Origin: an uncultured Bacilli bacterium
GTDB lineage: Bacteria > Bacillota_I > Bacilli_A > RFN20 > CAG-288
Reading direction: 5' to 3'
NCBI GenBank assembly: GCA_944349335.1
Contig: CALVMW010000001.1
Location: forward strand, 741,671-805,670
Length of the DNA: 64,000 nt
In this document: piece after piece, positions 1 to 64,000 of the stretch
Layout: every line of letters begins with the position of its first letter
Numbering within the stretch: position 1 is the first letter of the stretch
Notes under the pieces: model-generated
What the model was told of the DNA's origin: nothing
What the model saw: only the letters and a program-made list of their open reading frames with translations
The model's database searches: none
Translations under genes and position numbers: made by a program

Positions 1-1755
1 TTATTTATCGCGAATAAACTTATCGAGAATGATGAAGCTGTTTTAGCTCAATATTCTGATTATGAAGAGATGAGGGATAAAATTTTAGATGATAATAATA
101 TTCAGGATCGTTCGCAGTTAGAAAATACAATTACTGATGGAATTTATAATTATATTGATGAAAACCTTTATCCTGTTTATCACAAATCTATAAACGCTCC
201 TAAAAGAAGTTTTTCTGATCGAGTAGATAAGATATTGACTAATAGATTTTTAGGTTTACCTATCTTTGCTTTAGTCATGTTTTTAATCTTCTGCCTTGTC
301 TTTAATACTGACTTCCTTTTCATGGGAGCGATGGGATTACAACCTATAAGACCTTTCTTTGAAGATGCAGAACCAGGTATGCCATCTTTAGGTATAGTTC
401 TGCAAGATTTATTAGACTGGTTACTTAATGGTTTATTATTAGACAGTATAAGCACAGGACTTGCGTCAATTAATTCTCCAGCGTGGCTAACATCTTTATT
501 GTGTGATGGTATTTTAGCTTCTGTGTTTGCTGTTGTTACTTTTTTACCTCTTATTGTTTTACTTGAGTTATTTATTCAGATATTAGAGAACTCAGGCTAT
601 ATGGCAAGAGTTGCGTTTACTTTTGATAGATTATTAAGAAGATTTGGTATTTCTGGAAAATGTGTTGTTCCTTTAATTTCCTGCTTCGGATGCGCTGTTC
701 CTGGTATCATGGGAACAAGAACTATAGATAGTAAAAGAGAAAGAGTATTAACTATTTCTTTAACTCCTTTCTTCGCTTGTGGAGCTAAACTTCCTATTTT
801 CTTAGGTATTGGAACTTCGATTATTCAAGAGATATCTGGTGGTGTTTTACAAGGTGGTGTTGTTGCTTTCATCATGTATTTTGTTGGTATAATCGGTGCT
901 ATTATCGCTGGTTTCTTCTCTAATGAGTTTATTATTCAGGGTAAATCTTCACCTTTTATCATGGAATTCCCGCCTTATATGGTTCCACAAGCTAAATCAG
1001 TCGGTTTAGCCATGTGGCAAGAAACTAAACGTTTCCTCACTCGTGCTGGAACAATTATCGCTTTGATGTCTGCCTTGCTTTGGTTTTTACAAACATTTAC
1101 TTGGTCATGGGAAATGGTTCCTATGATTGAAGTAAATGGTGAAGAGGTTGCAGATATTTCATCTTCTATCTTGGCTTCTATCGGTTCATTCATTCAACCT
1201 GTATTTTATCCTTTAGGCTTTGCCCATGCTGCTGATGGTTGGAAATATGTTGTTTCAGCTATCACAGGTTTAGTTGCTAAAGAACAAGTTGTTGGTACGA
1301 TGGAAAGTTTAAATATCTTAAATGCAACTTCAATTACTATCCCGGCAGCTTTCTCTTTCTTAATTTTCAATCTCTATACTTTCCCCTGTGTCGCTGCTAT
1401 GTCTGCTGCTAAGGCTGAATTAGGTGAAAAACGTAATTTCCGTTATGTCATGATCTTCTGGTTAGTTTCTTCCTATGTTGTTTCTGCTTTCGCTTATGGT
1501 GTCGGTTCTTTATCCTTAATTGGAACTTCCGCTTTCGGAACACTTGAACTAGTAATGTCTATTATTGCAGCTGTAATCTTAGTTAGCTTGATCACTCTCT
1601 TGATTCTTAATTACCTCAGCATTAAAAAGAAAAATCATCCTTTACGTTTAATTAAGTTTAATATTGAAGATAAAGATGCTGAATTTATTGAGAATATTTA
1701 TGCCGCTAGTAGAAAAGTAACTAAGAAAAAGGTAAGACATTCTTGCTGTAATTGA
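1..1755 (+). CDS. feoB: Ferrous iron transporter FeoB, C-terminal part (cut by window start)
   Basis: The frame is open from base 1, so the N-terminal GTPase domain lies upstream of the window. What remains (about 584 residues) is the end of the cytoplasmic helical domain and the whole membrane part. FeoB imports Fe(II) across the cytoplasmic membrane using GTP. The two paired pore motifs are visible: CFGCAVPGIMGTRT (from nt 682) and PFFACGAKLPIF (about nt 766-803), each with a conserved Cys, preceded by NSGYMARVAF. Several further hydrophobic segments run to about nt 1620. The C-terminus is basic and ends in two Cys. No feoA or feoC is seen downstream; a strong terminator follows at 1794. 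Ferritin at 13794 could store the imported iron (inference). ATG at nt 70 is internal, not the start. Confidence 0.95.
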   Translation, partial: LFIANKLIENDEAVLAQYSDYEEMRDKILDDNNIQDRSQLENTITDGIYNYIDENLYPVYHKSINAPKRSFSDRVDKILTNRFLGLPIFALVMFLIFCLVFNTDFLFMGAMGLQPIRPFFEDAEPGMPSLGIVLQDLLDWLLNGLLLDSISTGLASINSPAWLTSLLCDGILASVFAVVTFLPLIVLLELFIQILENSGYMARVAFTFDRLLRRFGISGKCVVPLISCFGCAVPGIMGTRTIDSKRERVLTISLTPFFACGAKLPIFLGIGTSIIQEISGGVLQGGVVAFIMYFVGIIGAIIAGFFSNEFIIQGKSSPFIMEFPPYMVPQAKSVGLAMWQETKRFLTRAGTIIALMSALLWFLQTFTWSWEMVPMIEVNGEEVADISSSILASIGSFIQPVFYPLGFAHAADGWKYVVSAITGLVAKEQVVGTMESLNILNATSITIPAAFSFLIFNLYTFPCVAAMSAAKAELGEKRNFRYVMIFWLVSSYVVSAFAYGVGSLSLIGTSAFGTLELVMSIIAAVILVSLITLLILNYLSIKKKNHPLRLIKFNIEDKDAEFIENIYAASRKVTKKKVRHSCCN

Positions 1756-1793
1756 TGTGTCATTAATTTCTATTCTATACATTTGATCTCCAG

Positions 1794-1843
1794 AAAAAGA
1801 GAGTTTATATTCTTTTCTAAAAAGGTATTGAACTCTCTTTTTT
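1794..1843 (+). terminator. Rho-independent terminator after feoB
   Basis: A perfect 12-bp stem (1794-1805 with 1831-1842) is followed by T residues. It lies 39 bases after the feoB stop and ends that transcript. Confidence 0.85.
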
Positions 1844-1858
1844 CATCATTTTTCCCTG

Positions 1859-1887
1859 TTGACTTTTTCTAATTTACATGGTATTTT
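1859..1887 (+). promoter_or_regulatory. Possible promoter between two terminators
   Basis: TTGACT (1859-1864), a 17-base gap and TATTTT (1882-1887) resemble a sigma-70 type promoter. A transcript from here would run straight into the terminator at 1950-1983, giving an RNA of roughly 85-90 nt unless it reads through into the Nudix gene. The -10 match is weak. Confidence 0.3.
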
Positions 1888-1949
1888 TGAAATGGTAAAA
1901 AACCTTTTAAAAAGATAATAAATTCTAACATAAAAATTCCTTTTGCTCT

Positions 1950-1983
1950 CTCCACTATATCCTCGATATAGTGGAGTTTTTTA
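1950..1983 (+). terminator. Second hairpin terminator, just upstream of the Nudix gene
   Basis: An 11-bp stem (1950-1960 with 1966-1976) with a 5-base loop is followed by a run of seven T. It lies 24 bases before the Nudix ATG and after feoB's own terminator. It is either a back-up terminator or an attenuator. A TATAAT at 1984-1989 directly after it could be the -10 of the Nudix promoter. Confidence 0.75.
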
Positions 1984-2006
1984 TATAATAGAAGAGAGGT
2001 GAAAAT

Positions 2007-2432
2007 ATGAATCAAGAATATAGTTATGGTGCAGTTATATATAAAAAAGAAAATGAACTTTTTTATCTTATAGAACATATGACTTTAGGACATTATTCTC
2101 TTCCTAAGGGACATATTGAAAAGGGAGAGAGTCCAGAAGAATGTGCAATAAGAGAAATAAAAGAAGAATTGGGATTAGATGTTAATTTAGATACTTCTTT
2201 TTCTCATACGATCACATATTCCCCTAAACCTGGAGTTATAAAAGATGTTACTTTTTATTTAGCAACTGTTAAAGATGGTAATCTTGTTACTCAAAAAGAA
2301 GAAGTATTAGAAGCGATGTATTTAAATTATGAAGAAGCTTTAAAAATTTTAACTCATGATTCTGATAAAGAAACTTTAAGAGCTTGTAATTCATTTTTAC
2401 AACGAAAGTTGAAATATCGTAATTCAATATAA
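2007..2432 (+). CDS. Nudix hydrolase, Ap4A-hydrolase-like
   Basis: This 141-residue protein carries a complete Nudix box at residues 35-57: G35, E41, R49-E50, E53-E54, G56, matching GX5EX7REUXEEXGU. The Nudix glutamates bind the Mg2+ used to cut nucleoside diphosphate-linked substrates. The N-terminal GAVIYKK strand and the LPKGHIEKGE entry into the box are typical of bis(5'-nucleosyl)-tetraphosphatases (Ap4A hydrolases), and the length fits that group. The substrate is inferred from this resemblance only; other housekeeping Nudix roles are possible. The start ATG has a Shine-Dalgarno AGAGGTGA at 1995-2002. The gene stands alone between a terminator hairpin and the maltodextrin operon promoter. 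Confidence 0.88.
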   Translation: MNQEYSYGAVIYKKENELFYLIEHMTLGHYSLPKGHIEKGESPEECAIREIKEELGLDVNLDTSFSHTITYSPKPGVIKDVTFYLATVKDGNLVTQKEEVLEAMYLNYEEALKILTHDSDKETLRACNSFLQRKLKYRNSI

Positions 2433-2640
2433 ATTAAATTTTTTGAGTGTTTCGGACTATTGTCAAGTTTAAATTGTAAAATTTATAAGAACAGATTTCA
2501 CTGAGTTGTTATTAATAATATGTTTTTACTTAATATGTAAATAATTATTAAATACATATTATATTATAGTTAAAAATGCCTTATTTTAGTTTTGTCTCTA
2601 TTTAGTCTCTTTTTATTTTCATTAAATTATAAAAAAAAGT
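2433..2640. other. AT-rich spacer without a gene
   Basis: No supported ORF and no clear terminator for the Nudix gene. The only structure noted is an inverted repeat of 8 bases, AATATGTA at 2532-2539 and TACATATT at 2553-2560, made almost wholly of A and T. Confidence 0.6.
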
Positions 2641-2681
2641 ATTGCTTTTATTTTTTCGATGATATAATGTAAGCGGTATCA
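2640..2681 (+). promoter_or_regulatory. Promoter with overlapping cre/LacI-type operator for the maltodextrin operon
   Basis: An extended -10 element TGATATAAT lies at 2660-2668, with a weak -35 (TATTGC 2640-2645, gap 17). Starting on the last base of the -10, TGTAAGCGGTATCA (2668-2681) matches the catabolite-response consensus TGWAANCGNTNWCA at every defined position. A repressor bound there would block the promoter. CcpA or a MalR-like LacI protein could be the ligand; neither gene is in the window. Confidence 0.75.
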
Positions 2682-2757
2682 GATAGGTGAATGTTTTGAA
2701 ATCAATTCATGAAACCTATTTTTTCTTTACTCTTATCGGAGAAAGAAATTTGATACT
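2675..2757 (+). promoter_or_regulatory. Candidate structured 5' leader, compact three-way junction
   Basis: Downstream of the predicted start of transcription three stems abut. P1 is 2676-2681 with 2751-2756. P2 is 2683-2688 with 2714-2719, extended by 2688-2692 with 2705-2709. P3 is 2722-2732 with 2739-2748 and one bulged A. Junction strands are only one or two bases long. It matches no riboswitch I recognise (not purine, TPP or SAM). The stems are AU-rich and no terminator follows, so any control would act on translation or RNA stability. Confidence 0.4.
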
Positions 2758-2792
2758 AAATGGCTTACATCCATTCATTTAGGAGGAAAAAA

Positions 2793-4106
2793 ATGAAAAA
2801 AGCTATTAAGTTTTTATCAGTTATGTCGTTATGTTTATTAGGTTTAGCCTCTTGTGGTGAAACCTCATCTACATCAGTAGGTGGTGGAGGATCAAATGCT
2901 TCTACTTCTACCGGTGGTGGTCAAGCACAACAGGATACTATTGTTGTCTCTTGCCCTGTTGAGAAAACTGACTTTATGAGAGAGCAAGCTGAAAAATTCT
3001 TAACTGACAATTCTCTTACTTCCCAGTACACCATCCAAATCGTTAACAATGCTGAAGGTGATGTCCAGAAGAATATCTCTGATTGGACAGCTGCTTCTGC
3101 TCCTGATGTTTACGCTTTCGCTTCTGATCAACAACCTACACTTATGAGAGCTGGTGCTTTAGCTACTGTTCCTACAACTTTTGCTAATACTCTTACACAA
3201 GAGCTTACACCTGCTGCTATTGAATCAGTCACTTTAGCTAATGGTAACATGTTTGGTTATCCTTATACTGGCGATAACGGTTACTTCTTATACTACAATA
3301 CTGATTATGTTTCTGAAGATGAAGTCGATACAATGGATCATCTTCTTGCCGCTTTAGAAGAGCATGATGTTCAACTCCAGTACTGCTTAAAAGAAGCTTG
3401 GTATGGTGCTGGTTTAATGTTCACATTTGGAGCTCAGTATACAATCAACTATAACGATACTGGTGATGAAGTTGTTTCTATTAATGCTGACTTCAATACC
3501 GATAAAGGTTATAAAGCTGGTAAAGCTATGTATGATCTTGCTCATAATCCTAACGTTTTCTCTAACTGCTTATCTAGTGAACAGAATGCCCCTGTTGCTG
3601 AAAATAACTTAGGTGCTGTTATTACTGGTTCTTGGAACTACGACGCCTTTAATGAAGCTACTGGTGGTAAATTAAAAGCTGCTAAATTACCGACAGTTAC
3701 AGTTGATGGTGAGACAGCTAACCTTTCTTCTTTCTTAGGCTATAAGATTTATGGTGTCAACCCTCAGAAATCTTCTGGTAATACTGCTCGTCTTTCTGTT
3801 TTACATCAATTAGCTAACTATCTTGTCTCTGCTCCTGTTCAAACTGCTTTCTATGAAGAGTTTGGCAGCTCTCCTTGTAACTTACAATCTCTTGAAGATT
3901 GTGCCGATGCTATGGCTGAAGATACTTCTGTCTTAGCTTTAAGTGCTCAAGCTGAATTTGCTTTCCCGCAGGTTGCTGTTCCTTCTTCTGTTTGGACTTC
4001 TGCTCAGACTCTCTACACAACACTCTTAGAGTGTGATGGTTCTGATGCTGCTATTAAAGCTGCTGTTGATACATACAACGACGCTTTAATTAATAGTCAA
4101 GTCTAA
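2793..4106 (+). CDS. Extracellular sugar-binding lipoprotein (MalE-like)
   Basis: Solute-binding component of a maltodextrin-type ABC importer, anchored outside the membrane by lipid. The start is taken as the ATG at 2793, six bases after AGGAGG (2781-2786); an in-frame ATG at 2760 has no ribosome site and would put charged residues before the signal. The signal peptide ends in the lipobox LASC with C21 as the lipidated residue, followed by a Gly/Ser/Thr-rich linker to about residue 45. The mature part has the layout of family 1 binding proteins (437 residues in all), including the GYPYTGDNGYFLYYNTD strand. Permease genes and an amylase follow, which is the basis for predicting alpha-glucans as ligand. 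Confidence 0.88.
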   Translation: MKKAIKFLSVMSLCLLGLASCGETSSTSVGGGGSNASTSTGGGQAQQDTIVVSCPVEKTDFMREQAEKFLTDNSLTSQYTIQIVNNAEGDVQKNISDWTAASAPDVYAFASDQQPTLMRAGALATVPTTFANTLTQELTPAAIESVTLANGNMFGYPYTGDNGYFLYYNTDYVSEDEVDTMDHLLAALEEHDVQLQYCLKEAWYGAGLMFTFGAQYTINYNDTGDEVVSINADFNTDKGYKAGKAMYDLAHNPNVFSNCLSSEQNAPVAENNLGAVITGSWNYDAFNEATGGKLKAAKLPTVTVDGETANLSSFLGYKIYGVNPQKSSGNTARLSVLHQLANYLVSAPVQTAFYEEFGSSPCNLQSLEDCADAMAEDTSVLALSAQAEFAFPQVAVPSSVWTSAQTLYTTLLECDGSDAAIKAAVDTYNDALINSQV

Positions 4107-4132
4107 TCTGATATAACTAATTTAATCGATTT

Positions 4133-4159
4133 ATGTAGGGTGGATTTTCCACCCTACAT
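4133..4159 (+). terminator. Strong intercistronic hairpin between binding protein and permease genes
   Basis: A perfect 12-bp stem (4133-4144 with 4148-4159) with a 3-base loop is followed by only a short T-rich tail. Such hairpins between a binding-protein gene and its permeases usually protect the upstream mRNA and cut read-through, so that more binding protein is made. Confidence 0.7.
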
Positions 4160-4186
4160 TTATTAGTTAGAGAAAGGAAGCATATC

Positions 4187-5764
4187 ATGGCTCAGAATGA
4201 TGTTGTCTTACAGAGTAAGCTCGAATACCTATCTCTAAATAAGGGTCAAAGGATACTTTATAAAATAGGTCACTTCTTCAAGAATACCCCTAAAGCTATC
4301 GGAAGATTCTTCTCGCGTATTCCTTCGAAAACGCGTAAAAAAGGTGCTGAAGTAGTTAGTGTCTTTAGAACAATCTCTGATGCAGCTAGATTCGGTGATA
4401 TATTCACACGAATTTCTTTTTTTGTTATGGGCTTCGGTCTCTTTTTTAGACATCAGATGATAAGAGGTTTTCTTTATTTTCTTTATGAGATTATCTTTAT
4501 TGTCTTTATGATTTTCGTCGGCGGCAGCGCCTTAACTCACTTAGCTAGTTTTGGTCAAGTCGGTTCGATGGTTTACACAATCGTTGATGATGCGACGATG
4601 ATGGATATTGAGACTACTGTTTTATTTGATAACTCTTTTACAATTTTACTTTATTCAATAATTACGATACTTTTAATCTTAGTTTTAGCTTTTTTATGGT
4701 ATAACCAACTTAGAGATTCAATTAAGCTTCAAAGGATGAGCTATATCGGTAAAACTGCTTCTGATAAAGCAACTTTAAAGAATGTTTTTGATAAAAGTTA
4801 TAGCAAAACTTTACTATTTATCCCAACTGTAGGTTTAGTTTTATTTACTATTATTCCTTTGATTATTGTCGTTTTGATAGCTTTTACTGATTACAATTCT
4901 AATCATTTAACTCCGGCTAGACTTATTGATTGGATCGGTTTATACAATTTCGAGATGATTTTCGCATCTACTGGAACATCAAATTCTTCTGTTCTATTAG
5001 AGGTTTTTGGTCAAGTTTTACTTTGGACTTTGGTTTGGGCTTTCTTTGCTACTTTCTCTAATTATTTCTTAGGTATGATTGTCGCTATGATTATCAATAC
5101 TAAAGGAATCAAACTTAAAAAATTATGGAGAACAGTTTTAATTACAACGATCGCTGTTCCACAATTTATTTCTTTAATGTTGATGTCAAATATGTTTTCT
5201 TTGCAAGGACCTATCAACGGATTATTGCAGTCTTTTGGATGGATCACCGAAAGTATTCCGTGGTTTACTGATGAATGGTTAGCGAGAGTAATGATCATTG
5301 TTATCAATACATGGGTAGGTATTCCTTATACTATGCTTATCTGTACTGGTTTACTTATGAATATTCCTGATGATTTATATGAATCAGCGAAGATTGATGG
5401 TGCTTCACCTGTAAAAACATATATGAAGATCACTCTTCCTTATATGCTTTTTGTTACTACTCCTTATCTTATTTCACAATTTGTTGGTAATATTAATAAC
5501 TTTAATGTTATTTACTTATTAACAAATGGAGGACCTTCTTTCACTTATTCTGGTTCTAATATCCCTTATCAGGTTGTCGGTACTAATGTCGGTAAAACTG
5601 ACTTACTTATCACCTGGATCTATAAGATGACAAAAGATTCTGTCAATAAAGATTATGGTATGGCTGCTGTTTTAGGTATTATCATCTTCGTAGTCGTCGC
5701 CTTCTTCTCCTTAATATTCTATAACCACAGTAATTCTGTAAAGAACGAGGAGGATTTCCAATGA
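4187..5764 (+). CDS. Sugar ABC transporter permease (MalF-like)
   Basis: Inner-membrane subunit of the maltodextrin-type importer. The coupling loop that docks on the ATPase is clear at about residues 399-415 (ESAKIDGASPVKTYMKITLP), matching the EAA motif. The protein has 525 residues, longer than the ~290-300 of simple sugar permeases. The extra N-terminal part (residues 1 to ~200) holds a basic cytoplasmic stretch and hydrophobic segments near residues 85-120 and 145-170, before the canonical core starting about residue 205. MalF of enterobacteria is also long but by a periplasmic loop, so the extension here is not obviously the same thing. Shine-Dalgarno AAGGAAG lies at 4174-4180. The stop overlaps the next start (ATGA). 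Confidence 0.9.
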   Translation: MAQNDVVLQSKLEYLSLNKGQRILYKIGHFFKNTPKAIGRFFSRIPSKTRKKGAEVVSVFRTISDAARFGDIFTRISFFVMGFGLFFRHQMIRGFLYFLYEIIFIVFMIFVGGSALTHLASFGQVGSMVYTIVDDATMMDIETTVLFDNSFTILLYSIITILLILVLAFLWYNQLRDSIKLQRMSYIGKTASDKATLKNVFDKSYSKTLLFIPTVGLVLFTIIPLIIVVLIAFTDYNSNHLTPARLIDWIGLYNFEMIFASTGTSNSSVLLEVFGQVLLWTLVWAFFATFSNYFLGMIVAMIINTKGIKLKKLWRTVLITTIAVPQFISLMLMSNMFSLQGPINGLLQSFGWITESIPWFTDEWLARVMIIVINTWVGIPYTMLICTGLLMNIPDDLYESAKIDGASPVKTYMKITLPYMLFVTTPYLISQFVGNINNFNVIYLLTNGGPSFTYSGSNIPYQVVGTNVGKTDLLITWIYKMTKDSVNKDYGMAAVLGIIIFVVVAFFSLIFYNHSNSVKNEEDFQ

Positions 5765-6624
5765 GTAATACAAAAACTCATTATCGTTCACATAAAAGAG
5801 CGATATTGACTAGAAATATCATCATTTATATTTTCTTGATTGTTTTATCAATAGTCTGGTTAGTTCCTTTCTTCTTCTTGATTATGCAATCTTTATCTTC
5901 AATCTATAATCCGATGGTCTTTATTCCTTCTAGTTATACTTTCCAGAATTATGTTAATCTCTTTACAGATACTACATTCCCATTCTGGAGATGGTGGATT
6001 AATACTTTTGTTATCGCTTTAGTTACTACGATTTTCCAAACTGTATTTGTTTTAGGTAGCGCCTATGCCTTCTCACGTCTACGTTTTAAACTTCGTCAAG
6101 CTTATATGAAGCTTATTCTTATCATCGGTATGTTCCCTTCATTCCTTTCGATGATCGTTATTTACTTTGTTTTGCAGCTTGTCGGACTTGAATCTAATAT
6201 TTATTCTTTAATTATTATTAATGTTGCCGGCTCTGTCTGTTCTTATTATATTGCTAAAGGTTTCTTTGATACTATTCCTCGGTCTCTTGATGAAGCGGCA
6301 ATGATTGATGGTGCTAATAAGAATACAATTTTCTTCCGTGTTATTATGCCTTTATCTAAGCCGATCGTTATCTACACTATCCTTATTTCCTTTACTGGTC
6401 CATGGGGAGAGTTTATGATGTCTAGTTACATCGCTGGCGGTAATGCTTTAAGTATGACAGTCGCTGTCGGTTTAAGGCAGATGATTACTCAAAATAACTT
6501 GACTACATTATTCCCGACTTTCTGCGCTGGTGGTGTTGTTGTCGCTATTCCGATTATGATCTTGTTCTTTGCATTACAGAAATACTATGTTGAAGGTATT
6601 ACTGGTGGAGCTGTCAAAGGATGA
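5761..6624 (+). CDS. Sugar ABC transporter permease (MalG-like)
   Basis: Second membrane subunit, pairing with the MalF-like protein. At 287 residues it is of normal length, with about six membrane segments. The EAA coupling loop DEAAMIDGANKNTIFFRV starts near residue 177 and is followed by the usual MPLSKP. The ATG overlaps the upstream stop in ATGA, so translation is probably coupled, as expected for two subunits needed in equal amounts. The C-terminus ends in a short ITGGAVKG tail typical of MalG proteins. Confidence 0.92.
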   Translation: MSNTKTHYRSHKRAILTRNIIIYIFLIVLSIVWLVPFFFLIMQSLSSIYNPMVFIPSSYTFQNYVNLFTDTTFPFWRWWINTFVIALVTTIFQTVFVLGSAYAFSRLRFKLRQAYMKLILIIGMFPSFLSMIVIYFVLQLVGLESNIYSLIIINVAGSVCSYYIAKGFFDTIPRSLDEAAMIDGANKNTIFFRVIMPLSKPIVIYTILISFTGPWGEFMMSSYIAGGNALSMTVAVGLRQMITQNNLTTLFPTFCAGGVVVAIPIMILFFALQKYYVEGITGGAVKG

Positions 6625-8252
6625 AAAAAGGACTACTACTTCTTTTATCTTTATCGCTTTTCTCCTGTTCTAGTCAATCATCTACTTTTCTTTCCTCAAC
6701 TGCTTTAGATGATTTTACTTTTCAAGATAAAGAGTTAAAAGAGAATATTATCGATGATAATTACCGCAATTATTATGAGATATTTGTCGCTTCTTTCGCT
6801 GATTCTAATGGTGATGGAATAGGTGATTTAGATGGCATAACAGCTAAAATACCATATTTAAGAGATATTGGATATACTGGTTTATGGCTTACTCCTATTT
6901 ATAAATCCTTGTCTTATCATAAGTATGATGTTGATGATTATTATGCTATTGATGAAGATTTTGGTACTTTTGAAGATTTAGATGAACTTATTAGAGAAGC
7001 TCATGCTAATGATATGAAAGTAATTCTTGATCTTCCTTTAAATCACACCGGACAATATAATGATCTTTTTAGTAAGGCGGTTTTAGCGCATAAAAAAGAA
7101 TTTGAAGGCGAAGAATTAACAGAAGAAGAGAAGATTTTTTCTTCTTTATATGTTTTTTACGATAGTTTAGAAGAAGCGCAGGCTTCTAATAATAAATATT
7201 ATCGTTGTGGCGCTAATGACTTTTATTATGAAGCTAACTTTTCTTCTAATATGCCTGAATTTAATTTTGAGAATGAGTATATTTATACTATCATCGATGA
7301 AATAACTTCGTATTATCAAGATTTAGGTATCGATGGTTTTAGATTAGATGCTGTTAAATATTTTGATATAAATAATACAGAAAATAATGTGAAAATTCTC
7401 TCTAGGATAAATGAAATAGTTAAATCTCATGATCCTGATGCTTATATTGTCGGTGAATGCTGGGATAACGAAATGACTATTTCTAATTATTATAAGAGCG
7501 GAATTGATTCTTTCTTCTATTTCCCTGGTTCTTCAGCTTTTGCAGGTAGTTATCTGTTATCTAATAATATGTCTCAAAATTATAAAAATAATTATTTAGA
7601 TGGTTTAAATTCTTTACTTTCGACTTCTGACCCTTATATTCCTGCTCCTTTTATTGATAATCACGATATGGGAAGAGCTTCTAAATCAGGTAGACAAGAT
7701 TTAACTAAATTCCAGTTAGGTCTTTTAGGTATGTCTAATGGTACTACTTTTACTTATTATGGTGATGAGATAGGTATGACAAGCCAAGGATCAGATGATC
7801 AGAATTATCGCACTCATTACTATTTTGATGATGAGACTCATGAATATGAATGTGATAATCCTAATAATGGTATTGAAGGTACTAAAGCATATGCTGGAGC
7901 TAATCAGCAGTTAGAAGACCCTAATTCGATTTTAAATTATGCTAAGAAGATAAATTTTTTACGCAATAGTTTTAAGAGTATCGCTAGAGGAAAATTAACT
8001 GCTCTTTCAAGCGAAGATGAGAAAATAAATGAAGATACTTCTACTCCTCTTTTGATCATCGATAAAGAGTATGAAGAAGAAAAGATTAAGATAGTTATTA
8101 ATTTTGCAGGATTAGATAATGATACTTATTTAGTTCCAGAAGGGTATGATGTTTGTAGCGTTGTTTTAGTTGATATAAATAATAAAGCTGAACTTCGGGG
8201 TGATGAGTTAACCTTGCCCCCTTATGCTATCGCTATCATGAAAGGAGAATGA
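6621..8252 (+). CDS. Extracellular GH13 alpha-amylase-type lipoprotein
   Basis: Hydrolyses alpha-1,4-glucans at the cell surface, feeding the importer encoded on either side. The signal peptide ends in the lipobox FSC (Cys16). All four GH13 regions are present: DLPLNHTG (region I), GFRLDAVKYFD with nucleophile D243 (region II), GECW with acid/base E279 (region III) and DNHD with D349 (region IV). FADSNGDGIGDLDG near residue 60 is the usual N-terminal signature of this family. After the barrel there is a short C-terminal beta domain (to residue 543). Subfamily and exact product pattern cannot be set from motifs. The start overlaps the malG-like stop (ATGA), which supports operon membership. 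Confidence 0.92.
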   Translation: MKKGLLLLLSLSLFSCSSQSSTFLSSTALDDFTFQDKELKENIIDDNYRNYYEIFVASFADSNGDGIGDLDGITAKIPYLRDIGYTGLWLTPIYKSLSYHKYDVDDYYAIDEDFGTFEDLDELIREAHANDMKVILDLPLNHTGQYNDLFSKAVLAHKKEFEGEELTEEEKIFSSLYVFYDSLEEAQASNNKYYRCGANDFYYEANFSSNMPEFNFENEYIYTIIDEITSYYQDLGIDGFRLDAVKYFDINNTENNVKILSRINEIVKSHDPDAYIVGECWDNEMTISNYYKSGIDSFFYFPGSSAFAGSYLLSNNMSQNYKNNYLDGLNSLLSTSDPYIPAPFIDNHDMGRASKSGRQDLTKFQLGLLGMSNGTTFTYYGDEIGMTSQGSDDQNYRTHYYFDDETHEYECDNPNNGIEGTKAYAGANQQLEDPNSILNYAKKINFLRNSFKSIARGKLTALSSEDEKINEDTSTPLLIIDKEYEEEKIKIVINFAGLDNDTYLVPEGYDVCSVVLVDINNKAELRGDELTLPPYAIAIMKGE

Positions 8253-8253
8253 T

Positions 8254-10791
8254 ATGGCAAGCTTAAAGTTAGAACACATATATAAGGTGTATCCTAATGG
8301 CACCAAGGCTGTTAATGATGTCTCTTTAGATATTAAGAATGGAGAATTTATTGTCTTTGTTGGACCTTCTGGTTGTGGTAAATCAACTACATTAAGAATG
8401 ATTGCTGGTCTTGAAGAGATAACAGCTGGCGAGCTTTATATTGATTCAACTATTGTCAATGATGTTGAACCTAAAGATCGTGATATTGCGATGGTTTTCC
8501 AAAACTATGCCTTATATCCGCATATGACAGTCTATGAAAATATGGCTTTTGGTCTTAAGCTTCGTCATGTTCCTGATGATATTATCCAGGAGAAAGTTTT
8601 ATGGGCGGCTGATATCTTAGGATTAAAAGATTATCTTGATAGAAAACCTCGTGCTATGTCAGGTGGTCAGAGACAAAGAGTCGCTTTAGGTAGAGCAATC
8701 TTAAGAGATCCGAAAGTCATGCTTTTAGATGAGCCTTTATCTAACCTTGATGCTAAGTTGAGAACTCAGATGCGCGCTGAAATAGCTAAATTACATCAGA
8801 GATTAAAAACTACTTTTATTTATGTTACTCACGATCAAACAGAAGCTATGACTTTAGGTAATCGTGTTGTAGTTATGAAATCTGGATGTATTCAACAAGT
8901 GGACACTCCGAAAAATCTTTATGATTATCCTTCTAATATCTTCGTTGCGGGCTTTATCGGTACACCGCAGATGAATTTCTTAGATTGTACTCTTTTAAAG
9001 AAGGATGATGAAGTTGTTATCCATCTTAAAAAGGCTGATGTTGATTTTACAGTTCCTTATAATTCACTTATTAAAGTTAATCCTAATTATCTTGATGGAA
9101 ATCATGATATTGTTATGGGTATTAGATGTGAGAATGTCCATTTAGTGAAAGATGAAGATAAGATGCTTTCTATGACAATTTCTCACTTTGAGGAATTAGG
9201 TTCAGAATCGTTAGCTTATGGTTCTATTGATGATATTAATGGTAATCCTATTGATGAATTATCAGTTATTTCTAAAGTCTTTGATAGATTAAATTATCAA
9301 AGCGGAGATCATGTTGCTATCGCTTTTGATATGGATCACACTTATTTCTTCGATAAAAAGACAGAGGAAACAATTATCCCTCGTATTCCTACTTATAATT
9401 CATTTGATTGTAAGGTTACAAAGGATAGTATCAAAGTTTTAGGTGAGACTATCCCTCTTCCGAAAGCTTTAATAAATAAGATTGAAGATAACGATAAAGT
9501 TTTAGAGTTACAGATTCCTAGTGATGCGATCACTATTTCTGAAGCGGGTGTAATTAAAGCTGAAGTTGTGAGAAATGAAGTAATTAATGATGTTAATTTA
9601 ATTCATTTAAAATCAGATAATCGTATCTACTTTATGAAATCTGATAAAAAGTATGAAGAAGGTTCAATAGTTAATATTGATATTGATTTTACAAAGATTA
9701 AAGTTTTAGATGGTGAGAAAGTTGTTTTAGAACCTATCTCTTCATTAGATAGTATGAAAGCCTACTTCTATAACTATCAAACAGTTATCAGTAAAGATAA
9801 TAATCCTGAGTTTGTGAAGTTTAGAGAAGATAAAGTTAAAGCAGCTCTTGATTATATGGATGCAAAGATTGCCCTATATAAACAAGATCATGAAAAAGAG
9901 ATCGCTGATATTAAGCAGATTTCTATCGCTGATGCTGAAGCTAAATTTGCTGAATTATGTAAGAATAATGATGCTTTAGTTGAAGAGAAGAAGAAAGAGA
10001 CTAAAGAGAAGATCGATGCTTTAACTAAGAAGTTTAAAGAAGATAAAAAACAAGCTAAGATTGCTAATGATAAACTTTTTGCAGAGAAGAAAGAACAAGA
10101 GAATAGAGAATATAAAGAGTTTAAAGCTAGCAACAATGATAAAGAGGCTTTAAAGAGAAGAAGTGATGAATATCATATCTTTAAAGATAATTTTGCTACT
10201 GATAGAGAAAACACTTTAAACCTTGCTATTAATTCTTTAACTATGGATTATGAAGCGCAGATTTCTTCTTTAAAAGCTTCTTTAAAACGTGAGATTGAAG
10301 TTTTAAATAAAGAGAAGAAAGATGCGAAAGAAAAGCTTAAAGAAGAAAGAAATCCGCAAGCTTATCTTGAAAAGAAATATAAGAAAGGTCTTAAAGCCTT
10401 AGAACAACAGCGTGAGCAAGCTAGAAAGCGTGCTGAGCTTGTCTTCTTCTTCCGTTTTGCTCAAAAGAAATATATTATGGCCTCTGATATTATTGCTAAT
10501 AAGCTTGTCCAGGGTTTAGGAACACGTGTATTTACTAAAGAATTTAGAATTGATTTCCCGCACGATGCTTATACTATTCGTTTAGATAACCAAGGCTTTA
10601 AAGTTAGAGTAGTTGATAATTACGATTATGGAAATACTTACTTTGTCAAAGTGGCTTATGAAGATAATGGTGAAAAGTATCTTTATATCAGAAATCAAGA
10701 GCCTTTAGAGGTTAATAAAGAAATCTCTATCGACTTTGATATTACAAGATGTCAAGTCACTGAGACAGGTATGAATATTAGGTTATATTAA
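8254..10791 (+). CDS. MsmK/MalK-type sugar ABC ATPase with a long coiled-coil C-terminal extension
   Basis: Energises the importer encoded upstream. The first ~370 residues are a normal MalK/MsmX protein: Walker A GPSGCGKST (37-45), Q-loop FQNYALYP, signature MSGGQRQR, Walker B VMLLDEPLSNLD, H-loop THD, then an OB-type regulatory domain. The family usually ends there, but this protein has 845 residues. A second TOBE-like beta segment (about 376-490) is followed by a Lys/Glu-rich coiled coil (about 505-715) and then another beta-rich domain to the end. No frameshift or internal stop separates these parts. The ATG follows the amylase stop after one base, with AAAGGAG inside the amylase gene. 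The role of the tail is unknown; oligomerisation or tethering are guesses. Confidence 0.9.
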   Translation: MASLKLEHIYKVYPNGTKAVNDVSLDIKNGEFIVFVGPSGCGKSTTLRMIAGLEEITAGELYIDSTIVNDVEPKDRDIAMVFQNYALYPHMTVYENMAFGLKLRHVPDDIIQEKVLWAADILGLKDYLDRKPRAMSGGQRQRVALGRAILRDPKVMLLDEPLSNLDAKLRTQMRAEIAKLHQRLKTTFIYVTHDQTEAMTLGNRVVVMKSGCIQQVDTPKNLYDYPSNIFVAGFIGTPQMNFLDCTLLKKDDEVVIHLKKADVDFTVPYNSLIKVNPNYLDGNHDIVMGIRCENVHLVKDEDKMLSMTISHFEELGSESLAYGSIDDINGNPIDELSVISKVFDRLNYQSGDHVAIAFDMDHTYFFDKKTEETIIPRIPTYNSFDCKVTKDSIKVLGETIPLPKALINKIEDNDKVLELQIPSDAITISEAGVIKAEVVRNEVINDVNLIHLKSDNRIYFMKSDKKYEEGSIVNIDIDFTKIKVLDGEKVVLEPISSLDSMKAYFYNYQTVISKDNNPEFVKFREDKVKAALDYMDAKIALYKQDHEKEIADIKQISIADAEAKFAELCKNNDALVEEKKKETKEKIDALTKKFKEDKKQAKIANDKLFAEKKEQENREYKEFKASNNDKEALKRRSDEYHIFKDNFATDRENTLNLAINSLTMDYEAQISSLKASLKREIEVLNKEKKDAKEKLKEERNPQAYLEKKYKKGLKALEQQREQARKRAELVFFFRFAQKKYIMASDIIANKLVQGLGTRVFTKEFRIDFPHDAYTIRLDNQGFKVRVVDNYDYGNTYFVKVAYEDNGEKYLYIRNQEPLEVNKEISIDFDITRCQVTETGMNIRLY

Positions 10792-10802
10792 AGGAGGTAA
10801 AT

Positions 10803-11438
10803 ATGAGAAAGAAATTATTGCTCTTTATCATTCCTCTTTTATTAACTTCTTGTAGCACATATGATGAGTCGGTCGTTTTTAATGCAGCTCAAGAAGCAGT
10901 AAATAACCTTCAAGAGATAACTTATTCGACTTATTCAGTATCGGTGACAGGTCATGTCGGCGAATTTACCGAATTTAATACTTTTGAGAATAGGGCTATT
11001 CCTGCTCATACTTTAGAGGATAATACCGCTAATCGTTCTTTAGGTTTAGCAGCTCCTGTAGTTATCGATAAAGATAACTTCTATGTTGAAACAGATGATA
11101 TTACTATCAATACGGCTTATTTTACTTATAATCGTATTAAAGATAGATTAACATGGGCCCAAGATTATTATTCTTATCTTCAATTTAAAGAGGAAGGTGA
11201 TAATCTTGTATTCTACTGTGAAAGAGTCTCTAAAAACGTTTCTATCTATAATGTTATAACTGATGAGTTTATGGGCTCACCTTTTTATAGTACGGTAACT
11301 TGGAATGCTCGTTATTATTTATCATTAACTTATAATTCTCAAGGTTTACTTATCGAAGAGAGAATTCTTTCAGAAACCCCTGTTTCTGACGATGATAGAC
11401 TCTCTGTTGATTATACAAGCACTTATACTTATCTATGA
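10803..11438 (+). CDS. Putative lipoprotein of unknown function
   Basis: This 211-residue protein has a signal peptide ending in LLTSCST (lipobox LTSC) and is therefore probably anchored outside the membrane. The mature part is rich in Thr, Ser, Tyr and acidic residues, with beta-strand character and no motif I recognise. It sits eleven bases after the ABC ATPase gene with a good AAAGGAGGT ribosome site, so it belongs to the maltodextrin operon. It shares its general layout with the next gene, and the two may be distant duplicates. A role in glycan capture or transporter assembly is only a guess from position. Confidence 0.75.
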   Translation: MRKKLLLFIIPLLLTSCSTYDESVVFNAAQEAVNNLQEITYSTYSVSVTGHVGEFTEFNTFENRAIPAHTLEDNTANRSLGLAAPVVIDKDNFYVETDDITINTAYFTYNRIKDRLTWAQDYYSYLQFKEEGDNLVFYCERVSKNVSIYNVITDEFMGSPFYSTVTWNARYYLSLTYNSQGLLIEERILSETPVSDDDRLSVDYTSTYTYL

Positions 11439-12199
11439 AAAAATGCTTTCTTTTATCTTCCCTTCTTTTATTAACTTCTTGTAATTATAATATTCCACAA
11501 GAATTTATTGATTTTATTGATTCTTGTTCACTTATAGAAGCTAAAACTTATGTAGATACTGTTTTAGTAGATTATCAAAGTCAAATAGTTGATACAAATA
11601 GTGATGAAATCTATGGTTCATTAAATATAGTTTTTAGATGTTCAATAAATGATTTTGCTAATTATCGTTCGGAACTAGAAGAGGTATTTACTGGAGAGTC
11701 CGCTATTTTTGATTCAGAAAGTTCTTTATATGTCACTTATACTTTAGTTACTACGAAATATGATGCTGAAGAAGATAATTATATTCGTGATATTTATAAA
11801 GAAGGTTATAAAGATAGTGATTTAGAAGGTGAAATATCTACTTTTACTACTTCTTACACCTATTCTATTTATCAGATTCAAGAACAAGCAGAGAGTATCT
11901 TTTATTCTTCTTCCTCTTTAGGGAATTATTCTGGTGGATTATATTATGCTGATTATTTTAGGCAGAATCTTCGTTATGTTGATTATTTTTCACTTGAAGA
12001 AGATAAGATGATTATGCAGGTTGATAATTATCCTTATGTATCAGATGATGAGGAAGGTTATCTTTCTGAAGAGATCGTTATGAATGATAAAGGATTAGTT
12101 GATTATATTAGTCAGTCTGTCCGCAATATGACGGAAGATAGAGATAGTAAACTATCATTAGTTGCTTCTTATAATGAAGAAGTGACATTTGAACATTGA
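11435..12199 (+). CDS. Putative lipoprotein of unknown function
   Basis: This 254-residue protein has a short signal peptide ending in LLTSC (lipobox). The rest is acidic and Tyr-rich with no recognised domain. The ATG overlaps the stop of the preceding lipoprotein gene (ATGA), so the two are probably translated together. It is the last gene of the maltodextrin operon; a terminator follows at 12232. The lipobox, the size and an early Glu/Ala helical stretch followed by strand-rich sequence resemble its neighbour, so a diverged pair is possible. Function unknown. Confidence 0.75.
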   Translation: MKKCFLLSSLLLLTSCNYNIPQEFIDFIDSCSLIEAKTYVDTVLVDYQSQIVDTNSDEIYGSLNIVFRCSINDFANYRSELEEVFTGESAIFDSESSLYVTYTLVTTKYDAEEDNYIRDIYKEGYKDSDLEGEISTFTTSYTYSIYQIQEQAESIFYSSSSLGNYSGGLYYADYFRQNLRYVDYFSLEEDKMIMQVDNYPYVSDDEEGYLSEEIVMNDKGLVDYISQSVRNMTEDRDSKLSLVASYNEEVTFEH

Positions 12200-12231
12200 G
12201 TGTTCTTGAGTAAATAGCTGTATGAATATAT

Positions 12232-12259
12232 AAAAGATGAGCTAATAACTCATCTTTTT
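12232..12259 (+). terminator. Terminator of the maltodextrin operon
   Basis: A perfect 10-bp stem (12232-12241 with 12249-12258) with a 7-base loop, rich in T on its 3' side. Confidence 0.85.
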
Positions 12260-12290
12260 ATTTATAGAATAAATTTTTTAGTTAAAAATA

Positions 12291-12318
12291 AAAAGAGCTG
12301 TCAATAGACAGCCCTTTT
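12291..12318 (-). terminator. Terminator of enolase (usable on both strands)
   Basis: The core stem 12297-12302 with 12307-12312 is extended by A/T pairs with one mismatch. Read on the minus strand it ends in a T-run, as needed for enolase, whose stop codon lies 20 bases upstream. Confidence 0.8.
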
Positions 12319-12337
12319 ATAATTTGTTTAGAAGATT

Positions 12338-13654
<1,317 letters not shown>

Positions 13655-13688
13655 CTATATATGCATTAAATATTTTATCATTATTAAC

Positions 13689-13703
13689 TTGTGAGCGCTA
13701 TAA
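13689..13703. promoter_or_regulatory. cre/LacI-type operator between enolase and ferritin
   Basis: TTGTGAGCGCTATAA. The 14-mer at 13690-13703 fits 12 of 14 positions of TGWAANCGNTNWCA and contains the AGCGCT core seen at other sites in the window. It lies about 47 bases upstream of the enolase ATG and 90 upstream of ferritin, so it could act on either gene; enolase is the more usual CcpA target. Confidence 0.55.
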
Positions 13704-13793
13704 ATAAAAGTTATCTGTTTTATGTTTTTTATCATTTAGTTTGATTATATTTTTTAAAAATAGTTAAATAATAACTATAGGAGGAATAATATT

Positions 13794-14285
13794 ATGACAA
13801 AAATACCTGCTAAAATTGTTGATTTAATCAACGAGCAGATTAAAGCTGAGATGGAGAGTGCTTATCTTTACTTAGGTATGGCAAATTATTATAGTGAAGA
13901 AGGCTTATTAGGATTTACTCATTGGTTTGATAAACAAGCTAAAGAAGAGATGGAGCATGCTGAAAAATTTATTGAGTATCTCCGCCGCAATGATGAAAAA
14001 GTGATCTTATTTGATGTTAAAGCACCTGCGGTCAGTTATACAGATAGGAGAGAACCTTTAGCTGAACAATTAAAACACGAAATTTTAGTTACTTCTTTGA
14101 TCTATAAAATCATGGATGCAGCGGTAGAGAATAAAGATTATCGCACCATTGAGATGCTTAGATGGTTTGTCACTGAGCAAGAAGAAGAGGAAGAAAATGC
14201 AAAAGCTCTTCTTGAAGAATATGAATTTTGCTCTAAAGATAATGCGACTTTATACGCATTAAATAATAAATTAAATCAAAGATAA
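13794..14285 (+). CDS. ftnA: Bacterial ferritin (FtnA type)
   Basis: Cytoplasmic iron store that oxidises Fe(II) and holds it as a mineral in a 24-subunit shell. The 163-residue length matches FtnA. Ferroxidase-centre ligands line up: E19 in INEQIKAEMESAYLY with Y26, E51 and H54 in AKEEMEHAEKF, the Glu of LKHEILVT, and the Gln/Glu cluster in FVTEQEEEEE. No haem-binding Met pattern of bacterioferritin was seen. A strong AGGAGG (13779-13784) precedes the ATG, with a weak TTGATT/TTAAAT promoter at 13741-13769. It is a single gene ending at a two-way terminator. With feoB at the left edge it provides iron uptake and storage. Confidence 0.94.
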   Translation: MTKIPAKIVDLINEQIKAEMESAYLYLGMANYYSEEGLLGFTHWFDKQAKEEMEHAEKFIEYLRRNDEKVILFDVKAPAVSYTDRREPLAEQLKHEILVTSLIYKIMDAAVENKDYRTIEMLRWFVTEQEEEEENAKALLEEYEFCSKDNATLYALNNKLNQR

Positions 14286-14290
14286 AAAAT

Positions 14291-14335
14291 AAAACCTCTT
14301 TTAAAGAAGAAAATCTTCAATAGAAGAGGTTTTTT
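14291..14335. terminator. Two-way terminator between ferritin and the ATP synthase operon
   Basis: The stem AAAACCTCTT (14291-14300) pairs with AAGAGGTTTT (14324-14333), with T-runs in both directions and a small inner hairpin. It serves convergent ftnA (plus) and atpC (minus). Confidence 0.85.
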
Positions 14336-14342
14336 AAATGTG

Positions 14343-17014
<2,672 letters not shown>

Positions 17015-17015
<1 letters not shown>

Positions 17016-18526
17016 TATTGTTGCATACCTGTTCTTACATTTATTACAGCTTGTTTAATTTTATCTTTATTTTCTTGACTTAAGATGTGAGTATTTTTTA
17101 TTTCTTCATATACTTCAGGGATGTTTTTATGAATGTACATATCGATATTGACTAAAGTATCATGAATTTTGTCGATAGGAACATCATCAATAAGTTTATC
17201 TTGAGCAATAAAGATATCGACTATCTCATCTTCCATTTTAAGAGGACTATATTGTTTTTGTTTTAATACTTCCATTAAAACAGCACCATGTCTCAATATA
17301 TTTTTAGTATTTTGATCTAGGTCTGAACCAAACCTTGAGAAATCTAATAATTCTAAATAATTGGCTATTTCAATTTTAATGGAGGAAGCTACTTCTTTCA
17401 TCGCTTTAATTTGGGCTGAGGAGCCGACACGAGAAACTGATAAACCAGAATCAATAGCCGGTCTTTGTCCCGAGTTAAATAAATCAGTATTTAGGAATAT
17501 CTGACCATCAGTTATTGAAATAACATTAGTTGGAATATAGGCAGAAATATCACCTTCTTGAGTTTCGATTATAGGGAGAGCGGTTATTGAACCACCACCT
17601 AATTTTTTATTTAAATGACAGGCTCTTTCAAGTAGACGAGAATGAAGGTAGAAAATATCACCAGGATATGCTTCTCTTCCCGGACTTCTTTTTAAAAGTA
17701 AGGATAAAGAACGATAGGCGACAGCATGTTTTGTTAGATCATCATAAACTATAAGAACATCTTTTCCTTGTTTTTCAAAATATTCAGCGATAGAAGTGGC
17801 TGCATAAGGAGCAACATATTGCATCGGTGCACTGATACTCGCTGAAGCATTGACGATTATTGTATATTTTAAAGCGTCTGTAGTTTTTAATTTTTCAACT
17901 ATATGGGCTATAGTTGAATCTTTTTGACCGATAGCACAATAAATGCAGATAACATCTTTATCTTTTTGATTGATGATAGTGTCTATTGCTATCGCAGTTT
18001 TTCCAGTCTGTCTATCACCTATTATTAGTTCTCTTTGTCCTTTACCGATAGGAATCATTGAGTCGATAGCTTTAATACCAGTTTCTAAAGGTTCGTTGAC
18101 GCTTTCTCTATCCATAATTGAAGGGGCATTATTTTCAATAGGAAGAGAATCATGACATTTAATCTCTCCTAAACCATCAATAGGTCTACCTATAGCATCT
18201 ATTACTCTTCCTAATAATTCTTTTCCTACGGGGATAGAGACTACTTTACCTGTTCTTCTTACTTCATCACCTTCGTAAATTTGATTATCATCACCTAAAA
18301 TAACAGCACCGATCGTATCTTCTTCAAGATTCATCACCATGCCATAAATATTGTCGTTAAAAATTAAAAGCTCACCATTCATTGCATCTTTTAAGCCATA
18401 AATAGTAGCGATACCATCTCCGATAGCGATAACTTTTCCAATATTATCTAAAGCTATTTGATCTTGATAATTATTTATTTCATCCTTTATAAGATTTTGG
18501 ATTATATCGATATTTATCTTATTCAT
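17015..18526 (-). CDS. atpA: F1Fo ATP synthase subunit alpha
   Basis: Nucleotide-binding, mostly regulatory subunit of the F1 head. P-loop [23 protein letters not shown] and the arginine-finger segment ISVTDGQIF-like (here [12 protein letters not shown] followed by [13 protein letters not shown]) are present. The start at 18526 gives 503 residues, the standard size, with GTGAGG a few bases upstream; a longer in-frame ORF back to 18568 would overlap atpH and has no ribosome site. Confidence 0.96.
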
Positions 18527-18533
18527 ATTGACC

Positions 18534-19061
18534 TCACTTGATAAGCACTTTTTCTTTAATAGTATCAATCTTTTTAGCTAAAGAATAATCGAAAATTTTG
18601 TCATCTATTTTTATTTTTAATCCGCCTATTAAATCTTTATCGATGATATTTTTAAAGATGACATTGATGTGATATTTATTATAAAAAGCCTCTTTTAATT
18701 TTGTGATTTCTGCTGATGATAATTTTTGAGTTGTATAGATTATTCCTCTTTTGATTGAAAAATAGTCATCGACAAGTTTTTGGTAATTTTTGTAGATAGA
18801 GAATATCTTTTTTATATCATCATTTCTTAGTAATAGTTTTAAAAGAGCTATTATCTCTTTATCAATATTAAAAAAGACTTTTTCTATTGAAGAGCTGATA
18901 ATTGATTTATCGATAAATTTTGATTGCAAGAAAAGAAAATAATTCTCATTTTTTAAAGCGGATGTGATAGTAGCTAAACTATTATTAAATGAGATTACTT
19001 TCTTTTCTTGTAAACCTAGATTATAGATAGCGATAGCGTATTCAATGTCTTTATTTTTCAT
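18534..19061 (-). CDS. atpH: F1Fo ATP synthase subunit delta
   Basis: Connects the peripheral stalk to the F1 head. The 175-residue length and all-helical N-terminal part followed by a C-terminal segment with [22 protein letters not shown] (the conserved GG and D..S of the family) identify it. Overall sequence is diverged and Lys/Ile-rich. It overlaps atpF by eleven bases and lies seven bases before the chosen atpA start. Confidence 0.92.
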
Positions 19062-19638
19062 CGTTTAATTTATCGATAAAATCATCGACTATCTTTTTAT
19101 TATCTTCTTCTTTTATTTCGCGTTTTAATATTTCTTTAGAAGCATCTAAAGCAGTTGAAATAATTTTATCGCGATTATCTTTGATCATCTTTTGTTCTTT
19201 ATCTTTTAGTTCTTTTTCATCTTGAAGCTTTTTTAATGCGATAGCTTTTTCAGCTTCATCTAACATTTGATTCTTTTCTTCAATAGCTTGTTTACGAGCT
19301 TTTTCAACGATGGAGTTAGCTTGAATGCGGCTAGCAGTGATGATATCTTCTGCTTCTTTTTCTTTTTTCTTAGCTTCTTTTAAATGTTTATCAGAATCAT
19401 CTAAATTCTTTTTAACATATTCTCTTCTAGCATCTAGTTTCTTTTTAATCGGTTTATAACCAAAAAAGATAACAATTAAAACCATTACGATAAAAGCCCC
19501 TATTTGAGCTAAGGTCACATAGAGGTTAGGAATCGCATCGTTAATGGTATCTGTTATATCTTGACTAGCATTATCAACGCTACATGAAGTTAATAAAAAA
19601 GAAAGAAGAAGAGAAAAGATTAAAAAGTGTTTTTTCAT
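19051..19638 (-). CDS. atpF: F1Fo ATP synthase subunit b with a lipoprotein signal peptide
   Basis: Peripheral-stalk subunit. The chosen start at 19638 lies one base after the atpE stop and gives 195 residues. Residues 1-19 form a lipoprotein signal peptide (hydrophobic stretch ending LLTSC, Cys19 predicted lipidated). A second membrane helix follows at about 48-68, then a long charged coiled coil (about 72-180) typical of subunit b. Ordinary b subunits have only the one membrane helix. A lipid-modified b subunit is known from Mycoplasma, which supports kinship with the Mollicutes. No good Shine-Dalgarno is seen, so translation probably depends on coupling to atpE. Confidence 0.93.
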   Translation of the reverse strand: MKKHFLIFSLLLSFLLTSCSVDNASQDITDTINDAIPNLYVTLAQIGAFIVMVLIVIFFGYKPIKKKLDARREYVKKNLDDSDKHLKEAKKKEKEAEDIITASRIQANSIVEKARKQAIEEKNQMLDEAEKAIALKKLQDEKELKDKEQKMIKDNRDKIISTALDASKEILKREIKEEDNKKIVDDFIDKLNDEK

Positions 19639-19639
19639 T

Positions 19640-19897
19640 TTAAGCGACAAATAAAAGCAGCATTGCAATAATCAATAAGTAGATACTGATAGTTTCAATT
19701 AAAGCGACACCAATAAGCATAGAAGAGCGAAGTTTAGGTGCAGCTTCCGGATTTCTAGCTGTGCCATTGATAGCAAATATAACAGCTAAACCTTCCATAA
19801 TACCGACAATTGCCATACATACAGCAATAATTGCGATGACCCATAATTTTGTAGCATCAGCGCTCATAACTTCATCAGCTAATAGATTGATCAACAT
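19640..19897 (-). CDS. atpE: F1Fo ATP synthase subunit c (two-carboxylate type)
   Basis: Proteolipid forming the rotor ring in the membrane; 85 residues in two helices joined by the polar loop TARNPEA (46-52). The ion-binding carboxylate in helix 2 is E68, followed by T69 and, five residues on, Y73 (LIETISIY). Helix 1 lacks the usual GxGxGxG run and has E35 (GIMEGLA), which by counting back from the loop falls at the Gln32 position of the Ilyobacter tartaricus Na+ ring. A Glu pair plus Thr/Ser next to the helix-2 Glu is the pattern of Na+-binding c rings such as that of Fusobacterium nucleatum, so Na+ coupling is predicted. GGAGGT precedes the ATG. Confidence 0.95.
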   Translation of the reverse strand: MLINLLADEVMSADATKLWVIAIIAVCMAIVGIMEGLAVIFAINGTARNPEAAPKLRSSMLIGVALIETISIYLLIIAMLLLFVA

Positions 19898-19909
19898 AAT
19901 TACCTCCTT

Positions 19910-20701
19910 CTACTTAGCTAATTTTAACGATTTTTCATCTTCATCTGGTTTTTCTGTTGCAATATTTAACATCGTAACCATCAAGAAGACAACCGTCTGT
20001 ATCAAACCATCGAAAACATCGAAATAAGCGTGAGCAATCGGTGTTAGAATGGGAGCTACAGCTAAACCAAATCCGTTTCCAATACCCTCTAAAGCACAGT
20101 AGGCTAGAGTGATGATACAGAAACCCGCAAAAGCATTACCGAAGAGACGTAGAGTTAAAGATAACATCGGTATCCACATAGTGATAAATTCAACAAATGG
20201 AATGGGTGAAACAAATTTTTTAAAGTATCCCCACCTTTTATATTTAAATCCATATATTTGAATAAGAATAATTGTCATAAAAGCTATAGATAAAGGGATA
20301 GCTAAATTTGTAAAAGGATTAGGAAGAGGAGTAAATAAGGTTGAACTATTTAATATGGCATCATTAGAAATAACTATGAAATTAGGAATACCAATAAGAC
20401 CTATTATAAAGGAAAAGAATATATAGAGTCCTAAACCGAGAATATATCCTGTTAATGGACGGAAATCTTTTCCCATCATTTCATCTATTTGTTTTTCGGC
20501 AAATTCCACAAGAGATTCAAAAATATTAACGATACCTTTAGGTTTTTCAAAAGGTTGATATTTCTTTCCTTTAAAATAAACAATAAAGGTTAAGATGATT
20601 ATTATTATCATCACTAACATTGAAGAGATAAATTCTTTAGGCATAACTTTTAAGAAGTCAGATCTTAAGAAGTTATCGATATGTAATCCATCGTTTGGCA
20701 T
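19910..20701 (-). CDS. atpB: F1Fo ATP synthase subunit a
   Basis: Membrane subunit that forms the ion half-channels beside the c ring; 263 residues with about six hydrophobic segments. The essential Arg lies in SLTLRLFGNAFAG. The last helix contains DGLIQTVVFLMVTMLNIATE, with the conserved Gln. The ATG at 20701 follows the preceding stop by five bases. The sequence upstream is pure A/T with no ribosome site, so the start is less certain, though no better Met lies nearby upstream. Confidence 0.94.
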   Translation of the reverse strand: MPNDGLHIDNFLRSDFLKVMPKEFISSMLVMIIIIILTFIVYFKGKKYQPFEKPKGIVNIFESLVEFAEKQIDEMMGKDFRPLTGYILGLGLYIFFSFIIGLIGIPNFIVISNDAILNSSTLFTPLPNPFTNLAIPLSIAFMTIILIQIYGFKYKRWGYFKKFVSPIPFVEFITMWIPMLSLTLRLFGNAFAGFCIITLAYCALEGIGNGFGLAVAPILTPIAHAYFDVFDGLIQTVVFLMVTMLNIATEKPDEDEKSLKLAK

Positions 20702-20706
20702 ATTAT

Positions 20707-21084
20707 TTATTTTTTATTATTTTTTATTGATAAGATGAGCGAAATAATATAAAGAACAAGAGCTTCGCTAGCTGGAATCAAAGATAGATATATAGATGTA
20801 TTTTCATTCACTGCAGCGACAAAAAGATGGAGAAGAAGAGGAAGTAAGACCATCGCTAATAATGAAAGATAGCGGATTAAACTAAAAATTATAGTTTTAA
20901 AAATCGGTTGTTCTAAATCTATTAAGAAAAAAGAGATAAATATAGGAAAAGAGAAAATAAGAGGAGGTAAGATAAAAATTGCAGCGTAATAATAGCCTAA
21001 CGCTAGAGTGATTATGCCAGCTAGAAGGCAGATAGCTAAGTAAATAAAATAAACTATATATTGTTTAGCTGTAATCTTTTTCAT
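20707..21084 (-). CDS. Small membrane protein at the AtpI position
   Basis: A 125-residue, very hydrophobic protein with about four membrane segments, first gene of the ATP synthase operon. AtpI, which helps assemble the c ring or move Mg2+, commonly occupies this place, has similar size and four helices. The sequence itself is too diverged for me to prove homology, so the name is from position and topology. The predicted promoter places the start of transcription only a few bases before the ATG, and there is no Shine-Dalgarno, so the mRNA may be nearly leaderless. Confidence 0.65.
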   Translation of the reverse strand: MKKITAKQYIVYFIYLAICLLAGIITLALGYYYAAIFILPPLIFSFPIFISFFLIDLEQPIFKTIIFSLIRYLSLLAMVLLPLLLHLFVAAVNENTSIYLSLIPASEALVLYIISLILSIKNNKK

Positions 21085-21094
21085 ACGAGAGTAT

Positions 21095-21137
21095 TTTATA
21101 TCTTTTTTATTTCTAAAAAATCAAGATAGCGCTTTAA
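21095..21137 (-). promoter_or_regulatory. ATP synthase operon promoter with cre-like site
   Basis: On the minus strand TTGATT (21124-21119) and TATAAA (21100-21095) are 18 bases apart. The 14-mer at 21137-21124 (TTAAAGCGCTATCT) fits 12 of 14 positions of the cre consensus and abuts the -35. Binding there could repress or, as for some upstream cre sites, activate. Confidence 0.5.
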
Positions 21138-21244
21138 AGAACCGCTTTCTTAGTATCTAAAAATATATTTTTTAGACAAAATAAGTAAAAGTCTAAAATA
21201 AATTTTATCAAAATCGTAAAATAACTGAAAAAATTTAGTTATAG

Positions 21245-21299
21245 TTGAAAAAGAAAAGTTAAATTATATAATTAGATTGAGTGCGATAAAGCGCTTTTA
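21245..21299 (+). promoter_or_regulatory. GH2 gene promoter with downstream AGCGCT operator
   Basis: TTGAAA (21245-21250), 16 bases, TATAAT (21267-21272). The predicted start near 21279 is followed at once by TAAAGCGCTTTTA (21287-21299), a palindrome of the LacI/CcpA operator class (11 of 14 cre positions). A repressor there would act as a roadblock. Confidence 0.6.
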
Positions 21300-21316
21300 A
21301 ATGAAAGGAGAAACTG

Positions 21317-24300
21317 ATGAAAAAGCAGATTAAATATTCTTTATTTGCTTTAACGCTAGCTTCCTCTATCTCTTTAGCTGCGATCGGTGACGACGCGATG
21401 GAGAGCATTGGAGGTAGTATTGCTGATGGTATTGACTCAGCTTTAAATGCCAATATCTATGCACCTAGTGAAGACTTTTCCGAGATTGATTTTAATTTTG
21501 ACTGGAAATTCCAATTAGGTGAGTCTGGTTCGAATGATGAAATTTCTACTACTTATGATGACTCTTCATGGAGAAATGTCACTCTTCCTCACGATTGGTC
21601 AGTCGAGCAAGATTTTAATGCGAATATTCCTGCCGCCATGGGTATGCTTCCTGCGGGCCAAGGCTGGTATAGAAAATCATTCACATTAGATACAACTGCG
21701 AGAAATAAGGAAGTTTATATTAATTTTGATGGCGTATATATGGATAGTGACGTCTATGTCAATGGCGTACACGTCGGTAATTATCCTTATGGTTATACTC
21801 CTTTCTCATATAATATCACTCCTTACTTAAATGCTCCGGGAGAAGAAAATATTATCGCTGTTCGTATTGATTCTCCTTTAGGTAATGGTCATAACTCTTC
21901 TCGTTGGTATGCTGGTGCTGGTATCAATAGAAATGTTACTCTTTCTTTTGAAGAACCTACACATATTGAGAATGATGGTGTCTATTTCACTAATGAATTA
22001 GAAGCTCCTATCGATGGCCATACAGCTAATAGTCCTATTCAAAAAGGTGCCACAGCTTTAGAATTAGCTCAAGCCGAACCTAAGACTACAGATGTTGCAA
22101 CTACTGTTGCTATCGATATTAGAAATAATGACGATACTGCTAAGAAATTAAAAGCGAAGATCACTTATACTGATTACAATACTGGTGCTGTTATTGACGG
22201 TGCTACATTTGAAACAGACACATTCAATGTTGACGCTCATTCATATATAACTCATAAATATGATTTTGTAATGCCTACTATCCATTTATGGGATATTGAT
22301 GATCCTTATCTTTATAACATCATCACTGAAGTTATCGATGCTGATACTAATGAAGTTATCGATAGAACAGTCACTAGATATGGTTATAAGAAACAGACCT
22401 ATACATTAAATGATGGTTATTATCTTAATGGCCGTTATATTAAGTTAGCTGGTGCTTGTATGCACCCTGACCAAGGCGCTTTAGGTAACGTTTCTGATTA
22501 TGATGCTGTCAATAGACAGATCAGAAAACTTAAAGAGATGGGTATCAATACTATTAGAACAGCTCACTGCCCCTTCTCTGATACATTTATGAGAGCTTGC
22601 GATGAGCAAGGTATCTTAGTTTTTGAAGAGTGGTATGATACTTGGATTTATGCTAAGAATAGTGATGATTATCATCTTTACTTTAATGTTGAAGTTCCGA
22701 CTGATGAAAATCATCCTTTAGTTAAAGAGGGTGATACTTGGAGATTATACGATCTTAGAATGACTCTTAGAAGAGATCGTAACTGCCCTTCTGTCATCAT
22801 GTATTCTCTCGGTAATGAAATCGGTGGTACAGGATCTAATTCTGCTTTTGTCGGTTATGCTGAAGAGATGATTGCTGAAGTCAGAGCTAACGATCCTGAT
22901 ACTCCTGTTACAATGGGCTTCCCGATGTGGGGAGGTGATGGTACAGCTACAAGAAATGAAGGATCTGTTGCTAATAATATCGCTGATAGACTTGATATTG
23001 TTGGTTTTAACTATCCTAGTGCTAGTGCCGATTATGATACTTCTCATAATAATTTTGATTGGATCGTCTTTGGTTCTGAAACAGCTTCTGCTTGGAAATC
23101 TAGAGGTTACTTTAGAAATAGCGGAGGCGCTATGGAAGGTGTCGTTCAACAAGAAGGTTCTTTAGACTATACAACCCACTTTAAATCGATGCAAGCTGAA
23201 TGGGTTGATGACCGCGATAGAAAACAAGTTTTAGGTCAATATATCTGGACTGGTTTTGACTATATCGGTGAACCTCAACCTTATGATGGTGGTTCTGATC
23301 CTTCTAAATCTTCCTACTATGGATCTATTGATACTGCTGGTTTTGAAAAAGCTGAATTCTACATGCTTAAATCTCAGTGGGTTTCAATGGAACAAGATCC
23401 GTTCGTTAAAGTTGTTAACCACGTCAACCTTGATGATGATAATTTAAGAAAACAGATTACAACCAATAACGATAGTGAGACTGTTGAATTATGGGTTTCT
23501 TCTAACGCAACTTCCGTTAGACTTACTTATGTCAATGATGATGGAAGTGAAACTGAAATTGACTTTAAAGATTGGAATCAATCAGTCAATCCGAAGAACG
23601 ATTCTAATAGATTACAAGTACCTCTTGATAATCCTAGTAAGTATGCTAATCAGGGTAAGCTCTATCAGGTCTTCCAAATTGATTGGGATACTTTACAAGG
23701 TAAAGATGTAAGAGCTTATGCTTATGATAAACCTTCTGCTGATGTTGATATTGCTACTGATGTCCCTATCGCCACTGATAAAGTCAACTATTCTAATGGT
23801 AGCCAAACTATTCGTTTAACTCCTGAGACTTCTTCTATTACTGCAGATGGTCATGCTCTTTCTTATATCACTGTCGATGTTACTGACTATGAAGGCAACA
23901 TCAATCCTAATGCTATGGATGAAATGACCTTCTCTATCAAAGGTGATGGTGAGATTGTCGGTGTCGATAATGGTGATCCTTATGGTAAAGAAAAGTATAA
24001 ATACCTTGATGGTGAGACTTGGAGAAGAAGTGCTTTTAATGGTAAAGCTCTTGTTATCGTCCGCTCTACTACAAACGAAGGTAGCTTTACTTTAACTGCC
24101 CAAGGTAAAGGTTTAACACCTACTGAAACAACAGTTTTCACAACTGCTGAAGGTTCTTCTGTTGTTAATTATGCTGCTGAAACTACTTCTTTAGCTATCG
24201 CAAGTGGTTCTACAGTTGCTGAATTAAGAAAAGCTTTACCTGCCACTGTTACTATTAAGGGTTCTGATGGTTCTACAGCTTCAAGTTCAGTTGAATGGAA

Positions 24301-25474
24301 TACTGAAACTATTAAAGATACAGCCTTACTTAAGAATAATACTTTCTTCATCTATGGTACTGTTGCTGAATATTCTACAGTTCAAGCTAAATGTATGGTA
24401 ACTGTCTCTGGTGATATTGAATATACTGCTCAGAGAGTTGCCTTAAATACAATTCCTAATACAATCCCTGAATTACCTAGTGAAATCGGCTTCAGTGGTT
24501 CTGATGGTTCAACTATCACCGCTCCTGTCACTTGGTATGATTATCAAGATCCTTCTATGTATGTAGAAGGTGCTTCTATCAACATCGGTGGTATCGCTAT
24601 TGTTGAGGGTGAAGAATATCCTGTTTTAGCTAATGTCTCTGTTGTTAGTGAAGATGATTATGTCCAAGATGGTGAAATTAATGTCTTAAATGTTTCTGCT
24701 TCTTATCAAGAAGGTGTCCACCATGCAGATAAAGTTATTGATGGAACATATGATAATGATAATGGTTGGGGTAACTGGTATCAATTTAGGACAATTCGTA
24801 GTAACGATTACCTCGAATTCACCTTTGCTCCTTCAACTATCGATTCCTTTGATGTTTATTTCTTAGAGCAGTTTGGTAATGGCGATGAACATGCTTATGC
24901 TTTGCCTACTGACCTTAAGATTGAGTATCTCAATGAATTAGATACATATGCTGAAGTCACTAATGTCACAAAACCTGCTTCCTTAAAGACTATTGATTGG
25001 AAGCAAAATACTAACGAGCATACTGATAAAGCTAACACCTTTACTTTTGATCCTGTTCGTACAACAAAGTTAAGAATCACCTTTAATGTTGATGAAGCAA
25101 CTGGTGATTATAACGGAAGAGCATATGATCATTATGCTAATAATAAATATAATGGTTCTGCCTATACTATGATGAAGGTCTCTGAAGTTGATATCTTTGG
25201 TGATTATTATAGTAATCTTCCTAACGAAGCTATTATCGGTGACGTTTGGATGAATGGTGTCAAGTTTGAAGACTTTGACTTCACTACTTACAACTATACT
25301 ATCGGTGTTGAAAATGGTGATACAGCTCCTATTTTATCGGCCAATGGCTTATTTGGTGCTACTGTCCGTATTGAACAGGCTGGTTCAGCATTAGGAACAG
25401 CTTATATTTATGTCACAAGTGCTGATTATTCAACTACAGTCACCTATACTTTCACATTCTATATAATTGATTAA
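21317..25474 (+). CDS. Secreted multidomain GH2 glycosidase (beta-galactosidase type)
   Basis: Extracellular glycoside hydrolase of 1385 residues. Signal peptide at 1-22. The GH2 sugar-binding, Ig-like and barrel domains fill about 50-720: WYRKSF, DSDVYVNG, NGRYIKLAGACMHPDQG, RTAHCPFSDTFM, acid/base E501 in SLGNEIGG and nucleophile E588 in GSETASAW. Then come a GH2 C-terminal Ig-like domain (about 830-940), two bacterial Ig-like repeats with VEWNTET and VTWYDY (about 950-1120), an F5/8 type C-like galactose-binding domain (about 1120-1300) and a last beta domain. No LPXTG or C-terminal membrane helix is seen, so it is released or held by its binding domains. The substrate, perhaps a host or plant beta-galactoside, is inference. 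AAAGGAG precedes the ATG. Confidence 0.92.
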   Translation: MKKQIKYSLFALTLASSISLAAIGDDAMESIGGSIADGIDSALNANIYAPSEDFSEIDFNFDWKFQLGESGSNDEISTTYDDSSWRNVTLPHDWSVEQDFNANIPAAMGMLPAGQGWYRKSFTLDTTARNKEVYINFDGVYMDSDVYVNGVHVGNYPYGYTPFSYNITPYLNAPGEENIIAVRIDSPLGNGHNSSRWYAGAGINRNVTLSFEEPTHIENDGVYFTNELEAPIDGHTANSPIQKGATALELAQAEPKTTDVATTVAIDIRNNDDTAKKLKAKITYTDYNTGAVIDGATFETDTFNVDAHSYITHKYDFVMPTIHLWDIDDPYLYNIITEVIDADTNEVIDRTVTRYGYKKQTYTLNDGYYLNGRYIKLAGACMHPDQGALGNVSDYDAVNRQIRKLKEMGINTIRTAHCPFSDTFMRACDEQGILVFEEWYDTWIYAKNSDDYHLYFNVEVPTDENHPLVKEGDTWRLYDLRMTLRRDRNCPSVIMYSLGNEIGGTGSNSAFVGYAEEMIAEVRANDPDTPVTMGFPMWGGDGTATRNEGSVANNIADRLDIVGFNYPSASADYDTSHNNFDWIVFGSETASAWKSRGYFRNSGGAMEGVVQQEGSLDYTTHFKSMQAEWVDDRDRKQVLGQYIWTGFDYIGEPQPYDGGSDPSKSSYYGSIDTAGFEKAEFYMLKSQWVSMEQDPFVKVVNHVNLDDDNLRKQITTNNDSETVELWVSSNATSVRLTYVNDDGSETEIDFKDWNQSVNPKNDSNRLQVPLDNPSKYANQGKLYQVFQIDWDTLQGKDVRAYAYDKPSADVDIATDVPIATDKVNYSNGSQTIRLTPETSSITADGHALSYITVDVTDYEGNINPNAMDEMTFSIKGDGEIVGVDNGDPYGKEKYKYLDGETWRRSAFNGKALVIVRSTTNEGSFTLTAQGKGLTPTETTVFTTAEGSSVVNYAAETTSLAIASGSTVAELRKALPATVTIKGSDGSTASSSVEWNTETIKDTALLKNNTFFIYGTVAEYSTVQAKCMVTVSGDIEYTAQRVALNTIPNTIPELPSEIGFSGSDGSTITAPVTWYDYQDPSMYVEGASINIGGIAIVEGEEYPVLANVSVVSEDDYVQDGEINVLNVSASYQEGVHHADKVIDGTYDNDNGWGNWYQFRTIRSNDYLEFTFAPSTIDSFDVYFLEQFGNGDEHAYALPTDLKIEYLNELDTYAEVTNVTKPASLKTIDWKQNTNEHTDKANTFTFDPVRTTKLRITFNVDEATGDYNGRAYDHYANNKYNGSAYTMMKVSEVDIFGDYYSNLPNEAIIGDVWMNGVKFEDFDFTTYNYTIGVENGDTAPILSANGLFGATVRIEQAGSALGTAYIYVTSADYSTTVTYTFTFYIID

Positions 25475-25492
25475 GGTAGGAGGAAAATGAAA

Positions 25493-27781
25493 ATGAAAAA
25501 GTTAAATAAATTTGTTATTGTTCTCGCTGCCTTATCATTAACTGGTGTCACTTCTTGCACTGGTACTTCTTCTACTCCCATCTCTGGTCCTGTTGGTCCT
25601 ACAGGCCCTAATGGAAGCAATGGTCAACCTGGTGAAGATGGTAAAGATGGTGCTACTTGGTATTATGGCGAAGGTAAACCTAGCGACACTTTAGGTGAAA
25701 CTGATGATATGTATTTAGATACATCTTCTTATGATGTTTATCTAAAGAATGATTCTGGTTGGACACTTGTCGGTACTTTAAAGGGTGAAGATGGTCTTCC
25801 TGGTATCGCTGGTGAAGATGGTAAACCCGGTGAAGATGGTAAACCTGGTAATAGCGGTGTTGATGGTAGCACTTGGACTTATGGTGAAGGTGCTCCTACT
25901 GCTAGTGCTGATGTTGGTGATCTCTATTTAGATTCTTCTACTGGAGATATCTATACCTATACAACTGAAGGTTGGACTTTAGTTGGTAATTTAAAAGGTG
26001 ATCAAGGTGATGATGGTGAGAAAGGTGATGAGGGCGATACTGCTTATTCCATCACTGTTCTGCCTACTTCCAATGGTAAAGTTATTGTTACAGAACAAGG
26101 TAGTTATATCGGTGAAGATGTAACTTTCTCTATTCTTCCTGATGAAGGTTATATCCTTGATAACTTCTACATTAATAATGCTGTCGTCGATGTTGAAATC
26201 GATGATACTTCTGATACTTTAGCTTATACTTATACTACTCAGATGGTCGAGGGTGGTTTAATCGCTAGAGCAACATTCACTCAAAGCTTTGATGTTACTG
26301 TCAATGTTACTTTACAAGATAATTTATCAGTCTTCGCTGATGTTCTCTTTGTAACAGAAGAAAATATTGATTCTTTAGATGATGCTCCGGCAATGAAGTA
26401 TGATGAGACAAGAACTAAATTCACTTATGATCTTAGAGTCCCTCATGATACAGAATCTGTTGACTATAAGATTGTTATTGCCTCTAAAGAAGATAAAGAA
26501 GCTTTCGGCTTTGATTATTCTTATCCTGCAGGTAATGAGTTAGCTACCTATACATTAGATCTCACTCAAGCCAATGTCACTCTTGATGTTGATATGAGCG
26601 ATGTTGAACTTCCTCACTTTGCTGATAATAATGATCATAAGTACTTATTATCTCGCTTCTATTCTGTCGATGATGGTTATGCTGAAGTCACATCAACTTA
26701 TAAAGATAACTTAAAGTTCTATGCTGGCGGACAAGAGATTGTCACTCAAGAAGACTATAATGATGTAGCTGAAGGTACAGAAATCACAGCTGATGTTACC
26801 TTATTAGAGCAGATGGATGGTAATATCTTTGTTCATTCTGCTACTTTAAATGGAGCTCCTGTTGAATTTGTTCAAGATCCTGAAAATGAGCTTCGCTTCA
26901 CTTACACATTTACAAAGACCAATCAAGACTTATTGTTTGAAATCAATATTGAAAAACAATATATCTTCTACATTGGTGAAGATTTACTTGACTATGTCAC
27001 TGAGTTAAAAGTCAATGGTGAAACTATTGATGCAGCTGACTATAATAAACCTACTTATTATCCTGTCAACAGCACTATGGAAGTTACAGTTGATACAAGT
27101 AAAGATGAAGAGTTAAGTACTAAGATGGTTGAACTTGCTTCTACTAAACTTAATTCTCCTGACTCTTATGCCTTTAGATCAGGTGAATTCTATGGTTTAA
27201 CTGCTTATACTTATTCAACTACACTTACTAGAAACGATGTCTTCTTAACTATCCTTACTGGTGGCGATATTGAAAGTAACACTTCTGAAGCTGGTTGCTT
27301 CAACATCTTTGCTAGCAACTTCAATGATAATGGCTCTATTTCACCTATCGGAAGTGGCTTTAATGATGGTAATCCTAGTAATAACTTAAGAGATGGTGAT
27401 ACTACTTCTAAAGACTGGACTAACTGGAAACAGACTTGGAATGGTGGTCAAGATGGTGCTATTGCCGGTTGGAGAGTCAACTTCAATAATACCTATACCA
27501 TTTCTAAGTATGTAATTTACTATCATACTGGTGAAGGTGTTTATCCTGAGTCTATTGAGTTTAAGTACACTAACGCTGAAGGTGAAGTGATTACACTTGT
27601 TAAGGGTACTGATTGGACTGTTAATAGTGAAGATATAAAAGCTGATAACAGAATAGTCTATACATTCAACACACCTATTGAGACCGATAATATTTCCTTC
27701 GAATTCTCTTCTGGTAGTGGTCATTATACTGCTTTTGCTGAAGCAGAGATCCTTATTCCTTTCGGTGCTTTCGGTATCTAA
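25493..27781 (+). CDS. Collagen-like surface lipoprotein with galactose-binding-type C-terminal domain
   Basis: The start is the second of two close ATG codons (25487, 25493), chosen for its nine-base distance from AGGAGG. A lipobox GVTSC ends the signal peptide. Three Gly-X-Y blocks of roughly 7, 10 and 5 triplets (GPVGPTGPNG..., GEDGKPGEDGKPG..., GDQGDDGEKGDEG) are separated by two copies of a ~40-residue unit with TW-YGEG-P, D-YLD and GWTLVG-LKG. The middle (200-610) is beta-rich repeats of unknown type. The end (about 615-755) resembles an F5/8 type C domain (NLRDGD, TNWKQTW, GWRVNF). Collagen-like stretches usually form trimeric stalks. It follows the GH2 gene by 18 bases, so both probably act on the same surface or glycan. 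Confidence 0.85.
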   Translation: MKKLNKFVIVLAALSLTGVTSCTGTSSTPISGPVGPTGPNGSNGQPGEDGKDGATWYYGEGKPSDTLGETDDMYLDTSSYDVYLKNDSGWTLVGTLKGEDGLPGIAGEDGKPGEDGKPGNSGVDGSTWTYGEGAPTASADVGDLYLDSSTGDIYTYTTEGWTLVGNLKGDQGDDGEKGDEGDTAYSITVLPTSNGKVIVTEQGSYIGEDVTFSILPDEGYILDNFYINNAVVDVEIDDTSDTLAYTYTTQMVEGGLIARATFTQSFDVTVNVTLQDNLSVFADVLFVTEENIDSLDDAPAMKYDETRTKFTYDLRVPHDTESVDYKIVIASKEDKEAFGFDYSYPAGNELATYTLDLTQANVTLDVDMSDVELPHFADNNDHKYLLSRFYSVDDGYAEVTSTYKDNLKFYAGGQEIVTQEDYNDVAEGTEITADVTLLEQMDGNIFVHSATLNGAPVEFVQDPENELRFTYTFTKTNQDLLFEINIEKQYIFYIGEDLLDYVTELKVNGETIDAADYNKPTYYPVNSTMEVTVDTSKDEELSTKMVELASTKLNSPDSYAFRSGEFYGLTAYTYSTTLTRNDVFLTILTGGDIESNTSEAGCFNIFASNFNDNGSISPIGSGFNDGNPSNNLRDGDTTSKDWTNWKQTWNGGQDGAIAGWRVNFNNTYTISKYVIYYHTGEGVYPESIEFKYTNAEGEVITLVKGTDWTVNSEDIKADNRIVYTFNTPIETDNISFEFSSGSGHYTAFAEAEILIPFGAFGI

Positions 27782-27806
27782 CTTTAAGTAAGTAGCTAGT
27801 TTATTT

Positions 27807-27843
27807 AACCCCTCTATTGGTTACTCCATTAGAGGGGTTTTTA
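27807..27843 (+). terminator. Terminator of the GH2/collagen-like operon
   Basis: A perfect 10-bp stem (AACCCCTCTA at 27807-27816 with 27830-27839) followed by five T. Confidence 0.9.
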
Positions 27844-27849
27844 AATATT

Positions 27850-27876
27850 AAAAAAGGAGATGATTGTCATCCCCTT
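27850..27876 (-). terminator. Terminator of uvrB
   Basis: On the minus strand GGGGATGA and TCATCTCC pair over a 3-base loop (one G-U pair), followed by TTTTTT. The stem begins at the last bases of the uvrB coding region and lies next to the oppositely oriented GH2-operon terminator. Confidence 0.75.
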
Positions 27877-29875
27877 ATTTTTTTATCATGTCTCCTAGTT
27901 GAACTTTAAGTTCAAATAATTGATCTCTTAACTGAGCTGCTTTTTCAAAGTCTAAGTCTTTACTTGCTTTTAACATCTCTTTAGAAAGTTTAGATATCGC
28001 TTGTTCTAATTCTTTTCTAGTTAATTTTGCCTCACTCTTTTTCTTAGTTACTTTTCCTTCATTATCGATCATATGAACGGGAGGGAGAATCTCTTTGATG
28101 ATGGTGTGGGGAATAATATTATTCTCTTTATTATATCTTTCTTGAATTTCTCTTCTTCTTTTTGTTTCATCGATAGTTTTTTGCATCGCATCAGAAATCT
28201 TATCACAATACATAATAACTTTGCCGTGTTCATTTCTAGCAGCACGACCGACTATCTGAGTCAATGAGGTTGTTGAACGTAAAAAACCTTCTTTATCAGC
28301 ATCTAAAATAGCTATAAGAGAAACTTCAGGAATATCTAAACCTTCTCTTAAAAGGTTGATGCCTACAACTATATCATAGATTCCCTTGCGTAGTTTATAG
28401 ATAATTTCTGTTCTTTCTAATGTTAAAATTTCATGTTGTATATAGCAAACTTTAAAATTATGTTCTTTTAAAAAGTCAGTAAGGTTTTTTGCATCTCTTA
28501 TAGTTAAAGTTAAAACTAAAATTCTCTCATTATTTTTTATTCTTTCTTTTATTTCTTCCATTAAATCATAGATGGGGTTATTAGTATTATATTTAACTTC
28601 AATAAGAGGATCTAATAAACCAGTAGGACGGATAATCTGTTCAACATATTCATTATTTGTCTCATTTAGTTCATAATTACCTGGAGTAGCTGAAGTACAG
28701 ATAACATTATTTATTTTTGAGACAAATTCTTCGAGTTTTAATGGTCTATTATCTAAGGCTGAAGGAAGTCGAAAACCATAGTCTACTAAAACTTGTTTTC
28801 TTGCGTGATCACCATTATACATACCGCTGATCTGTGGGATAGTAACGTGTGATTCATCGATGAAAAGAAGAAAATCTTTAGGGAAGTAATCGAGTAATGT
28901 ATAAGGTGTTTCTCCTTCTTTTCTTAAATCGAAATGACGAGCATAATTTTCAATGCCAGCACAATAACCGAATTCTTCTAAAGCGTCAAGATCTTGTTCA
29001 GTTCTCATCTTTAGTCTCTCAGCTTCTAAAGGTTTATTATTCTCGTCAAAATATTTTAATCTTTCAATCAGTTCTTCTCTTATTGTTTTGATAGCTCTTT
29101 TTACTCTATTTGTTCCGGAAGCATGCTCATGAGCTGGAAAAATAGGGTAATAATCGACACGATGGAGAACTTCTCCGGTTGTTTCTTTTATTAAATCTAT
29201 CTCATCTACTTCGTCAAAATCAGCATAGATTCGAATAAAATAGCCATCCGATGATGGAGGATAGATTTCAAACACTTCACCTTTAGAATGAAACTCACCG
29301 GGTTTAAGATTAAAGTTATTATATTTATATTGAGCTAAAACAAGTTTAGCAGCGATCTGTTTAGGATCAAATGGTTCATGAACGTGGATAGTAAAAGCGA
29401 GATTGCGATATTCATCAGGATCTGATAAGCCGTAGATAGATGCGACAGAGCAGACAACGATCGTATCTTTTCTTTCTAAAAGAGAATTGACCGCACTAGC
29501 TCTCATCATTTCAATTTCTTCATTCATCACTACTTGTTTTTCAATGTAAGTATCAGTTTTAGGTATATAAGCTTCCGGCTGATAAAAATCAAAGTTAGAG
29601 ATGAAATATTCAACACGATTTTCAGGGAATAGTTCTTTTAATTCTCCGTAAAGTTGAGCGGCTAAAGTTTTATTATGGACAATAACCATCGTTGTTCTTT
29701 GAACTTTTTCGATAATATTTGCCATAGTAAAAGTTTTACCAGTTCCGGTTGCACCTAAAAGAACTTGCCATTTTTTATTTTCTTGTAATCCAGTGATTAA
29801 TTGCTCAATAGCTTGAGGTTGGTCACCAGTCGGTTTGAATTTAGAATGTATTTTAAAAGGAATGTTATCTATCAT
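27875..29875 (-). CDS. uvrB: Excinuclease ABC subunit B
   Basis: DNA damage-recognition helicase of nucleotide excision repair, acting with UvrA and UvrC. 666 residues, the usual length. Seen: Walker A GATGTGKT, the beta-hairpin region NFDFYQPEAYIPKTDTYIEK, Walker B LLFIDESHVT, helicase motifs ICTSATPG, VGINLLREGLDIPEVSL and QIVGRAARN, and a C-terminal UVR domain (LSKEMLKASKDLDFEKAAQL) that binds UvrC. The hairpin motif reads SNFDFYQPEAY where SYYDYYQPEAY is more common, so two hairpin Tyr are Phe/Asn-type changes. No uvrA or uvrC is adjacent. The ribosome site is weak (AAAG). Stands alone between convergent terminator and divergent zinc-ribbon gene. Confidence 0.97.
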   Translation of the reverse strand: MIDNIPFKIHSKFKPTGDQPQAIEQLITGLQENKKWQVLLGATGTGKTFTMANIIEKVQRTTMVIVHNKTLAAQLYGELKELFPENRVEYFISNFDFYQPEAYIPKTDTYIEKQVVMNEEIEMMRASAVNSLLERKDTIVVCSVASIYGLSDPDEYRNLAFTIHVHEPFDPKQIAAKLVLAQYKYNNFNLKPGEFHSKGEVFEIYPPSSDGYFIRIYADFDEVDEIDLIKETTGEVLHRVDYYPIFPAHEHASGTNRVKRAIKTIREELIERLKYFDENNKPLEAERLKMRTEQDLDALEEFGYCAGIENYARHFDLRKEGETPYTLLDYFPKDFLLFIDESHVTIPQISGMYNGDHARKQVLVDYGFRLPSALDNRPLKLEEFVSKINNVICTSATPGNYELNETNNEYVEQIIRPTGLLDPLIEVKYNTNNPIYDLMEEIKERIKNNERILVLTLTIRDAKNLTDFLKEHNFKVCYIQHEILTLERTEIIYKLRKGIYDIVVGINLLREGLDIPEVSLIAILDADKEGFLRSTTSLTQIVGRAARNEHGKVIMYCDKISDAMQKTIDETKRRREIQERYNKENNIIPHTIIKEILPPVHMIDNEGKVTKKKSEAKLTRKELEQAISKLSKEMLKASKDLDFEKAAQLRDQLFELKVQLGDMIKK

Positions 29876-29963
29876 ACTTTATAATTCTATCATTTATTGT
29901 AAATATATTTTAGAAGTTGTTCTAATTAGCTTTTATTTATCTTAATTATGATAAAATAATCTT

Positions 29964-30416
29964 GTGAAAAAGTATTGTTTAAATTGTTCTCATCGGTTAA
30001 AAGAAGATACATTGTGTCCTTCTTGTCATTGTGATAATAATTTATTATTTTTAGAAAGTGAGACACAGGAAAGAAAAAGGGAGTGTAATAAGCAACTTCG
30101 TAAATTAAGTGAAAAGAAAAATGGTTCCTTATCTATTCTTATTATTTCATGTATCTTGATTATTTTAAGTGCTGTACTTTTTATTTTATCTTATAGATAT
30201 ACTCCTTTAAGAGAAAAGATTTTCTCACCTACCTCTGTTGAATTTATAACTTGTGTTATTTTTTTAATCCTTGCCGTCAGTGGTTTTATTTATTCTATTG
30301 TTAGTATTATTCTTATTTATAATAAAAAGAAATATTTTAAATCCATATTAAAAGAAACTAGACAAAATAAAGATATTGATGAAAACGAGCATTTATCAAA
30401 ACGCAGCGATAGTTAA
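29964..30416 (+). CDS. Zinc-ribbon membrane protein, unknown function
   Basis: A 150-residue protein. Residues 5-22 carry a CxxC ... CxxC zinc ribbon (CLNCSHRL...CPSCHC). A Lys/Arg/Glu-rich linker is followed by two membrane helices (about 55-75 and 92-115) and a charged tail. Such short zinc-ribbon membrane proteins are common in Firmicutes but have no agreed function. The start codon is GTG. There is no Shine-Dalgarno, and a possible -10 (TAAAAT, 29952-29957) places the start of transcription at or next to the GTG, so the mRNA may be leaderless. It overlaps the next gene by 38 bases and heads a three-gene operon with two RDD proteins. Confidence 0.75.
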   Translation: MKKYCLNCSHRLKEDTLCPSCHCDNNLLFLESETQERKRECNKQLRKLSEKKNGSLSILIISCILIILSAVLFILSYRYTPLREKIFSPTSVEFITCVIFLILAVSGFIYSIVSIILIYNKKKYFKSILKETRQNKDIDENEHLSKRSDS

Positions 30417-31518
30417 AAGAGGAAGAAAGTTTTTTGCGACCTGTATCGATTTTATAATCCTTTTTGTTTTGTCTTTCATTTTATATGGTTTATCTGATCT
30501 AGTTTTAACTTCTCTTCCTATTTATCAAGAAGTTCAACGTCAAAATGCGGATAGTTTAAATTCTCTATATCAAATAGTTAGTGATTCTGGTCTTAGTATC
30601 TATAGGGATTCACATCTTTTAACTAGTGATGAAATGAGTAGTAGGCAAGTAAAAAATCTTGTATATACTACAATTTTAGACGTAAAAGACAAAGAAGAAA
30701 TTTCAACTACAATTTATGAAGATGCTAGTATTATTACTGATGATACGGACGGTTTATATCATTACTATGTTACTTTCAAAGAAGATAATGTTGATAAATT
30801 CGCTAGCATTGGTGGATATGGAAAAGAATATTATTATGATAGTGTTTTAAATAATAGTGAGTACTTTATTTATAATGATTTACCATACTTAAAAGAGGAG
30901 TACGCTTTATCTATCGATCAATATTATATTAGTAATACGATGGAAGGAATGAGAGTATATGAGGAACTTATTTCATTTTTTACTGACTTGTTTGATCAAG
31001 GTAGAGAAGAATTAATTAATAATTATCAACCTTATTTAAATACATTAAATGAATTTGAAATAAATAGAGATATTCAATTAAATATGCGAGGAATAACTTT
31101 ATTATTTTCATATACTCTTTCTATCTTGATTCTTTATTTAATGTTCCCTTTAATATTTAAAGATGGTAAAACTCTTACTTTTAAGTTTATGAATATCGCT
31201 TATTGTACTATCGATGGTAATAAACCTGGTTTTTTAAATATTTTGATAAGGATGCTTTTTTCTTTGCTCTGTTATCTTTTTATTCCTTTTATTCAAGGAT
31301 TTTTTGTTTTTGGAAGCGAAGCTGTTTATTTGATGGATATATTAGTTATGGGATTTTATAACTTTTTCATCTCTTCTTGTTTCTCAGTAGGACTTTTACT
31401 TATCTCCGGTTTATTTGATCTTTTTAATAGGCATGGCATACATCAAACATTAGCAGAGCTTTGTTCTTTATTAGTAAGCAAAGATATGCAGGTCTTTGAG
31501 GGTAAAGATGGCAAGTAA
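30379..31518 (+). CDS. RDD-like membrane protein, diverged
   Basis: Membrane protein of 379 residues beginning at ATG 30379 (a TTG directly before it is in frame). N-terminal RGRKFFATCIDFIIL matches the first helix of the RDD family, where an Arg and Asp pair mark the segment. A ~190-residue polar, Tyr/Asp/Ser-rich stretch follows, then three or four hydrophobic segments from about residue 235, with FKFMNIAYCTIDGNKPG and RHGIHQTLAELCSLL where RDD proteins have the KT-G-L-VVD and RQ-LHD features. The big inserted domain between helix 1 and the rest is unusual and is predicted to face outside. Function unknown; RDD proteins are often suggested to be transporters. Confidence 0.7.
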   Translation: MKTSIYQNAAIVKRGRKFFATCIDFIILFVLSFILYGLSDLVLTSLPIYQEVQRQNADSLNSLYQIVSDSGLSIYRDSHLLTSDEMSSRQVKNLVYTTILDVKDKEEISTTIYEDASIITDDTDGLYHYYVTFKEDNVDKFASIGGYGKEYYYDSVLNNSEYFIYNDLPYLKEEYALSIDQYYISNTMEGMRVYEELISFFTDLFDQGREELINNYQPYLNTLNEFEINRDIQLNMRGITLLFSYTLSILILYLMFPLIFKDGKTLTFKFMNIAYCTIDGNKPGFLNILIRMLFSLLCYLFIPFIQGFFVFGSEAVYLMDILVMGFYNFFISSCFSVGLLLISGLFDLFNRHGIHQTLAELCSLLVSKDMQVFEGKDGK

Positions 31519-32407
31519 AGAATTGTATTATGAGAGAGTATCAGCTCCAAGAAGAATAGCCTCGACTCTTTTTGATTCCTTTTGTGCATTAGTTTTGACT
31601 CTCATTTTATTTTTTATTCTTTTTTATTCGGTTAATTCAACTGCTTCAATTAAGTATTTAGCTTCTCAAAGAGAAGATATTCTTCTTTCTTCTCATCTTT
31701 ATTATCAGGAAGATAACGAAGCTAATAATTATAAAGATTATGTTCTTTCTTTAGATGTAGATTATGATGAAAAATCATCTTTATTAGATGAAAGTTTAAG
31801 TTATTTTTATTCTGATTATTTAAAAGAAGAAGAAAGGTATTCTTCTTTAAAAGAAGAAGTTAGTTATCAAGGAATCAAGTTATTTGATAGTGGAGAAAGA
31901 GCTGAAATTAATGATGATTATGATGAAATTTATCTGAATTTTTATGAAGATGCTTTTGATACTAGTTTATCAATATTATATGAAGATGAAGATTATTTTA
32001 TTCCAACAAGGACAATATTTTGGATTTATGTAGCTTGCTTTTTATCTTCTTATGCTTTCAGCTTCTTTATTTTTTATTTTATTGTTCCTTTCGTTTTTTT
32101 AAGAAAGACGAAAAAAACATTTGGTATGCTTTTAACTAGAATCGCTATTCTAGGAGTAGATGGTTTTATTATTAGTAATAAGAAATTTGTTTTTAGATTT
32201 ATTTTCTTCTATTTTATTGAAGTTATACTATCTTTATTTACTTTCCTTATACCTTTATTAGTATCATTAGGTTTTTTAATCATGTCAAAATCAAGACAGA
32301 CACTTCATGATTATGTTTTTAATACTTATGCTGTTTCCTCAATCGGTGTAAAACTTTTTGCTAATAAGGCTCAATATCGATTATATTTAGAAAATAGTGA
32401 AAAATAA
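31508..32407 (+). CDS. RDD family membrane protein
   Basis: A 299-residue membrane protein with a clear RDD pattern: APRRIASTLFDSF at the first helix, KKTFGMLLTRIAILGVDGF in the middle and SRQTLHDYVFNTYAV at the end. As in the preceding protein, helix 1 (about 20-40) is separated from the other helices (from about 170) by a polar acidic region, here about 130 residues. The two genes are probably paralogues; they overlap by eleven bases. ATG 31508 is preceded by GAGGG within the upstream gene. Role unknown. It is the last gene before a convergent gene on the minus strand; only an all-A/T palindrome (32437-32458) lies at the junction. Confidence 0.82.
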   Translation: MASKELYYERVSAPRRIASTLFDSFCALVLTLILFFILFYSVNSTASIKYLASQREDILLSSHLYYQEDNEANNYKDYVLSLDVDYDEKSSLLDESLSYFYSDYLKEEERYSSLKEEVSYQGIKLFDSGERAEINDDYDEIYLNFYEDAFDTSLSILYEDEDYFIPTRTIFWIYVACFLSSYAFSFFIFYFIVPFVFLRKTKKTFGMLLTRIAILGVDGFIISNKKFVFRFIFFYFIEVILSLFTFLIPLLVSLGFLIMSKSRQTLHDYVFNTYAVSSIGVKLFANKAQYRLYLENSEK

Positions 32408-32451
32408 ATATTTATCACAAAATATAGAGATAAAAGAATATAAATAATTAT

Positions 32452-34473
32452 TTATATTAATGATTGTTTAGAATCACTAAATATTTTTTGATAATAGATA
32501 TAAGGGGCGCTGGAAATTAAAACTAAACCGATAATTATTAAAAGAGATAAGAGTACTTGTTGATAACTAAGAAGAGAGACAGCCACATTAATAGCATAAA
32601 AAGAAGTGATTGCTGAATTAATTAGAATAGTTAGTGGATAAGAAATGATTAGTGAAATAATAAAAGCAGATAAGATAAAAATGCCTATTTCTAATAGAGA
32701 GATTTCAACCTGTGTTTTGCTTTTCAATCCTAATAAACGAAGGTAATCGCTATCTAATTTTTCTGTTTTAATTTTAGATTCAAACATTACAAAGCATAAT
32801 ATAAAAGTAGAAATGAGTAATAGTATGAAGAAAGAGATTGAATAAGCTAAATAATAACTATCTCCAAATTGAGGGAATTGTTTATGTAGTAAATTTTGAA
32901 TAGAGTAGGCATCATTCTGTTCTAATTTAGCTAATGTTCTAACATCTTCTTTATCCATATCATTAGTAATGTATAAATTATAGGTGTAACCATACCATTT
33001 TATATTGAGTTCTTGATATTTTTGAGCTTGTTTTTGTGAGATAAAATTTACTGTCTGATAAGATGTAATATTGCTCCATGTGTCAAGTTCTTGTTCAAGT
33101 TTTTTAAGGTTTTCAGGAAGATCAGTATTATCCTGACCATTTTGAATTAGAAAATCAAGTAAAGGAGTATATCTATCAAAGTCAAATCCTGTATCTATAA
33201 CACCGGATATAACAACATCAAAAGCGATACTTGGTGGATGATTAGGAACTTGAATACGAGAATAAAGTTTTAAACCTATAACTTGTTCAGGAGAGCTAAT
33301 TTCATCTGCACTTATTATCAATCTATCTGATGTTTCAGTTTCTTCAAGAGTATCATATTTGTAACCAAAAGTATCTAATAAATAGAATTGATAGTCATTA
33401 ATCATAATTTCATTTTCTTTAGAAGGGAATTGACCAGCAAGCAGTTTATAGTTGGAAGGGAGATAAGATAAAGAATCGATAGCGATAGCAGAAGAATAGA
33501 CGCCATATCGATATACTCCTGGATCACGTGATAAAAGATTCATAGATAAATTATAAAAAGGAAGAGTTATTATTCCATAATTATTACCGATAACAGGAGT
33601 AAAATTAATATCTGTCTCATTTTGGAGGTTTCTTAAATCGTTATCATCAAAACCATGGTCGGGTTTTAAAGTTACATAATCATAATTCTTGATTAAATAA
33701 TTAGTTGTTACATCTTCTATGTTATAACGATAACTGCTATCGTTTATATTAAAAAATATAGTAGTTATAATCACTAAAATTAAAGAAAAGAGTGCTTTTT
33801 TTGTTGAAAAGAGATTTTTAAGAGCTATTTTTAATTTAAATATAAAGCTGAGATTATATATTTTACGAGTTGAAGAAATAACACTTTTATTTTCATTTCT
33901 TTGAGTAATAGTATTGTCGTTAACTTTTATAATACAAGCAGCATCTTGGTCAATTTTGCTTTCATCATCTGTTGTAATAATAATGGTTTTATCTGAACTT
34001 ATTTTTTTAATTAAAGAGTAGATTTCCTTATTTAATATTTCTTCATTAATAAATATTACTTCTGCATCTTTGACTAAAGCAGCTGTCAGTTTAACTTTGA
34101 AAAGTTCTTCTTTTGAAAGTTTATTTAATTTCTTTTTTAGTAAATTATTTACTCCAGTTATTTCACAAGCTGAAGAAATAATATTTTGTTTTTCGTCCTT
34201 TTTTATTTTTTGAATATCTAATAGCAATAAAAGATTATCTTTTACGTTTAATGAGAAAATTAAAGATTTGTCAGAAAGAAAATAAACTTTATTTAGATAG
34301 TCTTCGGCTTTTTCTTTTGATAATGATGAAAGATTTTCTTCATTATATGAAATATTAAGCTTATTATTACTATTCGGAATAAATGAAGATAAAATATTAT
34401 CACCAATTAAGTATGATATTCCAACTTTATCTAAAGAATAAAGATTGTTATTTATTTTAATTTTAAGATTCAT
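32452..34473 (-). CDS. FtsX/MacB-type permease fused to an ABC domain that has lost its ATP-binding motifs
   Basis: A 673-residue protein with start at 34473, seven bases after GAGAGG. Residues 1-190 align by eye with a LolD/MacB ATPase (compare the intact protein at 45476), but every nucleotide motif is changed. No Walker A lies at 19-30 (SYLIGDNILSSF). The signature LSGGQ reads LSKEE (119-123). Walker B reads VIFINEE (139-145), and the H-loop TH reads TD near 168. One helix follows at about 213-232, then a ~320-residue extracytoplasmic domain and three helices near the end, the FtsX/MacB topology. It is intact and uninterrupted, so probably a functional pseudo-ATPase rather than a pseudogene. 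It follows a 37-residue peptide gene by one base. Confidence 0.8.
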   Translation of the reverse strand: MNLKIKINNNLYSLDKVGISYLIGDNILSSFIPNSNNKLNISYNEENLSSLSKEKAEDYLNKVYFLSDKSLIFSLNVKDNLLLLLDIQKIKKDEKQNIISSACEITGVNNLLKKKLNKLSKEELFKVKLTAALVKDAEVIFINEEILNKEIYSLIKKISSDKTIIITTDDESKIDQDAACIIKVNDNTITQRNENKSVISSTRKIYNLSFIFKLKIALKNLFSTKKALFSLILVIITTIFFNINDSSYRYNIEDVTTNYLIKNYDYVTLKPDHGFDDNDLRNLQNETDINFTPVIGNNYGIITLPFYNLSMNLLSRDPGVYRYGVYSSAIAIDSLSYLPSNYKLLAGQFPSKENEIMINDYQFYLLDTFGYKYDTLEETETSDRLIISADEISSPEQVIGLKLYSRIQVPNHPPSIAFDVVISGVIDTGFDFDRYTPLLDFLIQNGQDNTDLPENLKKLEQELDTWSNITSYQTVNFISQKQAQKYQELNIKWYGYTYNLYITNDMDKEDVRTLAKLEQNDAYSIQNLLHKQFPQFGDSYYLAYSISFFILLLISTFILCFVMFESKIKTEKLDSDYLRLLGLKSKTQVEISLLEIGIFILSAFIISLIISYPLTILINSAITSFYAINVAVSLLSYQQVLLSLLIIIGLVLISSAPYIYYQKIFSDSKQSLI

Positions 34474-34474
34474 A

Positions 34475-34588
34475 TTAAATCCTCTCATAAGTAAAGCAGA
34501 GATTATTAATATTAGTTGTTATTTTTAAATTACTAAATGAAATAAGAAAAGAAGCTACAATTACTGCTGATTTAATATGTTTTTGCAT
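34475..34588 (-). CDS. 37-residue hydrophobic peptide, probably co-translated with the FtsX-type protein
   Basis: A short ORF with a very good ribosome site (AAGGAGG five or so bases before ATG 34588) and its own promoter (34632-34660). The stop codon TAA is one base from the ATG of the FtsX-type gene and within reach of its Shine-Dalgarno, so translation is probably coupled. The peptide begins MQKHIKSAVIVASFLISF: two basic residues and a hydrophobic core like a short signal peptide, followed by a polar tail of about 19 residues with a single Cys near the end. No double-Gly leader is seen. It could be a secreted signal or bacteriocin-like peptide, a membrane partner, or a leader peptide; the sequence does not decide. 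Confidence 0.6.
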   Translation of the reverse strand: MQKHIKSAVIVASFLISFSNLKITTNINNLCFTYERI

Positions 34589-34631
34589 ATTATTAGTCCT
34601 CCTTTTTATTTAGTAATATTTTATTTTAATC

Positions 34632-34660
34632 ATTATATGATATTAATAATATTTAATCAA
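34632..34660 (-). promoter_or_regulatory. Promoter for the peptide/FtsX-type operon
   Basis: On the minus strand TTGATT (34660-34655), a 17-base gap and a perfect TATAAT (34637-34632). Predicted start near 34625, leaving a leader of about 37 bases. Confidence 0.7.
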
Positions 34661-34864
34661 GTGTAAAAAAACTAAATCACATTTATAAATAACTAGAGAA
34701 TTTATTTTGTTCAAAATAATTAATATGTAATTAGAAAAAATTATTGTATTTATTGCAAATTTTCAAATTGTTTTTCTTATTATTCTTATCCTTTTTATTT
34801 AGTAGTAATAATTAAAAATAAAGTTAAATAATAAGATATTTTAATTTTTATGGTTGATATTTAT
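34661..34864. other. AT-rich divergent intergenic region
   Basis: About 200 bases of almost pure A/T between the minus-strand peptide operon and the plus-strand importer operon. No ORF with a ribosome site, no strong hairpin and no AGCGCT operator was found. Confidence 0.6.
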
Positions 34865-34873
34865 TGATATAAT
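34865..34873 (+). promoter_or_regulatory. Extended -10 promoter of the second sugar importer operon
   Basis: TGATATAAT, the same extended -10 as at 2660-2668. No convincing -35 is seen. It lies 25 bases before the ATG at 34898, which has CTAGGAG upstream. Confidence 0.55.
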
Positions 34874-34897
34874 TAAATAGTTACTAGGAGAAAGACG

Positions 34898-36343
34898 ATG
34901 GAAATAAAATTAGTAGCTTTAACAAAGAAATATCCCGGCGATGTTAAAAAGGGTATTAAAGATACAGTCGCTGTCGATAATCTTTCTATCGATATAAAGG
35001 ATGGTGAACTTTTAGGTTTATTAGGTCCTTCTGGTTGCGGTAAATCTACAACTTTATATATGATTGCAGGATTAAAAGATCCTACATCCGGTGAGATTTA
35101 TTTTGATGATGAAGATGTTACTGATTTAGAAGCAGAAAAAAGAGGTATCGGCTTAGTTTTCCAAAATTATGCTCTGTATCCTCATATGACAGTTTATAAA
35201 AATATCGCTTTCCCTTTAACAAATCTTAGAGTTAGCGCTCCTAAAAAAGCTTATAAGGCTCTTTCATATAAATTGATTCTTGACGTTATTTCAGATAGAG
35301 AAAGATTAAAAAAAGCAACTTTAAAAAGTGAAATAGATGGTAAGATAACTAAAGATAATGCGGCTTTATATATTGCTTATGAATATTCTATTTCAAAATA
35401 TTTAGCAAAGAAAATTTTCTCTTTAGGCCTTCATGATGATAATAATAAGGATAAAGTTGATGAATATAAAACTTATTTTGAAAAGAAATTACAAGAAGAA
35501 AAAGAAAAAATAAATAGTAAGCAAAAAAAGATCGATGATAATTTTGTTTATTTAGATGAAAATAATAATCCGCTTATTGTTAAAAGAAAATTGACAAAGG
35601 ATGAGATCGATAGATTGATTTTAGATGTCGCTAGATTAGTGCAGATCGATGAATATCTTGATCGTAAACCGGCGGAATTATCAGGTGGTCAGCAACAAAG
35701 AGTTGCAATCGCTCGAGCTTTGGTTAAAAAGCCGCGAGTTCTTCTTTTAGATGAGCCTCTTTCTAACTTAGATGCTCGTTTAAGAATTAAAACAAGAGAA
35801 GAGATTAAGAGAATACAAAGAGAGACCAATATCACTACTATTTTTGTTACTCATGATCAAGAAGAAGCCATGTCTATTTGTGATGATATTGTTGTTATGA
35901 AAGATGGTAAGATGATGCAATTTGGTGCTCCGCAAGATGTTTATAAGAATCCTTCTGATCTTTTTGTCGCTAAGTTTTTAGGTAATCCACCTATAAATGT
36001 TTTTAAAGGTTATATTAAGGATGATGCTGTTTTTATCGGTGATGAAAAGATCATGCATTTAGATCACAAAGAGAATTATCGTGATTGCTATGTTGGTATT
36101 CGTCCTGAAGCTTTTATTTTTGAACATGATAAAGAATATCATTTAACATTAAATATTGATTCTATCCAATCTACAGGTAAAGATACTTCACTTATTTGTT
36201 CTCATCCTCAATTTGTAGGTGATCAATTAAAAGTTGTCATTGATTCTGATTCTAATCCAGTTTTAGGAAAGAAAGATTTTGCTTTAAAGTATTCAAAAGT
36301 TTATCTTTTTGATATGAAAGATGAAAAGAGAATTGAGCTCTGA
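34898..36343 (+). CDS. MsmK/UgpC-type ABC ATPase with a helical insertion
   Basis: ATPase of a second sugar-type importer; 481 residues. Walker A GPSGCGKST, Q-loop FQNYALYP, signature LSGGQQQR, Walker B LLLLDEPLSNLD and H-loop THD are all intact, followed by an OB-type C-terminal domain. Between NIAFPL (about 105) and the signature (about 260) there are some 155 residues, where relatives have about 45. The roughly 110 extra residues are charged and helical (EKKLQEEKEKINSKQKK) and sit in the helical subdomain that contacts the permeases. The reading frame is continuous. The stop overlaps the next ATG (TGATG). No sugar specificity can be read from the sequence. Confidence 0.92.
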   Translation: MEIKLVALTKKYPGDVKKGIKDTVAVDNLSIDIKDGELLGLLGPSGCGKSTTLYMIAGLKDPTSGEIYFDDEDVTDLEAEKRGIGLVFQNYALYPHMTVYKNIAFPLTNLRVSAPKKAYKALSYKLILDVISDRERLKKATLKSEIDGKITKDNAALYIAYEYSISKYLAKKIFSLGLHDDNNKDKVDEYKTYFEKKLQEEKEKINSKQKKIDDNFVYLDENNNPLIVKRKLTKDEIDRLILDVARLVQIDEYLDRKPAELSGGQQQRVAIARALVKKPRVLLLDEPLSNLDARLRIKTREEIKRIQRETNITTIFVTHDQEEAMSICDDIVVMKDGKMMQFGAPQDVYKNPSDLFVAKFLGNPPINVFKGYIKDDAVFIGDEKIMHLDHKENYRDCYVGIRPEAFIFEHDKEYHLTLNIDSIQSTGKDTSLICSHPQFVGDQLKVVIDSDSNPVLGKKDFALKYSKVYLFDMKDEKRIEL

Positions 36344-37281
36344 TGGAAAGAAAAAATAATTATAAAGCGTGGTTATATCTCGCTCCTATCTTGATATTTA
36401 TCTTCCTTTTTACGATTTTCCCGATAATAAATACTTTTATTATCTCTTTTTTGAAAAATTATAATTATGCAACTGGAGCTAATGAAGGTTTCACTTTTGA
36501 GAATTATGGTTTAATTTTAGGTATTACCGAAAGAATACCGGGTGTAAGTGAATCAAAAATGCTTGATTTTATTCGCTATGCCTTACCTAACACTTTACTT
36601 ATTACTTTTGTGAGTGTTCCTATATCTGTTATTCTTGCGTTAGTTATTTCGATATTATTAAATAAGATTAAAGTTTTGCATGACTTATTCCAAACTATTT
36701 TCTTCCTCCCTTATGTTACTAATACGATTGCTGTCGGTATGGTTTTCGCTATTATTTTTTCTAATACTGGTTTATTTAATAATATTTTTGGTTTAGGAAA
36801 TGTAAATTGGGTTCAAGAAGGTTTAGGATCAACATGGGGCAAATGTATGTTTGTTCTCTGCCTTTATGTTATCTGGACCGGTCTACCTTTTAAAATACTT
36901 ATTTTCTCTTCTGCTCTTCATAATATTGATCAGCAGTATTATGATGCTGCTAGAATTGATGCTACTCCTAAATGGAAAACTGACTTGAAGATTGTTTTAC
37001 CTTTAATATCTCCCCAAATTTTATATATTACAATCACTTCATTTATTACTGGCTTTAAAGAGTATAATGCGATAATAGGTTTGTTTAATCGTTCATATAC
37101 GATCAATCCTAATGTTCATGATTTATATACTGTCGTCTACTATATATATGATCAGATCCAAGGTACTAATGGAACAAGGCATTTAGAATATGCAGCGGCT
37201 GGTGCTGTCGTTTTATTTGTTATTATTTTGATCTTTACTCTTATTCAAATGAAGGTTGCTAAAAAGAGGGTCCATTATTAA
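36343..37281 (+). CDS. Sugar-type ABC transporter permease (first)
   Basis: Membrane subunit of 312 residues with six hydrophobic segments. N-terminal KAWLYLAPILIFIFLFTIFP is the usual start of MalF/UgpA-type permeases. The EAA coupling loop YDAARIDATPKWKTDLKIVLP lies at about residues 204-225; the Gly after Asp in the common IDGA is Ala here. The start overlaps the ATPase stop and the stop overlaps the next start (TAATG), so the three genes are tightly coupled. Confidence 0.92.
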   Translation: MERKNNYKAWLYLAPILIFIFLFTIFPIINTFIISFLKNYNYATGANEGFTFENYGLILGITERIPGVSESKMLDFIRYALPNTLLITFVSVPISVILALVISILLNKIKVLHDLFQTIFFLPYVTNTIAVGMVFAIIFSNTGLFNNIFGLGNVNWVQEGLGSTWGKCMFVLCLYVIWTGLPFKILIFSSALHNIDQQYYDAARIDATPKWKTDLKIVLPLISPQILYITITSFITGFKEYNAIIGLFNRSYTINPNVHDLYTVVYYIYDQIQGTNGTRHLEYAAAGAVVLFVIILIFTLIQMKVAKKRVHY

Positions 37282-38243
37282 TGAAAGAATTAGAGATTAC
37301 TACTCATCTTACTTTAATCGTTCCAGGCAAAAATAGAAGCGTAAAAAATGCAGAAAAGCGCGATAAAATATTGCACGGCATATTTTTAGCGATAGTTTAT
37401 ATCTTTATAATTATTTTTGCTTTTGTTGTCCTTCTTCCTTTCTATTACATGATAGCCGCCTCTTTCATGGTAGAAGATCAATTAAATTCTGGTGCTTTCT
37501 TTCCGAGTCTCGCTAATATTTTTGAAACTATAGCTAATAACTATACTCATACAATATCTAATCCTTCTTTCCCTTATGGCGAATTATTGCTAAATACTTT
37601 AATAGTTGGTATCGTAACGACAGCAAGTAGCCTTTTAGTTACAATCTTATCGGCTTTTGCTTTTGCTAAATTACATTTTAAAGGTAAAGAAGTTCTTTTT
37701 ACTATCTTCTTAGCGACTATGATGATACCAGGTGAAATGATGGCTATCACTAACTTTACAACGATGGCTAACTTAGGTTTTGTATCGGCAGATCAAAATA
37801 GACTACAAACGTATTTGGCTTTGATTTTGCCCTTTGTTTCTAATGTTTTCTATATTTATTTACTTAGGCAAACTTTTATGCAGATACCTAATGAGTTATA
37901 TCTCGCTAGTAAAGTTGATGGTAAGAGCGATTGGCAATATCTTTGGAAGGTTATGGTTCCTCTTTCTTCTTCGACTTTGATAACGATTTTTATTATGAAT
38001 TTTATTGAATCTTGGAACTCATATGTTTGGCCTAACCTTGTTATTTTAAATGATGATTATAATGTTTTATCGATCGCTTTAAGAAGTACGACTTTCCAAG
38101 TTTTAGAACATGAAGTTTGGCGCCCAGTTTATACTCAGCAGATGGCGGCTACGGTTTTGACGACAGTTCCTTTACTTCTTCTTTTCATTTTCTTTAGAAA
38201 GTATATTATGCGCGGTGTTGAAAGAGCAGGCATAAAAGGCTAA
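37281..38243 (+). CDS. Sugar-type ABC transporter permease (second)
   Basis: Membrane subunit of 320 residues (MalG/UgpE type). A 30-residue basic N-terminus precedes helix 1. The EAA loop LASKVDGKSDWQYLWKVMVPL is near residue 210, with Ser-Lys in place of the usual Ala-Met. It pairs with the preceding permease. The binding-protein gene follows after a 52-base gap that holds a weak hairpin (GCCAC with GTGGT near 38253-38271). Confidence 0.91.
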   Translation: MKELEITTHLTLIVPGKNRSVKNAEKRDKILHGIFLAIVYIFIIIFAFVVLLPFYYMIAASFMVEDQLNSGAFFPSLANIFETIANNYTHTISNPSFPYGELLLNTLIVGIVTTASSLLVTILSAFAFAKLHFKGKEVLFTIFLATMMIPGEMMAITNFTTMANLGFVSADQNRLQTYLALILPFVSNVFYIYLLRQTFMQIPNELYLASKVDGKSDWQYLWKVMVPLSSSTLITIFIMNFIESWNSYVWPNLVILNDDYNVLSIALRSTTFQVLEHEVWRPVYTQQMAATVLTTVPLLLLFIFFRKYIMRGVERAGIKG

Positions 38244-38295
38244 AATATAAATAGCCACTATTTTGTGTGGTAAGAAAAAAGGAGAAGAAAGAGAA

Positions 38296-39933
38296 ATGAA
38301 AAAGTCTTTCTGTTCGTTGTTAGCTTTAGTTGCTTTGTTTACTTTAACAGGTTGTGATGATCCTTCTTCAAATACTTCTAATTCTGGTGGTGAAACACCG
38401 CAGGAGATAAACCTTGTTTGGTGGAATGATTATGAACAGCCAGCCAATGGTGAAGCCGATAGAGGTAATGCTGCTTATAATCGTTACTTCTTCGCTCAAG
38501 ATGCTATCGATGCTTTTGAGGAACTTTATCCTAATGTTCACATCACCCAAGAGTGTCATAACAGTTATGGAGAGATCGCCACTGATATTCAAAATGGTCT
38601 CTCTACCGGTAATATCCCGAATATCGCTTCCACTTATCCTGATAATGTTTTAGCTTATGAACAAGCCGGTGTCGTTTTACACGCTCAGGAATATTTCAAC
38701 GATCCTGAAGTCGGTTTTGGTAAGATTGCTAATGCTGAAGGTGAAATTGTCGATGATCCTTCTTCTACTTTAGCTGATCTTAATTTAAGTAGTGAAGAGA
38801 GCGCTTATGGCGATGGTGATTATCTCACTATGCCTTATTCTCGTTCTAGTGAAACTTTGATTGTTAATCAATCAGTCTTTGATTTAGATGGTGCTGGTGA
38901 AGCTGGTCATACCGCTTCTAGTGATCCTTCTATTAATGGTGGAGAGCAATATATTGCTCCTGTCGCTGTCGATACTAAGACTCCCTATGAGATTCCGACT
39001 GATTATACTGAAGTTATTGCATTAGCTAGAAGAATGAAGGCTGATTTCCCTGAAACTTTTGCTGATCAAAGAGATGAAGATGGTTGGTTTAAAGCTGTTC
39101 CTTTCTGCTATGATTCACCCGATAACCTTTTCATTTCCTTCACTCAGATGATGGGTATCGATTATACTGATAACACTCAACCTTTATTTAACAATCAAGA
39201 TGCTAAGAACATGATGATTCAACTCAAGAAATGGAATAATGAAGGTCTTATCTGCACTGCTGATCAGTTACAGATCACTAATCCTACTGAAGGATGGCAT
39301 GAATATTCTACTTCTGTTATGAATTATGGTCGCATCTTCATGTTAGTTTCTTCTACTACTTCTGGACAATATTTAGGTGTTGATGGTTATAGAGCTACTT
39401 TCACCGCTACTCCTACTATCGGTAAGAAAGATATGGAGATCTTCTCTTCTAGTGATGCTGGTGAACATTATGCAATTTCTCAAGGCCCCTCTTTAGTTTT
39501 ATTTGCTAATAGAGATGAAGCTGTTGAAAAAGCTACTTTCAATTTCTATAAGTTCTTAACAAATACCGAGAATTCTGCTTCTTTAGCTGCTGCTTCTGGT
39601 TACTTCCCTATCAGAGAATCTTCTAATGATGAAGAAGCTGTCAAGAATTATATTGATGCTGCTAATGAACCCGCTAATGAAACTTCAACTGATAGTGAAG
39701 CTCATTCTGCTAAGATTAACAATTACATCGGTCAAACCTATAAACTTAACGAAACCTATATTGAAAACGATGATTACTTTGTTGCTCCTGTTTACTCTGG
39801 TTCTGCTGCTTGTAGAACCGCTGTCGGTAATCTTGTCAATTATGTTTTCAATACTGAAGCAACAACAGATGCCGAGATTACAGCTTTAGTTGATGAAGCT
39901 TTCACTACTGCTTATTCTGCTGCTTTACAATAA
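38296..39933 (+). CDS. Extracellular solute-binding lipoprotein (sugar ABC type)
   Basis: Binding protein of the second importer, 545 residues. ATG 38296 is chosen: a start at 38263 would add a charged segment in front of the signal. AGGAG lies about eleven bases upstream. The lipobox is LTGC, followed by a Ser/Asn linker. Features of family 1 binding proteins: an INLVWWNDYE first strand, FEELYPNVHITQE and ATPTIGKKD. It is larger than typical MalE (about 400). The ligand is unknown; a glycerol-3-phosphate or oligosaccharide type is possible. Unlike most such operons, the ATPase gene comes first and the binding protein last. Confidence 0.88.
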   Translation: MKKSFCSLLALVALFTLTGCDDPSSNTSNSGGETPQEINLVWWNDYEQPANGEADRGNAAYNRYFFAQDAIDAFEELYPNVHITQECHNSYGEIATDIQNGLSTGNIPNIASTYPDNVLAYEQAGVVLHAQEYFNDPEVGFGKIANAEGEIVDDPSSTLADLNLSSEESAYGDGDYLTMPYSRSSETLIVNQSVFDLDGAGEAGHTASSDPSINGGEQYIAPVAVDTKTPYEIPTDYTEVIALARRMKADFPETFADQRDEDGWFKAVPFCYDSPDNLFISFTQMMGIDYTDNTQPLFNNQDAKNMMIQLKKWNNEGLICTADQLQITNPTEGWHEYSTSVMNYGRIFMLVSSTTSGQYLGVDGYRATFTATPTIGKKDMEIFSSSDAGEHYAISQGPSLVLFANRDEAVEKATFNFYKFLTNTENSASLAAASGYFPIRESSNDEEAVKNYIDAANEPANETSTDSEAHSAKINNYIGQTYKLNETYIENDDYFVAPVYSGSAACRTAVGNLVNYVFNTEATTDAEITALVDEAFTTAYSAALQ

Positions 39934-39956
39934 ATAAGATAGAAGAGTAAAATATT

Positions 39957-39988
39957 AAGCTGCTGCTTTAATAAGTGGCAGCTTTTTT
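39957..39988 (+). terminator. Terminator of the second importer operon
   Basis: Stem AAGCTGC (39957-39963) with GCAGCTT (39978-39984) followed by T residues. The exporter genes follow 16 bases later, so some read-through may drive them. Confidence 0.8.
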
Positions 39989-40003
39989 AAAAGAGGAGAT
40001 ATT

Positions 40004-41935
40004 ATGCGTGAAAGTTTAAAGGAGATAGAGCAAAAACTACAATATACTAGTAAAGATGAATCTATCGATAAAGCTAATCGCAAAAAGACGATCGGTATTT
40101 ATCTTGAATGTTTAAAACCTTCTTGGAAGTATATAATTCTTCAGTTTTTCTTAATCTTATTAGATGCTACTTTTGAGTTGATGATACCTTATCTTAGCGG
40201 TCTACTTATCCGTAATGGACTTGAAGGTTATGCTGCATTAGATGCTTTAGGTAATCCTTCTCCTATTATTTATGGAGGCGGAATTAATCAAGAAGCGATG
40301 AATGCTGTTTGGCTCTATGGTGGATTGATGATTATTTGCGCTTTAATCGCGATAGTTTGTCAGGCTTTCGGTATGAAAGTATCTGCTATAATTTCATCGG
40401 ATTATGTCGAAAGATTAAGAAATACCATCTTCTGGAAGGCAGAAGAGTTTTCTTTTTCTAATATCTCCCATTTCCCTGTTTCTAAACTTACAACTATGCT
40501 TTCAAACGATTGTAACAATATTCGTTTCTTTGTTCTTATGTTAGTTAGAATGGGATTTAAACAATCACTAGTAGTTATCCTTTGCTTCGCTTTCATCTTC
40601 TCATTAAACTGGGCGATCGGACTTATCACCCTTCCTTTAACAATTCTTGCTTTCTCTATAGTTATTGTAATTATCAGAAAGACTAGAAGAGAATTTGTAA
40701 TGACACAAACAGCTATTGATAATGTCAATAGAAATGTTGAAGAGGATACTGAAGGCATTAGAGAAGTTAAAGCTTTCTGTCGTGAAACTCATATGCAGAA
40801 AAAATTTGAAAATACTAATTATGAGTTAAATGAAGTCACTTATCATGCTGTTTCAAAAATGGGATTAACAGCAGCGATTACAACTTTAACAATAAATGTT
40901 ACCATCGGTTTAATTCAATATTTTGGTGGCTTCTCTATGTTAAATACCGCAGCAAATAATGAAATATGGCAGATTATGAATAATGGTGTCGCTTTATTTG
41001 ATGCTGGTGAATTATCGATGCTTACTTCTTATGCGGCTGTTTTAACTACAGCTTTTTCTTTCCTCTCTTCTTTAGTTCAATTTTATGGAAGAGCAGAAGC
41101 TAGTAAAGAGAGAATAGACCGCGTCTTATGTGAAAAGATCGATATTTCTTATGCTCCTAAAGAAAAGAGTGAGAATTTTGATCCCGATCACTTAAAGAGC
41201 GGACATATTCAATTTAAAAATGTTTCTTTTTCTTATTTAAATGATATGAATAAATTAGCTGTTGGTCCTATCAGTTTAGATATCAAAGAAGGTGAAACTA
41301 TAGGTATTGTCGGTGGAACAGGTTCGGGTAAATCTTCTTTAGTTAATTTAATTCCTCGATTATATGATGCAACAGATGGTGAAGTTTTGATCGCTAGTCA
41401 TAATGTTAAAGATTATTCAGTTCGTGCATTAAGAGATGATATCGGTGTAGTTTTACAACAGAATCTTCTTTTTACTGGTACGATCCGTTCAAATATTCAA
41501 TGGGGTAAGAAGAATGCTACGGATGAAGAGATCTGGGAAGCGTTAGATATTGCCGCTGCTAAATCTTTTGTTGAAGATTTTAAAGATGGTTTAGATACTC
41601 CTGTTGTTCAAGGCGGAAAGAGTGTCTCTGGTGGTCAAAAACAAAGATTATGTATTGCTAGAGCAGTTATTAAAAAACCGAAGATTCTTATTTTAGATGA
41701 TTCTACTAGCGCCTGCGATATGGAAACATCGAGAAGAATCAATGCTAATTTTGCTAGTAAATTAAAAAATACAACAATTATTATCATTGCTCAAAGAATT
41801 GATTCTGTTAAAGATTGCGATCAAATTTTAGTTTTAGATAACGGAAGTATGGTCGGATTAGGTAAACATGATAATCTTATTCAGTCTTGCTCTTTATATC
41901 GTGAGTTAGATGCTATTCAAAGGAAAGGAGTCTAA
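40004..41935 (+). CDS. ABC exporter half-transporter, subunit with degenerate catalytic site
   Basis: Type IV ABC exporter (membrane domain plus ATPase) of 643 residues, with six membrane helices and the ATPase from about 390. Walker A GGTGSGKSS, signature VSGGQKQR, and Walker B ILILDDSTSACD in which the catalytic Glu after the Walker B Asp is replaced by Asp. The H-loop reads AQR rather than AHR, so the switch His is also missing. The next gene encodes a partner with intact residues. This asymmetry is characteristic of heterodimeric exporters such as BmrC/BmrD and TM287/TM288. Substrate unknown; multidrug or lipid export are common for the family. Confidence 0.92.
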   Translation: MRESLKEIEQKLQYTSKDESIDKANRKKTIGIYLECLKPSWKYIILQFFLILLDATFELMIPYLSGLLIRNGLEGYAALDALGNPSPIIYGGGINQEAMNAVWLYGGLMIICALIAIVCQAFGMKVSAIISSDYVERLRNTIFWKAEEFSFSNISHFPVSKLTTMLSNDCNNIRFFVLMLVRMGFKQSLVVILCFAFIFSLNWAIGLITLPLTILAFSIVIVIIRKTRREFVMTQTAIDNVNRNVEEDTEGIREVKAFCRETHMQKKFENTNYELNEVTYHAVSKMGLTAAITTLTINVTIGLIQYFGGFSMLNTAANNEIWQIMNNGVALFDAGELSMLTSYAAVLTTAFSFLSSLVQFYGRAEASKERIDRVLCEKIDISYAPKEKSENFDPDHLKSGHIQFKNVSFSYLNDMNKLAVGPISLDIKEGETIGIVGGTGSGKSSLVNLIPRLYDATDGEVLIASHNVKDYSVRALRDDIGVVLQQNLLFTGTIRSNIQWGKKNATDEEIWEALDIAAAKSFVEDFKDGLDTPVVQGGKSVSGGQKQRLCIARAVIKKPKILILDDSTSACDMETSRRINANFASKLKNTTIIIIAQRIDSVKDCDQILVLDNGSMVGLGKHDNLIQSCSLYRELDAIQRKGV

Positions 41936-41937
41936 TT

Positions 41938-44031
41938 ATGAAATTTTATAAATATCAAGGCTTTAAAGTTTCAGGCTCCGGTCCTATCCTTAATGATGTA
42001 CAGATTCAATTTTCTTGTGGTAAAGAAAATTATCAAGAGATTACTCAAACTTATGGTAAAAGAAAAAAGGGATATGGTAAACCCAAACATTCGTGGAAAG
42101 CTTTAGCTAGAGTATTTCACTATGTTTCTCCTGATAAATTTAAAGTTTTAGCAGTTTTCTTTGTTACTATCGTAATGATTTTTATTAACTTAGTCGGTGC
42201 ATTTATCTCTGCTCCTTTAGTTGATGCTCTTTTACAGCCAGCCGTCTATTCAGTTACTGGTAACTGGCTTATCGGTGGAAATTATTTAGGTTATCAACAA
42301 CAAGTTATTCAAGATCAGATGTTCTTTTATCAATACTTATTTAATACTGTAAATTGGGCTCAGGGTGGAATAGAAGCAGCTAATGAAGCCTTAAATACTT
42401 TAGGTATTGTTATCAGTATTATGATGGTATTTTATATTTTAGCTTTCTTATTTTCTTGTCTCCAAGTCTTTTTGATGACAAGGATCGGAACAAGCTCACT
42501 TTTCCGTTTAAGAAACGATATGTTTGCTAAATTACAATCTTTACCTTTAAGATATTTTGATAATACTTCTCACGGCGATATTATGTCGCGATTTACTAAT
42601 GATGTTGATGCGATGGCTCAGTTCTTTAATACTGGTTTGATGGAAGTATTTACTTCAACAATTATGTTGATAGGTATCCTAGTTTTTATCTTCATACTTA
42701 ATTGGCTACTAGCTATCGTCGCTTTAGTGATGGAATCGATCTCTGTTATGATAGTTATTATCAATGTTAAGAGATCTGTCTCTGCCTTCTCAGAAACACA
42801 AGTTTCAATGGGTGAATTTAATGGTGTTGCTGAGGAAGTTCTTTCAGGTTTAAAAGTTGTAAAATGCTTCTCTAAAGAGCAAGATATGTCCGATTTATTT
42901 AAGAGCATCGATTATCGTCATACTATGCATAATCGCCGCTCTGTCTTCCTTTCGAGCGTCAATGTTCCGATCGTCAATAATATCAATAATTTAACAACAG
43001 GTTTAGTTACTATTATCGGTGCTATATTAGTCGCTACAGGTTTTTCTTCACAATATGGCTTTGTTGTTTCTATAGGTTCTCTTATTTCTTTCATCACCTT
43101 CTTAAGAATGCTTTCTCGTCCTTTTAACTCTATTTCAAATATGATGACAATGATTCAATCTTCTTTAGCTGGCGCAGAAAGAATATTCCAGATGATGGAT
43201 ATTGAACCTGAACTTAGTTTAAATAAAGCTAAATGGCGTTCTTATAAAGCGGAAGATAATAATTTTTACTGGACTGATGGTGTTACAACTAAACCAGTTT
43301 TAGGTCAGGTTGATATGCAGCACGTCTACTTTTCTTATGAAAAAGGTCAAGAGATTTTAAAAGATATTACTTTATATGCTCATCCTGGTCAAAAGATCGC
43401 TTTGGTTGGTTCAACAGGTGCTGGTAAAACGACTATCACTAATTTGTTAACACGTTTTTACGATATTGATTCAGGTCAAATCCTTATCGATGGAATCAAT
43501 ATTCAAGATATTGATAGAGTTTCAATGCGAAGATCGATGACTTTAGTTTTACAAGATACACATCTTTTTACTGGAACTATCTATGATAATATCCGTTATG
43601 GTCATTTAAAAGCTACGGATGCAGATTGTGAAAGAGCAGCTAAGATCGCTTGTGCCGATGAGTTTATCCGTAAACTTCCTAATGGATATAATACAGTTAT
43701 TGACGGCGCTAATACTTCCTTATCACAAGGTCAAAAGCAGCTTCTTTCTATCGCTAGATGTGCGACTTTTAATCCTCCGATTTTAATTCTTGATGAAGCT
43801 ACTTCTTCAGTTGATACAAGAACAGAGAGACTTATTTCTCATGGTATGGATAATATTATGAAAGGAAAAACGACATTTATTATTGCCCATAGACTTTCGA
43901 CTATCCGTTACTGTGATTGTATTATGGTTATGGACCACGGTAAGATTATTGAAAGAGGTACTCATGATCAACTTCTTGAAGAGAAGGGACGTTATTACGA
44001 TCTTTGGATGGGTAAAGTTGAATTAGATTAA
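41938..44031 (+). CDS. ABC exporter half-transporter, subunit with intact catalytic site
   Basis: Partner of the preceding protein; 697 residues. An extra ~60-residue polar N-terminus precedes the six helices, and a large loop lies between helices 1 and 2. Walker A GSTGAGKTT, Walker B LILDEATSSVD with the catalytic Glu, and H-loop IAHR are intact, while the signature is LSQGQKQL. In the dimer, the intact Walker site of this subunit faces the intact VSGGQ of its partner, giving one active ATP site. AAAGGAG precedes the ATG, two bases after the previous stop. Confidence 0.93.
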   Translation: MKFYKYQGFKVSGSGPILNDVQIQFSCGKENYQEITQTYGKRKKGYGKPKHSWKALARVFHYVSPDKFKVLAVFFVTIVMIFINLVGAFISAPLVDALLQPAVYSVTGNWLIGGNYLGYQQQVIQDQMFFYQYLFNTVNWAQGGIEAANEALNTLGIVISIMMVFYILAFLFSCLQVFLMTRIGTSSLFRLRNDMFAKLQSLPLRYFDNTSHGDIMSRFTNDVDAMAQFFNTGLMEVFTSTIMLIGILVFIFILNWLLAIVALVMESISVMIVIINVKRSVSAFSETQVSMGEFNGVAEEVLSGLKVVKCFSKEQDMSDLFKSIDYRHTMHNRRSVFLSSVNVPIVNNINNLTTGLVTIIGAILVATGFSSQYGFVVSIGSLISFITFLRMLSRPFNSISNMMTMIQSSLAGAERIFQMMDIEPELSLNKAKWRSYKAEDNNFYWTDGVTTKPVLGQVDMQHVYFSYEKGQEILKDITLYAHPGQKIALVGSTGAGKTTITNLLTRFYDIDSGQILIDGINIQDIDRVSMRRSMTLVLQDTHLFTGTIYDNIRYGHLKATDADCERAAKIACADEFIRKLPNGYNTVIDGANTSLSQGQKQLLSIARCATFNPPILILDEATSSVDTRTERLISHGMDNIMKGKTTFIIAHRLSTIRYCDCIMVMDHGKIIERGTHDQLLEEKGRYYDLWMGKVELD

Positions 44032-44036
44032 TAGTT

Positions 44037-44067
44037 AGCTGCTAGATTGTTCTAGCAGCTATTATTT
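44037..44067 (+). terminator. Terminator of the exporter pair
   Basis: A perfect 10-bp stem (44037-44046 with 44051-44060) with a 4-base loop, followed by ATTATTTTTA. Confidence 0.85.
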
Positions 44068-44113
44068 TTATAATTTAGAACGTTTTTTCTTTATATATAG
44101 TGTTTGAAAAAGG

Positions 44114-44142
44114 TTGTAAATTGTTGAAAAATAAAGGATAAT
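44114..44142 (+). promoter_or_regulatory. Promoter of the 44171-50850 operon
   Basis: TTGTAA (44114-44119), a 17-base gap, GATAAT (44137-44142). It follows the exporter terminator and precedes the ATG at 44171. Confidence 0.55.
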
Positions 44143-44170
44143 AAAAAGGTTTAAAAGAGTAGGTGTAACG

Positions 44171-45442
44171 ATGGAAAATTTAAAATATATTTTTAAGTCA
44201 CTATATAGCAATCAAACTATCATTAACGGCAGGAAAAAGAAGTGGTATTTTGCTTTGCTTTTCTTCATTATTGGTGTATTTTTGCCGTGGATTCCTGTTT
44301 TATCTTCAGGTTATACAACTGATGCTTCAACAATTGTCACTAATACAGTAAATTATGAAGTTGATAAAGGCATCATGGAATTATTAGAGCAGGATTATTT
44401 TAGAGAGATAACTATCGATGGTGGTTTTAATTTAGAAGCTATCGGTGATGAAAGTAAAGGTTATATAAATACTTCTAATAATAGCTATACTAATGAATTA
44501 AATGGAAATAATTCTGAATTTGATTTAGCTTATGGTGTTTATTCTGATGGATATGGGGATATCTCTGCTATGCCAGGTGCTCATTTTGCCCCTTCTTCTA
44601 CTAGCTATGTCAATGCTCAAGGTTTAGCTACTGATATTATTCAGGAGTTTTATTTTGATGCTTTTACTACTCCTACTTCCGATCTTATCGATCCTAGTCC
44701 TAACTCCTCTTCTACTTCTAGTGGAGTTATTTATGAAAACAATGGTTTAGTCACTCGTCTTTTAGTTTATATTTTCCCTGATTTAGAAGTTTATGCTAGC
44801 AGTGAAAATACTCAATTTTTAACTAATTTTATTGCTACTGTTATTTTGAATTTAGATGCTAATAGCTCAGCTCAATACTTCCCACATAGTTATTTAATTA
44901 TTACTAAAGATGCTTTAGCTTTAACTATCTATCCTTTAAAATCGGCGAGAACTAATTCTTCTTATGCTTCTTATACTGGTCAAGTAAAAGAAGGTGTTAA
45001 AGAAGCTGATATTGTTAATGGCGTTAATTTTTATAATTATCTTTCAGCAGATACTTCTAATAGACAAGAAGTATTTACTAACCTTATGACGTTTTTAAAT
45101 ACTTGTGCTCGCCCGTCTGTTATTTATTCTACCTGGCTTAATGTTGCGATTTTAGTCGGTTCATATTGTGCGACAGCTTTAGTTGCTTCTATTTTCCTTA
45201 TCATTTTCCATAAGAGAAAGAAATCTATTTATCGTGATACTAATTACTGGGAGTGCATTAAAGAATCAGTCACTTTACTTTTTACACCTGCTTTATTAGC
45301 GATGGCGATAGGTTTTATGAGTTTCCAGTATGAGCTTATCGCTCTGATAGCTTTAGGTTTAATTCGTGTTGTTTGGATGCATAATAAGGTATGTCCTCCG
45401 ACTGCTAAAGATAGTAAACCATTATATCAGGCTAGAGAATAA
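44171..45442 (+). CDS. Membrane protein of unknown function
   Basis: A 423-residue protein not recognised. A basic N-terminus (INGRKKKWYF) precedes one membrane helix (about 25-45). A ~270-residue extracytoplasmic part, rich in Ser, Thr, Asn and Tyr, follows, then three helices at about 320-345, 365-385 and 388-405. This one helix, outer domain and three-helix plan is like FtsX/MacB permeases or DUF1189-type proteins, but no diagnostic motif is seen. It is 33 bases upstream of the ABC/FtsX gene and shares its operon, so it may be an accessory subunit (inference). Confidence 0.7.
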   Translation: MENLKYIFKSLYSNQTIINGRKKKWYFALLFFIIGVFLPWIPVLSSGYTTDASTIVTNTVNYEVDKGIMELLEQDYFREITIDGGFNLEAIGDESKGYINTSNNSYTNELNGNNSEFDLAYGVYSDGYGDISAMPGAHFAPSSTSYVNAQGLATDIIQEFYFDAFTTPTSDLIDPSPNSSSTSSGVIYENNGLVTRLLVYIFPDLEVYASSENTQFLTNFIATVILNLDANSSAQYFPHSYLIITKDALALTIYPLKSARTNSSYASYTGQVKEGVKEADIVNGVNFYNYLSADTSNRQEVFTNLMTFLNTCARPSVIYSTWLNVAILVGSYCATALVASIFLIIFHKRKKSIYRDTNYWECIKESVTLLFTPALLAMAIGFMSFQYELIALIALGLIRVVWMHNKVCPPTAKDSKPLYQARE

Positions 45443-45475
45443 TAGTTATTTTAATCAAAGAGTGGAGGGGAATTT

Positions 45476-48466
45476 ATGTTGATTTTAAAACATATTCATA
45501 AAGAATATGCAATTAAGGATAATCTTCCTGTTGTTGCTTTAAAGGATATAAATCTTCTTTTTGAAGATAATGGTTTTGTTTGTATTTTAGGTCATTCTGG
45601 TTGTGGTAAAACAACGCTTTTAAATATTATAGGCGGTCTAGATAAGTACACCTCAGGTGATCTTATTATCGATTCTAAGTCAACAAAAGATTATAGCGAT
45701 GCTGATTATGATAAATATCGTAATAGCGAGATCGGTTTTGTATTTCAATCATATAATCTTATTCCTCATCTCACTATTAAAGCCAATGTTGAACTAGCCT
45801 TAACTCTTTCAGGTATTTCTCCTAAGGAAAGAGAAATTAGAGCTTTAGAAGTTTTAGAAAAAGTCGGTTTAAAAGATCAAGTAAATAAAAAACCTAACCA
45901 ACTTTCTGGTGGACAGATGCAAAGAGTTGCTCTTGCTAGAGCTTTAATAAATAATCCGAAAATCATTTTAGCAGATGAACCGACAGGAGCTTTAGATTCG
46001 ACAACTTCAATTCAAGTTATGGATATCTTAAAGAAGATATCTGTAGATCATCTTGTTATTATGGTTACTCATAATGAAGAATTAGCTGATAAATATTCAG
46101 ATAGAGTTATTCATCTTAAGGATGGTGAGCTTTTCTCAGATAGCAAGTATAATTTAGAAGAAGAGAAAAAATTAGTTGAAGAAGCTAAGATTGAGAAGAT
46201 TATAAAAAAGAAAAAGACTTTGAAAGAAAGATTTTCTGCTTTATTTAAAAAGAAAGAGAAAAAACATACTTCGATGTCTATCTTTACAGCTACTAAGATT
46301 TCGGGAACTAATCTTTTAACTAAAAAGGGTAAATCTATTATAACGGCTATCGCTGCCTCTTTTGGTATTATCGGCGTCGGTTTAGTTTTAGCTCTATCAA
46401 ATGGTTTTACAAACTATATAGATAGAATGGAAGTTGAAACCTTATCTAAATTCCCATTAACTATCGAAAATTATGCTTATTCTTCTGAAGATTATGATAT
46501 ATTTGATAATTCTTTAGAGCGTTATCCAGAGGATGATGTGATCAATGTTGTTGAGCCGATCACTTCATCTTTACATATCAATAATATTGATTCTAATTAT
46601 GTTCAATATTTAGAGAATATGAATTCTGAATATGGACAAGTTCGTTATAATTATTCTATTGGCATGAATGTCATTTCCCAGAACGAAAATGAAAATGGCA
46701 CTTATTATACCTCTATTTATACTAAAGGTGATTCTTCCCTTATCTCTTCTTTTATCTCTTCTTCCTCTTGGAATGTTTTACCAGCTGACGAGGAGTCTAT
46801 TTTAGCTCAATATGATGTTTTATTAGGAGAATATCCTCATGAAGATGATCTTAATATAGTAGATGGTAAACCTGATCAAGATGAATTTGGTTTAGTCTTA
46901 GTTTTAGATTCATATAATTCCATCACTACTTCAACTTTAGAACAATTAGGTATAGGAACTGAGGCTGGAACTTATTCATTCTCTGACTTTTTAGGGAAGG
47001 AGTATAAATATATACCGGCTGATCTTTATTATGGAGATGCTATTTCAAATACTTCTTATAATTCGGAAACATCAGAGTTAGAAACTATAGAAACTTTAGG
47101 ATTATATTTTAAAGATACACTCACTATGGATGACATTATCAATGGTATGAGTAGTGCAAGTGATTTTTTATCTTTATTTAATCTACCTAATCAAGAAGAG
47201 TTTCAAAAAGGAATAGAGGAGTCAACTATTTCTCTTCTTCCAATTTTGATGAATATTTATCCTTATTTTGAAGATGGTACAGATCTAACAAATATTTCTT
47301 CTATCGATGAATTAAAACAAGCTTTAAGAGATGATTTAACAGCAGAAGATTATCGTGCTTTAGGTGGTTATCTTTATGAAGCGATTATTACTGTTATCAA
47401 TAGTGATACTTTAAAACCTTATTTCTATAAGAATTTAAAGTATTATCAATCTCCTTCTAGCGATGAAGATAGATTAGAAGAATTATATAATTCTCAAGAA
47501 GCTAGAACTTTGAAAATATCAGCTATCTTAAGACCTAAATCAACGACTTCTTTAGGCTTATTATCAACAGGTATTTATTATCCTCAAAGCTTAACTTATC
47601 AAACATTCGCGGATAATGCTGGTTCTTCTATTTCTCAAGAGTTTAAAAACCATATAGTTTTTTCTCCTTCTTCTAGTGCAGATCTAGGTAATATTATCGG
47701 TGATTATTTAGCTGGTGGAGATGTTGACTTTTTATCTTCTTTCTCCTTATCTTCTTACAATATCGTTGATAATTGTTCTTTATTATCAACAGATAGTTCG
47801 ATAGAAGATTATATGAATATGAGATTAGAATTAGGCAGCGATGTTCAATTAGAAGAAGGAAAAGACTTCTTAAATCCATTGACTTATGTTGACTTTATAA
47901 CTTCAATAACTATCTACCCTAATGATTTTGATACGAAGAGTGAGATAATCTCATATCTTGAAGCTTATAATCAAGGTAAAGATTTAGAAGATCAAATCAT
48001 TTATTCTGATGTCGGTTCTCTAGCTACTGATTTAGTTGCGAATATTGTAGATATTATCTCAGCTGTTTTGATTGCTTTTGCTTCTATTTCTTTAGTTGTT
48101 TCTTCAGTTATGATAGCCGTTATCATTTATTCTTCAGTTGTTGAAAGAACTAAAGAGATTGGTATTCTTCGCGCTATCGGTGCGAGAAAGAAGGATGTTT
48201 CTCGCCTCTTTAAAGCGGAAGCGATGATTATCGGTTTTTTAGCTGGTTTTATTGGAATCGTATTTGTTTATATCGCTTCTGTTCCTATTTCTTATGGATT
48301 AAATTATGCTTTCCCTGATGTAGATTTAGGTCAAATTGCCTTTTTAAATCCTTGGCATGCTGTGGTATTATTAATTATATCCGTGTTTTTAACTTATTTA
48401 GCATCCTTATTCCCAGCAAGGATAGCTGCTAAGAAAGATCCGGTCCTCTGTTTAAGGAGCGAGTGA
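45476..48466 (+). CDS. MacB-like ABC transporter, ATPase fused to FtsX-type permease
   Basis: A 996-residue fusion. Residues 1-225 are an intact LolD/MacB-type ATPase: Walker A GHSGCGKTT, signature LSGGQMQR, Walker B IILADEPTGALD, H-loop THN. A Lys/Glu-rich linker (about 220-265) leads to a membrane helix (about 285-305), a very long extracytoplasmic domain (about 310-860) and three helices with the FtsX consensus (RTKEIGILRAIGARKKDV). Such proteins do not pump solutes across the membrane. They use ATP to drive mechanical changes outside, in peptide or lipoprotein export, lipid handling or antimicrobial resistance. GGAGGGG precedes the ATG. It overlaps the DUF1538 gene by one base. Confidence 0.92.
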   Translation: MLILKHIHKEYAIKDNLPVVALKDINLLFEDNGFVCILGHSGCGKTTLLNIIGGLDKYTSGDLIIDSKSTKDYSDADYDKYRNSEIGFVFQSYNLIPHLTIKANVELALTLSGISPKEREIRALEVLEKVGLKDQVNKKPNQLSGGQMQRVALARALINNPKIILADEPTGALDSTTSIQVMDILKKISVDHLVIMVTHNEELADKYSDRVIHLKDGELFSDSKYNLEEEKKLVEEAKIEKIIKKKKTLKERFSALFKKKEKKHTSMSIFTATKISGTNLLTKKGKSIITAIAASFGIIGVGLVLALSNGFTNYIDRMEVETLSKFPLTIENYAYSSEDYDIFDNSLERYPEDDVINVVEPITSSLHINNIDSNYVQYLENMNSEYGQVRYNYSIGMNVISQNENENGTYYTSIYTKGDSSLISSFISSSSWNVLPADEESILAQYDVLLGEYPHEDDLNIVDGKPDQDEFGLVLVLDSYNSITTSTLEQLGIGTEAGTYSFSDFLGKEYKYIPADLYYGDAISNTSYNSETSELETIETLGLYFKDTLTMDDIINGMSSASDFLSLFNLPNQEEFQKGIEESTISLLPILMNIYPYFEDGTDLTNISSIDELKQALRDDLTAEDYRALGGYLYEAIITVINSDTLKPYFYKNLKYYQSPSSDEDRLEELYNSQEARTLKISAILRPKSTTSLGLLSTGIYYPQSLTYQTFADNAGSSISQEFKNHIVFSPSSSADLGNIIGDYLAGGDVDFLSSFSLSSYNIVDNCSLLSTDSSIEDYMNMRLELGSDVQLEEGKDFLNPLTYVDFITSITIYPNDFDTKSEIISYLEAYNQGKDLEDQIIYSDVGSLATDLVANIVDIISAVLIAFASISLVVSSVMIAVIIYSSVVERTKEIGILRAIGARKKDVSRLFKAEAMIIGFLAGFIGIVFVYIASVPISYGLNYAFPDVDLGQIAFLNPWHAVVLLIISVFLTYLASLFPARIAAKKDPVLCLRSE

Positions 48467-50067
48467 TGGGAAAAGAATTTGTCGCAAAATTAAAAGAAGC
48501 AGTCATCTCTATTTTTCCAATAATTATTTTATTAGTTATTTTAAATTTTGCTGCGCCTAGTTTTTCCCTTGATCCTCAATATAATAATGCGGGTCCGGTC
48601 TTTACAAATTTCATGATTTCAGTTATTCCTTTAGTTATTGGTTTAGCCTTATTTAATATGGGTGCTGAAAAAGCGATGGGAAAGATCGGTGAACTTGCGG
48701 GTTCTTCTTTAACTAAAAAGAAATCTCTTATTTTATTAGTAGTTATCGCTGTTTTATTAGGAACTTTAATCACGATTGCTGAACCTGATCTATCAGTTTT
48801 CTCTTTGCGTTTATTCCCTTCAGGTCCTCATTATTTATTAGTAGTTATCGCCGCTTTAGGTGTCGGTGTCATGCTTGCTGTCGCTATTATTAGAGTCATC
48901 ATGCAAAAGTCTATTAAAGTTTGGTTAGTCATTGCTTATGGACTTGTGTTTTTATTAGGCTGCTTAGCTGATGAGTCTTTTTATTCGATAGTTTTTGATG
49001 CTGGTGGCGCTACAACTTCAGCGGTTTCCTCACCTTTTATTATCTCTTTTGGTATCGGTGTAGCTGCGGTTAGAGGTGGTAAAAATTCAGAAGATGATTC
49101 TTTTGGTTATGCTGGACTTTGTTCTTTAGGCCCCCTTATCACAGTTATGATTATGGCTATCTTCTTAGGAAATAATAAAGAGTTCATCTTGGGTAACGTA
49201 AATAATCAAGTTATTGAAATAGAAAATGAGCTTCAACAGGTCACTTTATTTAGTGATATTCCTAACTTCTACTATGCTAAATTTATTGATTCTATTAAAG
49301 AGGTGTCAATTTCTTTAGCCCCTATCGTCGCTTTCTTCATCGTTTATTGTTTTATTTTCAAAATTCAAAAAAGAGATCTTTATTCGATTATTATCGGTTT
49401 GATTTTCACTTTTATCGGTTTAGTTATTTTCCTGATGGGTGCGAATGCTGGTTTTATCCCTGTCGCTGTTATTTTAGGTCAATCCTTTATTAATATTGAT
49501 CTTTCTTTATTCTTAATCTTTGGCTTTGTGATTGGAAATCTTATTATTTTAGCTGAACCAGCTGTTCATGTTTTAGCTGATCAGGTAGCAGAAGTTACTC
49601 GCGGTTCTATTAGAAAATCAACTGTCTTTTTAGCTCTATGTATCGGAACAGGTATCTCTGTTTTCTTAAATATTATCCGTATCTATTTTGATATACCGAT
49701 ACTTATGATAATTGGACCTATTTATATTGTTTCATTTATCTTATGTTTCTTAGTTCCCGATTTATATGTCGCTATCGCTTTTGATTCGACTGGTGTGGCT
49801 ACAGGAACTTTATCTTCTTGTTTCTTATTACCTCTGTTTATCGGTTTTACTAACGCTTATTATGGTAAGACTTTAACAGGTGATGCTTTAGCCGCAAAGG
49901 TGTTAGAGAACGGCTTTGGTATTATCGGTATGATTTCTACTATGCCGATTATCTCTATTGAACTTATCGGTCTTATTGCGAAGATTAAGAATAAGCAAGC
50001 TTATAAGAAAGCTTTGCTTCGTGTTAAAGAGTTTGATGATAGTCAAGTCATTCATCTTCCCGGGTAG
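48466..50067 (+). CDS. DUF1538 family membrane transporter
   Basis: A 533-residue protein with about 12 membrane helices in two similar halves. Each half carries the family's AEP signature: TIAEPDLSVF (about nt 48772-48801) and ILAEPAVHVLADQVAEVTRG in the second half, followed by an acidic/serine loop. DUF1538 proteins are predicted cation transporters; a two-gene form from Halomonas (UmpAB) has, as I recall, been reported as a Na+/H+ antiporter. ATG 48466 is chosen over the in-frame GTG at 48463 because AAGGAG is better spaced. The start overlaps the ABC/FtsX stop. Two P-II-like genes follow, a frequent partnership that suggests nucleotide-responsive control. Confidence 0.85.
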   Translation: MGKEFVAKLKEAVISIFPIIILLVILNFAAPSFSLDPQYNNAGPVFTNFMISVIPLVIGLALFNMGAEKAMGKIGELAGSSLTKKKSLILLVVIAVLLGTLITIAEPDLSVFSLRLFPSGPHYLLVVIAALGVGVMLAVAIIRVIMQKSIKVWLVIAYGLVFLLGCLADESFYSIVFDAGGATTSAVSSPFIISFGIGVAAVRGGKNSEDDSFGYAGLCSLGPLITVMIMAIFLGNNKEFILGNVNNQVIEIENELQQVTLFSDIPNFYYAKFIDSIKEVSISLAPIVAFFIVYCFIFKIQKRDLYSIIIGLIFTFIGLVIFLMGANAGFIPVAVILGQSFINIDLSLFLIFGFVIGNLIILAEPAVHVLADQVAEVTRGSIRKSTVFLALCIGTGISVFLNIIRIYFDIPILMIIGPIYIVSFILCFLVPDLYVAIAFDSTGVATGTLSSCFLLPLFIGFTNAYYGKTLTGDALAAKVLENGFGIIGMISTMPIISIELIGLIAKIKNKQAYKKALLRVKEFDDSQVIHLPG

Positions 50068-50078
50068 GAGTAGAAGTT

Positions 50079-50516
50079 ATGCTAAAGAAAATTGTTCAAA
50101 GATTTGAGACAAAGAATAAGAAGAAACCTATCAGTAGGGAACCTTTTGATCAGCGCGAAAAACTTTATTCTTTAGTCGCTATCATAACTATTGTCAATAG
50201 GCATCAAGCTCAGTTCTTTTTAAAATCTTATGAGCATTTAGGTGCTTCTTTATCATTAGTACTCTATGCTCATTCGATGCCACCAGAAGAAATCATTCAA
50301 ATGTTAGGGCAAGATGTAACGAAAAAGGATATTATTATCACTATTGCTAGAAAAGAGTATGTTAAAGATATGTTAGAAGTAGTAAAAGAGCGATTTAAGA
50401 TTTCTAAAGCTAGTAAAGGTGTCGCTTTTGTTGTACCAGTCGATTCTGTAAGTGGAGTATCAGTTTATAAGTTTTTAAGCGATTTTGAAAAGGAGGCCCG
50501 CATCAATGGAGAATGA
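50079..50516 (+). CDS. P-II-like regulatory protein, diverged
   Basis: A 145-residue protein. After a basic 28-residue N-terminal extension it has a ferredoxin-like fold pattern: LYSLVAIITIVNRHQAQFFL, a beta-alpha-beta unit and KGVAFVVPVDSVSGV near the end, as in P-II proteins. The Tyr-bearing T-loop of GlnB is replaced by a short stretch (YAHSMPPEEIIQML), so it is P-II-like rather than classical. It lies eleven bases after the DUF1538 gene and overlaps the next P-II gene by eleven bases. A role in sensing nucleotides and gating the transporter is inferred from gene order. Confidence 0.7.
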   Translation: MLKKIVQRFETKNKKKPISREPFDQREKLYSLVAIITIVNRHQAQFFLKSYEHLGASLSLVLYAHSMPPEEIIQMLGQDVTKKDIIITIARKEYVKDMLEVVKERFKISKASKGVAFVVPVDSVSGVSVYKFLSDFEKEARINGE

Positions 50517-50850
50517 AGATAAAAAATCATTGATTTTAGTTGTCGTTAATAAAGGTTCGACTGACCTTGTTATGAACGCTGCTAGAAAAGCAGGTTCTAA
50601 AGGAGGGACAATCACTGTCGCTAGAGGTACTGGTAATCCTGAAGTTGCTAAGTTTTATGGATTAGCTATTCAACCAGAAAAAGAATTAGTTTTTATTGTA
50701 GTTGATGCAAAGATAAAAGATGATGTTATGAAACACATCTATGATGAGGCTGGTTTAGATACTCAAGGACAAGGAATAATTATCTCTTTACCTATTCTCG
50801 ATGCTGTTGGTTTTGAACCATTAGAAGAGTACGACGAAGAGAAAATGTAA
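50506..50850 (+). CDS. P-II family regulatory protein
   Basis: A 114-residue protein. The start is ATG 50506, nine bases after AAGGAGG; an in-frame TTG at 50485 would be inside the ribosome site. P-II features: SLILVVVNKGSTDLVMNAARKAG as the first strand and helix, GSKGGTITVARGTGNPE in the T-loop region (compare GQKGHTEIYRG of GlnB), and KHIYDEAGLDTQGQGIIISLPI at the C-terminal strand. No glutamine synthetase or AmtB gene is near, so its target is more likely the DUF1538 protein. Confidence 0.82.
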   Translation: MENEDKKSLILVVVNKGSTDLVMNAARKAGSKGGTITVARGTGNPEVAKFYGLAIQPEKELVFIVVDAKIKDDVMKHIYDEAGLDTQGQGIIISLPILDAVGFEPLEEYDEEKM

Positions 50851-50930
50851 CTGCTTTCATTAATTTGTTATTTTTTTCTATTTTTTCAAAAATATGCACC
50901 TTAAGGATAAATAAAATTTATATTTATGCT

Positions 50931-50947
50931 TTGTAAGCGCTTAACAA
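50931..50947. promoter_or_regulatory. LacI/CcpA-type operator upstream of the subtilisin gene
   Basis: TTGTAAGCGCTTAACAA is a near-perfect palindrome around AAGCGCTT, with one extra base in the right arm. On the minus strand GTTAAGCGCTTACA fits 12 of 14 cre positions. A convincing -35/-10 pair was not found beside it. Confidence 0.6.
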
Positions 50948-51019
50948 TATATGATTTTTAAGGCTTTTTCTGAAAAAAAGCTAATTTATAAGATGGTTTT
51001 GTTATTTTTAAGAAAAAAA

Positions 51020-51071
51020 GGAGAAAAAATTGCAAGTTTTTAATTTTTAAATTTTTTCTCCACTTCTTGCA
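51020..51071 (+). promoter_or_regulatory. Candidate hairpin/pseudoknot in the subtilisin leader
   Basis: GGAGAAAAAATT (51020-51031) and AATTTTTTCTCC (51050-51061) are perfect 12-base complements. TGCAAG in the loop (51031-51036) also pairs with CTTGCA (51066-51071) just past the stem, which would make a pseudoknot or a switch. It ends 38 bases before the Shine-Dalgarno. No T-run follows, so it is not an ordinary terminator. Confidence 0.45.
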
Positions 51072-51120
51072 TTATTTTGCGGTCTATTTAAAATTATTAT
51101 GCGTTTTTGGAGGTTATAAA

Positions 51121-54100
51121 ATGAAAAAGTTGATTAAACTTGCATCCTTTGTAACTCTCGTCGCTTTAGGTGGATTAGCTATGACAGCTTCTCCGATCGA
51201 TGTTCCTGGAGCGGAAGATGGTACTTTAAAGGATTACATTGTCACTTTGAATGCTCCTGTCGGTGAAAAAGGTGACTCTGAAAGACAGCGCACGCTTAAT
51301 GAAATTAAATATCTTCTTGATGAAGATACTTATGAAATTACAAACACTTATAGTGTTGTTATGAATGGCTTTGCTATCCGTACTGATGAAGCTAGCGCTG
51401 ATATTATCTCTTCTATTTCTACTGTTGCTGCAATTGATGAATCACATACTTATGCAGCTCCTGAATCAGTAGATAACGCTGTTACTTTTAGTGCTGAGAA
51501 TAATTATTTAGAAGAAAAATTAGGTAATTATTCTGCTAGTACAATCGCTGCTGATCCTACTTCAGTAACAACAGCTATCAGAGATGCTTCTGGTGATCAA
51601 AGCGCTGAGGCTAAGCTTGGTCAAGGTATCTCTATCGGTATCATCGATACTGGTCTTTTACTTAATAACGTTGAAGGAACTCCTGAAAGAGCGGAAGCTC
51701 TCTCTTATGCCGGTAATGAATATACCCTTAATGCTCCTGCTTTTATTCCTTTAACTGGTGATGCTGCTAGTGCAGCCAAAATTACTCAGGAGACAATCGC
51801 TGAATCTCTTACTGGCACTGTCTCTTCTTCTGAACTTTCTAATTACTATTCTTATATTAATAATAAGATTCCTTTTGCTCGTGATTACACAGGTTCGGAA
51901 GATAATTATGTTAATCCTAACCCCGACTCTGCTCACGGTACTCACGTCGCTTCATTAGCTGGTGCTAATGGTGAAGAATTCCAAGGTATTTCTCCTAACT
52001 CTCAGTTAGCTATTTTAAAAGTCTTCCCTGATGATGGTTCGGGTGCAAGTGATGCTGATGTTATTCAAGCTTTAGAAGATTCAGCTAAACTTCACCTTGA
52101 TGTCGTTAACCTTTCTTTAGGTACTGACCTCATGGATGATTCTGATACAGTTGCTGATGCTACATATCAAGCTATTCAAGGCGCTGTTGATGCTGGCGTT
52201 ATTGTTAACTATGCTGCTGGTAACTCTGGTAAAGCTTCTTTCTCTTCTTCTGAAGGCTATTCTGATTTCACCACTGATACAGTTGAGACTGGTATTTTAG
52301 GTTCTTCTTCATTACTTGATGAAAGAGCTAATATCGTCGCTTCTTCTAACCCTGCTCAAGCTTTCTACACTTCTATTATGATCGTCGATGGAACAGCTGT
52401 CTCTTATGATGATCAAGTTATCAATAAAGCTAATTCTGATATCTCTTTTGACTTCGAACATCCGTTAACTGAATTATTAAAAGGTGAAACTAGCGGAGAA
52501 TTTGAATTTGTTCGTATCGGTGGCGTCGGTACTTTAGATGATTTTGCCGCTGCTTGCGAAGCTAATGGTTTAACAGATCTCTCCGGTAAAATCGCTGTTG
52601 TCGATAGAGGTGAATTACAGTTCATTGAAAAGAACGCTAATGCTGAACAATATAATGCTCTCGCTTTAATTGTTGTCAACGATAATCCCTCTGTTACCTT
52701 TAACTTCTCCTTCGATTTCAATGATGGTAATCCTAATATCCCTAACGTTTTAGTCTTCCAAAATATGGGTTCTGTCTTCGGTGAAGTTAACTCTATCGGT
52801 ACTTTAACTATTTCTCAAAACTCTGTTGAAACTGCCCCTGATGGCAATATTTACTCTTCATTCTCCAATGATGGTCCGACTTATGACCTTGATATCAACC
52901 CTACTATCGCCGCTCCTGGTCAATCTGTAATCGGTGCTATCTCTGCTGATATTGTCGGTTCCGAGTCTGGCATTAGAGGTTATGATAATATGTCTGGTAC
53001 CTCAATGGCCACTCCTAACTTTACAGGTGCTATCGCTTCTATCTTATCTGAGAAATATCCTTCTAATGGTGGCGTTTTAGCTTTAAGTGAAGAAGAATAT
53101 GAAGCTTATAAGAAGAATGTTTCTGGCCTCGCTATGTCAACTGCTAATCCGATCAACGATACAACAGGTGATAATAAGGCTTCAGTTAGAATTCAAGGTG
53201 CTGGTAACGTTCAAGTTGCTGACGCTTTATTAAGTGATGCTTATGTTACAACTACTGTCACCGAAGATAGCGCAGACTCTTGGCAAGAAGTCGGTGATGA
53301 AGTTAGCAAAGTTGAACTTAAGAATGGTGGTACTCTCTTCACTGATCTTTCCAAAGAAAATGAAGCTTATATTGAGTTTAGTTACACTATCCATAACGAT
53401 TCTTCCGAAACTAGAACTTATACTCCTTCCATCTCTTTAATGATTCCTGAACTTCGTGAACAGATCACAAGATCTGAATATGAAGATCAACTTGTCAATC
53501 AACCTGACCAAGTTGAAGATATTCCTGAAAATCTCCCTGGTACTCTTACCTTCACAACTAATGATGACACTTTAACTTTAGATGATGATCATCAGTTAAG
53601 CGGCAATTTAGTTGTTCAACCTCATAGCACTGCTAGCGGAGAAGTTAAACTTAGAATCGATGATATTCACATTTCTAAACAATTCGATGATAATAATGAA
53701 ATTCCTGCTTTCGAAGGTACTTTAAGAGAATATTTTAACCAGTACTTTAACCAAGAAGGCCAAGCTGGTGGTTCTTATGTTGAAGGTTTCTTAACTTTAA
53801 CTGAGGCTTCTGGTGATAGCCGTAAGGATTTATCACTCCCTTACATGGGCTTCTATGGTGATTATACTAAGGGTGAAGCTGTTGAACCTTTCGACTTTGA
53901 AAAGGAAGAAGGACGCCTCTATAATTCTGATCTTGTTGACTCTTATATGAGAGGTCTCTCTAATCGTCAATATGCTAGACCTAATGCTTACACTGGTTCT
54001 TATATGTCTTCTACTTCTGCTTTCACTGCAACTCAACAAGCTAATGTCTCTAATATGAGAAGCTCCGTCAGAGCTAATGGTACTTCTTACTTATCATTAG

Positions 54101-55245
54101 AAGGACCTGATGGTTATTCTTCTTTATACGCTGGTGCTACTGATATTTCTGATACTATCGCTGTTCAACTCTTCTTCAATAGATCTTTAAGCGATGCTAC
54201 TTGGTCTATTAAGCAAAATGATCACATCTTAGAACAGGGTGAAATTAAGATGTGGCGTGAAGGTACAAACTACACCGATAATGTTGGTGGCGTTAACGGT
54301 TACTATAAGTCCATGCTTATCGCTGGTGAGACCGGCTATTCAATGTATTCTGGTTTAGCTTCTATCGACCTTTCTGATTTAGACGATGCAGATAATTATG
54401 TCTTAGAATTCAACTATACCTTACAAGCTACTAAGACAGTTCAGACTAAGACTTATAACCTTGTTATCGATTCTGAAGCTCCTGAATATTTAGGTGCTGA
54501 AATTGAAAAAGATGGTGATAGACAATATCTTAATGTCTATTCTCGTAATGGTGATGCTGGTACTTTCATCTCTGCTTTAGGTGGTTCTTTCGTTCCTACT
54601 TTAGTTGAAGGTACAACTGATGTTTACAGAACTCGTATCTCTCTTTCTAACTCAATGTTAGAACAAGATAAAGTTCACCTCTTATTAAGAGATTACGCTC
54701 ACAACGAAACTTCTGTTACTATCCATCCTTCTAGTCTCAATACTATCGTTGTTTCTAACGATATCGACAATACTTATGATTTCGCCTTCTCAAGATTATC
54801 TGCTTCTGGTGGATATATCACTTATCTCTTCGAAGTCTATCAAAATGGTGTCCCCGCTGATGGCTTTGATTCTCCTGTCACACTCTATCTCTACTATGGA
54901 GAAGATTTTGATCTCTCTACCTTCTATTTAGAGATCGATGGAGTTGAAGTCACTCCTAGTTATGATGCTGAGACTGGTTATGTCTCTATTACCTTCGAAC
55001 CTATCGATGGTGCATCAACTATTGTTGTTAATGTTGAACCTAGCGAGATAGTTCCACCTGATGATGGTGATCATGGTGATGATGGTGATAGTTCTTCCAC
55101 TCCTGGTGAGAACCCTGAGCCTGAAAATCCTAGCACTAGTGAAGGCTTACCTGCTTGGGCTATCGCTTTAATTGTTGTTGGTTCTTTAGTTGTTGTCGGT
55201 GGTGTTGTCGCTTTAGTTATCGTTTTAACTAAGAAGAAAAAGTAA
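51121..55245 (+). CDS. Large cell-envelope subtilisin-like serine protease (S8)
   Basis: A 1374-residue secreted protease. ATG 51121 follows GGAGGT by six bases; an upstream in-frame ATG at 51067 has no ribosome site. Order: signal peptide, inhibitor I9-like propeptide (about 30-115), S8 domain with D176 (GIIDTG), H272 (HGTHVAS) and S628 (GTSMATP), a PA domain inserted at about 405-560, Fn3-like beta domains, an acidic Asp/Gly/Ser/Pro linker and one C-terminal helix (about 1345-1370) ending in four Lys. The plan is that of lactocepin/C5a-peptidase proteases, but with a plain membrane anchor in place of LPXTG. An oligopeptide importer follows at 55797, so peptide feeding is the likely role. 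Confidence 0.94.
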   Translation: MKKLIKLASFVTLVALGGLAMTASPIDVPGAEDGTLKDYIVTLNAPVGEKGDSERQRTLNEIKYLLDEDTYEITNTYSVVMNGFAIRTDEASADIISSISTVAAIDESHTYAAPESVDNAVTFSAENNYLEEKLGNYSASTIAADPTSVTTAIRDASGDQSAEAKLGQGISIGIIDTGLLLNNVEGTPERAEALSYAGNEYTLNAPAFIPLTGDAASAAKITQETIAESLTGTVSSSELSNYYSYINNKIPFARDYTGSEDNYVNPNPDSAHGTHVASLAGANGEEFQGISPNSQLAILKVFPDDGSGASDADVIQALEDSAKLHLDVVNLSLGTDLMDDSDTVADATYQAIQGAVDAGVIVNYAAGNSGKASFSSSEGYSDFTTDTVETGILGSSSLLDERANIVASSNPAQAFYTSIMIVDGTAVSYDDQVINKANSDISFDFEHPLTELLKGETSGEFEFVRIGGVGTLDDFAAACEANGLTDLSGKIAVVDRGELQFIEKNANAEQYNALALIVVNDNPSVTFNFSFDFNDGNPNIPNVLVFQNMGSVFGEVNSIGTLTISQNSVETAPDGNIYSSFSNDGPTYDLDINPTIAAPGQSVIGAISADIVGSESGIRGYDNMSGTSMATPNFTGAIASILSEKYPSNGGVLALSEEEYEAYKKNVSGLAMSTANPINDTTGDNKASVRIQGAGNVQVADALLSDAYVTTTVTEDSADSWQEVGDEVSKVELKNGGTLFTDLSKENEAYIEFSYTIHNDSSETRTYTPSISLMIPELREQITRSEYEDQLVNQPDQVEDIPENLPGTLTFTTNDDTLTLDDDHQLSGNLVVQPHSTASGEVKLRIDDIHISKQFDDNNEIPAFEGTLREYFNQYFNQEGQAGGSYVEGFLTLTEASGDSRKDLSLPYMGFYGDYTKGEAVEPFDFEKEEGRLYNSDLVDSYMRGLSNRQYARPNAYTGSYMSSTSAFTATQQANVSNMRSSVRANGTSYLSLEGPDGYSSLYAGATDISDTIAVQLFFNRSLSDATWSIKQNDHILEQGEIKMWREGTNYTDNVGGVNGYYKSMLIAGETGYSMYSGLASIDLSDLDDADNYVLEFNYTLQATKTVQTKTYNLVIDSEAPEYLGAEIEKDGDRQYLNVYSRNGDAGTFISALGGSFVPTLVEGTTDVYRTRISLSNSMLEQDKVHLLLRDYAHNETSVTIHPSSLNTIVVSNDIDNTYDFAFSRLSASGGYITYLFEVYQNGVPADGFDSPVTLYLYYGEDFDLSTFYLEIDGVEVTPSYDAETGYVSITFEPIDGASTIVVNVEPSEIVPPDDGDHGDDGDSSSTPGENPEPENPSTSEGLPAWAIALIVVGSLVVVGGVVALVIVLTKKKK

Positions 55246-55258
55246 AAATATGATCTCT

Positions 55259-55288
55259 AAAGGCTCTAGCTAAACTCTAGAGCCTTTA
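55259..55288 (+). terminator. Hairpin after the protease gene
   Basis: A perfect 11-bp stem (55259-55269 with 55277-55287) and a 7-base loop, but only three T follow. Termination may be partial. Confidence 0.65.
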
Positions 55289-55309
55289 GAAGATTTTAAT
55301 TTAAGAACA

Positions 55310-55684
55310 ATGTTGTTTTCCCGATATATCAAAGTGATAGTCTCCTGGATTATCGCTCTAGTTATACCTGCTATAATCATTCCTCTAGTCGCTGTTTATA
55401 CTGAATTTGGTCTTAGTAATATCTTTGCTATCATCGGAGTCTTATATTTAGGTATTATTGGACTTTGGGAAGTTAGTAGACTTGGTGCATTTGATATTTT
55501 TTCTTATCAATTCACTAATCTCTTCTACTCTTTTTTAAAGCATTCACCTAAAAAATATAGCGATTATATGGAATATAAGTCGTATGCTAGTGAAAAAAGA
55601 AGTTTATCATTCTTTCCTTGGCTACCCTTTACTATAGTCGGTGTTATTCTTGTTATTGTTTCTATTATTCTTGCTAATGTTTAA
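55310..55684 (+). CDS. Small membrane protein (DUF3899-like)
   Basis: A 124-residue protein with two membrane helices near the N-terminus (about 8-30 and 35-55), a middle cytoplasmic part (RLGAFDIFSYQFTNLFYSF...YMEYKSYASEKRS) and a last helix (100-122). The layout, including a GxFDIFSY-type motif after helix 2, resembles the DUF3899 family of Firmicutes; I cannot confirm this without a search. No Shine-Dalgarno precedes the ATG. It stands between the protease terminator and the Opp operon promoter region. Function unknown. Confidence 0.65.
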   Translation: MLFSRYIKVIVSWIIALVIPAIIIPLVAVYTEFGLSNIFAIIGVLYLGIIGLWEVSRLGAFDIFSYQFTNLFYSFLKHSPKKYSDYMEYKSYASEKRSLSFFPWLPFTIVGVILVIVSIILANV

Positions 55685-55796
55685 AAGAGCAATATTATTT
55701 TTCGATTTTTTGTAGAATACTTTATCTTATTTGATAAAATTATAAGTAGAAAATTATTTTCTTTATTTATACATGTTTAAAAGGAGGAAGAAAAAA

Positions 55797-58796
55797 ATGA
55801 AAAAATACTCCAAACTAGTTATGCTTGCAACCATCGGTTGCATCTCACTTCTCGCTTCTTGTAGTGATCCTTCAAGCAGCATTAGCGGCGGTATTGGTGG
55901 AAGTTCTAATTCTTCTACATCTGACCAAGGCGACACCTCTGATTTCTATGTAACCTTTAAAGGTACAGAAGTTTCTGATGGTGATACTTTTAATGTTTAT
56001 GTTAATGAGCCGACAGCAATAATCTCTGCTTATTATACTGATGGCGCTACTGCGACAGCTACCTATACTTCTTCAGCCCCTAACATCATTTCAGTTAATA
56101 CTAATGGTTTATTGACTGTTCATGCAGCTGGAAGCGCCAGCATTACAATCACTACTACTATCGATGGTGGTGAAGGTAGCATCACTTTAAACTTCAATGC
56201 TAGCGCAGCTACAGTTTCTAGCGGTGCCAAATCTTATGCTAGCGTTTCTTATGATGAAAAAGCTAACATTTTAGGCGTTTTAGAAAATTACGCAGTTGAC
56301 AATTATTTAACTGGTTTAACCATTTTCTCTAATGGTGGTTATGTTGTTTATAATAACCGTTATGTTCCTACTCCTTCTGGCTACGTCTCTGGCTATGGTT
56401 GGGGAACTATGAAGGAAGGTGTTTTAACTAGCGATCTTCCTATTACAGCTTCTGGTCGTCATCCTAATTATTATAATGTTGGTCAAATCTCTCAACCTGG
56501 TCACGCTAATGCTATGGATGCTTCCGGTTCTGACGTTTCTGATTTAGCTAGTTACTTCACAACTGCCTATTATTCAACAAGATTAAATGCTACTAATGAT
56601 GGATATGAATGGTATCCTTCTTTAGCTACTGATACTCGTCCTATTCCTGTTGATGAGAATGGTAATGTTTTAAGCAATGTCTCTTTAAATAGAAGATGGA
56701 GAATTCACGTTCGTACTGGCGATAACGCTCCTGTTTATCGCACTTCTTCAACCGCTACTACTCCTAGCGGCACTAGAGTTTCTTCTTTCGATGGTCGTAA
56801 AGTCACTTTGGAAGACTACATCACTCCTTTTAAATTCATGCTCACTTACTATAATGGTCAATATCGTGGCGCTGAATTAACTGATGGTATCTCTGGCTTT
56901 ACTGATGCTGCTAGATACTTTAACTCGACAGCTGCTAATACAACTGGTGAACTTTATAACGAAGAGTTATGGAACCAGATTATGGGTGACTCCTCTACCG
57001 CTAATAAATTAAATGAGAATGGTCAAAGAGGAAGCATCATCACTGGTACTGATGAAGATGGTGACTACATTGAATTTAATCTTCTTTATCCTTGTACTCA
57101 GTTCTATGCTATGTATTATCTCTCTTCTAGCTTATATTCACCTCTTCCGATGGACTTCATCGAAGCTTGGGGAGCTAATAGTTTAGGTAAGTCTCCTTCT
57201 GGTTATAATCCTGTCGACACAATGCTTTATTCTGGTCCTTATTATATTGACAGTTGGAATACTCAGCTTATCTCTTTAAAGAGAAATGATGACTTCTATG
57301 AATATAAAGAAGGTTATTTACTTAACGATGGTATCACCACTCGTCAACCTTATCAGATCCCTGGTTTTGATTTTGTTAAAACCTCTTCTGCTAACCTTGA
57401 ACAGCAGTTCCTAAATGGTGAAATTGATTCTTATGCACCTACTAAAGATACTTTAGCTAATTATGCTAGCGGTGCTGGTACTTCTTCTCATGGTATAAAG
57501 TGGACAAGATATGTCACTGAGGGTGATTCTAATTTTAAATTAAATATTAACTCTCAGACACAAGAACAATGGGATGAAAGATTTGGTCCTAACGGAACAG
57601 TTACTCCTCATACTAGTAACGACTCCTGGTCTTGTAAGCCTTTCATGAGCAATAAGAATTTCCTTGATTTCTTATCATTCTCCTTAGATAGACAATCCTT
57701 CTGTGCCTCTAGAGGTATGGAACCTACTCAAGATTATTTCTCTGATAATTACCTTATCGATCCTGAGTCTGGTATCTCTTATAACTCTACCGATGCTCAT
57801 AAAGCTGTTTTAGCGGATAGATATAATGCTACTTATGGTTATAACGTCGATGCTGCTAAAGATGCTTTAAGAGAAGCTATTGAAGGTGAGGGTGGTATTG
57901 CTGAACTTACAAGAAGCGTTCAAGGTGGACAGAGTATCCCTGGTATCTCTTCTAAGACTTCTGGTGCTAACCCTGGTTCTTCAGAAAATCCTTGGGTTAT
58001 CACTGTTGATATGTATTGGATGAATACTACTGATGTTACTGATTATGGTGATGTCTTTAATTCTGTTGTCAACGTCTTTAATCAAGTCTCTCAAGAAGAT
58101 TATGGTGGCATGTACGAACTTAATATCAATCAACATCCTGGCTCTGGTGATTTCAACGAAGTTTATAATCGTATGAAGGAAGGTATGTTTGATTTAGGTT
58201 TCGGTGCTATTTCTGGTAACGACCTTAACCCTATTAACTTCTTAGAAGTTTTAAAATCTGATCAATCTTCTGGTTTCACTTTAAACTGGGGTGCTGACAC
58301 TGGTGAAAGAAGCGATAAGATCATCTATGATGGTCAGACATGGTCTTTCGACGCTTTATGGCAAGCTACTGATACTGTTGCTGCAGTCTCTAACGATGGT
58401 GAATTAGCTAAGCTTGAAAACGTCTCTACTGGTGGTACTTCTAACGGAACAAGATATCAGAATCTTACTTCTACTAATGTTACTTATCAGTTATCATTAG
58501 ATACTTTAATTCAAGGTGGTGCTGTTAAAGATAGTATTGAACTTACAGTTTCTAATGCAAGTAATGCTCACTTATATACTTATGATGAGTTAGGCGTTAA
58601 TTCTTCTAATATCTTTAACCTTGTTATTGGCAATGAATTCAATACTCAAGATATTGTCGATGAAGATACAGGTGAAGTTACAACTTCTAAGTGCGTCACT
58701 GTCACTATCACTGTTAACTTCAACATTGTTATCGATGGTACTACTTACGAATCTTCTATCTATATCAATTTACCGACAGCAGCTGGATTAAATTAA
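55797..58796 (+). CDS. Oligopeptide-binding lipoprotein (OppA/family 5) with added Ig-like domain
   Basis: Captures peptides outside the cell for the Opp/Dpp importer encoded next. ATG 55797 is chosen, with AAGGAGGA at 55781-55788. The lipobox LLASC puts lipid on C22. A Ser-rich linker is followed by a bacterial Ig-like (BIG2) domain at about 50-145 (SSAPNIISVNTNGLLTVHAA). The family 5 binding fold fills about 160-900 (SLKRNDDFYEY, FLNGEIDSYAPTKDTL), and there is a further beta domain at the end. At 999 residues it is far longer than the usual 540-600. A weak promoter TTGTAG-17-GATAAA lies at 55710-55738. The stop is one base from the OppB start. Confidence 0.88.
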   Translation: MKKYSKLVMLATIGCISLLASCSDPSSSISGGIGGSSNSSTSDQGDTSDFYVTFKGTEVSDGDTFNVYVNEPTAIISAYYTDGATATATYTSSAPNIISVNTNGLLTVHAAGSASITITTTIDGGEGSITLNFNASAATVSSGAKSYASVSYDEKANILGVLENYAVDNYLTGLTIFSNGGYVVYNNRYVPTPSGYVSGYGWGTMKEGVLTSDLPITASGRHPNYYNVGQISQPGHANAMDASGSDVSDLASYFTTAYYSTRLNATNDGYEWYPSLATDTRPIPVDENGNVLSNVSLNRRWRIHVRTGDNAPVYRTSSTATTPSGTRVSSFDGRKVTLEDYITPFKFMLTYYNGQYRGAELTDGISGFTDAARYFNSTAANTTGELYNEELWNQIMGDSSTANKLNENGQRGSIITGTDEDGDYIEFNLLYPCTQFYAMYYLSSSLYSPLPMDFIEAWGANSLGKSPSGYNPVDTMLYSGPYYIDSWNTQLISLKRNDDFYEYKEGYLLNDGITTRQPYQIPGFDFVKTSSANLEQQFLNGEIDSYAPTKDTLANYASGAGTSSHGIKWTRYVTEGDSNFKLNINSQTQEQWDERFGPNGTVTPHTSNDSWSCKPFMSNKNFLDFLSFSLDRQSFCASRGMEPTQDYFSDNYLIDPESGISYNSTDAHKAVLADRYNATYGYNVDAAKDALREAIEGEGGIAELTRSVQGGQSIPGISSKTSGANPGSSENPWVITVDMYWMNTTDVTDYGDVFNSVVNVFNQVSQEDYGGMYELNINQHPGSGDFNEVYNRMKEGMFDLGFGAISGNDLNPINFLEVLKSDQSSGFTLNWGADTGERSDKIIYDGQTWSFDALWQATDTVAAVSNDGELAKLENVSTGGTSNGTRYQNLTSTNVTYQLSLDTLIQGGAVKDSIELTVSNASNAHLYTYDELGVNSSNIFNLVIGNEFNTQDIVDEDTGEVTTSKCVTVTITVNFNIVIDGTTYESSIYINLPTAAGLN

Positions 58797-58797
58797 A

Positions 58798-59856
58798 ATG
58801 CATTTACCATATATTGTTAAGTATTCGATAAAACGTATTGTTTTATTGTTAGTCACGGCATTTATCATCTTGACCATCACTTTCTTCTTGGTCAAGATGT
58901 TGCCTGACCCTCCGATTGCAGGTAATGAGCAAGCTCAATATAGTTTTTGTCTTGACCAAGATATTTTAGGTTATTATTTTGATTCACCTGTTGAACTTGA
59001 AGGATATGGACAGACGATGATGAACCCTTATCTTGATCCTCAAGGTCGTTGGCATTACTTTTATAAAGAGCCGATCATCAATCAGTATGGTGCTTGGTTA
59101 ACTAATATCTTTACCAAATGGAATTGGGGAACCTCAACCGCTGTCGAAGTCGGTAACTCTGCTATTGGTATTATTGGTGATAGAATTCAGCCGACTATTT
59201 TAATTAACGTCTTTGCTTTAATCTTCTCTTTACCTTTAGGTTTCTTATTTGGTATTATTGCTGCTTTAAATAAGAATAAACCGCTCGATCATTTCATCTC
59301 TACTTTAGTTATGGTTTTCATCTCTGTTCCTTCCTTCGTTGTCATCTCTTTATTACTTTTATGGTTAGGTTATAATGGTTCATTACCGACTGGTTGGCCT
59401 GTCACTTCTGATGCTTCTATCGGTGAGAAAGCTGCGGCGATGGTTATACCTGTCCTGTCTTTGATGTTTGGTACTATCGCAACATTCACTCGTTATACAA
59501 GAGCTGAATTATGTGAAGTTATGTCTTCTGAATTCTTACTTTTAGCAAGAACAAAAGGCTTGTCAAAGTTTAATTGCATCATTAGACATGCTTTAAGGAA
59601 CTCACTTGTTCCTTTAGTTCCGATGATTATCGGACAATTCGTAGGTATCTTATCTGGTTCTATCGTTCTTGAACAGCTTTATAACATACCAGGTATTGGT
59701 CAATTATTTATTCAGTGTATTAATTTGCGTGACTACAATGTTCTTTTAGTCGATATGTCTATCTTTACATTGATTTCTTTATTTGCTTCTTTACTTGTCG
59801 ACTTAAGCTACGGCATTGTTGATCCGCGTATTCGTATGGGAGCTAAAGCATCATGA
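58798..59856 (+). CDS. oppB: Oligopeptide ABC transporter permease OppB/DppB
   Basis: Membrane subunit of 352 residues with six helices. N-terminal YIVKYSIKRIVLLLVTAFIILTITF and LPDPP are typical of the OppB/DppB family, as are the coupling loop LARTKGLSKFNCIIRHALRNSLVPL, the segment SGSIVLEQLYNIPGIGQL and the terminal DPRIRMG. An extra ~80 residues between helix 1 and helix 2 face outside (about 40-120). The ATG is one base past the binding-protein stop, without a clear ribosome site of its own. The stop overlaps the next ATG (ATGA). The symbol is by family; dipeptide or oligopeptide preference cannot be told. Confidence 0.93.
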   Translation: MHLPYIVKYSIKRIVLLLVTAFIILTITFFLVKMLPDPPIAGNEQAQYSFCLDQDILGYYFDSPVELEGYGQTMMNPYLDPQGRWHYFYKEPIINQYGAWLTNIFTKWNWGTSTAVEVGNSAIGIIGDRIQPTILINVFALIFSLPLGFLFGIIAALNKNKPLDHFISTLVMVFISVPSFVVISLLLLWLGYNGSLPTGWPVTSDASIGEKAAAMVIPVLSLMFGTIATFTRYTRAELCEVMSSEFLLLARTKGLSKFNCIIRHALRNSLVPLVPMIIGQFVGILSGSIVLEQLYNIPGIGQLFIQCINLRDYNVLLVDMSIFTLISLFASLLVDLSYGIVDPRIRMGAKAS

Positions 59857-62048
59857 AAAACGAAAATAATAATGAATTTCAGCTCATCGAAGAAAATGTC
59901 TTTAATGCTGGTGAAGAAGCTTCCACATCGGATGGAAAAAAGATATCAGCTGATGATTTTAGGTTTGTCCAACAGGATGAACATATTCACGATGTTAAAT
60001 TTACAACTAAGCCGACAACTTTCTTTAAGGATGCGATGCGCCGCTTTTCTAAAAATCACTCCTCTGTTGTTGGCGGCATTATCTTAGGTTTCCTCTTTAT
60101 CTTAAGTATCATTTTACCTATTGAAGGTGTTTTACCTTTTAATGTAGATATTCAATCTGCAGATGCTACTAACTTAAATTATGAGACTAATCTTCCTCCT
60201 AAGCTTTTTGAAGCGGGAACAGGTTTCTGGGATGGTACTAGAACTTTAAATGATCAGCCTTATATTTATGAAACTGATGCTTCTGGTAATGATGTTTTAG
60301 ATGAGAATGGAGAACGTATTTACCTTGATTCTAATCCTTATAGCATCGATGCGATCGTCAATCCTGAACAGATTGAACCTATCACTGGTCGTTTAGATGT
60401 TTTAAATGATTATTCAGATGGCGGTTTCTATTACTTCTATCACAATCCTAATTCTAGTGTAGATTCAAGTAATCCGGTTGTCGGTGGATATGTTTATTCC
60501 TATACTTACAACTATGATTTAAGTTATGACTTTACTTTAACTTATACATTAGGTTGGCGTGATCAAGAAAACTTTGTCATGCCTCAATATGATATTCTTT
60601 TCTATGATGGTGAACAGTTCTTCCCTTTAACTAACTTTACTGGTTTTGATATGGGTGAACAAGGTGAACTCTATGATGAAAATTCAACAGTTTATCCTTA
60701 TTCAACTATTACTGTTAATCTTAATGAATTACTCTTAAATTGTTCAGCCTTAGTAGAGAAGTATGGTGAAGATTTCACTTCTATCTCTGGTTCTTTCGGT
60801 TTCACTTTCGCTGATGATTCTACTTATTATACTGCTATCTATATTCGTGACTTTATCTTGACTGCTTCTTCAAGTGAAGGTGAAGTCCCCGCTTCAGTTG
60901 AACGTGAAATGATGGCTAGATCATTTGTGAGTGATCCAACTAATACTACTTTTAACTACAACGTTTGTGATGTATTAAGACAGCCTCGTATCAACTCTAG
61001 TACTCAGAGACCTAACAATCGTTATTGGGCTTCTAATGGTGCTACTGGTACTCGTCCGGCTGACGCATTAAACTTAGTTTGTACAATCACTTACGATATG
61101 TATCAGATCACTTATGGATATCGTACTGATTTAAGTGCTATAGCTAGTTCAGTATTCCAAAGCTGGATTGATCAAGGTTATATTGAATATACTTTCGGTG
61201 ATCCCTCTTCTTATCGTGTTTTAGGCGATTATGAAGATTTAGATGAGTATCTTGCTTCTGGTGAAACTCCTGTCTATGTTAAATCAGTTACAGGGGAAAA
61301 TGTTGATGGTAATACTGTCACCTTAAATTGTGAAATATTAGCTTGGAAATACTTTGGTTATACTTCTATGCCTTCTCACTTATTAGGTACAGATGGTAGA
61401 GGAAGAGACTTACTTAAGTATTCGTTTGAAGGTTTAAGAAACTCCTTATTGATCGGTATTGTTGTTGCAGCTATCAACATTATTATCGGTGTTGTTTGGG
61501 GTTCAATCTCTGGTTACTTCGGTGGTAAAGTCGACCTTGTTTTAGAAAGACTTGTCGATATTTTAGCTGGTGTTCCTTGGATTGTTTTGATGACTATCTT
61601 ATGTATTAAGATCGGTCAGACTCCTTTTGTCTTCGGCCTTGCTCTCTGTTTAACTGGTTGGATAGGAACAGAAGCGGTCACAAGAAGTCAATTCTATAGG
61701 TATAAAGGGCGAGAATATGTTCTAGCGTCACGAACGTTAGGTGCAAGGTCTCCTCGTTTGATTTTCCGTCATATTCTTCCTAATGCTTTAGGTACTATTG
61801 TTACTTCTTCAGTTTTGATGATTCCTTCAGTTATCTTTAATGAAGCAACTATTTCTTACTTAGGTCTCGGTTTCTCTAACTTAGGTTCTTTGGGTGTTAT
61901 TTTGTCAGAAAACCAATCAGTCTTAGCAACTTATCCGTATAGATTAGTTGTTCCGGCTGTTCTTATCGCATTGCTGATGATCTGTTTCAACTTGTTTGGT
62001 AATGGACTTAGAGATGCCTTTAACCCATCTTTGAAAGGAACGGATTAA
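59853..62048 (+). CDS. oppC: Oligopeptide ABC transporter permease OppC/DppC with a ~400-residue external insertion
   Basis: Partner permease. The C-terminal ~225 residues (from about 505) are a standard OppC core: HLLGTDGRGRDLL, five helices, the coupling loop ASRTLGARSPRLIFRHILPNALG, and EATISYLGLGF. The N-terminal 60 residues and helix 1 (about 70-90) also match. Between them lies an insertion of roughly 410 residues where ordinary OppC has about 50, rich in Tyr, Asp, Ser and Thr with strand character, so it should fold outside the membrane. The total is 731 residues against about 300-350 for the family. The frame is continuous; no stop or shift is needed. Confidence 0.92.
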   Translation: MKNENNNEFQLIEENVFNAGEEASTSDGKKISADDFRFVQQDEHIHDVKFTTKPTTFFKDAMRRFSKNHSSVVGGIILGFLFILSIILPIEGVLPFNVDIQSADATNLNYETNLPPKLFEAGTGFWDGTRTLNDQPYIYETDASGNDVLDENGERIYLDSNPYSIDAIVNPEQIEPITGRLDVLNDYSDGGFYYFYHNPNSSVDSSNPVVGGYVYSYTYNYDLSYDFTLTYTLGWRDQENFVMPQYDILFYDGEQFFPLTNFTGFDMGEQGELYDENSTVYPYSTITVNLNELLLNCSALVEKYGEDFTSISGSFGFTFADDSTYYTAIYIRDFILTASSSEGEVPASVEREMMARSFVSDPTNTTFNYNVCDVLRQPRINSSTQRPNNRYWASNGATGTRPADALNLVCTITYDMYQITYGYRTDLSAIASSVFQSWIDQGYIEYTFGDPSSYRVLGDYEDLDEYLASGETPVYVKSVTGENVDGNTVTLNCEILAWKYFGYTSMPSHLLGTDGRGRDLLKYSFEGLRNSLLIGIVVAAINIIIGVVWGSISGYFGGKVDLVLERLVDILAGVPWIVLMTILCIKIGQTPFVFGLALCLTGWIGTEAVTRSQFYRYKGREYVLASRTLGARSPRLIFRHILPNALGTIVTSSVLMIPSVIFNEATISYLGLGFSNLGSLGVILSENQSVLATYPYRLVVPAVLIALLMICFNLFGNGLRDAFNPSLKGTD

Positions 62049-62049
62049 T

Positions 62050-63891
62050 ATGGAAAATAATGAGAAAATCCTTTCTGTCAAGGATCTAAAAATATCTTTT
62101 AAGACTGATGAAGGTTTAGTTCACGCCGTTAGAGGTGTTACTTTTGACCTTTATAAAGGTGAAACATTATGTATCGTCGGTGAATCTGGTTCTGGTAAAT
62201 CAGTCACTTCAAAAACTATCATGGGTATTTTACCTGGTAGTGCAGTTATTGAGGGTGGCAGTGTTATTTATCAAGGTGAAGATTTAACAAAAGTTGCTGA
62301 ATCTGAATTCCATCGTATTCGTGGTCATCAGATCGGTATGATCTTCCAAGATCCTCTTTCTGCTTTAAATCCTATTAAAAAGGTTGGTAAGCAGATTACT
62401 GAAGCTATGCTTATTGAGAGCGATCATAGAAAGAGACTATTTAAAGATCTTACTTCTAAAGAACAAGCTGCTTACAATAATCGTATCGTTCAGAAAAATA
62501 CTGAGATTTTAGCAGCTAAAAATACTATCTTATCTTCTGACTCTGATTATGATGATAAGATCAGAGAATTGCAGTTAGCTAATGATTCGATGAAAAAAGA
62601 AGGAACCGAAGCTTATAGAGATAAGGTTAGAAATATCGATCAGCAAATATTTAGACTTCAAGATGATTTAGCCAATACTAGTGATAAGGCTGAAAAAGCA
62701 GAGATTAGAGAGAAGATTTCTTCTTTAAATGCTCAAAGAGCTGCTTTGATGGCAGAATCTAATACTATCGCTAAAGATCTTATCGCTGATAATAATAAGA
62801 AGATCAAAGAATTAAATGCTGAAAAGAAGAAGAAGCATGCTGAATTAAAGAAAGCATCTACTAAGAAGATTGCTGAAGCTAATAAGAAATACCATGAGGA
62901 GATTAAACCTCTTCGTGAGGCATTAAAGGTTAAGAAGAAAGAAGCTAAAGAAGAAGTTTCTAAATTTTCAACCGATATTGCTGACTCTTATAAAGCTGAG
63001 AAGGATAAAATTAATAATGAATATGAAGTTAAGCTTACTGAGGCTAAAAACAGGGTAACTGAACTTCAAAATTCTTATAGTGAAGCTCCTAGTAAATCTA
63101 TTGCTAAGATGGAGCTTGATGAAGCTAAAACTAATTATCGTAATTTAGTTAAAGAAAAGAATGCTGCACTTTCTGTTGCTCATTCTAACTATGTTTCTAA
63201 GCTCCGTATCACAAGAGCAGAAGCGAAAGAGAGAGCTTTAAAAGTTATGAAAGAAGTCGGTATTCCTCAGCCGGAAATTCGTTTCAATCAATATCCTTTC
63301 CAGTTCTCTGGTGGTATGCGTCAAAGAATTGTTATCGCTATCGCTTTGATTGCTTCTCCGGAGATTTTAATCTGTGATGAACCGACAACCGCATTAGATG
63401 TTACGATTCAAGCTCAGATTTTAGAGCTCATCAATCGTATTAAAAAAGAACGTAATATGTCAGTTATCTTTATCACTCATGACCTTGGTGTCGTTGCTAA
63501 TATGGCTGATAGAGTAGCTGTTATGTATGCAGGTAAAATTGTTGAAGTTGGTAAAGTTGATGAGATCTTCTATGATCCACGTCATCCTTATACTTGGGCG
63601 CTATTATCTTCTATTCCTGATCTTGATTCGAAAGAGAGTTTAGAGTCTATTCCTGGCACTCCTCCTTATCTACTTAATCCTCCTAAAGGAGATGCTTTTG
63701 CAAGTCGTAACAAATATGCTTTAGCGATCGATTTTAAGGAGCAGCCTCCATTCTTTAAGGTTACTGATACCCATTATGCAGCAACTTGGTTATTAGATAA
63801 GAGAGCTCCGAAGATTGTTCCGCCGAAGATTGTGACGACGAGAATTAAGAATTCATTACAAAAGGCAGGTATCAAATATGAAGAAAAATGA
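62050..63891 (+). CDS. oppD: Oligopeptide ABC transporter ATPase OppD with a long coiled-coil insertion
   Basis: First ATPase of the peptide importer. Walker A GESGSGKSV, Q-loop FQDPLSALNP, signature FSGGMRQRI, Walker B ILICDEPTTALD, H-loop THD and the C-terminal oligopeptide-transport segment YAGKIVEVGKVDEIFYDPRHPYTWALLSSIP-type are present. Between TEAMLIESD (about 125) and the signature (about 417) there are roughly 290 residues where relatives have about 45. The extra ~245 are Lys/Glu/Ala-rich heptad-like coils (NAEKKKKHAELKKA). Long insertions in OppD/OppF are, as I recall, also known in mycoplasmas. The ATG is one base after the oppC stop, with AAAGGAAC upstream. The end overlaps the next gene by 14 bases. 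Confidence 0.93.
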   Translation: MENNEKILSVKDLKISFKTDEGLVHAVRGVTFDLYKGETLCIVGESGSGKSVTSKTIMGILPGSAVIEGGSVIYQGEDLTKVAESEFHRIRGHQIGMIFQDPLSALNPIKKVGKQITEAMLIESDHRKRLFKDLTSKEQAAYNNRIVQKNTEILAAKNTILSSDSDYDDKIRELQLANDSMKKEGTEAYRDKVRNIDQQIFRLQDDLANTSDKAEKAEIREKISSLNAQRAALMAESNTIAKDLIADNNKKIKELNAEKKKKHAELKKASTKKIAEANKKYHEEIKPLREALKVKKKEAKEEVSKFSTDIADSYKAEKDKINNEYEVKLTEAKNRVTELQNSYSEAPSKSIAKMELDEAKTNYRNLVKEKNAALSVAHSNYVSKLRITRAEAKERALKVMKEVGIPQPEIRFNQYPFQFSGGMRQRIVIAIALIASPEILICDEPTTALDVTIQAQILELINRIKKERNMSVIFITHDLGVVANMADRVAVMYAGKIVEVGKVDEIFYDPRHPYTWALLSSIPDLDSKESLESIPGTPPYLLNPPKGDAFASRNKYALAIDFKEQPPFFKVTDTHYAATWLLDKRAPKIVPPKIVTTRIKNSLQKAGIKYEEK

Positions 63892-64000
63892 TAGTCCTAC
63901 TCAAGCTCTTTTAACTAAGGGTTTAAATCGTTCAATGGATGATCACGGCTTGTCTTTTAAGATGGATTTAGTTACTGATAATACTATTCTTTCTGTCCGT
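63878..64000 (+). CDS. Probable second oligopeptide ABC ATPase OppF, N-terminal fragment (cut by window end)
   Basis: 41 codons from ATG 63878 stay open to the last base. The start overlaps oppD by 14 bases. The peptide (MKKNDSPTQALLTKGLNRSM, then SFKMDLVTDNTILSVR) ends just where an OppF-type ATPase would begin its first ABC strand (compare ILSVKDLKISF in OppD). Too little is present for any motif, so the call rests on the last residues and on gene order. Confidence 0.65.
   Translation, partial: MKKNDSPTQALLTKGLNRSMDDHGLSFKMDLVTDNTILSVR

Follow-up and report, generated by a model that had tools for sequence, protein, structure and literature searches.

A 37-codon open reading frame (ORF) lying immediately upstream of the gene for a membrane protein of the MacB type (type VII ABC) is tentatively interpreted as a real gene, one that forms a two-gene unit with that ATPase-dead protein and whose peptide acts as its partner. 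The locus lies in the window, the 64,000-nucleotide stretch of DNA analysed here. This interpretation is favoured over that of a cis-acting leader, which is rated as less probable, because a signal-like ORF recurs before a second copy of the large gene without conserved coupling; the two interpretations are compatible. The gene pair looks lineage-specific and undescribed.

The preliminary description of this DNA had listed a promoter, a ribosome site and a short ORF encoding a hydrophobic core, a polar tail and one Cys, with its stop one base from the next ATG. All of these are present, on the minus strand, which was left unstated there, and a single base does separate the TAA of the ORF from the ATG of the 673-residue protein (Table 1). 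The peptide consists of the n-region MQKHIK, the hydrophobic core SAVIVASFLISFS and a polar tail of 18 residues; it contains no proline and a single Cys. The promoter match is uninformative, since sites resembling TTGATT-17-TATAAT are no commoner than in shuffled sequence (39 found in the 10-kb region, 56 expected). The large gene also has a longer in-frame start at 34488; the start at 34473 is preferred because the paralogue begins with the same MNLKI. The possibility that the ORF is the frameshifted 5′ end of the large gene was rejected, as the paralogue starts at this same MNLKI and the ORF is in another frame.

Upstream of the ORF a MalK-like gene runs divergently from 34898, and two RDD-like genes are convergent with the 3′ end of the large gene. 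In the MalK-like ATPase (window 34898–36343) a charged insertion of about 130 residues separates the Q-loop region from the LSGGQ signature, and long coiled insertions are also present in the ATPases encoded at 8254–10791 and 62050–63891. A 19-nt direct repeat overlaps the ribosome site of the ORF; its upstream copy is not followed by a start codon, and the 15-nt core of the repeat occurs exactly only twice in the genome.

Table 1 Features of the two-gene locus, numbered by position in the window.
Feature	Position	Strand	Details
Promoter-like site TTGATT-17-TATAAT, sigma-70-type	34632–34660	minus	-35 TTGATT 34660–34655; -10 TATAAT 34637–34632; 10/12 matches
19-nt direct repeat, copy A	34600–34618	minus	overlaps the AAGGAGG Shine-Dalgarno
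19-nt direct repeat, copy B	34789–34807	minus	189 nt upstream of copy A; 95% identical
Shine-Dalgarno AAGGAGG	34598–34604	minus	7 bases; spacing of 9 nt to ATG 34588
37-codon ORF	34475–34588	minus	ATG 34588; TAA 34477–34475; translation MQKHIKSAVIVASFLISFSNLKITTNINNLCFTYERI, then stop
Predicted RNA hairpin	34472–34512	minus	within the end of the 37-codon ORF
Shine-Dalgarno of the large gene, GAGAGG	34486–34481	minus	
Large gene, 673-residue MacB/FtsX-type protein with degenerate nucleotide-binding domain	32452–34473	minus	
Pseudo-nucleotide-binding domain, residues 1–205 of the 673-residue protein	33859–34473	minus	alignment with intact relatives
FtsX-like permease C-terminal domain (PF02687), residues 547–660	32494–32835	minus	26.7 bits; three of the four transmembrane helices

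The 37-codon ORF is very likely translated, since short ORFs with a strong Shine-Dalgarno (SD) sequence directly upstream of genes are otherwise almost all known genes; the short gene of the preliminary description thus probably is one. The control sample was 482 kb of the same genome, made up of the window, two further regions and twenty 20-kb stretches. Eleven short ORFs in this sample, the 37-codon ORF included, have a perfect SD of at least six bases and end beside a gene, and the remainder were identified by sequence reading as L36, S6, L33, S14, S19, GroES, a CopZ-like protein and a few small proteins. The 37-codon ORF belongs to the top SD class of the sample. Among ATGs with an SD of at least seven bases, 62 are at, or in frame with, gene starts and 10 more open intergenic ORFs of at least 20 codons, mostly recognisable genes such as atpE and S17; only three open ORFs of at least 20 codons inside other genes. 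The leader of the L36 gene, TAAATAAGGAGGACTAAAATATG, is nearly identical to that of the 37-codon ORF, TAAAAAGGAGGACTAATAATATG.

Codon usage neither supports nor excludes coding and is uninformative or slightly negative: the per-codon log-likelihood ratio (LLR) of the ORF is -0.20, compared with a median of -0.23 for random intergenic ORFs and of 0.28 for 37-codon pieces of genes. The large gene itself reaches only 0.05, and the codon-usage test therefore serves this region poorly. It is considered quite unlikely that the ORF arose by chance in an A+T-rich leader and is untranslated or functionless, the large gene alone being real. Simulated intergenic-like sequence contains about 0.36 ATG ORFs of at least 37 codons per kb per strand, and the null-like codon usage and the failure to find a homologue in any genome sampled are what an accident would give, but the simulated frequency falls to about 0.001 per kb per strand for ORFs of that length that also have AGGAGG, such cases in the real genome are nearly all genes, and the paralogue too is preceded by a signal-like ORF.

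The 37-residue peptide has no match in Pfam, NCBIfam or PHROGs. Searches of 147 genomes returned chance-level matches (best E 0.003), its own genome contains no homologue besides the peptide itself and, with one genome per species searched, its genus, family and order yielded no orthologue of either the ORF or the large gene. The leader contains no Rfam riboswitch or leader element, its fold as a whole is not significant (z -1.3), and no terminator-like site is present on either strand at 34450–34900.

The absence of ATPase motifs from the transporter, pointed out in the preliminary description, was confirmed by alignment with intact relatives, with every motif missing in both the 673-residue protein and its paralogue. 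Both copies have deletions that remove the A-loop segment, the D-loop and nine residues at the P-loop, while the Q-loop, the LSGGQ signature (to LSKEE and LCQED), the Walker B glutamate region (to INEE and IDGK) and the H-loop histidine are replaced. The protein scores 26.7 bits against the FtsX permease family PF02687 (cut-off 25.5) and only 11.8 bits against the ABC family PF00005 (cut-off 25), and in NCBIfam and PDB its sequence matches (BceA, MacB, LolD) start only beyond the P-loop. Within NCBIfam, the degenerate nucleotide-binding domain (NBD) comes closest to TIGR03608, the family of lactococcin 972 export ATPases, with a score far under the cut-off. Four hydrophobic segments (residues 221–239, 546–564, 591–609 and 641–659) are present, and the order of parts, namely an N-terminal NBD-type domain, a first transmembrane helix, a large outer domain and three C-terminal transmembrane helices, is that of MacB and the type VII ABC (ABC3) proteins, from which the protein differs in having lost all nucleotide-binding and catalytic motifs through deletions common to both copies.

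A structure model was built from a 17-sequence alignment (pLDDT 66, pTM 0.45), an earlier model from two sequences having been discarded as too poor (pLDDT 37). In Foldseek searches its best full-length matches are MacB structures, the top ones being 5lil, 5lj7 and 5gko, with TM scores of about 0.5–0.6. By sequence and predicted fold the 673-residue protein is of the MacB type, but with these motifs lost it cannot function alone as an ABC ATPase.

Within the order, the sole full-length homologue is encoded in the same genome (G000:C1:604341–606407), about 170 kb away, and is 33% identical over its whole length; the two copies are joined with full support in the tree. Because the NBD deletions are common to both copies, the alignment places the ATPase-dead state before the duplication, and it has apparently been kept while the copies diverged to this level of identity. 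The shared deletions and the retention through such divergence argue against simple gene decay.

The arrangement first described as a candidate two-gene system recurs at the paralogous locus, where a signal-like ORF of 43 amino acids, MFKKMMLVTTITSLLIPFFNNTSIVVDNYKTINFSRDFKFNRQ, is separated by 48 nt from the start codon of the second large gene. The product of this ORF has a basic start, a 13-residue hydrophobic core and a polar tail, which is the architecture of the 37-codon ORF, and the cores of both peptides are within the range of the organism’s own exported proteins. It has no clear cleavage site, and its ribosome site is weak, falling below the SD threshold applied to the controls. The outcome that the preliminary description named as refuting, a downstream gene conserved without its peptide, is half seen: the large gene is conserved in the paralogue and a short signal-like ORF precedes it, but the peptide sequences are barely alignable (24% identity; shuffle p 0.06–0.23). 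As they are not significantly alike beyond composition, the alignment of the two peptides was rejected as evidence. Upstream regions were surveyed for the 103 genes of the 482-kb sample that have 150 nt or more of free sequence before the start. An ATG ORF of 30–60 codons is found near the start in 13 of the 103, and a signal-like one in three, namely the window gene, the paralogue and one other; with the 37-codon ORF left out, the chance of the paralogue having a signal-like ORF is about 1 in 100 (1 of about 101 control regions). Beside the paralogous locus, the stretch L061:6002–7501 is masked as N, beyond the start of a divergent secreted-protein gene near 5104.

Translational coupling of the two genes, as originally proposed, is plausible in the window copy and not conserved. 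The hairpin at the end of the ORF (-7.0 kcal/mol, z -1.6) pairs GAGA of the SD of the large gene and AU of its AUG. Opening the start region costs 8.0 kcal/mol compared with a typical 3.3, which is higher than in 28 of 30 other window genes and higher than in shuffles of the upstream 50 nt (P 0.013), although not exceptionally so when the SD is kept (P 0.19). The cost also exceeds that from synonymous resampling of the ORF (P 0.0075, with a resampling pool drawn from more biased genes). Coupling is thus probable for the window copy, but it is not a property of the system, because at the paralogue the ORF and the large gene are 48 nt apart and the start site, with an opening cost of 5.0 kcal/mol, is not unusually closed.

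The hairpin and the unconserved peptide are what favour the alternative of a cis-acting leader, in which translation alone would open the hairpin (simple or conditional coupling) and the peptide would be idle afterwards. The stop-start arrangement with the large gene agrees with it, as does the cost of exposing the paired downstream SD and AUG. It is nevertheless rated as somewhat unlikely: the paralogue keeps a signal-like ORF despite its longer gap and ordinary start site, the hairpin is unexceptional against the SD-fixed shuffles, and a chain of 37 residues would be too short for its hydrophobic segment to clear the ribosome much at the stop. As the segment would barely be out of the ribosome at that point, export sensing of the SecM, MifM or CutF type is disfavoured.

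Two described systems are precedents for such a leader. In Rhodobacter, the nascent exported protein CutF exerts translational control of the copper oxidase gene cutO and has a CxxxC motif and a proline-rich stalling C-terminus (PMC9973294). The locus described here resembles it in having a short upstream ORF on the same strand with an export-type N-terminus. A stem-loop that may shield the downstream SD, as in CutF, is predicted in the window copy only (z -1.6; P 0.0075–0.19, depending on the control). The locus differs in having neither CxxxC nor a proline-rich C-terminus and in its downstream gene, a pseudo-transporter. In Bacillus subtilis, BmrB acts on bmrCD by transcriptional attenuation via alternative stem-loops and an intrinsic terminator (PMC4191407). 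A small ORF immediately upstream of an ABC transporter-type gene is common to both cases (co-transcribed in the BmrB system), but the leader described here has no terminator-like site.

Operons of the lactococcin 972 type contain a gene for a secreted peptide beside one for an FtsX-like membrane protein. The candidate exported peptide next to an FtsX-like protein is a likeness to these operons; unlike them, the unit lacks a gene for an active ATPase, and it matches neither the bacteriocin family nor that of the membrane partner. The preliminary description had raised the possibility of a signal or bacteriocin, in which case the peptide would be the precursor and the MacB-like protein would export, sense or protect against it in a lactococcin 972-like manner. 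The export-like N-terminal segment, the 18-residue polar tail with one Cys, the sub-threshold match of the degenerate NBD to TIGR03608 and the secreted-protein gene that precedes some intact relatives in the class are in keeping with this. The suggestion found no backing in the searches, as the peptide has no match to a bacteriocin family in Pfam, NCBIfam or PHROGs and no orthologue, and it is judged very unlikely. No gene for a separate ATPase, a maturation protease or a sensor belongs to the unit, the large protein is itself ATPase-dead, and the paralogue’s peptide has no clear cleavage site. Moreover, MacB-family proteins are not thought to carry their substrate across the inner membrane (PMC5985334).

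None of the other genomes searched in the order (278 genomes) contains the cassette, and collections of genomes, viruses and plasmids yielded no relatives of the large protein. A search of the remainder of the class covered 395 genomes, sampled evenly from a larger group, and may miss some relatives. The relatives found there that are closest by profile (E 1e-26 to 1e-32; e.g. L128, L129 and L131) are intact fusions of 690–880 residues, encoded in adjacent pairs with closely similar NBD starts. These tandem ATP-binding/permease proteins from other orders are of the same length class and have a related outer domain. They differ from the copies described here in that their NBDs are intact, and alike within a pair in the stretch shown, and that the genes of a pair are adjacent, whereas the two copies here lie far from each other and lack an ATPase. 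None of 52 intact MacB-like relatives is preceded by a free-standing short ORF with an SD of at least five bases, a stricter measure by which the paralogue’s ORF would not be counted either, and the idea that short ORFs precede MacB-like genes generally was rejected.

Adjacent intact MacB-like pairs are found at L128:4958–9149, L129:2441–6601, L131:3700–8726, L134:3987–8896, L135:3030–8079 and L130:5306–10034. In the L128, L129 and L130 pairs the two NBD starts are nearly identical and the proteins diverge further on, which suggests heterodimers with gene conversion of the NBD. In some families the intact relatives stand behind a secreted-protein gene: a 225-residue secreted protein of no Pfam or NCBIfam family is encoded directly before the pairs at L128 (4181–4858) and L129 (6698–7375), and a WG-repeat lipoprotein precedes such pairs in another family (L131, L137). 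At L104, around 18086–18140, a strong SD (AAAAGGAGGTG) is followed by two ORFs of 21 and 3 codons, which may be the disrupted start of a gene.

Under the favoured reading, that of an acting peptide, ribosomes would start at the strong AAGGAGG and synthesise a peptide of 37 residues whose hydrophobic segment is of the export type. A ribosome finishing at 34475 would melt the weak hairpin and, after a single intervening base, begin the large protein. The peptide would be threaded into or across the membrane as a small partner, either an accessory subunit or a ligand, of the large protein; it probably resides in or at the membrane, and that it partners the large protein is a slightly less than even prospect. 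The closest working analogy is with the small transporter subunits of the AcrZ, KdpF and CydX type. As normal ATP binding and hydrolysis would be lacking, the large protein may be a membrane scaffold, a sensor or the non-driven half of a complex, and not a pump. Against this reading stand the lack of significant similarity between the peptides, the non-coding-like codon usage of the window ORF, the weak SD at the paralogue, the missing orthologue and the unconserved coupling. A bolder proposal, which we consider unlikely, is that a fast-evolving signal-peptide-like microprotein and a MacB-type protein without ATP binding make up a new two-component membrane device, duplicated and kept in one lineage.

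A tiny export-type gene of this kind is probably skipped by standard annotation, and the pair would be an example of a microprotein partner or leader found by layout and not by sequence. MacB/FtsX-type proteins have been described as turning ATP hydrolysis into movement outside the membrane. If the bolder proposal is true, the mechanotransmission architecture of MacB would be usable without ATP, with a peptide as ligand or subunit. An ATPase-free version of the MacB/FtsX type, conserved within one genome and tied to such a tiny gene, would in any case let the capabilities of that architecture without ATP be tested cleanly in a natural setting.
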